This document shows positions 1 through 36,104 of a stretch of 36,104 bases of DNA, piece after piece. The notes beneath the pieces were generated by a model, which was given only the letters and a program-made list of their open reading frames with translations, ran no database searches and was not told the origin of the DNA. Source of the DNA: Aneurinibacillus thermoaerophilus (lineage in GTDB: Bacteria > Bacillota > Bacilli > Aneurinibacillales > Aneurinibacillaceae); assembly GCF_900099925.1 (NCBI RefSeq), contig NZ_FNDE01000025.1, positions 1 to 36,104 on the forward strand, in the 5' to 3' direction. A program made the position numbers and the translations under genes. Each line of letters begins with the position of its first letter. The first letter of the stretch is position 1.

Positions 1-78
1 CTCCAGCGCTTTGTTAATCGCTTTCATATTCTGTTCATCAGCGAAATTGGTAAACGGTTCAGGACGATATGGAATCAT
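1..78 (-). CDS. rocA: 5' end of a probable 1-pyrroline-5-carboxylate dehydrogenase (RocA/PruA-like), cut by the window edge
   Basis: Only the first 26 codons are inside the window. The protein begins MIPYRPEPFTNF and continues ADEQN. The short EPFT-[DN]-F block near the N terminus is typical of Bacillus L-glutamate gamma-semialdehyde dehydrogenases, which oxidise P5C to glutamate in proline and arginine catabolism. The ATG at 78-76 follows a strong ribosome binding site (AGGAGG, complement of 88-93). A sigma-54 promoter lies at 131-147 with a leader of about 40 nt, and two palindromes lie farther upstream (208-255). This is the arrangement expected for a roc catabolic gene. The identification rests on a short N terminus plus promoter context, so it is probable rather than certain. 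Confidence 0.6.
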   Translation of the reverse strand, partial: MIPYRPEPFTNFADEQNMKAINKALE

Positions 79-130
79 CGGAACAACCTCCTGTTAACAT
101 TCATTTTCTATATCATTAATTACGTATTTA

Positions 131-147
131 TGCAATTTACATGCCAA
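131..147 (-). promoter_or_regulatory. sigma-54 (SigL) -24/-12 promoter of the rocA-like gene
   Basis: On the minus strand the sequence reads TGGCAT-GTAAA-TTGCA, an exact match to the sigma-54 consensus TGGCAYRNNNNTTGCW. The -24 element is the complement of 141-146 and the -12 element the complement of 131-135. The predicted start of transcription near 120 gives a leader of about 40 nt to the ATG at 78. Sigma-54 promoters need an enhancer-binding activator, and candidate sites lie at 208-255. Confidence 0.8.
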
Positions 148-207
148 ATTCATGAAAGCGTAGTTCCACTCATTTTGTAATAAAATCCTATCAGCCATTA
201 TTAAAAA

Positions 208-255
208 TATTTTGCAGCAAAATAAATTAGCACTATATACGCAAAATATTTTTGC
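208..255. promoter_or_regulatory. Paired palindromes: candidate enhancer (UAS) sites for a RocR-like activator
   Basis: Positions 208-224 are a perfect 17-bp palindrome, TATTTTGCAGCAAAATA. Positions 241-255 hold GCAAAA-TAT-TTTTGC. Their centres are 32 bp apart, about three helical turns, and lie 65-110 bp upstream of the sigma-54 promoter at 131-147. A 20-nt stretch at 217-236 recurs with one mismatch at 1720-1739, upstream of another sigma-54 promoter. In Bacillus subtilis, RocR binds palindromic upstream sites in front of roc operons. Calling the present binder RocR-like is inference. Confidence 0.6.
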
Positions 256-355
256 GATTTTATTTATCTTCATCAATTTGAATTTGTCAAAAAACTACCT
301 GTCATGTATCATGAAAAAACAAAACCATCATAAATGTAAAGAAAGGGCGAAAGAG

Positions 356-835
356 ATGTTTAAAGCAGGAAAGTATGAAGCATCCCGCGAACAAAATTAC
401 GAGCTAGTCGGCAAGCAACTTAAAGCGCTCATCGAAAATGAACCCAACCGTATCGCTAATCTGGCGAACGCGGCCGCCCTATTGAATCAGTTTCTCAAGC
501 GTATTAACTGGGTCGGTTTTTATTTATATGAGGAAAATGAACTTGTGTTAGGGCCTTTTCAAGGGCTGCCGGCCTGCGTACGCATCCCGCTCGGCAAAGG
601 CGTATGCGGCACAGCCGCCAGCGAACGCCAAACGCTATGCGTAGAAGACGTAAATAAATTTCCGGGTCACATCGCTTGCGACGCCGCCTCCCAGTCTGAA
701 ATTGTTGTACCAATGATCAAGGACGGCCAATTAATCGGCGTTCTCGATATCGACAGTCCGGAGAAAAGCCGCTTTGACGAAATCGATCAACGAGGACTCG
801 AAGCGTTTGTTCGAATTCTTTGCGAACATCTGTAA
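356..835 (+). CDS. msrC: Free methionine-(R)-sulfoxide reductase, GAF-domain family (YtsP-like)
   Basis: This is a 159-residue single GAF-domain protein that reduces free L-methionine-(R)-sulfoxide in the cytosol, protecting against oxidative damage. The diagnostic block LPACVRIPLGKGVCGTA and the later FPGHIACDAASQSEIV segment are intact. Cys74, Cys84 and Cys108 correspond to the three conserved cysteines of E. coli fRMsr, and an extra Cys95 is present. The frame is open farther upstream to 212, but ATG 356 is preferred. It has GAAAGGG eight bases upstream and matches the usual family length of about 160 residues, whereas the longer N terminus is hydrophobic low-complexity sequence. The gene stands alone, divergent from the rocA-like gene, and ends at a hairpin terminator at 843. 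Confidence 0.93.
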   Translation: MFKAGKYEASREQNYELVGKQLKALIENEPNRIANLANAAALLNQFLKRINWVGFYLYEENELVLGPFQGLPACVRIPLGKGVCGTAASERQTLCVEDVNKFPGHIACDAASQSEIVVPMIKDGQLIGVLDIDSPEKSRFDEIDQRGLEAFVRILCEHL

Positions 836-842
836 TAAAAAT

Positions 843-880
843 AGCCGCCGGATGTAACCCGGACGGCTGTTTTTATTTTT
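843..880. terminator. Bidirectional intrinsic terminator between msrC and the small acidic gene
   Basis: The arms AGCCGCCGG (843-851) and CCGGACGGCT (859-868) pair with a single bulge. GTTTTTATTTTT follows on the plus strand. On the minus strand it follows closely on the stop codon of the 873-1145 gene. Confidence 0.85.
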
Positions 881-1145
881 CCTCTCTCTCGGCAATACAC
901 CGTTTCATCCATTCGATGTTTTGTTGAAGAGATGCTATACGCTCGTCCTTTGTCCTTTCTTCTTCGCCATCCGGAGTCTTCGCTTTATCCGCTTCGTACA
1001 ATCCCGGCATTTCCGCGCCCCGACCCAAGCGACGCTGCGCTTCATACGATTCAGCAATTTGTGGAGTATCAAGCGGATCCCACGCTTTTACATCCCCCAG
1101 CGTTCCTTCTTTCTTTATTTCTTCCTCTTTATTATCCTGAGCCAT
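873..1145 (-). CDS. Small acidic/charged hypothetical protein (90 aa)
   Basis: No family was recognised. From ATG 1145 the product is 90 residues, very rich in Glu, Lys, Asp and Arg, with no membrane segment or cysteine pair. The last 30 residues (ERTKDERIASLQQNIEWMKR and onward) look like an amphipathic or coiled-coil helix. The frame is open to ATG 1163, but that start would place AAGGAGG inside the coding region. The downstream ATG at 1145 has AAGGAGG (complement of 1154-1160) at 8-nt spacing and is preferred. It is transcribed leftward behind the 1216-1563 gene (a gap of about 70 nt) and may share its transcript. It ends at the bidirectional hairpin at 843. The strong ribosome binding site and clean terminator support a real gene. 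Confidence 0.65.
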   Translation of the reverse strand: MAQDNKEEEIKKEGTLGDVKAWDPLDTPQIAESYEAQRRLGRGAEMPGLYEADKAKTPDGEEERTKDERIASLQQNIEWMKRCIAEREEK

Positions 1146-1215
1146 ATGCCGTGCCTCCTTCATCGCTTCTCTGATTCTCCTTTACCATCTATCTCCAGAT
1201 CATAAAAAAGTTTTC

Positions 1216-1563
1216 TTACTGCATTTGATCTTTAAACACCGCGAGCGCACGTCGCACAAGAGAAAGCTGGGAAAACGCCGCCCCTCCCCTTAGCGCAGCG
1301 GTTACCTGAAGCGCCTCGTAAATTTCCTGTTCCGTCGCGCCTTTATGCAGTGCCTCCATTGTATGATACAAAATACAATATTCATCTTGAGAAGCTAGGC
1401 TAACCCCTAGCGCAATCAATTGCTTCTCCTTCTGTGAAAGGCTTCCTTCCGCAAACGACACCCCTGTGAATTCATTATAAGCTTGCGTAAACTCCGGGCT
1501 CATCTGCTGAAAAACGCCAACGCTTTCCTTATAATCACGAATCGCCTGCAAGCACTGATTCAT
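1216..1563 (-). CDS. Carboxymuconolactone decarboxylase (CMD/AhpD-like) family protein
   Basis: This is a 115-residue all-helical protein of the CMD/AhpD fold. The core LSQKEKQLIALGVSLASQDE followed by EYCILYHTMEALHKGAT carries the conserved C-x3-H pair (Cys63, His67) and the GAT-x2-E-I-x-E helix. Family members are either lactone decarboxylases or thiol-dependent peroxidase partners. The single Cys in the C-x3-H site, rather than AhpD's CxxC, argues against a classic AhpD. Similar small stand-alone proteins occur in Bacillus (YurZ type) with no established reaction. The ATG at 1563 follows GGAG at 9-nt spacing. The gene is divergent from the NhaC antiporter gene. The specific substrate is unknown. 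Confidence 0.8.
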   Translation of the reverse strand: MNQCLQAIRDYKESVGVFQQMSPEFTQAYNEFTGVSFAEGSLSQKEKQLIALGVSLASQDEYCILYHTMEALHKGATEQEIYEALQVTAALRGGAAFSQLSLVRRALAVFKDQMQ

Positions 1564-1679
1564 TTCGCTTCACTCCATCCGTCTGTTTTTCATCAAACAC
1601 CCCATAGTATGCTCCAATTAGATTTTTCTTATTGCGAATATGCATACAACCAACTTTCCTTTCCATTTAATAACAAAAA

Positions 1680-1739
1680 GCAAAATTTTCAACAAATTCA
1701 TATGATATTTTTTGCAATTGCAAAATTAATTAGCACTAT
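1680..1739. promoter_or_regulatory. Candidate UAS cluster upstream of the NhaC gene
   Basis: The segment contains GCAAAATTTTC (1680-1690), a perfect 16-bp palindrome TTTTGCAATTGCAAAA (1710-1725), and a 20-nt block at 1720-1739 that repeats the block at 217-236 with one mismatch (GCAAAATTAATTAGCACTAT here). It lies 120-180 bp upstream of the sigma-54 promoter at 1856-1871, a normal enhancer distance. The remainder of the 1564-1925 gap is AT-rich, with no ORF that looks real. Confidence 0.55.
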
Positions 1740-1855
1740 CTATATATCTGACTTGATGGTTTACGATTTATTTTGCGGTAAGAAAAAAGGAAGCGGAGAT
1801 AAGAAAAAAGAAGATGACAAAACAAAAAGAAAAATATAAAAGGGCATCTATAATA

Positions 1856-1871
1856 TGGCACTAATTTTGCA
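1856..1871 (+). promoter_or_regulatory. sigma-54 (-24/-12) promoter of the NhaC-family gene
   Basis: The sequence is TGGCAC-TAATT-TTGCA, with -24 at 1856-1861 and -12 at 1867-1871. It matches the consensus except for a T where R is preferred. Transcription would begin near 1882, about 44 nt before the TTG start codon, the same leader length as for the other two sigma-54 promoters in this window. Confidence 0.75.
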
Positions 1872-1925
1872 ACAATAGAATAAATAAACAACAAAATGAA
1901 AAGTTAAACAAAGGGGGGCTTCAAT

Positions 1926-3365
1926 TTGAACAATATTCAACAACGGGACATTCCATTCGGACTAGCTATTATTCCTCTGCTCGTTATGATTGGCTCTATG
2001 GCTGTAACCATTATCAAGTTTGAAGGCAGTCCTCATATTCCGCTTATTTTGGGTGCTGTTGTATCCGCTTTTATCGCATGGCGTCTTGGACATAAATGGG
2101 AAGAAATTGAAAGCGGTATCTATCACGGTATTCGTCTTGCACTTCCTGCAATCGTTATTATCATAATGGTAGGTGTCATTATCGGCGCATGGATTGGCGG
2201 TGGCGTGGTGGCAACTATGGTATATTACGGACTAAAATTAATTACACCGTCCTTCTTCCTTGTGTCTATTACACTCATTACGGCGATCGTTTCTTTAGCT
2301 ATCGGAAGTTCCTGGTCTACGATGGGAACGATCGGGGTTGCAGGCATGGGAATTGGTATTAGCATGGGGATTCCGGCCCCAATGGTGGCGGGTGCTATTA
2401 TCTCAGGCTCTTATTTCGGCGATAAAATGTCGCCACTGTCGGATACTACGAACCTCGCATCCGGTATTTCCGGTTCCAACTTGTTCGAACATATTCGCCA
2501 TATGCTCTATTCGACGATTCCTGGCTTACTTATCGCACTTATCGCTTACTGGTTTCTAGGGCGCCAGTTTGCTTCCACTTCTATGAACAGTCAGGAAATT
2601 ATAAGCATCATGTCTGAACTACAAAACCAGTTCGTCATTAGCCCATGGCTGCTTTTCATCCCACTGGTCGTTATTCTGCTCGTCGCCCGCAGAGTCCCGG
2701 CGCTTCCGGCCCTTATCGTCGGCATCATTCTCGGTTTCTTTGCCCACATTTTCGTGCAGGGTGGTAGCGTTAACGAAGCGGTTAACACACTGTATAAAGG
2801 ATTTACCATTAAGTCTGAAAATAAATTAATCAACGAACTGTTCAACCGCGGCGGCATCGAAGCGATGATGTACACCGTATCACTTACGATCGTGGCCATG
2901 ATGTTTGGTGGCGTACTCGAAAAAACAGGCATGCTAAAATCAATTGTCGACAAAATTCTACTTATCGCGAAAACAGGAAAACAATTGGTCGTAACCACCG
3001 TTCTTTCTTCTTTCTTCACGAACATAGTAGCGGCAGAACAGTATATTTCGCTTGTCGTGCCAGGCCGTATGTATGCGAAAGTATACCGTGAGAAAAAGCT
3101 GCATCCGAAAAACCTGTCGCGCGCGCTCGAAGACGGTGGTACGCTGACATCACCCTTTGTACCATGGAATACATGTGGAGTATTTATCCTTTCCACATTA
3201 GGCGTTCACTCGTTCGCTTACGCTCCATATGCAATTATTAACTATGTAGTTCCGATTATTTCTATAATTTTTGCAATAACTGGCTTTACCATCGTAAAAT
3301 TAACCGACACCGAAGCCAAAAAAATGGAGCGGTTTGAACAGGAAGAACAGGTCGAAAACGTGTAA
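1926..3365 (+). CDS. nhaC: NhaC-family Na+/H+ (or amino acid/Na+) antiporter
   Basis: This 479-residue inner-membrane protein has about 11-12 hydrophobic segments. The family signatures SWSTMGTIGVAGMGIG (about residues 130-145), GSYFGDKMSPLSDTTNLAS (about 160-178) and TSPFVPWNTCG near residue 410 are all present. NhaC proteins exchange Na+ for H+, and relatives such as MleN exchange organic acids. The start is a TTG at 1926 behind AAAGGGGGG. It is transcribed alone from a sigma-54 promoter (1856-1871) with roc-like upstream sites. That is unusual for a housekeeping Na+/H+ antiporter and suggests a role in amino-acid catabolism, such as Na+-coupled exchange of an arginine or proline breakdown product. 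That role is inference. The family assignment is secure, the substrate is not. Confidence 0.85.
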   Translation: MNNIQQRDIPFGLAIIPLLVMIGSMAVTIIKFEGSPHIPLILGAVVSAFIAWRLGHKWEEIESGIYHGIRLALPAIVIIIMVGVIIGAWIGGGVVATMVYYGLKLITPSFFLVSITLITAIVSLAIGSSWSTMGTIGVAGMGIGISMGIPAPMVAGAIISGSYFGDKMSPLSDTTNLASGISGSNLFEHIRHMLYSTIPGLLIALIAYWFLGRQFASTSMNSQEIISIMSELQNQFVISPWLLFIPLVVILLVARRVPALPALIVGIILGFFAHIFVQGGSVNEAVNTLYKGFTIKSENKLINELFNRGGIEAMMYTVSLTIVAMMFGGVLEKTGMLKSIVDKILLIAKTGKQLVVTTVLSSFFTNIVAAEQYISLVVPGRMYAKVYREKKLHPKNLSRALEDGGTLTSPFVPWNTCGVFILSTLGVHSFAYAPYAIINYVVPIISIIFAITGFTIVKLTDTEAKKMERFEQEEQVENV

Positions 3366-3373
3366 ACAAAACA

Positions 3374-3414
3374 TAAAAAACGGGTTAGACTGGGAGGGAG
3401 CCCCGGTCTAACCC
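3374..3414 (-). terminator. Intrinsic terminator of the lactate permease gene
   Basis: Arms GGGTTAGAC (3382-3390) and GTCTAACCC (3406-3414) pair perfectly, with an inner GGG/CCC extension. On the minus strand the stem is followed by GTTTTTTATG, so it terminates leftward transcription from the 3485-5146 gene. On the plus strand there is no T-tract, so nhaC termination here would be weak. Confidence 0.85.
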
Positions 3415-3484
3415 TAGACTATTGACAAATGCATTTCCTTCGTCCCCTCTATATATGCGCATCAAAAGAAGACATACCTGATGA

Positions 3485-5146
3485 TTACGGAAGCATCCAG
3501 GTCAGATAGTAGGCTTGGACATAAGTAATCACTCCTATAATCACGACAAACAACAAACTATGTTTAACCGTAAAGCGGAACAAATCAGACTCTTTCCCAA
3601 CTAATCCTACCGCGGCGCATGCGACCGCGATCGACTGCGGTGAAATCATCTTTCCTGTTACACCGCCCGTTGTATTCGCCGCCACCAAAAGCGTCTCATT
3701 CACGCCGATTTGCTGTGCGGTTACATTCTGCAAACTACAGAATAACGCATTACTGGACGTGTCAGAACCAGTAAGGAATACTCCAAGCCAGCCAAGAAAT
3801 GGCGAGAAGAACGGGAACACGCTGCCCGTGGTCGCCAATACGAGGGCAAGCGTGGAAGAGAGCCCGGAATAATTGGCAACAAATGCAAATGCTAGCACCA
3901 TACCAATAGAGAAAATCGGCTTCTTTAACTCGGACAGTGTTTCTTTAAACGTGGCCCATCCTTCGCTCGGCTTCATCCTCAGCACAAACATTGTAATCAG
4001 GGCTGCAAATAAAATGGATGTGCCGGTTGCCGACAAAATATCGAATTTGAACACCGCTTCATATGGTACCGACTTCGTTACAATCGGTTCAGCCTTAATG
4101 ACCAACTTATCTAAATAAGGTACGTTTATTTTGAATACTAAAGCTTCCAACGGGCCGCCTTTGCCGAATAAATCTTTAAACGGTTTTAAACTCCAGACGG
4201 TTACCATAATCGTCAAAATAATGAACGGGGACCACGCTTTAAATATTTGACCGGATGTGTACCCCTTTTCAACACTCGTCGCCGCAAATTCGTCAGCAGC
4301 TATGCCTGCTTTATCAAAACGAAAAACACGTTTGGGCTGCCATACTTTTAAAAACAGCGAAAGCGATACAAGGCTCACCAGAGCGGAAGTGATGTCCGGA
4401 AGTTCCGGACCGATAAAATTTGCCGTGAAATATTGAGTAATTGCAAATGAACCTCCCGCCACAAGTATGGCTGGCCACGTTTCACGCACACCGCGCAAAC
4501 CATCCATAATGATAACGATCCAAAACGGAACAATAACAGATAAGAACGGTAACTGCCGGCCCGCTACCTGACCGATTTGAAAAGCGTCAATACTCGTCAC
4601 CTGGCCGGCAACTGTAATCGGAATCCCCATCGCGCCAAACGCTACTGGCGCCGTATTGGCAATCAAGCATAATCCTGCGGCATACAAGGGATTAAACCCA
4701 AGCCCAACGAGCAACGCAGCGGTAATTGCTACAGGCGCTCCAAATCCAGCCGCCCCTTCCAAAAATGCGCCGAACGAAAACCCGACAAGCAACATTTGTA
4801 AGCGCTGGTCTTTCGTAATTGAAAGAACCGATGCCCGAATGATATCAAATTGTCCGGTCTTTACGGTTAATTTGTACAAAAAGACAGCGGTTACAATTAT
4901 CCATGCGATAGGCCATAACCCGTAAGCAAAACCATATCCTGCGGCAGCCAACGCCATAGAAACTGGCATCTTGTAAACCACAATTGCAATAACAAGGGAA
5001 ATCAGCACGGTAAGCACGCCCACAGTATGTCCCTTCATGCGGAAGACAGACAATGCAAGGAAGAAAAATACGATCGGAATAACTGCCACGACCGCTGACA
5101 ATCCGAGACTTCCCAGCGGCGCATACACTTGTGTCCATGTCTGCAT
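3485..5146 (-). CDS. lctP: L-lactate permease (LctP/LldP family)
   Basis: This 553-residue polytopic membrane protein of the LctP family imports lactate (and often glycolate) by proton symport. Family-typical stretches are [20 protein letters not shown] (about 120-140), [20 protein letters not shown], and near the C terminus [18 protein letters not shown] and [15 protein letters not shown]. The length equals the family norm of about 550. ATG 5146 is preceded by AGAGGTG. Its upstream region carries an ATCAG-N5-CTGAT operator (5231-5245) shared with the adjacent GntR regulator gene, which points to lactate-responsive repression. No lactate dehydrogenase or lutABC is adjacent. The GlcD-type oxidase at 17012 is the nearest candidate partner and is distant. 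Confidence 0.93.
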
Positions 5147-5230
5147 TCGTTACACCTCTTCTACCCTTAATTTTGTTTTTATATGGTCAGCCTTGGCGGC
5201 TTGTACCTATTTATATATCTTTCTATATTA

Positions 5231-5279
5231 ATCAGGTGATCTGATAGGTAAGGGTGAAAAATACATCATATCATCTGAC
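5231..5279. promoter_or_regulatory. GntR-family operator(s) upstream of lctP
   Basis: ATCAGGTGATCTGAT at 5231-5245 is an interrupted palindrome (ATCAG-N5-CTGAT). A degenerate copy, ATCATATCATCTGAC, lies at 5265-5279. The same sequence with one change occurs at 6019-6033 in front of the regulator gene. On the minus strand the 5231 site abuts an AT-rich promoter (TATAAA-like -10), so binding would block lctP transcription. Confidence 0.7.
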
Positions 5280-5301
5280 TTTATTCTTTAGAAGAAAAGA
5301 G

Positions 5302-5994
5302 CTATTCCAGCATCTTTTCCTCCACTCCTCGCAGATGATACAGCATCACTTCGGCCGCCTCAGCACTGTTTTGCGCCCGTATCGCTTCATAAATTCTTGC
5401 GTGTTCCTTGTATAGCTTTTCTGGAACACCGTTGGTGCGATACAATTCCAAACGACTTGCGTACAGCGAACGCTCTATCGCCTCAGAAATCGACATCATG
5501 ATAGTAGAAAGCGTCTGATTGTGCGAGGCCTGAACTACCGCATAGTGAAACTTCCAATCCGCCGCATCTCCGAGTATTCCCTGCGCGAGCGCCTGCTCCA
5601 TCTCAGCTAGCGCTTCCTCGATTCGCTTAAGATCTTCCTTCGTCCGACGTTCCGCTGCCAGCCGCGCAGTACCGCTCTCGATGATTTTACGCACTTCTAA
5701 AAGTTCAATAATTTCCTGCTTTGTCGCCGGTCTCAGCGCTTCAAACGCAGAGATAACTTCTTCGGGATCATGACGGGTAACGAATGTTCCTTCACCCTGC
5801 TTCATTGTAATTAAGCCAAGGGTCTTGAGCGAACTCAGGGCTTCTCTTACTGTGGATTGCCCAACACCGAGCGTTTCCCCCAGCTCCCTGAGCGATGGGA
5901 GTTTGGCCCCCGGTTCATACTTACCAGAGATAATTTGTTCTTTAAGATAGTCAGCAACCTCTTCATACGTTTTACGTACTTTAAATTTTGACAA
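5302..5994 (-). CDS. FadR-subfamily GntR transcriptional regulator (LutR/LldR-like)
   Basis: The 230-residue protein has an N-terminal winged helix (about 8-75) with the GntR signature PSLRELGETLGVGQSTVREAL and wing GEGTFV. An all-helical FCD ligand domain (about 95-225) follows, with ExR, H and H metal/ligand-type residues (LLEVRKIIESG, FHYAVVQASHN, EHARIYEAI). FCD regulators sense small carboxylates, and the neighbouring lactate permease suggests lactate. Translation starts at TTG 5994, and an in-frame TAA six bases upstream excludes a longer product. The Shine-Dalgarno AAAGGG is about 13 nt away, so initiation may be weak. A matching operator lies at 6019-6033 just downstream of its own -10, suggesting autoregulation. 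Confidence 0.88.
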   Translation of the reverse strand: MSKFKVRKTYEEVADYLKEQIISGKYEPGAKLPSLRELGETLGVGQSTVREALSSLKTLGLITMKQGEGTFVTRHDPEEVISAFEALRPATKQEIIELLEVRKIIESGTARLAAERRTKEDLKRIEEALAEMEQALAQGILGDAADWKFHYAVVQASHNQTLSTIMMSISEAIERSLYASRLELYRTNGVPEKLYKEHARIYEAIRAQNSAEAAEVMLYHLRGVEEKMLE

Positions 5995-6018
5995 CGCTTA
6001 CAAGCCACACCCTTTCCC

Positions 6019-6079
6019 ATCAGGTCATCTGATATGTGATAACGATCAAATCGTACTATACTTTTCAGTCTTTTGTCAA
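6019..6079 (-). promoter_or_regulatory. Promoter and operator of the GntR regulator gene
   Basis: On the minus strand TTGACA (complement of 6074-6079) and TACGAT (complement of 6050-6055) are 18 bp apart and form a sigma-A promoter. ATCAGGTCATCTGAT at 6019-6033 lies at about +10 to +24, the position of a blocking operator. It matches the site at 5231-5245 in 14 of 15 bases. Confidence 0.65.
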
Positions 6080-6095
6080 TATTCGATTTAGAACA

Positions 6096-6132
6096 TAAAA
6101 AGGAAGCAGGGGCAAATTCGTTTCTGCTTCCT
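6096..6132 (-). terminator. Intrinsic terminator of the RocE-like permease gene
   Basis: Arms AGGAAGCAG (6101-6109) and CTGCTTCCT (6124-6132) pair perfectly. On the minus strand TTTTTATG follows the stem. It lies about 40 nt beyond the permease stop codon. Confidence 0.85.
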
Positions 6133-6169
6133 AATTCTTAGTATTGATTATCAAAAATGCTTCCAATGT

Positions 6170-7606
6170 TTACATGGAAACCACATCTTTATCTTCATAC
6201 ACTTTCATATCCACATCATTTTTCTGCAGTTTTTTCTTTACGCATAGATTGTAATAAAGATAGCAAAGGAGCATAAAAGGAATACCGCAATATAACGCCA
6301 TACGCTGTTCAGGAATAAAAATAAGACTAAGCAGCGCAATCGCATTAAGAGAAAACGCCAAGATAGGAACTATCGGATAAAGTGGCGTTCGAAATTTCAG
6401 ATCGCGAATATCCCCGCCAGCTTGAAGAAAACGCTTTCTGAAGATGAACTGTGAAGCAGCGATTGCCATCCAAGCCAGAATGGCCGTCATTCCGGAAATA
6501 GAAAGAAGCCAGTTATACACAGTTCCTTCCGCGAATACGCTTGTCAAAAGCGACAAGCCCGCAACCCCTAAGCTTATGATCAGCGCGTTCAACGGAATTC
6601 CTTTAGCTGTCACTCTTGCTAACGCCGGACTTGCCATACCGTTCCGCGACAAAGCCCAAAGCATCCGCGTCGTCGTATACAATCCAGAATTCGCTACAGA
6701 CAACAAGGCTGTTAAAACGACAAAATTCATCAGATCAGCCGCATACGGAATTCCGATCTTGTCAAAAACAACCACGAATGGACTTTCAACAACGCCCGCC
6801 TCTTTCCATGGAATAAGCCCCGCAAGTACAACGATTGCCGCTACGAAGAAAACAATCGTACGCCATACCGTATTTCTAATCGCTTTTGGAATCGTTTTAT
6901 CTGGACTTTCACTTTCGCCGGAGGCAATCCCGATTAATTCTGTTCCCTGAAACGAGAAGTTGACAGTTACCATGGTTAACAATACAGCTAATACCCCGTG
7001 CGGAAACAGTCCACCGTCACTAAAGAAGTTGCTAAACATAGGAGCCGTTTCGCTTCCTTTCATATCAATCAAACCAAACATAGCGGCTCCACCAAGAATG
7101 ATAAACATGAGAATCGCTACCACTTTAATACCGGCAAACCAAAATTCCGTTTCCGCAAAACTCCGTGCAGAAAACGCATTCAATAAAAACAACATCGTAC
7201 CAAATACTACACACCAGACCCATACTGAAACATCCGGAAACCACCTTTTCATCAAAATGCCTGAGGACGTAAGCTCAAGTCCAACTGTTGTCGCCCAGCC
7301 CAGCCAATACATCCATCCGATCGTGAACCCGGTTCCAGGCCCAATAAAACGAGTAGCATAATCCTGGAACGAACCCGCTACAGGCATTGCTACCGCAAGT
7401 TCTCCTAAACATAACATAACCAAATACATAACAAAACCGCCAACCAGATAAGCCAACACGGCTCCCCCCGGTCCTGCCTGGTTAAGGGTAAAACCTGAGC
7501 CGAGAAACAATCCCGTTCCGATAACGCCGCCAAGGGCTATCATAAATAAATGTCTGCTTTTCATTGAACGCTGTAATTGATTGTTTTCGTGATTAAAGCT
7601 CGCCAT
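6170..7606 (-). CDS. rocE: Amino acid permease, RocE/RocC-like (arginine/ornithine type)
   Basis: This 478-residue APC/AAT-family transporter has 12 predicted membrane helices. The N-terminal [20 protein letters not shown] and [20 protein letters not shown], then [20 protein letters not shown] and [20 protein letters not shown], follow the RocC/RocE subgroup very closely. In B. subtilis that subgroup imports arginine and ornithine under SigL and RocR control. Here too a sigma-54-like promoter (7657-7672) precedes the ATG at 7606 by about 40 nt, and palindromic GCAAAAT sites lie about 260-310 bp farther upstream. The gene is monocistronic, with its own terminator at 6096. Family and regulatory context agree, but the exact substrate is inferred. 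Confidence 0.85.
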
Positions 7607-7656
7607 ACTGCTCCTCGCTTTCTTTGTTGCTTACCTTTTATATGGCCCATATAAAA

Positions 7657-7672
7657 AGCAAAAGACATACCA
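7657..7672 (-). promoter_or_regulatory. sigma-54-like promoter of the RocE-like permease
   Basis: The minus strand reads TGGTAT-GTCTT-TTGCT, with -24 the complement of 7667-7672 and -12 the complement of 7657-7661. It differs from consensus at one conserved position (T for C in GGC). The predicted leader of about 40 nt equals that of the rocA-like and nhaC promoters. Confidence 0.65.
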
Positions 7673-7922
7673 CTTTTTTTCGCCCTTTCTCTATCTAAAC
7701 AGAAAATGACTTAAAAACAAATCCAACTGAATAACTATTCACAATAAAAATTAAGAAAAAATATTTTCGGAAAATACAAAATTATATTATACTTATTACT
7801 TCTTTGCTTTTTCAAAATGAAGCTCACAAATGATACCGATGGAATTTTTATGTTATTCACAAATTATTCATTTTCTATTTTTATCCAAATGTTTTTTCTC
7901 TGAAAATGGGTATGAACCGTGC

Positions 7923-7978
7923 GCAAAAATATTTTTCATTTTGTGCAAAATATTTTCAAAGTCGAAAAATTATTTTGC
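7923..7978. promoter_or_regulatory. Three phased palindromes: candidate UAS for the RocE-like permease gene
   Basis: GCAAAAATATTTTTC (7923-7937), GCAAAATATTTTC (7945-7957) and GAAAAATTATTTTGC (7964-7978) have centres near 7930, 7951 and 7971, about 20-21 bp or two helical turns apart. They share the GCAAAATA/TATTTTGC core of the sites at 208-255 and 1680-1739. The gap 7607-8038 holds this cluster and the promoter. The rest is AT-rich and I see no convincing gene in it. Confidence 0.55.
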
Positions 7979-8038
7979 ATGTCCATGTCGATTTATCAAG
8001 TCAACTGTGATGGTTAATCAACACCCTTGCTTTTCTCC

Positions 8039-8079
8039 AACATAAAAAACCGCTTACGAATCAAGCGGCTTTTTATGTT
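8039..8079. terminator. Bidirectional terminator downstream of the ccdC-like gene
   Basis: ACCGCTT and AAGCGGC arms are flanked by complementary A- and T-tracts (ACATAAAAA and TTTTTATGT). This gives an almost fully paired hairpin that is symmetric in both directions. It overlaps the TAA of the ccdC-like gene at 8073. Confidence 0.85.
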
Positions 8080-8555
8080 AAGATACTATCTTCATCCAAT
8101 GTCCGTTGTAACCTCAAATATTCAAAGCACATTGCGATACGCCACGGAACAATCATACCGAATGCTAGAATGAAGAATAGGCCGGCTGTTTCCGTTACAC
8201 TTATATACATACCAACATATGACTTCAGCGCCAGCCGCAGCGCAACCAACCCGAAAAGAATAAAAATAAACGCTTTGGAACGCTTCAGATAAATGTCATT
8301 ACCAACTACCTCAAATCGTGATGTCATAATTAACGGGTATGACAACAGCGTTCCCACGAAAAACGCAAGCAACGCATAGCTTATATGCACATGCATGGGC
8401 GGATACAAAAACATTGTGAAACCTGTGCTCATAAAAAAGGGCGGTAAAATGATTTTCCTAAGCGAAGCCGGCTTTTTCGACACTCTCATACGAATCATAA
8501 ACACCACCGTTGCCATAAGCAATCCTATAGCTGTACTTATAATCGTCATACTCAC
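8073..8555 (-). CDS. ccdC: CcdC-family (DUF1453) membrane protein
   Basis: The product is about 160 residues with four to five membrane helices. The run SLRKIILPPFFMSTGFTMFL and the FEVVGNDIYLKRSKAFIFIL segment are typical of the Bacillus CcdC family, encoded in some species near the cytochrome c maturation gene ccdA. No enzymatic role is established for CcdC. The frame opens at ATG 8564, but the ribosome binding site GGAAAGGG (complement of 8565-8572) abuts that ATG. GTG 8555, nine bases downstream of it, fits better and is used here. ATG 8549 is also possible. The gene is alone and leftward, and its promoter region (TATAAT with a dyad at 8632-8663) lies just upstream. Confidence 0.8.
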   Translation of the reverse strand: MSMTIISTAIGLLMATVVFMIRMRVSKKPASLRKIILPPFFMSTGFTMFLYPPMHVHISYALLAFFVGTLLSYPLIMTSRFEVVGNDIYLKRSKAFIFILFGLVALRLALKSYVGMYISVTETAGLFFILAFGMIVPWRIAMCFEYLRLQRTLDEDSILT

Positions 8556-8631
8556 AGGTATCATCCCTTTCCAAGTAATTCCTCACCCACTGCATAGTAT
8601 ATTGCTTACCTTTTTTTATTATACAAAACTA

Positions 8632-8663
8632 ATTAGGTAAATTAAATGTTATATTTACCTAAT
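8632..8663. promoter_or_regulatory. Perfect 10-bp inverted repeat overlapping the ccdC promoter
   Basis: ATTAGGTAAA (8632-8641) and TTTACCTAAT (8654-8663) are exact inverted copies separated by 12 bp, with half-sites two helical turns apart. On the minus strand they overlap the -35/spacer region of a promoter whose TATAAT -10 leads into the ccdC-like gene. The dyad has no T-tract, so an operator is more likely than a terminator. Confidence 0.5.
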
Positions 8664-8671
8664 CATAAAGC

Positions 8672-8702
8672 AAGCTGCAACCTTCCGGATTGCAGCTTTT
8701 CT
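8672..8702. terminator. Hairpin terminator downstream of the 63-aa gene
   Basis: Arms AAGCTGCAA (8672-8680) and TTGCAGCTT (8690-8698) pair perfectly. A short T-rich tail follows on the plus strand and a weaker one on the minus strand. It lies just past the stop codon of the 8712-8903 gene. Confidence 0.65.
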
Positions 8703-8711
8703 TCCTGCCTT

Positions 8712-8903
8712 CTATTCATAGCTCTGTTCGTTCTGTTCAGATTGGTCAACATCGACCAAATTATTGCGCTGAACTGGCGTTTCGAACGTCAATGTTTCAT
8801 CCACGACTCCGCCACCTTCATCCATCATACGATCCATACCTTCAGCTACGTCCTCCAGAAACGACATGTCCTTTTTCTCGCGCGGATCGATATGTTGCTT
8901 CAT
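8712..8903 (-). CDS. 63-aa acidic hypothetical protein
   Basis: No family was recognised. The product starts MKQHIDPREKKDMSFLEDVA, is strongly acidic, soluble and lacks cysteine. It contains a Met/Asp/Gly-rich middle (MDRMMDEGGG) and a Gln/Glu/Asn-rich tail. ATG 8903 has a near-perfect ribosome binding site (GAGGAGG, 7 nt upstream), and a hairpin terminator lies just downstream, so it is probably expressed. Its upstream region runs back to back with the aconitase promoter. Small acidic proteins of this kind in spore formers are often sporulation-associated, but nothing here proves that. Confidence 0.65.
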   Translation of the reverse strand: MKQHIDPREKKDMSFLEDVAEGMDRMMDEGGGVVDETLTFETPVQRNNLVDVDQSEQNEQSYE

Positions 8904-8982
8904 TTTACATCCTCCTCAAAGAAGTTTATCCTACAGTTTTTAGGATAGAAAAATCGATCCTGTTTATACATCTCCTTGTCCC

Positions 8983-9011
8983 TCATATCTCAAAGTGAAT
9001 GGCGCATACTA
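8983..9011 (+). promoter_or_regulatory. sigma-G-like promoter motif upstream of acnA
   Basis: CATACTA at 9005-9011 is an exact match to the forespore sigma-G -10 element. TCATA (8983-8987) lies 17 bp upstream and fits the loose -35 consensus. It would start transcription about 35 nt before the acnA ATG. No equally good sigma-A promoter is apparent nearby, but a short motif in AT-rich DNA can arise by chance. Confidence 0.35.
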
Positions 9012-9053
9012 AAAGAAGCGTAAAAATCTGGATAAAAAAGGAGGACGCTGCTT

Positions 9054-11795
9054 ATGACTACCAGCCAGACGCTGCGCGAAATGTGCCGCGCACGCCTTGA
9101 CAGCGGCCAGTACTATTATCGTTTACAAACGCTTGAAGAAAAAGGAATAGGAAATGTTTCAGCGCTGCCATTTTCCATCAAAGTTCTGCTGGAATCAGCG
9201 CTCCGCACAATGGACAACAGGGCCATTACAGAAGAACACATAAGACGTATCGCCAATTGGAATCCTGCGCCCAAACCGGAAGAAATGTTTGAAATTCCTT
9301 TTATACCAGCGCGCGTCATTCTACAAGACTTCACAGGCGTTCCTGCTGTAGTGGACTTAGCTTCCATGAGAGATGCGGTCTCCCGTCTAGGGCTTGCTCC
9401 GGAAAAAATCAATCCGCTCATCCCTGTTGACCTCGTAATTGACCACTCTGTGCAAGTGGATCAGGCAGGCTCCAATACTGCGCTCAATTTCAATATGCAA
9501 AAAGAATTCGAGCGCAACCATGAGCGCTACAAATTCCTGCGCTGGGCTACCCAAGCATTTACGAACTTCCGGGCTGTCCCCCCGTCTGTCGGCATCGTTC
9601 ATCAGGTAAATCTGGAATATCTAGCTTCCGTTGTCACGCAGAAAGAAAAGGAAAACGGCGTGGAAGCATTCCCGGACTCACTGGTGGGAACCGACTCACA
9701 CACCACAATGATTAACGGGCTTGGGGTTCTTGGCTGGGGTGTCGGAGGCATCGAAGCAGAAGCGGCAATGCTCGGCCAACCGCTTTACTTCCTTCTGCCT
9801 CAGGTTGTCGGCTTCGAGCTAACAGGAAAACTGCCGGAAGGAGCAACCGCTACCGACCTAGCGCTTACCGTAACCAACATCCTCCGCAAAAAAGGAGTTG
9901 TCGGTAAATTCGTCGAGTTTTTTGGTAGCGGCTTAAGCTCCATGACGCTGGAAGACAGGGCAACGATCGCTAACATGGCTCCAGAATACGGAGCTACGGT
10001 GGGTTACTTCCCGATCGACGAGCAGACGCTGCAATATCTGCGCACAACCGGACGTTCCGAGGAACAAATCACTTTAGTGGAGAACTATACGAAAGCCCAG
10101 GGACTATTTCGGACAAATAACATGCAAAACCCAGCCTATTCAGAAGTGATCTCGCTCGATTTAAGCACTGTAGTGCCTACGCTGGCCGGGCCAAAACGCC
10201 CGCAAGATCGTATTGATCTAACGAATATGAAAGAAGAATTTCACAAAGTGCTACGCCAGCCTATTAAAGAAGGCGGTTTCGGCCTGTCCAACGAAAAAAT
10301 CGAACAAGAAGTCATGGTTACGTATCCGGATGGTACCAAAGCTCCGCTCCGAACCGGTTCCGTTGTTATCGCAGCCATTACGAGCTGTACCAACACGTCC
10401 AATCCTTCCGTGATGATCGGCGCTGGACTTCTAGCAAAGAAAGCGGTGGAAAAAGGATTGCGCCGCAATCCGAATGTCAAAGCCAGCCTCGCTCCTGGTT
10501 CGCGTGTCGTAACCCAGTATCTCGACGATGCTGGGCTCACTCCATATCTTGACCAGCTTGGCTTCAATACGGTCGGCTACGGATGCACCACCTGCATCGG
10601 CAACAGTGGTCCGCTCATTCCAGAGGTGGCCAAAGCCATTGCCGAAAACGACATGACTGTTACATCCGTACTTAGCGGAAACCGGAATTTTGAAGGCCGG
10701 ATTCATCCGCTCGTTAAAGCAAACTATCTGGCCTCACCTCCGCTTGTCGTCGCCTATGCGTTGGCCGGCACATTCGACATTGATTTATATAACGATCCGA
10801 TTGGACATAACGACAGCGGGGAGCCTGTATACTTGCGCGATATTTGGCCAAGTGAAGAAGAAGTACGACAAATTATGTCTTCCATTATCACGCCGGAGAT
10901 GTACCGTGAAAAATATAACAACGTGCATGCGTTCAACAAGCAATGGAACGAAATCCCCGTCTCTACCGATCAGATTTATAACTGGGACAAAGACTCTACG
11001 TACATCCAGTCACCGCCTTTCTTTACAGACTTCTCGCTTGAAGTCCCCGATATTAAACCGATTGCGGGCGCTCGCCTGCTGGCGCTGCTTGGAGACTCAG
11101 TGACAACCGACCATATTTCTCCAGCCGGTGCCATCAAGCCAGATAGCCCGGCAGGACAATACCTGCAAGAAAAAGGCGTGGAAGTACGTGATTTCAACTC
11201 GTACGGCTCACGGCGCGGAAATCATGAGGTAATGATGCGGGGAACATTCGCCAACATCCGCATCCGCAACCAGCTCGCTCCGGGAACCGAAGGCGGAGTT
11301 ACTACGTACTTCCCGACAGGTGAAGTGATGTCCATTTATGACGCAGCGATGAAATACCAAGCCGATGGCACGCCGCTTATAATTATCGCAGGCCAAGAAT
11401 ACGGAACAGGAAGTTCACGAGACTGGGCTGCCAAAGGTACGCTGTTGCTCGGCGTGAAAGCTGTCATCGCTGAAAGCTTTGAGCGGATTCACCGCACCAA
11501 CCTCGTTTGTATGGGCGTACTACCGCTTCAATTCCCGGAAGGTAAGGGAGCAAGCGAATTGGGCATTACCGGAGAAGAAACGTTTGCGATTCCGAACCTG
11601 AATAATAACATCAAACCAAGACAGACAATTGAAATACAAGCGACCCGCCCGGACGGCAGCACATTTACGTTTAGCTGTATGATGCGTCTTGATACGGAAG
11701 TGGAAATTGATTATTATAAGCATCATGGTATTCTCCAGATGGTGTTGCGCAAGCTGATTGGCGGCACGGAAGACACTGTGCCTTCCCCATCTTGA
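9054..11795 (+). CDS. acnA: Aconitate hydratase (AcnA/CitB type)
   Basis: The 913-residue cytosolic TCA-cycle enzyme interconverts citrate and isocitrate. It has the AcnA/IRP1 domain order and the full length expected (about 905-910). The [4Fe-4S] ligands are intact: Cys445 in the SCTNTSNPS motif, and Cys511 and Cys514 in [10 protein letters not shown]. The substrate-binding loop [20 protein letters not shown] and the C-terminal swivel signature [16 protein letters not shown] are complete. ATG 9054 follows AAAGGAGGAC at good spacing. In Bacillus the apo-form also binds RNA, and expression is controlled by CcpC and CodY. No clear operator for either is visible here. The gene is monocistronic and ends at the strong hairpin at 11848. 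Confidence 0.98.
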
Positions 11796-11841
11796 GGATC
11801 GCTTATTAACATCGTCCTAACAAAAACAATTTCCAAATCTA

Positions 11842-12063
11842 CTAGCTAAAAAAACGAGTGCGAACGCTGCACTCGTTTTTCTCTGCTGACTTATCACGTA
11901 AATAGTTCCCAAACTCCACAAGCAACTCACGTGATATCCACTGATGTTTTGTCAAAGGTGCTAGACTCATCGCATAAGGTACACCATCAATTAACTCCCA
12001 CTTTTTATCATCCGACCAATTCAAATAATCATGATAGGTGTATTTATGTTCTAGATCATGCAT
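11842..12063 (-). pseudogene. Truncated Uma2-family (DUF820) endonuclease-like gene
   Basis: The reading frame gives MHDLEHKYTYHDYLNW, then KKWELIDGVPYAMS and RELLVEFGNYLRDKSAEK. That is the conserved N-terminal third of Uma2 proteins (PD-(D/E)XK-fold, about 190 residues, often multicopy and mobile). The similarity stops after about 60 residues. The last ~15 codons run through the acnA terminator hairpin, so the catalytic core is missing. A likely original start (GTG with AGGTG upstream near 12085) is out of frame with the remaining sequence, hinting at a second lesion. It is best read as a decaying remnant whose 3' part was deleted against the acnA terminator. Confidence 0.75.
11848..11881. 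terminator. acnA terminator, symmetric hairpin
   Basis: AACGAGTGC (11853-11861) and GCACTCGTT (11869-11877) flank a 7-nt loop, with A-tract before and TTTTT after. It works in both directions and also truncates the reading frame of the Uma2 remnant on the minus strand. Confidence 0.9.
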
Positions 12064-12151
12064 CGGCAAACTTATATTCGCTCACCTGCCACTACTTTTC
12101 TTTTATTGTAACATATTGGAATTTACTGTGAAAAATCTTCGAGTCAAACGC

Positions 12152-12192
12152 AAAGAAGCTGTACGGCATTTCGCGCTGTACAGCTTCTTTTT
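12152..12192. terminator. Hairpin downstream of mnmA
   Basis: Arms AAAGAAGCTGTAC (12152-12164) and GTACAGCTTCTTT (12178-12190) are perfect 13-bp inverted repeats. The longer T-run is on the plus strand. On the minus strand, the direction of mnmA, the tail is TTTGCGTTTG, so termination of mnmA would be moderate. Confidence 0.7.
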
Positions 12193-12202
12193 TCTACCTA
12201 TG

Positions 12203-13312
<1,110 letters not shown>

Positions 13313-13419
13313 CTATGATCAACTTCCTTATCATTTTGATTCATAAGCAAAAAGATCGTTTGCTCCAGTGTCTATTATGATAACAAATTCACCTTTCCAA
13401 AAACAACACAAAGAAAAAG

Positions 13420-14220
13420 TTACCTACCCAGTTGCTTCAATACATATTCTATCGCATGATTCAACGCGACCGCCGCTTCAAGCCTCGTCATTTTATCAAA
13501 TGGACGAAAATTTCCCTGGCCATCTCCACGCATAATGCCGCGTTCAAACAGCTTATCGACGCTGGCCGCAGCCCACTCCATGCCAGGCGTAATGTCTTTA
13601 TAGTACTTGCTGATCACCTGCGGTTGATTAGGGGACGGATTGTCAACGAGCGGTGATGAGAAAATCCCCATTGCCTTGGCCGCGCCGCGCGCAATCGCTT
13701 CCGCTATGCTGTCAATAAAAGTTCGGTTCCTTAATAACGTCGCGTCTTCATCCCGGTCGATAAACCCACATTCCAGAAGAATCGCCGGCATATTGGTAAG
13801 ACGCAACACGGCAAAATTGGCCGTTTTCTTTCCTCTGTCTGGCAGACCTGCTTTTTCAAACGCTTCCGCCACTTCACGGTGCATGATATTTTGGCGCCTT
13901 CCTGCTTCTTCGTCAGCCATCCCCGTCATCACATAGCTTTCAAACCCGGAACCGCCACCCGCATTAATATGAATCGAAACAAAATAGGCTGCCTGTGCGT
14001 TATTAGCAAACTCGGCCCGCGCGTTTAGATCAGCGTGTTTATCCGTGCTAAACGTTCTGTCTCCGGCTCTGGTAAGCCGCACATCGGCTCCGTACTGGCG
14101 AAGAAAATAAGATGCGCGCTGTGCGATAGCCAGCGTTACATCTTTTTCTTGCAACCCGTTTCCAACTGCCCCTGGATCCAGTCCTCCATGCCCCGGATCA
14201 ATCACAATCACTTTGGCCAT
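13420..14220 (-). CDS. N-acetylmuramoyl-L-alanine amidase (Amidase_3) with C-terminal SLH domain
   Basis: The 266-residue protein has an Amidase_3 domain (about 3-185), a linker, and one S-layer-homology domain (about 205-260, DITPGMEWAAASVDKLFERG, then GNFRPFDKMTRLEAAVALNH). Zn ligands and the catalytic Glu are visible: His11 (DPGHGG), Glu25, His84 (SIHINA) and Glu150 (LLECGFI). It would cut the MurNAc-L-Ala bond in peptidoglycan. There is no signal peptide, since the chain starts directly with the beta strand MAKVIVIDPGHGG. The protein is therefore cytosolic until lysis or exported by another route, like phage endolysins or some spore/mother-cell enzymes. One SLH domain is fewer than the usual three. 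ATG 14220 follows AAAGGGG. Confidence 0.9.
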   Translation of the reverse strand: MAKVIVIDPGHGGLDPGAVGNGLQEKDVTLAIAQRASYFLRQYGADVRLTRAGDRTFSTDKHADLNARAEFANNAQAAYFVSIHINAGGGSGFESYVMTGMADEEAGRRQNIMHREVAEAFEKAGLPDRGKKTANFAVLRLTNMPAILLECGFIDRDEDATLLRNRTFIDSIAEAIARGAAKAMGIFSSPLVDNPSPNQPQVISKYYKDITPGMEWAAASVDKLFERGIMRGDGQGNFRPFDKMTRLEAAVALNHAIEYVLKQLGR

Positions 14221-14808
14221 ATAATTCCCCTTTCTTTACTGTCTTCGCTCCTTATCGCCTCACCTTTTATGGTTCAAGGAACGAACTATACCATTTTTTA
14301 AAAGCTAAAATCCTTCTCCATATATAGTATGTGGATAAACTATAAACGAAATAGGTATATAAACAACCTTTTACTTAAACAACGGGCTATGGAGACCCTC
14401 TATTTCCAATTCAAAAGAAAGCTTCATGCAAAAATGTCTTCCTATTTCTTTATCCTATCCTGTAAAGGCTTTCAGGGAATAGCAATTATAACAGCATTCC
14501 AACTTTTTGCCTTCACTGTTTTTAGGATCTAAAAACGATACGCGTACTTTACGCCCTTTAAACAATTGGATAGAATTGCTACAATTATTATGGAATTCCG
14601 TATACTTAGCACGGTTTCGCTTCCCGCTCTCGGCAGCATAAGATTTGACGCCTCTGCTCTTTTTTGAGAAAGTTGATGACAGCAAGTCTCTGTTTGAGGG
14701 ACAAACTGTTAACAATACGGAACTTTCCAATGCCAGACTAAGCATGATTGAAGATAAAGGAGCCGAAAATTGCAAGCCTAAAAAATTACATGAAGTGGAG
14801 TAGAAAAG
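14221..14808. other. 588-bp gap without a convincing gene; weak Cys-containing ORF on the minus strand
   Basis: The AT-rich gap lies between divergent genes. The only suggestive frame is on the minus strand ending at 14455, with a C-terminal part reading KYTEFHNNCSNSIQLFKGRK and ending LECCYNCYSLKAF. It resembles a degenerate zinc ribbon with a hydrophilic protein-like composition. It lacks a good start: the frame opens at a TTG with no ribosome binding site. It may be a gene fragment. I see no tRNA, riboswitch or repeat here. Confidence 0.3.
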
Positions 14809-15843
14809 ATGGCGACCATTCGCAAAACTTTTTTCTGGATTTTGATTCTTGCTATCGCAGTGTTTCTGATTCCTTACGCGCTACCATTCATCCTCGCGCT
14901 ATTCACCGCGATTTTTCTAGAACCAATTGTTAAGTTTTTTATGCGTTCGCTAAACGCAAATCGACTGATTGCCGTTACACTGACGTTTCTGTTGTTTTTT
15001 GCGATATTCGGACTGGGTGGATACCGTCTGGGCTCCATCCTTGTGGTACAAACCGTAGAATTGGCGGGGAAACTTCCTGAGCTCTCCTCTAAAGTGATGG
15101 AATTTCTGGAGCATTATATGTGGAAATGGGAAGCATATGCTATCTCCCTTCCGTTTGATACCACTAATACCATTCAGGATGTGATACAGGCGCTAAAAAC
15201 GTCGGCGACAAATGCCGCAACTGCCATCACAAAAGTGGTGCTGAGCGGCGTGGCTGCCATTCCCGGCTTTTTCATCGTGGCCATTATTTATCTCGTGGCA
15301 CTGTTTTTAATCAGTCTTGACCTTCCTCGCCTGCACCGCAATTTCTTGAATTTATTTACCGACTCGGCACGAGAAAAAGTCGAGCTGGTGATGAACCAGT
15401 TATTCCGCGCAACGGTCGGCTTTTTGCGCGCACAGGTCATTTTAAGCCTGCTCACATACATACTCGCGCTTATCGGATTAATGATTCTGGGCGTAAAATA
15501 CGCGCTCCTGCTTTCGCTTATTATTGTCATCGTGGATCTTTTGCCGATCCTCGGTACCGGTTCTTTCTTAGTACCATGGGCGATATACAGCTTTGCAGTC
15601 GGCAATTCGCGCCTTGCCATCGGCCTGGTTATTCTGTTCGTGGCCATTACGATCATCCGCCGGATCATCGAGCCAAAAGTTCTGGGTTCAAGTTTAGGTA
15701 TCAGCGCCTTGGCGGCGCTTATCAGCCTATACGTCGGATTCCAACTGCTTGGCTTCATCGGGCTCATCCTCGGCCCCGCCCTCATCATTGTCTTTGAATC
15801 GCTGCGCAAAGCCGGGTTCCTTAAGTTTAAAATCGATTTTTAA
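14809..15843 (+). CDS. AI-2E family (PF01594) transporter/permease
   Basis: The 344-residue membrane protein has the family plan. Two N-terminal helices (about 8-40 and 55-80) are followed by an extracytoplasmic region, then five or more C-terminal helices. The conserved LLPILGTGSFLVPWAIYSF and GLILGPALIIVFESL motifs are near the C terminus. The superfamily ranges from autoinducer-2 exporters to Na+(Li+)/H+ antiporters, and in Bacillus the members (YtvI, YubA, YrrI) have mostly undefined roles. ATG 14809 follows GTGGAG at 8 nt. It is monocistronic and convergent with the lipoprotein gene, with which it shares the hairpin at 15844. The substrate is unknown. Confidence 0.88.
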   Translation: MATIRKTFFWILILAIAVFLIPYALPFILALFTAIFLEPIVKFFMRSLNANRLIAVTLTFLLFFAIFGLGGYRLGSILVVQTVELAGKLPELSSKVMEFLEHYMWKWEAYAISLPFDTTNTIQDVIQALKTSATNAATAITKVVLSGVAAIPGFFIVAIIYLVALFLISLDLPRLHRNFLNLFTDSAREKVELVMNQLFRATVGFLRAQVILSLLTYILALIGLMILGVKYALLLSLIIVIVDLLPILGTGSFLVPWAIYSFAVGNSRLAIGLVILFVAITIIRRIIEPKVLGSSLGISALAALISLYVGFQLLGFIGLILGPALIIVFESLRKAGFLKFKIDF

Positions 15844-15890
15844 AAAGCAAAAGCGCCTGCCGGACACAGGCGCCTTTGCTTTCTTTTTAT
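15843..15890. terminator. Bidirectional terminator between convergent genes
   Basis: Arms AAAGCAAAAGCGCCTG (15844-15859) and CAGGCGCCTTTGCTTT (15867-15882) pair with one mismatch over 16 bp. TCTTTTTATT follows on the plus strand, and TTTTTA follows on the minus strand. Confidence 0.88.
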
Positions 15891-16942
15891 TACTTCTCCG
15901 TTTTTTCAAAATAAACAGGATTATACTTCTCGATAATCGGCTTGATTTTTTCAAGATCGATACCTTCGTTGGCCGCCGCTTCTTTATTGATGCCAAGCTT
16001 CAATTCTTTCGGGAAACCGACAGGCAAATCGCCCGCTTTGGCTTCACCTTTCAATACTTTCACCGCCATCAAACCCGTTTGGTAACCAAGGTCTTTATAA
16101 TCGGCGCCGAAGCCGGCAAATCCGCCATTGCGCACGGAATCCATTTCACCGGTAAATAGCGGAATTTTATGCTTCTCGGCTACCTGGACAATCGTTTTTA
16201 ACGCGGCGACCGCCGTATTGTCTTTCGGCACATAAATAACGTCCGCTTTGCCAACCAGCGATTCTGCCGCCTGTTTTACTTCCGTCGTATTGCTCGCATT
16301 TACTTCCACAGCCTGCATTCCATTTTTCGTTAGCGCTTTTTTTGCATTCTCCACGTTTACAACGGAGTTAGCCTCGCCAGAATTATAAATAATGCCTACT
16401 TTTTTAGCATCCGGCTTCAGTTCCTTAATAAGTTTGATAAGTTTATGAATCGTCTCGGGATGCGTATCGGAATAGCCAGTTATGTTTTTGCCCGGCTTCT
16501 CCAAACTATCCACCAATTTGGCGCTTAGCGGATCAGTAATGGCCGTGAAAAATACCGGGATGTCCGTGCCCTGCGTCGCTTTGACCATTGCCTGTGCGCT
16601 CGGTGTAGAAATCGCCAGAATAGCATCTTTTTTATCGGCCGCAAACTTCTGCGCAATGGAGGCTACGGTGCTCGGATCGCCCTGCGCGGATTGATAATCA
16701 ATGTCCGCATCCGCAAACCCGTTTTCTTTCAATGCTTTAATGAATCCTTCCCGCGCCGCATCCAGCGCCGGATGCTCAATCACCTGGGTAATCCCAATTT
16801 TGACCTTTTCTTTTGCCGGGCTGGCTGTCTCTCCACCGGATTCAGACTGCTGCTTATCCGACGACGCCGGTGCGCCACACGCGGCCAATGCGAAACATAC
16901 AAGTAGCATCCATACTCCCAGCGCGTGTACTCTCTGTTTCAT
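15890..16942 (-). CDS. ABC transporter substrate-binding lipoprotein (ABC_sub_bind, TrpX/YtrX-like), orphan
   Basis: The 350-residue exported lipoprotein starts at ATG 16942 with AAAGGGGGAG upstream. Its signal peptide MKQRVHALGVWMLLVCFALA ends in the lipobox LAAC with Cys22 as lipid anchor. A Ser/Gly/Glu-rich linker follows, then the PF04392 domain (VKIGITQVIEHPALDAAREG, TDIPVFFTAITDPLSAKLVD, KKVGIIYNSGEANSV, PLFTGEMDSVRNGGFAGFG). Relatives with partner permease and ATPase genes import tryptophan or other amino acids or nucleobases. Here no permease or ATPase gene of that type is adjacent. A TATAAT-type -10 (complement of 16988-16993) lies just upstream, so it is probably transcribed separately. 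The ligand cannot be deduced. Confidence 0.88.
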   Translation of the reverse strand: MKQRVHALGVWMLLVCFALAACGAPASSDKQQSESGGETASPAKEKVKIGITQVIEHPALDAAREGFIKALKENGFADADIDYQSAQGDPSTVASIAQKFAADKKDAILAISTPSAQAMVKATQGTDIPVFFTAITDPLSAKLVDSLEKPGKNITGYSDTHPETIHKLIKLIKELKPDAKKVGIIYNSGEANSVVNVENAKKALTKNGMQAVEVNASNTTEVKQAAESLVGKADVIYVPKDNTAVAALKTIVQVAEKHKIPLFTGEMDSVRNGGFAGFGADYKDLGYQTGLMAVKVLKGEAKAGDLPVGFPKELKLGINKEAAANEGIDLEKIKPIIEKYNPVYFEKTEK

Positions 16943-16987
16943 ACCTAGGCTCCCCCTTTTTGATTTTTTTATATTTTTAGATAATTT

Positions 16988-17016
16988 ATTATACACTAAC
17001 TCTGTATTACTTTAAA
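16988..17016 (-). promoter_or_regulatory. Probable sigma-A promoter of the lipoprotein gene
   Basis: TATAAT (complement of 16988-16993) is preceded 17 bp upstream by TTTAAA, close to the end of the GlcD-like gene. The leader to ATG 16942 would be about 38 nt. Confidence 0.5.
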
Positions 17017-18376
17017 ATACGAAAATCTTGCCTGGATTTAAAATGTTATTCGGGTCAAGTGCACGCTTTACCGCATACATAACATCCAGCGCATTTCCGT
17101 GCTCCATTCGCTGATATTTCGCCTTGCCAAGTCCTACGCCGTGCTCGCCTGTGCAGGTACCACCGCGACTTAGTGCATAGCGCACAATCTCGGCGTTAAC
17201 CGCTTCCGCCTGCTGCATTTCCTCTGGTTGATCCGGATCTATCATTAGCAAGGAATGAAAATTTCCGTCGCCTACATGGCCGACAATACCGCCTACCATC
17301 CCTGTTTTCTCCAGCAACCCGCGCGCGTGTTCAATCGCGCCCGCCAGTTCGGATAGGGGCAGACATACATCCGTTGTTATCGCCTTTTTACCCGGATATC
17401 CATGAAGAAACGCATATGCGAGATGATGACGCGCTTCCCAGAGCGCCGCCTGCCTGAGCGAATCCGTCTCAAACACAAAGCCCCCGCACCCATTTTCCTC
17501 CGCCAATTCTCTTGCAAACGCCAGATCGTGTTTCAATCCAGCCTCATTACCATGAAATTCAAAGAAAAGCGTCGCGCATTCCGGATAGTCGGTTCCTTTG
17601 TACATGTTCACCTGCCGCACCGATTGTCCGTCCACTAACTCCATACGCGCCACAGGAATCGCCGCTCCCATGATGGCGCACGCTGTCCTCACCGCGTCGC
17701 CGACGGTTGGAAAACTGGCCCTCGCCGTCACCGACATTTCCGGAATACCATATAGACGAAGCGTAATCTCTGTGAATACGCCCAACGTTCCTTCAGAACC
17801 AACAAACAGCCCATTCAAATGGTAACCGGAAGACGATTTAGCAGCCATGCTACCGGTACGTATCATTGTGCCATCAGCCAGCACTACTTCCATATCGCGC
17901 ACTTGATCTCTCATAATACCGTATCGTACCGCTGTTGTTCCGCTTGCGTTGGTAGCGGCCATGCCGCCGATCGTCGCATCCGCCCCCGGGTCAACAGAAA
18001 AGAACAGCCCGTATTTCTTCAGTTCCTTATTTAACTGCATCCTAGTTACCCCCGGTTGTACGCGAACGAGAAAATCTTGTGGCCGTACTTCAACAATCTT
18101 ATTCATCATTTGAAAACTAAGCGAAATCCCACCCTGCTGTGGAATAACCTGCCCTTCTAATCCCGAACCGATCCCGAACGGCACGACCGGTACCCGGTTC
18201 TCATTGGCCCATTTCAAAATGCGGCTTACTTCTTCTGTCGTCTTCGGAAAAATCACCGCGTCAGGCAACTTGGGCGTATGATAGGATTCATCCTTGCTAT
18301 GCTGCGCGAGCATCGTCGGATTGGCAGTGACTCTCTCCGGCTCTACTATCTCTTTTAACGCTTCTACAATATTCAC
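17012..18376 (-). CDS. glcD: FAD-linked oxidase, GlcD / D-lactate dehydrogenase type
   Basis: The 454-residue flavoprotein of the VAO/PCMH family has an N-terminal FAD-binding_4 domain (about 35-215) with PVVPFGIGSGLEGQVIPQQG and PGADATIGGMAATNASGTTA. A C-terminal FAD-oxidase_C domain ends in CTGEHGVGLGKAKY and LDPNNILNPGKIF. Such enzymes oxidise glycolate, D-lactate or other 2-hydroxy acids. GlcE and GlcF partners are not adjacent, which favours a stand-alone D-lactate dehydrogenase type. It starts at GTG 18376 with AAAGGAG at 8 nt; the nearby ATG is out of frame and hits a stop at once. It runs 24 nt behind the ABC ATPase gene, so the two may be cotranscribed. Confidence 0.85.
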   Translation of the reverse strand: MNIVEALKEIVEPERVTANPTMLAQHSKDESYHTPKLPDAVIFPKTTEEVSRILKWANENRVPVVPFGIGSGLEGQVIPQQGGISLSFQMMNKIVEVRPQDFLVRVQPGVTRMQLNKELKKYGLFFSVDPGADATIGGMAATNASGTTAVRYGIMRDQVRDMEVVLADGTMIRTGSMAAKSSSGYHLNGLFVGSEGTLGVFTEITLRLYGIPEMSVTARASFPTVGDAVRTACAIMGAAIPVARMELVDGQSVRQVNMYKGTDYPECATLFFEFHGNEAGLKHDLAFARELAEENGCGGFVFETDSLRQAALWEARHHLAYAFLHGYPGKKAITTDVCLPLSELAGAIEHARGLLEKTGMVGGIVGHVGDGNFHSLLMIDPDQPEEMQQAEAVNAEIVRYALSRGGTCTGEHGVGLGKAKYQRMEHGNALDVMYAVKRALDPNNILNPGKIFVF

Positions 18377-18399
18377 TTCATTCTCTCCTTTTTTCTAGT

Positions 18400-19176
18400 T
18401 TACTCCATCTGCATCCAGGCTCTCTCGTTGCGCCATGTCACATCAACTTTCGTGCCAAAGAAACGGGATAAGTTTTCAGACGTCATCAAACTTTCGGTTC
18501 TGCCCGCTCCATATACTTGTCCTTCTTTCAATAACAGCACATGCTGGAACACCGGAACAATTTCTTCGATATGATGAGAAACATAAATCATCGTTGGTCC
18601 CCCCGGTCGGCTGCCCATTTCCTGTACCCGATCCAATAATTGCTCACGCGCAAAAATATCCAGTCCCGTGGCAGGTTCATCAAGAATCAACAGAGCCGGA
18701 GATGCCATCAGCGCCCGCGCGATTAACACGCGCTGCTTCTCCCCTTGAGATAAACTCTCGTACACGCGTTTCTCCATACCACGGCACCCCATCTGTTCGA
18801 GCAAATGATACGCCTTCTCATAGTCTTCTTCTTGTGGCTTTTCATATAAAAGCCCCATAGAAGCTACTTTACCACTCAATACGATATTTTCTACCGTTTC
18901 GTTTTTATATAACTTTTCCTGCATAGAAGAGCTGACCCAGCCAATCAACTGACGAAGTTTACGCAAATCGTATTCACCGAACTTTTTGCCGAGCACGCGA
19001 ATCTCGCCTTTAGTCGGCCACATGTAGCCGTTGATAATGTTCAGCAAAGAAGTCTTTCCGGAACCGTTTAATCCCATGATGACCCAGTGCTCTCCAGGTT
19101 TTACCGACCATGTAATATCTCTCAATATGTATTTATTTTCCCGCTTCCAACTCACATTTTTAATCTCGATAACCAT
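18400..19176 (-). CDS. ABC transporter ATP-binding protein, YlmA-like
   Basis: The 258-residue single nucleotide-binding domain has Walker A GLNGSGKT (35-42), a Q-loop (LIGWVSSSMQ), signature LSQGEKQR, Walker B LLILDEPATGLD and the H-loop VSHH. It is closest in style to Bacillus YlmA and other solitary ABC ATPases without an encoded permease. The frame is open to 19203, but ATG 19176 has AAAGGAG at 7 nt and is preferred. No membrane partner is adjacent. The following gene encodes a flavoprotein. Whether it powers transport or acts in the cytosol is unknown. Confidence 0.85.
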   Translation of the reverse strand: MVIEIKNVSWKRENKYILRDITWSVKPGEHWVIMGLNGSGKTSLLNIINGYMWPTKGEIRVLGKKFGEYDLRKLRQLIGWVSSSMQEKLYKNETVENIVLSGKVASMGLLYEKPQEEDYEKAYHLLEQMGCRGMEKRVYESLSQGEKQRVLIARALMASPALLILDEPATGLDIFAREQLLDRVQEMGSRPGGPTMIYVSHHIEEIVPVFQHVLLLKEGQVYGAGRTESLMTSENLSRFFGTKVDVTWRNERAWMQME

Positions 19177-19373
19177 TTCTTGTCTCCTTTCTGTATACAT
19201 CACTTTTGCTTTTTTGGATCTTCTTTTGTGTCACTTATCATCATCTCATCATCTATTATAACTAAACAATAGCCCCAAATGGTGAGAATTGTCGGAATTC
19301 AAATGCACATTTTATTTCACGGTAAAACATGATATGCTAAGGCAAAAATAGAAAAAAAGGGGGGGGGAGACGT

Positions 19374-19490
19374 GTGTCTGACCAACCAGACCAACCAGCA
19401 CGGCTGAAGTGTTCTGTCTGCGGATTTTCACTGCAATGGTGGCTCGGCAAGTGGAAATGTATAAATTGCGGACAATGGAATGGCTGTTGA
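19374..19490 (+). CDS. 38-aa mini zinc-ribbon protein
   Basis: This short gene runs from GTG 19374 to TGA 19490. The product has two CxxC knuckles, KCSVCG (Cys13, Cys16) and KCINCG (Cys29, Cys32), twelve residues apart with a Trp-rich loop (QWWLGKW). A small treble-clef or rubredoxin-like zinc site is likely. The ribosome binding site is an extreme homopolymer, seven A followed by nine G, four bases before the start region. A nearby GTG at 19372 is in another frame and gives only 11 codons. The gene lies 65 nt upstream of the DUF502 gene in the same direction, so the two may form a transcript. No named family was recognised. Confidence 0.7.
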   Translation: MSDQPDQPARLKCSVCGFSLQWWLGKWKCINCGQWNGC

Positions 19491-19555
19491 GGAAACCCAG
19501 CCAGCAAGCCCGCAGGTCTGTGGAAAGAAGAATCATAAAAAGGAGCGTACCCCAT

Positions 19556-20143
19556 ATGAAACAAATCATCAAATGGTTCTTAAATGGACTGCTTATCGTG
19601 GCGCCAATCGGCGTGACGCTTTATCTTCTAGTTTATCTTTTCAAATTGGTAGACAGCCTGGGGAAGCGGATTCTGCTTTCCATGAATTTGCCTTCGATTA
19701 CCGGATTAGGAATTATTATTACGCTTGTCCTTATTGTGCTTATCGGATGTTTAAGCCAGCTCTGGTTAAGCCGTAAGCTACTTGCATGGACAGAACGATT
19801 GATCACGCGTTTTCCAGGGCTGAAGACAATATACAGCATGGTTAAAGATACAATAGAATCTCTCATCGGGGAAAAACGTTCTTTTTCGCAGGTTGTGCTC
19901 ATCACACACGAAGACGGCGGAAAGCGAATCGGATTCCTTACCGCCGAAAACGTAACTGCTTTTCATTTACATACATCTTATGTGGCGGTATATGTGCCGC
20001 ACGCCCTCCAAATAAGCGGCGAACTCCGACTCTACCCGCGCGATCGAATCGAATGTATAGATACTTCGGTGGAAGAAGCCATGCGCTTCTGCCTAACTGC
20101 CGGCGTCACTGCAAAAAAAGAGGGAGGAAAGCTTCGCGATTAA
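19556..20143 (+). CDS. DUF502 family membrane protein
   Basis: The 195-residue protein has two strong N-terminal membrane helices (about 4-27 and 45-70), then a soluble domain with SRKLLAWTERLITRFPGLKT, IYSMVKDTIESL and RIGFLTAENV, the conserved core of DUF502. Family function is unknown. The frame is open back to 19409, but ATG 19556 follows AAAAGGAG (10 nt) and gives the normal family length. Most of the upstream extension overlaps the mini zinc-ribbon gene in a different frame. It is probably cotranscribed with that gene. The subcellular site is the cytoplasmic membrane, with the C-terminal domain likely cytosolic. Confidence 0.85.
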   Translation: MKQIIKWFLNGLLIVAPIGVTLYLLVYLFKLVDSLGKRILLSMNLPSITGLGIIITLVLIVLIGCLSQLWLSRKLLAWTERLITRFPGLKTIYSMVKDTIESLIGEKRSFSQVVLITHEDGGKRIGFLTAENVTAFHLHTSYVAVYVPHALQISGELRLYPRDRIECIDTSVEEAMRFCLTAGVTAKKEGGKLRD

Positions 20144-20176
20144 ACCCGCGCACCTTTTCTTCCTTTTTCTTTTTGG

Positions 20177-20320
20177 TCAGTGTGTTTCAATACTCTGCTC
20201 TGCCGTAGGGCCTTTTCGTTCTTTGTCCGTGCTGCTGAAGCTGTTGACCGCCAGATTGACAGCGATAAACAAGATAATAACAAGCCAGAACCACCAACGT
20301 CTCCAAAAAGGCTTCACCAC
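20177..20320 (-). CDS. 47-aa single-span membrane protein
   Basis: A short frame from GTG 20320 to TGA 20177 encodes a basic, Trp-rich N terminus (MVKPFWRRWWFW), one membrane helix (LVIILFIAVNLAVNSF) and a polar tail. GAGGTG lies 7 nt upstream of the GTG. KPFW-x2-WWFW-type openings are common at the start of small Bacillales membrane proteins. It is convergent with the DUF502 gene. No function is known. A second, shorter candidate peptide lies upstream at 20349-20432. Confidence 0.6.
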   Translation of the reverse strand: MVKPFWRRWWFWLVIILFIAVNLAVNSFSSTDKERKGPTAEQSIETH

Positions 20321-20348
20321 CGAATGTCACCTCTCACGAAAAATTCAA

Positions 20349-20432
20349 TCATCTATAGCCTAACAAATTTTTTAGAAAAAACAAAATAGAAGTAAACTCC
20401 TGTTCAATGATAAAAAATGTAAGACTCTTCAC
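20349..20432 (-). CDS. Possible 27-aa hydrophobic peptide upstream of the 47-aa gene
   Basis: AAAAGGAGG precedes GTG 20432 at an unusually short 4-nt spacing. The frame encodes MKSLTFFIIEQEFTSILFFL plus seven residues. It lies 28 nt before the 47-residue gene on the same strand and could be a leader peptide. The strong Shine-Dalgarno is the only real support. Confidence 0.25.
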   Translation of the reverse strand: MKSLTFFIIEQEFTSILFFLKNLLGYR

Positions 20433-20536
20433 CTATCCTCCTTTTCAAGAAAACACTACGTAAAACCGTTTTATGTTACTGCGAAAAAAGGTAATGTAAA
20501 AATAAAAACACATATTATAAAAGGGGGAAAAATGTT

Positions 20537-20854
20537 ATGTCTCGTGTGGATCGTATAGAAAGAAAAGTATCCGCAAGAACATCTATCAGCCTTAGCTTGT
20601 TTTTTTGCTCTTTGGTTTTATCACTTGTCTCATTTTTTTCTTCTTTTACCTCATATATTAAGCTGCTGGTGATTTTGCAATGGCTCACCACGCTCACCGG
20701 ACTAACGCTGGCCGCGACAACGGTCAGACCCGCCAAAAAACATCTGGCGCATAATTCGTTTTTCCTACAACTATCAATTACGACCATTATGCTTGGGTGC
20801 TTCGACCTTCTCTGGATTAGCTTTATGTCCTATATCCTGTCTATTCTGAGATGA
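20537..20854 (+). CDS. 105-aa small integral membrane protein of unknown function
   Basis: The N terminus MSRVDRIERKVSARTS is short and basic. It is followed by three hydrophobic stretches (about 17-40, 43-62 and 75-103) separated by the basic loop TTVRPAKKHLAHN. No family was recognised. ATG 20537 has AAGGGGG 9 nt upstream, and a hairpin terminator follows directly at 20861, so this is a monocistronic expressed unit. It is divergent from the 47-residue gene. It may be a membrane-stress or sporulation-type small protein, but nothing in the sequence shows which. Confidence 0.65.
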   Translation: MSRVDRIERKVSARTSISLSLFFCSLVLSLVSFFSSFTSYIKLLVILQWLTTLTGLTLAATTVRPAKKHLAHNSFFLQLSITTIMLGCFDLLWISFMSYILSILR

Positions 20855-20860
20855 GAAGAA

Positions 20861-20893
20861 AAAACTCGCGGGCAAACACCTCGCGAGCTTTTC
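20861..20893 (+). terminator. Terminator of the 105-aa membrane protein gene
   Basis: CTCGCG (20865-20870) and CGCGAG (20882-20887) form the stem, preceded by an A-tract and followed by CTTTTCC. Confidence 0.75.
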
Positions 20894-20971
20894 CTCTCCA
20901 CTAAAACAAATTCCCCTTAACAGGAGGAAATTTCAGTCTATTAACAAATATACCTCTTCCTCAGCAGAGGG

Positions 20972-21628
20972 TTATTTTTTTCCTATCATCAACCAAACAT
21001 ATCGGTTCAACTGCCGAGCAGAAAAACGTAAACCTACATCTTCAAAAGCTTCCTTTACCGTGGATAACAACGGATAATATTCTGTTTGCAAATCATTCAA
21101 TAACGTAAGCGCTCCTTGACTTCTTACTCGTTCATGAATAGCGTCTCTAGCCTCTTCATCCGCATATGCCGTATCCGCAAATACAATCATACCTTTCTCT
21201 GTCAAGCGATCGGCTAGTTCTTGGATCGCCCGCGCTTTTTGAGCATCCGTCAAATGATGGAACGCATATGTACTGACAATACCATCTACCTTTCCGATCT
21301 CTTCCGGAATGGAAAGAAAATGGCCGTCAGCAACGGTAAAATGCGGCAGCTTTCGCGCTGCAATCCTTCGCATATCCGGCGAAGGATCTACTCCATACAC
21401 ATCCCACTCTTTTTCGAGAAGATGTGCCGTTAAATTCCCTGTTCCGACTCCGATTTCCAGTACGCGACTTCCAGCCGGAAGGTTAAGTTCCTCGACCACT
21501 GTCCGCAAAATCTGCTCATATCCTTGAAAGACCTCAGCATATTCATCCTTTTTTTCAAATACCGTTTTGTCATACTGATCTGCCCATTGTTCAAACACAT
21601 GGTTGAACTGTACTTCACACTCTTTCAT
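20972..21628 (-). CDS. yrrT: SAM-dependent methyltransferase, YrrT-like
   Basis: The 218-residue class I methyltransferase has motif I VLEIGVGTGNL (56-66), acidic loop GVDPSPDM, and the family-specific IVSTYAFHHLTDAQKARAI and IVFADTAY. This matches the Bacillus YrrT type. In B. subtilis yrrT is the first gene of the mtnN-mccA-mccB methionine-to-cysteine operon and probably acts in SAM/homocysteine metabolism. Here it stands alone without mtnN or mcc genes, so that role is not supported by context. ATG 21628 follows AAAGGGAG at 9 nt. The stop codon sits beside a weak hairpin at 20952-20970. Confidence 0.85.
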   Translation of the reverse strand: MKECEVQFNHVFEQWADQYDKTVFEKKDEYAEVFQGYEQILRTVVEELNLPAGSRVLEIGVGTGNLTAHLLEKEWDVYGVDPSPDMRRIAARKLPHFTVADGHFLSIPEEIGKVDGIVSTYAFHHLTDAQKARAIQELADRLTEKGMIVFADTAYADEEARDAIHERVRSQGALTLLNDLQTEYYPLLSTVKEAFEDVGLRFSARQLNRYVWLMIGKK

Positions 21629-22015
21629 CGCTTCCGACTCCCTTTTTTAATTTACTATATGCTTCATTAAGCAAAAAGTCAATTATTCCAATTAATTTAA
21701 TCTATTTAATTCGTCATTTTTAAATAAGGAAGAGCCTGTTTAGCTAAAACTTCCCTATTTCTTTCCCCTTTCCTTAACACATGCCCTCTTAGCCGATATC
21801 CCTATCTTTCTGTTCCCACATACCCATTCATGTATGTTCTCCCAGTACCGCTGTAATTTAAAACGTATATATCGCTTTAAATCAATAAAGCAACATATAT
21901 TTTCCTTCTGAAGTGCAAGCAGGAAAAATTACCGATGTGCTAATCGCATAATATCACTTCGATGCGGAATTTTAAGACTAGGAATCACCAAAATTAACCT
22001 CAGGAGGCTATACAT
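21629..22015. other. 387-bp gap: no gene seen; contains the spore-gene promoter
   Basis: The sequence is AT- and pyrimidine-rich. I see no ORF with a ribosome binding site, no RNA gene and no clear repeat. The only signal is the CATAATA element at 21947-21953 serving the downstream spore-protein gene. Confidence 0.6.
21923..21953 (+). promoter_or_regulatory. sigma-G-type promoter of the SASP gene
   Basis: CATAATA (21947-21953) fits the sigma-G -10 consensus CATAHTA. A poor GAAAA -35 match lies about 18-19 bp upstream. Placement about 60 nt before the SASP start agrees with forespore expression known for this family. Confidence 0.5.
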
Positions 22016-22264
22016 ATGCAAAAAACTCAAGTAGCACCGGAAGCTCCTTTCATCACAAGAGCCCAAAAAAGCGACAATACGAATCAGCCGGTTGCTCCGC
22101 AAGCCAGAGCGGCGCTGGAACAGATGAAGCATGAAATCGTCGCCAAGCTTGGTATCACGCTTGGACCAGATGCTACTGCCCGCCAAAATGGCTACGTCGG
22201 TGGAGAAATTACCAAGCGTCTTGTGCGGATAGCGGAGCAACAGCTTAGCAAGGGCATCCATTAA
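22016..22264 (+). CDS. Alpha/beta-type small acid-soluble spore protein (SASP)
   Basis: The 82-residue DNA-coating spore protein contains both conserved blocks. The first, ARAALEQMKHEIVAKLGI (about 39-56), contains the Glu-Ile germination-protease cleavage region. The second is NGYVGGEITKRLVRIAEQQL. Such proteins saturate spore DNA and protect it from UV and heat, and are degraded by Gpr at germination. The N-terminal 35 residues (Pro/Gln/Asn-rich) are longer and less conserved than usual. ATG 22016 follows CAGGAGG. It is monocistronic behind a sigma-G-like promoter and shows that the organism sporulates. Confidence 0.93.
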   Translation: MQKTQVAPEAPFITRAQKSDNTNQPVAPQARAALEQMKHEIVAKLGITLGPDATARQNGYVGGEITKRLVRIAEQQLSKGIH

Positions 22265-22391
22265 ACGTTCACATAAGTGAAAGTTACGCGATTCTTTGCT
22301 TGGAGCCGGATCTCATCTCTTCGCTAAAATAAAGAAGCGTTCTCACTTTGTTGGAGTAACATACGAAGGCACACTATTGGCACACAAGCAC

Positions 22392-22421
22392 AAAAAAAGA
22401 CTGTCCTTTTGGACAGTCTTC
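22392..22421 (-). terminator. Terminator of the tRNA-Thr gene
   Basis: AAGACTGTCC (22397-22406) and GGACAGTCTT (22411-22420) form a perfect 10-bp stem with a TTTT loop. On the minus strand it is followed by TTTTTGTG. Confidence 0.85.
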
Positions 22422-22461
22422 ATCTTTTGCAACCCCAGTAACATCGAGGGTTTCAAATTGA

Positions 22462-22532
22462 TGCCCCCACGCGGAATCGAACCACGAACTGACCATTACG
22501 AGTGGCCTGTTATACCGTTTAACTATAGGGGC
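22462..22532 (-). tRNA. tRNA-Thr (anticodon CGT)
   Basis: The 71-nt gene folds as a cloverleaf. The acceptor GCCCCTA pairs with TGGGGGC, the D stem is GTTA/TAAC, and the anticodon stem GGCCA/TGGTC holds loop CTCGTAA. The T arm is CGTGG-TTCGATT-CCGCG, followed by discriminator A. The anticodon CGT reads ACG threonine codons, and the G1-C72, C2-G71 pairs agree with threonine identity. The 3' end reads TCA rather than encoded CCA, so CCA must be added by tRNA nucleotidyltransferase. It is a solitary gene with its own terminator at 22392. Confidence 0.93.
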
Positions 22533-22669
22533 AAATTCACTTTCTTCTATGCATGCAACCTTTATTGGCTGAGCATATCAACAAAGCTTTATTAAATTAT
22601 CAACACAAATCATTTTATAAAAAAGGCATCCAGCAGTCAAGCATTTTTTATCAAAATTAGCAGTAAAGG

Positions 22670-22719
22670 AAGCAAACAGAAAAAGGGCAACCACCCGGTT
22701 GCCTTTTTCATGTTTGCTT
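22670..22719. terminator. Extended terminator hairpin downstream of ald
   Basis: A core AAAAAGGGCAACC/GGTTGCCTTTTT stem (about 22680-22708) is enclosed by a second perfect pair, AAGCAAACA (22670-22678) and TGTTTGCTT (22711-22719). The result is one long near-perfect hairpin. It lies just past the ald stop codon and is symmetric. Confidence 0.85.
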
Positions 22720-22726
22720 TTTTTGA

Positions 22727-23860
22727 TTAAACGGCTACGGTTCCGTTGTTCAGTACTTCATTTACATCCACATACGTATAACCAAGCGCTTCAGCTACCG
22801 CTTTGTATGTTACTTTGCCGTCCACCACATTAATGCCGCGAGCAAGGGCGCGGTTTTCCAATGCCGCTTTCACATATCCTTTATCCGCGATTTGCAGCGC
22901 ATACGGTACCGTTACGTTAGTCAGCGCCATCGTGGAAGTTCGTGCTACAGCACCAGGCATATTCGCTACTGCGTAATGTACCACTCCATGCTTTACATAT
23001 GTCGGATCGCTGTGTGTTGTCACACGATCGATGGTTTCGATAGACCCACCTTGGTCGATCGCTACGTCAACGATTACAGATCCCGGTTCCATCGCTTTCA
23101 CCATGTCTTCCGTTACCAGACGCGGAGCGCGTGCGCCCGGAATAAGAACCGCGCCAATAAGCAAGTCCGCTTCTTTTACCGCTTTTGCAATATTATAACG
23201 GTTGGACATTAACGTCTGCACACGCCCCTGGAAAATTTCATCCAGATAACGCAGACGATCCGCATTAATGTCTAGCAATGTTACTTTCGCACCCATACCA
23301 AGGGCAATTTTCGCCGCATTCGTGCCTACAGTACCGCCGCCAACAATCGTTACGCGTCCGGCCTCCACACCTGGTACACCTGCCAGCAGTACGCCTTTGC
23401 CACCGTGGGATTTCTCTAGGAATTGCGCCCCAATTTGCACAGCCATACGTCCGGCCACTTCGCTCATCGGCGTCAGCAAAGGCAGTGCGCCATTATCCAG
23501 TTGAATGGTTTCGTATGCAATTGCCGTTACTTTCTTTTCAACCAGCGCCTTGGTCAGCTCCGGCTCCGGGGCAAGGTGTAAATAAGTGAAAAGTACAAGG
23601 CCTTCGCGGAAATACGGATACTCTTCCGGCAGCGGCTCCTTTACTTTCATAACCATGTCAGCGGCCCACGCTTCTTTAGCGGTCGCAACAATTTTCGCAC
23701 CTTCTTTTACATATTCCTCGTCTGTGAAACCGCTACCAAGACCGGCATTCTTTTCAATTAGCACTTCATGTCCCGCGTGCACAAACGCTGCCACCCCGGC
23801 AGGAGTAATAGCTACCCTGTTCTCGTTATTTTTTATCTCTTTTGGTACGCCAATAATCAT
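22727..23860 (-). CDS. ald: Alanine dehydrogenase
   Basis: The 377-residue NAD-dependent enzyme deaminates L-alanine to pyruvate and ammonium, and is needed in Bacillus for alanine use and normal sporulation. Catalytic and substrate residues are visible: Arg15 (ENRVAITP), Lys74 (MKVKEP) and His95 (YLHLAPE). The Rossmann motif [20 protein letters not shown] and the C-terminal [15 protein letters not shown] and [12 protein letters not shown] segments are complete. ATG 23860 follows GAGGAGG. The AdeR-like activator gene lies directly upstream in the same direction, with its own terminator between and a perfect palindrome at 24004-24023. Ald is therefore probably transcribed from its own AdeR-dependent promoter. 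Confidence 0.97.
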
Positions 23861-24003
23861 GTTGATAAACCTCCTCTTTATTGGTAAAAAAACGGCTACC
23901 TATGCTTTTAGGCTATGTGTTCGTGCATGTTTATCTGTTTCTTTCATTTTATGCTTTTTTTATGAATTTTTCTTTGTCTTAAAGCTTAAAATCATTCGTT
24001 TTT

Positions 24004-24023
24004 ATTTGTGGATTTCCACAAAT
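24004..24023. promoter_or_regulatory. Perfect 20-bp palindrome upstream of ald, candidate AdeR site
   Basis: ATTTGTGGATTTCCACAAAT is self-complementary (9-bp arms, 2-bp centre) and lies about 145 bp before the ald start codon. It is flanked by a second inverted pair, AAAATCATT (23988-23996) and AATGATTTT (24021-24029). There is no following T-tract. AdeR is known to activate ald in B. subtilis, so this is the best candidate operator. The binding itself is inferred. Confidence 0.55.
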
Positions 24024-24071
24024 GATTTTTCATTAACGTGAATCCCCTTATTTATAGACTATCCAGCTATC

Positions 24072-24106
24072 AAAAAAGAATCCCTCAAAATTGAAGGATT
24101 CTTTTT
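24072..24106 (-). terminator. Terminator of the adeR-like gene
   Basis: The stem GAATCC-C-TCAA / TTGA-A-GGATTC is flanked by A- and T-tracts. Its right arm overlaps the adeR stop codon at 24105. On the minus strand TTTTTTG follows, separating adeR from ald transcription. Confidence 0.8.
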
Positions 24107-25352
24107 AGGGATTATACTTTCTAAGCTTTACATCAAGAAATAGCATAATATGATCGTTTGGATCGTCTAAGTCAATGCCGCCCACCTCACCAATCCGTTT
24201 CAGCCGGTATCCGAGCGTGTTAGGATGAATGTGCAATTGGTTAGCCGTCTGATTTACTTTCCCTGAATTATCAAGAAACGCTTCCAATGTCTCCAGAAGA
24301 TTGCTCTGATTTTCCTGATCGTATTTAAGCAGACGCTCCAGCTTCGGGTTTCGGTACTTCATCTCCCGGTTCCACTGCTTTAGCTTGGGAAACAAACGGT
24401 ATATACCGAGTTCATGATATCCTTCCACCGCCTCTAACTCGTCGGGTAAGGCTTTTTTTATCTGCATCACTTCAAGCGCCTGCTGATAGCTAATCCATAT
24501 TTCTCCCGGGTCTTTCACCGGCTCGCCATAAGCTGCGATCATATTTTCGCCACCGAAACGGCGCGTTAATCTTTTTCGCAGTTGATGAATAAATGCTTTG
24601 CTTGCGTTTTCCGCCTGATCCTGCTCCCATTCGTCCAATCCGGCCAATACAATTAACTGGCGGCCATCAAATGTCCATAGCGGCAAATAGCGGAATGAAA
24701 AAAAATCCCTCAGATTAGCAAGCAAATATGCCAGTTCTTTTTGCACATCGCTCCATACTTCATCCGAACAACGCGCTTCCCATACGAGCACAACAAGAAC
24801 AGAAGGAAGAGTAAGCCGAAGCTGGGCCGCCATTTTTTCGATATCGACCGCTTCGCCGCTATTCGCGCCACGCGAAAGCAGTTGCCAGAAAAATTGGTTT
24901 CGTTTCTCTTCCTGCTTGGCGTGTCGATCCTTCCTATGCAACAGGCGGGGCAAAGCGAGACGAGCCGCCCTCTTCAGCACAGCAAAGTCTTTTTCTTCAA
25001 GCGGACGTACCGCTTCCTGCACCCAGATATACCCGAATACTTCATGACCGCGCCGGATAGAAATAGCTACTCGGTTATCAAGCCCCACTTCCCGGACGGC
25101 TGGCACACGTACCGGCTCATCACTATGCATTAACGCCTGAATAATGCCGTCTTTCCAAAAACGAATCAGCACTTCTTCCGGCACTTTACGTTTCATAATG
25201 GTTTGAATGCGCACCGGATCTATGGCGCCTCCGTGCGTACTGTATGCGACCACATGATGATTCATGTCTTCGATCGTAATCGGATTGCCAACACGTTCCG
25301 TAATCATATCGGCCAGTTCCATTAAATCCGAAAATTCTTCAAACGGCTCCAT
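24105..25352 (-). CDS. adeR: PucR/CdaR-family transcriptional activator, AdeR-like
   Basis: The 415-residue regulator has an N-terminal sensory region (GNPITIEDMNHHVVAYSTHG, about 15-130), a central GGDEF-like/CdaR domain and a C-terminal PucR helix-turn-helix (about 350-410, GKVNQTANQLHIHPNTLGYR, then LKRIGEVGGIDL). This is the architecture of AdeR (YukF), the activator of ald in Bacillus. ATG 25352 follows AAGGGGG. Here it lies upstream of and codirectional with ald, whereas in B. subtilis the two are divergent. Tight linkage to ald supports the assignment. The effector (probably L-alanine) is from the literature, not from this sequence. Confidence 0.85.
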   Translation of the reverse strand: MEPFEEFSDLMELADMITERVGNPITIEDMNHHVVAYSTHGGAIDPVRIQTIMKRKVPEEVLIRFWKDGIIQALMHSDEPVRVPAVREVGLDNRVAISIRRGHEVFGYIWVQEAVRPLEEKDFAVLKRAARLALPRLLHRKDRHAKQEEKRNQFFWQLLSRGANSGEAVDIEKMAAQLRLTLPSVLVVLVWEARCSDEVWSDVQKELAYLLANLRDFFSFRYLPLWTFDGRQLIVLAGLDEWEQDQAENASKAFIHQLRKRLTRRFGGENMIAAYGEPVKDPGEIWISYQQALEVMQIKKALPDELEAVEGYHELGIYRLFPKLKQWNREMKYRNPKLERLLKYDQENQSNLLETLEAFLDNSGKVNQTANQLHIHPNTLGYRLKRIGEVGGIDLDDPNDHIMLFLDVKLRKYNP

Positions 25353-25542
25353 CCTTTTCCCCCTTCTCCCTATTTATCATCATAAAACATATGTGTACAT
25401 AAGAAAACACACAGGCATGCTGCTTGTCCTTTTTCTGCTCAGAAGAAAGTACATATCGTTTTATTATGGTAAAGAAATGTATGATCCTTAATATTTTCTG
25501 CAACCGTCAAATGCCCCGTTCCGTTTTTCTGAAGAAATGCGC

Positions 25543-25578
25543 AAAAAAACCTCCTATCGCCTGATAAGAGGTTTTTGC
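25543..25578 (-). terminator. Terminator of the cta/SCO cluster
   Basis: AAAAACCTC-c-TATC (from 25545) and GATA-a-GAGGTTTTT (25564-25576) form an interrupted long stem. On the minus strand it ends in a TTTTTTT tract. It is located immediately past the SCO stop codon and closes the seven-gene leftward cluster. Confidence 0.88.
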
Positions 25579-25580
25579 TT

Positions 25581-26189
25581 TTAATCCTCAAGCAAATTGT
25601 TAATATCTTTGACAATCTGTTCGTTATCCATACTGCTACCCATTTTGTAAATGGCACGAATGTTCTTATTGCCATCAAGCAGAAACAATTCATTGGAATG
25701 TACAAAGATGCCATTGCCCTGATCTTCGGCGAATATTTTAAAACCATCAAGCACCCGTTTAGTCTGCTCCGGCGTTCCACGCAGAAACAACCAGCCGTCA
25801 GGCTTAATGTTCCGTATCGCCGTATACTGTTGCAAAACTTGTTCTGTATCCCGCTTCGGATCGAACGTAATTGTCATCAACAATACTTTATCCTGGAGGA
25901 CTCCCTGTTCCTTCAGCTTTTGCTGCACCCGAATTAAATTAAAGTTCGTTGCCTGACACACATCCGGACAATGAGTATAGTGGAAAGAAACAAGGCGCAC
26001 TTTGCCATCGGAATCACGCAATGAGACCCGATTTCCATACATGTCTGACATGGTGAAGGAAGGCGCCCGGTCAAGAACCGGGAGTTTGTTTGAACCCCAC
26101 CATATTTGATAGACAATAATGAGAAGAATCGTCACAACGAGCGCCCCTGTCAGCACGATAAACCAATGGCGCCTCAAAGCTGAAGACAT
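25581..26189 (-). CDS. SCO1/SenC-family copper chaperone for cytochrome c oxidase
   Basis: The 202-residue membrane-anchored thioredoxin-fold protein has one N-terminal helix (about 9-30), then the SCO domain facing outside. The copper ligands are intact: Cys74 and Cys78 in HCPDVC and His164 in IFVHSNELFLLD. SCO proteins deliver copper to the CuA site of subunit II. It is the last gene of the leftward cta cluster, starting 26 nt after the 31-residue peptide gene. ATG 26189 has AAGGAG 10 nt upstream. B. subtilis has a similar protein, YpmQ (BsSco), which is not in its cta operon, so linkage here is informative. Confidence 0.92.
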   Translation of the reverse strand: MSSALRRHWFIVLTGALVVTILLIIVYQIWWGSNKLPVLDRAPSFTMSDMYGNRVSLRDSDGKVRLVSFHYTHCPDVCQATNFNLIRVQQKLKEQGVLQDKVLLMTITFDPKRDTEQVLQQYTAIRNIKPDGWLFLRGTPEQTKRVLDGFKIFAEDQGNGIFVHSNELFLLDGNKNIRAIYKMGSSMDNEQIVKDINNLLED

Positions 26190-26215
26190 GGCTCCTCAAC
26201 TCCTTCTCCCCTATC

Positions 26216-26311
26216 TTACTCTCTGGTCGTCAATTTCGAGAGGTACATGAAGCCAAAGAATAAGGCGATCGGAAACAACATATATCCTAACGCGTACAAA
26301 ATCATGCCCAT
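26216..26311 (-). CDS. 31-aa membrane peptide of the cta cluster
   Basis: A short frame from ATG 26311 to TAA 26216 encodes MGMILYALGYMLFPIALFFG plus FMYLSKLTTRE, a single membrane helix with a short basic C terminus. The ribosome binding site GGGAGGGGG is strong. It sits 19 nt after the subunit III-like gene and 26 nt before SCO, in a tightly packed operon, which argues for a real product. It may be a small structural subunit (similar in size to CcoS/CydX-type peptides) or an assembly factor for the oxidase. This is inference from position only. Confidence 0.7.
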   Translation of the reverse strand: MGMILYALGYMLFPIALFFGFMYLSKLTTRE

Positions 26312-26330
26312 GTGAATCCCCCTCCCGTCA

Positions 26331-26957
26331 TTACTTGCCAAACTGTGATAGCTTGATACCGCACCACTCGGCAAACTGGCCAATCTCGATTAAATCACAC
26401 TGGATGAAAACGAAAAGTCCCATAATTACCGTATACATCCAGACAGCTGTCGCACCCGGAATAAAACGGTTCAAAGACTTTTCCTGGTTCCGCATCTTGA
26501 AGTAAAACGCACGGAGATAGAGCACGATGCAGATAAGAACAAGGATTTCCATTATCGATTGCACAATCAAATGCGCCGTCCAAGCTGCCGGACCAAGCGC
26601 CCGGTAGCTCTGGATGAGGGACCAGTCAATTACGCAGTAGCCGATCGCTGCAATTGTCGCAAGAGCATAAAGGATAAACGCTACCCCATCCTTGCGATTT
26701 TTGTAGCTAATACCTGCAACAAGCGTCAACACTCCCAATGCCAAAAGCAGAAGAACGTTATAATTAACAAGATCCTGTACGCCTGTCGGCAACGTAATAT
26801 TAAAAACGTCCGGCGACCACCCTCGAAGGTATACATTCGATACAATAAATACGGCGAACATGAACGTAAAGGAAATCAACCCGAGCCATATACCTAACAG
26901 GCCATTATCTTTTATGCCCTTTTTTGGTATCTGCTCTTCCTGAGAATGCACAGCCAT
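26331..26957 (-). CDS. Heme-copper oxidase subunit III-like membrane protein (divergent CtaE)
   Basis: The 208-residue protein has five predicted helices (about 20-45, 68-88, 95-120, 130-152 and 170-195), the helix number of a short COX3. The loop after helix 1 (GWSPDVFNITLPTGVQDLVN) resembles the position of the WPPP-x-NT segment of subunit III, but canonical motifs are weak. Position downstream of ctaCDAB supports an oxidase role. The frame is open to 26963, but ATG 26957 is seven bases after AAGGAGG and is preferred. It is followed by the 31-residue peptide. The assignment to subunit III is probable, with strong sequence divergence. Confidence 0.65.
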   Translation of the reverse strand: MAVHSQEEQIPKKGIKDNGLLGIWLGLISFTFMFAVFIVSNVYLRGWSPDVFNITLPTGVQDLVNYNVLLLLALGVLTLVAGISYKNRKDGVAFILYALATIAAIGYCVIDWSLIQSYRALGPAAWTAHLIVQSIMEILVLICIVLYLRAFYFKMRNQEKSLNRFIPGATAVWMYTVIMGLFVFIQCDLIEIGQFAEWCGIKLSQFGK

Positions 26958-26993
26958 GCTCATACCTCCTTCACCCCGCTTAGTAAAGTGGAA

Positions 26994-27929
26994 TTACACG
27001 CGGTCAATCAAAATAAATACCGTAAACATTACCAAATACACCAGCGAGTAAATAAACGATTTACGAGCGAATTTAATATCATCCTTTGTAAAAAATCCCA
27101 TCATATTTACGATAACATAGCCGATGCCAAGCACAGTCATACCAATCAGATAAACCATACCGACCTCGCCCAGCGCATAAAGCATAACGGAGATGAGCAC
27201 AAGAAAAGCTGTATAACGAAGAATATAGCGTTTTGTCACCGCGAACCCGTGGACAGCCGGCAGCATTTGAAATCCTGCAACGCGATATTCATCGGCACGG
27301 CGCATCGCCAAGGCTAAGAAGTGCGGACACTGCCAGATAAATAGAATTCCGAACAACATCCAGGCTGTCAGGTCAATCATACCGGAGATCGCCGCATAGC
27401 CCATCATCGGAGGCATCGCTCCGGACACGCTGCCTATGAGCGTATTTAATGTCGTTGTGCGCTTTGTCCACATCGTGTACACCACAACATAGAAAAATAG
27501 GCCCACAAGACCGAGCACAGCGGTCAACGTATTAACCAGCAACAGAACAATTGAACCGAGAATGCCGAAAATAATGCCCATCATAAGAACGGATTGCGGA
27601 TTCAAACGCCCATCCGGCAGCGCCCTCTTTTTCGTGCGCTCCATAAACTGGTCAAGATCGCGGTCAATAAAATTATTTAAACATGTTCCAGACATAATGA
27701 TAAGCGCCGAGCCTAGCATGGCCATTAGCATTGTACCTAAAGGCAGAGGGCCATCAGCAGCAAGCCAAACCCCCACAAAAAAAGTCATTAAATTTGAAAC
27801 GACAATGCCGGGCTTCGTCACCGATACATAATCGCGCCATTCACCTTTTACTCCAGACGTAACGCTTGATTCGATGGAGCGATTCGCCGGATTTTCACAT
27901 ACGTCTTTTTCAGAAATAGGGGTACCCAT
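26994..27929 (-). CDS. ctaB: Protoheme IX farnesyltransferase (heme O synthase)
   Basis: The 311-residue UbiA-family membrane enzyme transfers farnesyl to heme B to give heme O. The prenyl diphosphate site is NNFIDRDLD (85-93), and the second conserved loop YTMWTKRTTTLN and the GAMPPMMGY segment are intact. About nine membrane helices follow a 30-residue cytosolic N terminus. ATG 27929 follows GGGAGG. The gene lies 38 nt after ctaA and about 36 nt before the subunit III-like gene. It works with CtaA to supply heme A to CtaD. Confidence 0.96.
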   Translation of the reverse strand: MGTPISEKDVCENPANRSIESSVTSGVKGEWRDYVSVTKPGIVVSNLMTFFVGVWLAADGPLPLGTMLMAMLGSALIIMSGTCLNNFIDRDLDQFMERTKKRALPDGRLNPQSVLMMGIIFGILGSIVLLLVNTLTAVLGLVGLFFYVVVYTMWTKRTTTLNTLIGSVSGAMPPMMGYAAISGMIDLTAWMLFGILFIWQCPHFLALAMRRADEYRVAGFQMLPAVHGFAVTKRYILRYTAFLVLISVMLYALGEVGMVYLIGMTVLGIGYVIVNMMGFFTKDDIKFARKSFIYSLVYLVMFTVFILIDRV

Positions 27930-27967
27930 TTCAAAACCTCCCTGAATATAGTCACGTTAGCCAATAA

Positions 27968-28912
27968 CTAGGACAAATTTTTTACTGCCACGTTACCGCG
28001 AACAACACTTTCTTTTTGATTGTCGCAATCAAGCAGATCGACGCCCAATTTGGCCTGAACCATCATAAATACGCATGAAGCCATCATCAATACACCAAGT
28101 GCCAGATGAATGACATCGGAGATAACCGCTAATTTCATCGCCATCGTCAAATATCCAGCGGCTACCTGCAACACAAGTAATGCGGCCAGAACCAGCGCCT
28201 GTCCGGTCAAGGCTTTCCGCAAACGCGCATGAAAGAACAACCAGACGGTTATGATAACTACAAGCGCTGTAGCAAATACATGCACATACATAAGAGCAGC
28301 GGCAATTTGCGGTGTGGAGATCACCTCATTAAGCAGTGTGACTTCGCCTTTTACCCAGACGGCTCCAGCGTCGCTGTGCTTAATAAACGCGCCCAGCACA
28401 AACTCGGCGTACACGGCAATCGTTGCTATCAGGGTTGGTTTGAACAGGGATTGAATTTGCTTGTTCTGATGAAATGCGCCCTGCTTTCTGCGATGATGTG
28501 CCAGCGTCACACCTGTAAGAGCGACAAACGTCGCGAACAGGAGCGTGGCGACGCTCGTATCCATCGTCGTGAAGCCGGGCGGCAGTTTTTCTAAGACATT
28601 AATGCCGCCCAACACAGCAGCCATCATCAGCAGCACGAAAGAAAGAATGACCAGTTTCATCGCAATGGGGCTTTCCTTCCGTTTGCGCCACCCTGCGTAC
28701 AAATTTGCAAGCACTAAGAGCCCCACACCAGTGGATAGCATGCGATGCGTATATTCTATGATGATTTTCCCCTCTAACGGCGGGATAATGTGTCCGTTGC
28801 ACAACGGCCAGTCGGAACACGCCAGCCCGGCGTCGAATCCTACAACAAGAGCTCCAGCAATTAGCAGCAGGAAGATGGCGATTGTCGTTACGAAAGGTAA
28901 GCGATATCCCAT
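27968..28912 (-). CDS. ctaA: Heme A synthase
   Basis: The 314-residue membrane enzyme has eight helices and oxidises the C8 methyl of heme O to a formyl, giving heme A. The first extracytoplasmic loop has the redox cysteine pair Cys32/Cys38 in ACSDWPLC. The heme-site motif EYTHR (Glu53, His56) and later histidines in MYVHVF and DVIHLALG are present. ATG 28912 follows GAGGG. In B. subtilis ctaA is divergent from ctaB-G, but here it is inside the cluster between ctaD and ctaB. The C-terminal tail (CDNQKESVVRGNVAVK) is hydrophilic and longer than usual. Confidence 0.94.
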   Translation of the reverse strand: MGYRLPFVTTIAIFLLLIAGALVVGFDAGLACSDWPLCNGHIIPPLEGKIIIEYTHRMLSTGVGLLVLANLYAGWRKRKESPIAMKLVILSFVLLMMAAVLGGINVLEKLPPGFTTMDTSVATLLFATFVALTGVTLAHHRRKQGAFHQNKQIQSLFKPTLIATIAVYAEFVLGAFIKHSDAGAVWVKGEVTLLNEVISTPQIAAALMYVHVFATALVVIITVWLFFHARLRKALTGQALVLAALLVLQVAAGYLTMAMKLAVISDVIHLALGVLMMASCVFMMVQAKLGVDLLDCDNQKESVVRGNVAVKNLS

Positions 28913-28930
28913 TGTTACATCCCTCTTCTC

Positions 28931-30571
28931 CTACGCTCCAAACGATTTCTTGGACGTATATTTTTCCTCCACTTCACCAAATTCATACGGCGCAGCGGTT
29001 ACATAAGGCATTTCAATAAAGTTGTGTTCCGGTGGCGGCGAAGATACCGTCCACTCGAGTGTTTGTGCCCCCCACGGATTGGCGGGAGCTTTTGCTCCAA
29101 TTCTAAGAGATACAATAATTGTAACCACCATCATAATTGCTGCTATACCAATAAGATACGAACCGAATGTCGCTATTTGGTTGGCCACCTGCATTCCGGC
29201 TGCCGGGTCATACTGGAAAACACGACGCGGCATACCCATCATGCCGATATAGTGCATCGGGAAAAATGTCAGGTTTGTGCCGATAAAATAGAGCCAGAAT
29301 ACAGTTTTACCAAGCTTCTCGTTGTACATACGGCCGGTTATCTTCGGGAACCAGTAGAAGATACCGCCGAGCACCGCCATCATACTTCCTCCAAACAATA
29401 CGTAATGGAAATGAGCCACAACAAAATATGAGTCGTGCATGTGTATATCAATCGGTACCGCTGCGAGGTAAATACCGCTCAGTCCGCCGATAGTGAACAG
29501 TCCCATGAAGCCAAGGGTCACAAATAGCATCGGCGTAGTGAATACGTTCGATCCCCGCCACAATGTTGCAAGCCAGTTGAAAATTTTAATTGCTGACGGA
29601 ACCGCGATAATCATCGAAGTTACCATGAATGGCACCCCGGTTGCCAGCGGCATGCCGGCTACAAACATGTGGTGCGCCCAAACCAAAAAACCGAGGAATC
29701 CGATCGCAATGGAAGAGTAGGCGATCGCATGATAACCGAAAATCGGCTTGCGCGCAAATACTGGAATAATCTCCGATACGATTCCCATCGCCGGAAGTAC
29801 CATAATGTACACGGCCGGATGGGAGTAGAACCAGAATAGGTGCTGATACAGCATCGGATCGCCTCCGGCCGCCGCATCGTAGAAATGCGTGCCGAAATGG
29901 CGGTCAAACAACAGCGTCGTGATAGCCCCAGCAAGCGCAGGCGTACCAAACAGCTGAATAAATGCCGTAACGAGCGAAGACCATACATACAAAGGCAGAC
30001 GGTTAAATGTCATGCCCGGTGCCCGCATATTAAACACTGTAACAATAATGTTTATCGCACCAAGAATAGAGGAAAGCCCTAAAATATGGACACCCGTTAC
30101 CCAGATATCAAGCCCCAGTCCTGGAGATTCGATACTATATGGCGGATACGCGGTCCAACCGATATCTGGCATTCCGAAATAAAAACTGCTGAGGAAAACC
30201 ACGCCACCTAGCACATAGAGCCAGAAGGCCAGGTTGTTCATCCGCGGAAACGCCATATCGTGCGCACCTACCATAATCGGTATCAGGTAGTTACCAAACG
30301 CAGCTGTAAGCATCGGAATCATAAACAAAAAAATCATGATAGAGCCGTGCATGGTGAACATCTGGTTGAATGTATCAGCCTGCGGCACCACATCCGGCAT
30401 CCCGGGCGTCAATAGCTCTGTCCGGATAACGAGAGCGGCTGCTCCCCCGAGGAAGAAGAAAAGTAAGCCCACAACGCCGTACATAATTCCGATTTTCTTA
30501 TGGTCAACAGTAAGCAACCAATCTCTGACAAACGACGGTTTTCTCGCTGCGGCAGTGGCAGTAGCACCCAT
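28931..30571 (-). CDS. ctaD: Cytochrome c oxidase subunit I (A2-type heme-copper oxidase)
   Basis: The 546-residue catalytic subunit has 12 helices and reduces O2 at the heme a3-CuB centre. Ligands are present: His75 (FTMHG), His251 with Tyr255 (HPAVY), His300-His301, His387 and His389 (AHFHY). The helix VI motif YSHP (249-252) with no Glu marks the A2 subtype. Lys329 of the K-channel is kept. It is shorter than B. subtilis CtaD (about 620), lacking the C-terminal extra helices. The frame opens at GTG 30580, but ATG 30571 is eight bases from GGGAGGAG and is preferred. It follows ctaC by 15 nt. Confidence 0.97.
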   Translation of the reverse strand: MGATATAAARKPSFVRDWLLTVDHKKIGIMYGVVGLLFFFLGGAAALVIRTELLTPGMPDVVPQADTFNQMFTMHGSIMIFLFMIPMLTAAFGNYLIPIMVGAHDMAFPRMNNLAFWLYVLGGVVFLSSFYFGMPDIGWTAYPPYSIESPGLGLDIWVTGVHILGLSSILGAINIIVTVFNMRAPGMTFNRLPLYVWSSLVTAFIQLFGTPALAGAITTLLFDRHFGTHFYDAAAGGDPMLYQHLFWFYSHPAVYIMVLPAMGIVSEIIPVFARKPIFGYHAIAYSSIAIGFLGFLVWAHHMFVAGMPLATGVPFMVTSMIIAVPSAIKIFNWLATLWRGSNVFTTPMLFVTLGFMGLFTIGGLSGIYLAAVPIDIHMHDSYFVVAHFHYVLFGGSMMAVLGGIFYWFPKITGRMYNEKLGKTVFWLYFIGTNLTFFPMHYIGMMGMPRRVFQYDPAAGMQVANQIATFGSYLIGIAAIMMVVTIIVSLRIGAKAPANPWGAQTLEWTVSSPPPEHNFIEMPYVTAAPYEFGEVEEKYTSKKSFGA

Positions 30572-30586
30572 ACGATTCACTCCTCC

Positions 30587-31522
30587 CTATTTCAAGGTTT
30601 TAATGTATTCAGCAATTGCCTTCGCTTCTTCTTCTGTTACCTGCTGCGACGGCATTGGTGCAGAATAACCTTGCGGAGTTTTCGCTGCAGGGTTCATAAT
30701 AGATTCGATGATATATTTCTCATCATATTTTACCGTGCTTCCGTCAGACAGCTTTATGTCTTTACCAAACATACCGCCCCATCCCGGGCCGACAAGCTTC
30801 GTTTGGTCAACAGCATGACAGCTTAAACAGCCTTTCTGCTCAGCCAGCGCTTTGCCTTCGCCGCCCGAGCCGCCTGCGGAGCCACCGCCGGCTTTACCGC
30901 CGGATTGCACAAACTTATTAAATTCATCGGCACTTACCACATGAAGTTTTGCAAGCATCATTGAGTGCATTGTTCCGCAATACTCGGCGCATACGATAGG
31001 GTATTCGCCTTTTTCCGTTGGACCAGACCAGAACTGAGTTTGGCGTCCAGGTACCGCGTCCTGCTTTATCCGCATCGCCGGAATCCAAAAGCTGTGCAAA
31101 ATATCTCCGGATGTAATCTTGAATAGGACGTTTTTATCTTCCGGAATGACGAGATTGTTTGTCGTCTTGAACCCTTCCGGGTACTCAAAGTCCCATCTCC
31201 ATTTGTAACCGGTGACATTAATGGTGTATACATCTTTCGGTGGAGTCTGAATTGCGTAAGTCATCTTAGAACTAAACACGCCAATAGCAACAAGAATCAA
31301 CGCTGGAACCAAAGTCCAAATGATTTCCATTTTCGTGTTCCCGTGCAACGCAACTCCCTGTTTGTCCGGTCGTTTCCTTCGGTAACGAACAAGGAAGATG
31401 AACAAAAGCATTTCAACCAGGACAAAGATGAAGACGGCAATAGATGTGATAAACCAGAACAAGGAATCTACCTGCTTTGCCATGTCATTAATGGCCGGGG
31501 GAAACAACCAACTGAAGTCCAC
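30587..31522 (-). CDS. ctaC: Cytochrome c oxidase subunit II fused to cytochrome c (caa3 type)
   Basis: The 311-residue subunit has two helices (about 20-48 and 65-85), a CuA cupredoxin domain (about 95-205) and a Gly-rich linker (GGKAGGGSAGGSGG). A C-terminal cytochrome c domain follows with heme motif CLSCH (232-236) and probable axial Met290. CuA ligands are His143, Cys178, Glu180, Cys182, His186 and Met189. It starts at GTG 31522, eight bases after AAGGAG. The frame is open to 31564 but without a ribosome binding site. No signal peptide or lipobox precedes the first helix, unlike the lipoprotein CtaC of Bacillus. It is the first gene of the cluster. Confidence 0.95.
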   Translation of the reverse strand: MDFSWLFPPAINDMAKQVDSLFWFITSIAVFIFVLVEMLLFIFLVRYRRKRPDKQGVALHGNTKMEIIWTLVPALILVAIGVFSSKMTYAIQTPPKDVYTINVTGYKWRWDFEYPEGFKTTNNLVIPEDKNVLFKITSGDILHSFWIPAMRIKQDAVPGRQTQFWSGPTEKGEYPIVCAEYCGTMHSMMLAKLHVVSADEFNKFVQSGGKAGGGSAGGSGGEGKALAEQKGCLSCHAVDQTKLVGPGWGGMFGKDIKLSDGSTVKYDEKYIIESIMNPAAKTPQGYSAPMPSQQVTEEEAKAIAEYIKTLK

Positions 31523-31861
31523 ACAATACACTCCTTTCTTTACTATCATTTGCCCTTCATACAAATGAAATTTTTAGTATCAGAAAAGGCGTTCACATGG
31601 TAAATACCATCTAAATCGTATCAAGTTTTGACCCGTTTGTATAGTGTTTTGAGAATATGCGGAGCTCGGTAAATTTATGTATGAAAGCAGGGAAAAACCT
31701 TGATAGAAGTGAAAAAAGTAAAGACGTGGTTTTGTCTTTACTTTTACCCAAATTTCATATATTTGACACATTTTTCAGCAGTTTGATAATTTTATTTTAC
31801 GACAACGACGAATGAGTTCCAAACCGTCAATATTCTTGCGTTTTGGGTCTGATCACCGCTA
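31523..31861. other. Upstream region of the cta cluster with a 14-bp palindrome
   Basis: ATGGTAAATACCAT at 31597-31610 is a perfect inverted repeat (6-bp arms, AA centre) about 75 bp before the ctaC start, a reasonable operator position. The remainder holds the terminator at 31712 and AT-rich sequence. I see no further gene. Confidence 0.4.
31712..31747. terminator. Terminator downstream of the Nudix gene
   Basis: AAAAGTAAAGAC (31714-31725) and GTCTTTACTTTT (31734-31745) form a perfect 12-bp stem whose A/T ends serve both directions. It lies about 115 nt past the Nudix stop codon. Confidence 0.75.
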
Positions 31862-32473
31862 CTATTTCACAATGGTAATAAACTCATAAAGAATTCTTGC
31901 CGTCAGCCCCCATATGATTCTCCCGTCATATTGATAAAAAAATTCAGGCAGACGACTGCTGCGCCATTTGTAGTTTTTACCCTGGGGAATAAGTTCAAAA
32001 GGAAAATTTTCCTCCGGTTTTACCGCCAGGTGAATATAGTGTACATCCGGTTCTTTTTCCAAGAAGAAATCAAGTGGAACATAGAATATTTCTTCTACTT
32101 CATTCTTATTCGGCGAAATTTTCCGATAGTCATGAATTTTACCGATAAATGAATAAATGGACGAAGAATACGGGGGAATGAGAATACCAAGCGTCTCAAT
32201 AACCTGGATATCTTCTCGCACAAGCCCCAGCTCTTCGCATGTCTCCCGAACAGCGGCATCTTGTTCGCTTACATCGCCATCCTCAATTTTTCCGCCCGGA
32301 AAGCAAATCTCCCCGGGCTGGCGTTTTAGCGTTCGGGCGCGAACTTCGAATAGTACGTGCAGCTTTCCATCTTTTTCGACCAGCGGAATCATCACCGCCG
32401 CGCGCATCAGCGGAGCGAAACCAAATAGATTAAATGAACGCTGGCTTATCCGGCTCTGAATTTGTTCGATCAT
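31862..32473 (-). CDS. Nudix hydrolase, CoA pyrophosphatase (NudL/YeaB-like)
   Basis: The 203-residue cytosolic enzyme is predicted to cleave CoA to 4'-phosphopantetheine and 3',5'-ADP. The CoA-specific motif ahead of the Nudix box reads LFEVRARTLKRQPGEICFPG. The Nudix box itself has the RETCEELGL helix with its catalytic glutamates. ATG 32473 gives a typical N terminus (MIEQIQSRIS), with AAGGAG rather far upstream (14 nt). The frame is also open to ATG 32497, four bases after the TOPRIM stop, so a coupled start is possible. It forms a two-gene operon with the TOPRIM gene. Confidence 0.88.
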   Translation of the reverse strand: MIEQIQSRISQRSFNLFGFAPLMRAAVMIPLVEKDGKLHVLFEVRARTLKRQPGEICFPGGKIEDGDVSEQDAAVRETCEELGLVREDIQVIETLGILIPPYSSSIYSFIGKIHDYRKISPNKNEVEEIFYVPLDFFLEKEPDVHYIHLAVKPEENFPFELIPQGKNYKWRSSRLPEFFYQYDGRIIWGLTARILYEFITIVK

Positions 32474-32501
32474 CCGCGTTTCCACCACTCCTTCCATACT
32501 T

Positions 32502-32843
32502 TCATAAGATAACAGTTTTGTTGATTTCTATATGGGCGTCCCATAATATTTTCGCAAGGTACTCGTATGGGGTACGCGCAATTTCAGTATAGCTTCTGCG
32601 AGTGTATAAATGATACGCATTCGGAAACTCGTTCCTGAGCTGGGAGCGCAATTTCCTTCCGGAAGAGTCTTCGTCTACAAAAATGTAGATGTCGGCATCG
32701 CCCGCCTGGTGATAGATATCCTCCAATTTCTTGCTGCTTAACGTGCCGTGTGTACAAATAATTTCCACAGGTTCTGCGATGATTTTCTCCAGACGTTTCT
32801 TATCCGTCTTCCCTTCCACGATAATAACCTTATTTACGATCAA
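32502..32843 (-). CDS. Small TOPRIM-domain protein (113 aa)
   Basis: A stand-alone TOPRIM fold carries the catalytic Glu in IIVEGKTDKKRLEK (Glu10) and the DxD pair Asp57/Asp59 in IYIFVDEDSSGRKLR. These residues bind Mg2+ in primases, topoisomerases and RNase M5-like nucleases. Small TOPRIM proteins in Bacilli are mostly uncharacterised. Start is TTG 32843 with GAGGTG at 7 nt. An ATG just upstream is out of frame and ends after a few codons. Translation is probably coupled to the Nudix gene, since the stop overlaps the region just before its longest start. Confidence 0.85.
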   Translation of the reverse strand: MIVNKVIIVEGKTDKKRLEKIIAEPVEIICTHGTLSSKKLEDIYHQAGDADIYIFVDEDSSGRKLRSQLRNEFPNAYHLYTRRSYTEIARTPYEYLAKILWDAHIEINKTVIL

Positions 32844-33130
32844 TGCTCATCACCTCGCAGCGATTATGCCGGCTTATTTTGTTTTTCACTCTATACCTTT
32901 ATTATATGGCTATTTCGTCCGTTAGTAAAAACGAAAGCTTTCTCCACCCATTTCGGAAATTCCTTCCATTTATCACGTGAATATGGTTCTCTTCTTCTCC
33001 TTTGTCTATAGATTCTGTGTTTCGCGAAACCTCATGCTTTGAAAAATTGCTCCCTGTGTACTAAGCTAAAGATACAGATCTTTGCCAGAGTTACAGACTG
33101 TATTCTATACACAGAAAGGATGAATAAAAA

Positions 33131-34507
33131 ATGAATCAGTCATACCGCACTTATCTGGAAAAAAACAGGGATGCACATCTGAGCGAATTAAGGGAATTCT
33201 TAAGCATACCAAGCATTAGCGCGCTGTCGGCCCACAAATCTGATATCAAACGAACCGCCGAATGGCTTGTTAATGCATTGCAGGCGGCGGGGCTTGAAAA
33301 CGTGCAAATAATTTCGACCGAAGGCAATCCGATCGTATATGCCGACTGGATGCATGCCGAAAACGATGTCACCGCACTTATTTACGGCCATTATGATGTA
33401 CAGCCAGTTGATCCGCTTGAATTATGGCAGACACCGCCATTCGAACCGGACATCCGGGACGGAAAGATTTACGCACGGGGAGCTACCGATGATAAAGGTC
33501 AGGTATTTATGCACATTAAAGCAGTGGAAGCGCTGCTAAAAACGGAAGGAAAGCTACCGGTCAATGTTAAATTCTGCATTGAAGGAGAGGAAGAAGTCGG
33601 CAGCCCAAATTTGGAACCGTTTGTGGAAAAACATAAGGACATGCTTGCGGCGGATGTACTTGTCATCTCCGATACCCCTATGCTGGAGAAAGGCAAACCG
33701 GCGATTTGCTACGGATTGCGCGGCTTATGCGCCATGCAAATTGATGTAAAAGGCGCGAATGGTGACCTGCACTCCGGTATATATGGTGGCGGTATAGCCA
33801 ATCCGCTTCACGCACTGTCCGAAATTCTCGCTTCGTTCCATGATAAAAACGGCAAAGTTGCTATCGAAGGATTCTATGATAAAGTAAAACCTCTAACGAA
33901 AGAAGAGAGACAGGCGTTTCGCGATTTGAAGTACGATGAGGAAGCGCTCAAAAAGGAACTGGGCGTAAACGAGCTATATGGTGAGGAGGGATTCAATTTT
34001 CTTGAGCGAACATGGGCGCGCCCAACGCTCGAGATCAACGGTATGTATGGCGGCTTTCAGGGCGAAGGTATTAAAACGGTGCTCCCGTCCGAGGCACACG
34101 CCAAAATCTCCTGCCGACTGGTGGCGGATCAAGATCCAGCAGAAATCCAAGACTTAATTGAACGGCACGTACATAAACATACGCCGCCGGGCGTGCAAGT
34201 TTCGCTCACCCGAATGGATAGCGGCCGTCCGTTCCAGATGCCATATAATCATCCTGTTATTCAGGCGGCAATGCGCGCCTATGAAAAAGCGTACAACGCC
34301 ACACCCGCTCTAACCCGAATGGGCGGTTCCATCCCAATTGTTGAAGGGTTCAGCCGACTTCTCAACATTCCGGTTGTACTGATGGGCTTCGGATTGCCCG
34401 GTGAGAATTTCCATGCACCAAACGAACACTTCCATCTGGAGAATTTCGACAAGGGCATGATCACCATCTGCGAATACTGGGGCGAGCTTTCGCAAATAAA
34501 ACAATAA
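33131..34507 (+). CDS. M20-family metallodipeptidase
   Basis: The 458-residue cytosolic dinuclear zinc peptidase of the PepV/CNDP-like M20 group hydrolyses dipeptides. Metal and catalytic residues are visible: His87 and Asp89 in YGHYDVQPVD, Asp120 in GATDDKGQ, Glu154/Glu155 in EGEEEVGSPN, Asp181 and His428 in FHAPNEHF. A lid domain (about 200-330) carries GDLHSGIYGGGIANPLHALS. Length is standard. ATG 33131 follows AAAGGATG. A probable promoter (TTGCCA and CTATAC, 17 bp apart, near 33083-33111) lies just upstream. It is monocistronic. Confidence 0.93.
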   Translation: MNQSYRTYLEKNRDAHLSELREFLSIPSISALSAHKSDIKRTAEWLVNALQAAGLENVQIISTEGNPIVYADWMHAENDVTALIYGHYDVQPVDPLELWQTPPFEPDIRDGKIYARGATDDKGQVFMHIKAVEALLKTEGKLPVNVKFCIEGEEEVGSPNLEPFVEKHKDMLAADVLVISDTPMLEKGKPAICYGLRGLCAMQIDVKGANGDLHSGIYGGGIANPLHALSEILASFHDKNGKVAIEGFYDKVKPLTKEERQAFRDLKYDEEALKKELGVNELYGEEGFNFLERTWARPTLEINGMYGGFQGEGIKTVLPSEAHAKISCRLVADQDPAEIQDLIERHVHKHTPPGVQVSLTRMDSGRPFQMPYNHPVIQAAMRAYEKAYNATPALTRMGGSIPIVEGFSRLLNIPVVLMGFGLPGENFHAPNEHFHLENFDKGMITICEYWGELSQIKQ

Positions 34508-34510
34508 GAA

Positions 34511-34550
34511 AAAAGGGGCTGGCTCATGATTTTTGAGCCAGCCTCTTTCG
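34511..34550. terminator. Bidirectional terminator between the dipeptidase gene and trpS
   Basis: GGCTGGCTCA and TTGAGCCAGCC form a 10-bp stem (34517-34543). CTCTTTC follows on the plus strand, and CCCCTTTTTTCTT follows on the minus strand, where it can stop trpS transcription. Confidence 0.85.
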
Positions 34551-34625
34551 GTAATATGATTTAGAGGAAGTATATATCGCTTTTCCACTTTATAGCAACA
34601 TATCTTTTCTGAATCTTTATGATCA

Positions 34626-35940
<1,315 letters not shown>

Positions 35941-36066
35941 CATTATTTTACACTTCACTGAACTATATGTAAAGACTCCGTATCCGTTTAATCCGTGCCT
36001 GTTCCAATCAATCTGTACATGCGTATATAAATAAATCATATTTGAAGTCACATTTTTGCGTGAGTG

Positions 36067-36096
36067 GTTTCAATTCCTCATAGGTAAGCTATAAAC
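36067..36096 (-). CRISPR. Single terminal CRISPR-like repeat of an array lying beyond the right edge
   Basis: The 30 bases begin GTTTCAATTCCTCATAGG on the plus strand and end CTATAAAC. Read on the minus strand they start GTTTATAGCTTACC and end TATGAGGAATTGAAAC. This has the length, the central CCTATGAGG and the ATTGAAAC 3' tag of a widespread type I-B/III repeat family. Only one copy fits inside the window, followed by eight bases (AACTGCAT) that would begin a spacer. The orientation implies minus-strand transcription with the leader outside the window, making this the last repeat. Recognition rests on similarity to known repeats, and no second copy can be seen. Confidence 0.7.
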
Positions 36097-36104
36097 AACT
36101 GCAT

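Follow-up and report, generated by a model that had tools for sequence, protein, structure and literature searches.

Does the 30-nt CRISPR-like repeat that lies eight bases short of the end of a 36,104-nt stretch of Aneurinibacillus thermoaerophilus DNA mark the end of an array, or is it a lone copy that stands there by itself? The stretch as a whole (hereafter the window) constitutes bases 1-36104 of a 50,019-bp contig (C26), in which the following 2,635 bases (36105-38739) are N. Our answer, to which we give a probability of roughly 0.93, is that an array of type I-B, read leftward from a leader that stands beside cas2 at about C26:39104-39320, ends with this motif as its leader-distal repeat. 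CRISPR array ends are of a well-known kind and their annotation is routine; the main value of this one is that it leads on to a type I-B locus whose Cas8b is strongly diverged and which holds a candidate for CRISPR autoregulation. The features concerned are collected in Table 1.

Table 1. Features of the CRISPR locus, its trpS flank and related repeat units elsewhere in the genome; unprefixed coordinates are window positions.
Feature	Coordinates	Strand	Basis
CRISPR repeat, type I-B, most likely leader-distal (last)	36067..36096	minus (array sense)	Rfam CRISPR-DR2, 44.4 bits; identical repeats at C26:38809-39103
First 8 bases of the adjoining, presumed spacer	36097..36104	minus	between repeat and N run from 36105
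cas6-cas8b-cas7-cas5-cas3-cas4-cas1-cas2, in transcription order	C26:39321-47834 (L013:4322-12835)	minus	NCBIfam and PADLOC
CreR-like element	C26:46998-47073	opposite to cas	repeat end, predicted promoter, guide match
CreR-like element with target site	C26:46917-47079 (L013:11918-12080)		promoter, handle, guide, TTTTA flank
Trailer, last repeat to T-box leader, no predicted terminator	35927..36066	minus	terminator scan and folding
Predicted promoter of trpS T-box transcript, TTTACA-17-TAAAAT	35945..35973	minus	consensus scan, 10/12
T-box leader of trpS	35674..35926	minus	Rfam T-box, 127.8 bits
T-box terminator	35691-35659	minus	terminator scan
trpS, tryptophan--tRNA ligase, downstream of array trailer	34626..35630	minus	NCBIfam TIGR00233, 387.1 bits
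Second array, GTTTGTAGC repeat variant, conserved leader, internal N run	C33:130326-131535 (L014:6327-7536)		
C68 mini-array: leader end, one repeat, one spacer, half repeat	L016:5396-5485		
Dispersed single repeats	C95:43486, C95:46634 (L017:5487, 8635), C61 (L033:1501)		related downstream segment
C55 repeat and truncated repeat	L015:567-662		adjoining apparent transposase frame (by eye)

The repeat lies, to the base, where the original prediction had placed it, and the CCTATGAGG core and ATTGAAAC tag named there are both present on the minus strand. The Rfam CRISPR-DR2 model covers it at 30 of 30 model positions with a score above the gathering score of 37; the same model returns 17 matches at E<=10 in the genome as a whole, 13 of them above the cut-off, and in the control genomes it returns matches in 11 of 14, above the cut-off in none. 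Genome-wide, the 20-nt core of the repeat recurs at 10 exact sites (14 at <=2 mismatches; 0 for a reversed control pattern), six of which are on C26, all in the same orientation, and on both strands of the window no other ungapped match to the 30-mer exceeds 20/30. No ORF of at least 80 aa lying wholly within the window overlaps the repeat. The window repeat and its core copies across the genome are not a product of chance. A candidate for a decayed terminal repeat 66 bp farther left (36001-36030; 14/30 match) was rejected as not significant, since 1.1% of plus-strand window positions score at least 14, as do several neighbouring offsets.

The first 200 bp to the right of the window repeat, where the lack of a second copy was to count against an array, read N from 36105 onward. 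Beyond the N run, the sequence resumes with a damaged half repeat, followed by five repeats identical to that of the window (C26:38809, 38874, 38941, 39007 and 39074, the last ending at 39103) and separated by four distinct spacers of 35, 37, 36 and 37 nt. The array had been expected to extend rightward with repeats every 64-70 bp and unique spacers between them, and the observed spacing of 65-67 bp agrees. Between the first repeat and cas2 lies a leader of ~217 nt. Aligned, over the 300 nt that precede the first repeat, with the second array of the genome, on contig C33, it matches in 227 of 278 aligned columns, with the far 83 nt on the C26 side being cas2 coding sequence and the last 22 nt identical. 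Since the leader stands on the right, the direction of the array is leftward, which puts the window repeat at its trailer end, as had been proposed. We infer that the array continues from its visible part across the N run to the window repeat; the distance from 36067 to 38809 amounts to 41.4 repeat units, and provided that the size of the N run is right and that it consists of array throughout, the whole may hold ~46-47 repeats. Repeats often interrupt draft assemblies, and N runs lie inside both the C26 and the C33 arrays. Compared with phages, the visible spacers yielded no convincing protospacer; a comparison with plasmids gave candidate matches.

The cas genes that had been expected within ~15 kb are found 3.2-11.7 kb to the right of the window end, as a full type I-B set (cas3, cas5, cas6, cas7 and cas8b, together with cas1, cas2 and cas4) in which cas2 is followed by the leader and then the array. 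Where the repeat family had been given as I-B/III, these linked genes are of type I-B. NCBIfam models score above cut-off for cas1 (type I-B model), cas2, cas4, cas3 (helicase and HD), cas7 (Cst2/DevR, I-B) and cas6; cas5 exceeds the cut-off of the general model and stays below that of the I-B-specific one. Cas8 is matched by PADLOC as Cas8b (E 2.9e-29) and by no NCBIfam or Pfam model. Relatives of this protein numbered zero in the other 10 of 11 family, 14 of 15 order and 397 of 398 class genomes, which are overlapping sets (protein search, E 1e-5), and a scan of genome contigs with Cas8 confirmed none. It follows that this Cas8 is either strongly diverged or rare. The array is presumably expressed and processed: Cas6 would cut each repeat and leave the 8-nt ATTGAAAC handle on the crRNAs, which would in turn direct Cas3 and a Cascade of Cas8b, Cas7 and Cas5 to invaders. 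Some array transcripts may run as far as the trpS T-box terminator.

Two other readings of the window repeat have to be weighed against this one. It could be a solitary repeat that belongs to no array, i.e., a stray unit like those on contigs C68, C95, C55 and C61, or else a remnant left behind by an insertion in the stretch now read as N; stray units do exist in the same genome, and the stretch that would join the window repeat to the array reads N. Yet it has the orientation and the exact sequence of the repeats in the array 2.7 kb away, the gap between them, at 41.4 repeat units, is of ordinary length for an array, and no leader-like sequence lies to the left of the window repeat. We hold a solitary repeat to be very improbable. 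Alternatively, the window repeat could close a different array, for instance one serving a type III system, that is parted from the I-B array at some point within the N run. Its identity to the I-B array repeats speaks against this, as does the lack of any type III gene among the ORF translations of C26:35000-50019 (inspected by eye), and such an arrangement has next to no probability. Against our preferred reading stand the 2,635 N bases between the window repeat and the visible array, the half repeat on their right, which is not intact, and the lack of a convincing phage protospacer for the visible spacers.

With the window repeat taken as the leader-distal unit of the I-B array, the trailer would separate it from the trpS T-box leader by 140 bp (36067 to 35926), a distance that had been put too low, at ~125 bp. 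The terminator said to be absent from this interval is indeed not found by a consensus scan for intrinsic terminators, and the trailer folds at the level of shuffled sequence (z -0.02). A predicted promoter at 35973-35945, absent from the original prediction, is one of 5 promoter-like sites in the region scanned, where 2.9 are expected. Since trpS has its own predicted promoter as well as a T-box terminator, readthrough from the array into the T-box is possible, and trpS has no need of it. That an array without a terminator of its own ends at the trpS T-box, with readthrough feeding trpS whenever tRNA-Trp is uncharged, we consider very improbable; were this so, CRISPR transcription, in a locus with its cas8 promoter under CreR feedback, would be physically coupled to tryptophan stress. 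The literature, at the level of titles and abstracts, offered nothing on point for a link between CRISPR, T-box and trpS, nor for array readthrough.

Homology upstream of trpS with one relative (G010) stops at window position 35931, just past the T-box, and inspection by eye revealed no cas gene among the ORFs of that relative's contig (G010:C252:1-9000); for relatives other than G010, conservation of an array beside trpS was compared over a flank of ~1.5 kb. This trpS shows 72-73% identity to those of G010 and G012 and 58-61% to those of the five congeners with a match; in another congener, G002, there is no trpS match at E 1e-60. Replacement of the trpS gene is possible.

Outside the window, the gap between cas6 and cas8 holds a candidate for a CreR RNA, a class whose primary paper reportedly appeared in Cell Host Microbe in 2023. 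The last 20 nt of the repeat recur in this gap (C26:47037-47056), with the ATTGAAAC handle intact and 2 mismatches; taken as a full CRISPR-DR2 match, the remnant reaches 20.6 bits where the cut-off is 37. Upstream of it lies a promoter-like TTGTCT-17-TATAAT (C26:46998-47026), in a region with 10 such sites where shuffling predicts 4.2. On the 3' side of the handle comes TATTGAGT and then, by eye, what appears to be a decayed second repeat. The 5' 17 nt of this presumptive guide match C26:46917-46933 at 16 of 17 positions, the first 11 unbroken, and the matched target follows directly on the predicted -10 box of cas8 (TTGACA-17-TATTAT, 11/12), starting 16 nt before the predicted start of cas8.

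In dinucleotide shuffles of the 135-nt gap, 0 of 20,000 reach 16/17 (with the 17-nt guide length having been picked after the match was seen) and 4 of 20,000 reach an 11-nt run. Among 72,174 window positions, none matches the guide at 16 and the best at 14. The 17-nt pattern, when one position is left free, occurs exactly at the guide and the target and nowhere else in the genome; at 2 mismatches there are four more sites, and a reversed control gives 3 matches at <=2 mismatches. The target is preceded by TTTTA, and TTA is the most effective PAM of the type I-B system of Parageobacillus thermoglucosidasius, a different system from this one (PMC10551041). The candidate is well formed in having a predicted promoter, an intact handle, an unbroken 11-nt seed and a PAM-like flank, and on these sequence features it would probably be a working CreR. 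Three points count against it: the interval of ~8 nt between the repeat segments is very short, no relative with a similar cas8 could be set beside it, and in congener G002 the region upstream of cas6 has only a weak repeat-like unit (21/30), for which a seed match was sought and not found. The same congener carries, between cas6 and a CRISPR array (L078:9107-9361), a match to Rfam BsrG (76.3 bits), by its Rfam name presumably a type I toxin-antitoxin RNA.

The genome also carries other repeat units. No cas genes were detected by tblastn in the 14 kb around the C33 array. On the array strand, the final C33 repeat and each of the two C95 units are followed by a predicted terminator. The scan gave none on that strand for C68, where by eye a hairpin followed by T is nonetheless seen. 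The handle of the C68 repeat has a terminal T in place of C, and those of the single repeats read ATAGAAAC on C95 and GGAGAAAC on C61. The array leader end is present at the C95:43486 and C61 units and absent at C95:46634. The spacer starts of the C68 and C95:43486 units occur elsewhere in the genome only at 1-2 mismatches, one such site being the further unit on C61, and within 1 mismatch the C68 spacer start has no further genomic match. Part of the segment downstream of the C95 and C61 units is also present in congener G001, where the 400 nt inspected hold no CRISPR-DR2-like repeat or leader; since this copy lacks the repeat, the segment could be an intergenic element in its own right. Nothing in the phage collection matched the C95 unit, and titles and abstracts gave nothing on point for lone repeats that carry a CRISPR leader.

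Similar units occur in viral sequences. Paenibacillus phage Scottie (MH460825.1; L087:3001-3075) has two intergenic repeat-like units 8-9 nt apart, both with the ATTGAAAC handle, a spacing that resembles that of the CreR candidate, and a viral contig from IMG/VR (L100:817-846) has a single exact 30-nt repeat beside several frames resembling helix-turn-helix regulators (by eye). Separately, a 40-nt sequence stands twice in the window as a direct repeat (21865-21904 and 34570-34609; 80% identity), in gaps between predicted genes; it may be a small dispersed element.

The locus resembles the type I-B system of P. thermoglucosidasius (PMC10551041) in that its repeat is 30 nt long and bears the ATTGAAAC handle, its spacers measure 35-37 nt, its leader adjoins cas2 and all eight expected genes are present. 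It differs from this known type I-B system in that its Cas8b is strongly diverged and matched by PADLOC Cas8b models only, and in that no terminator is predicted where its trailer meets a T-box leader.

CreR RNAs, according to the review PMC12737573, lead Cascade to the promoter of their own cas genes and react to the load of crRNA. In the cas6-cas8 gap, a promoter is predicted, the degenerate repeat keeps its handle whole, and the guide matches the region of the cas8 promoter with its 5' end; the putative element resembles a member of this known class of Cas-autorepressing RNAs. Unlike the CreR RNAs of that account, its repeat-derived segments are ~8 nt apart, and because only these few nucleotides lie between them, the guide match runs into the second segment. 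Haloarchaeal CreA genes keep the handle in the first repeat and lose it in the second (PMC9458426), a pattern that the candidate shares. Like CreA antitoxin RNAs (PMC9458426, PMC8501985), the candidate has two diverged repeats, the first with a handle, and a partial 5' guide match beside a PAM-like sequence; it departs from the CreA of these sources in being aimed at cas8, and inspection of the gap by eye revealed no toxin gene. Finally, the stray units of this genome, the pair in phage Scottie and the one exact 30-mer from IMG/VR are like Racr and phage solitary repeat units (PMC10651486) in sitting outside arrays, whereas the window repeat, unlike the solitary units covered there, is best read as part of an array.
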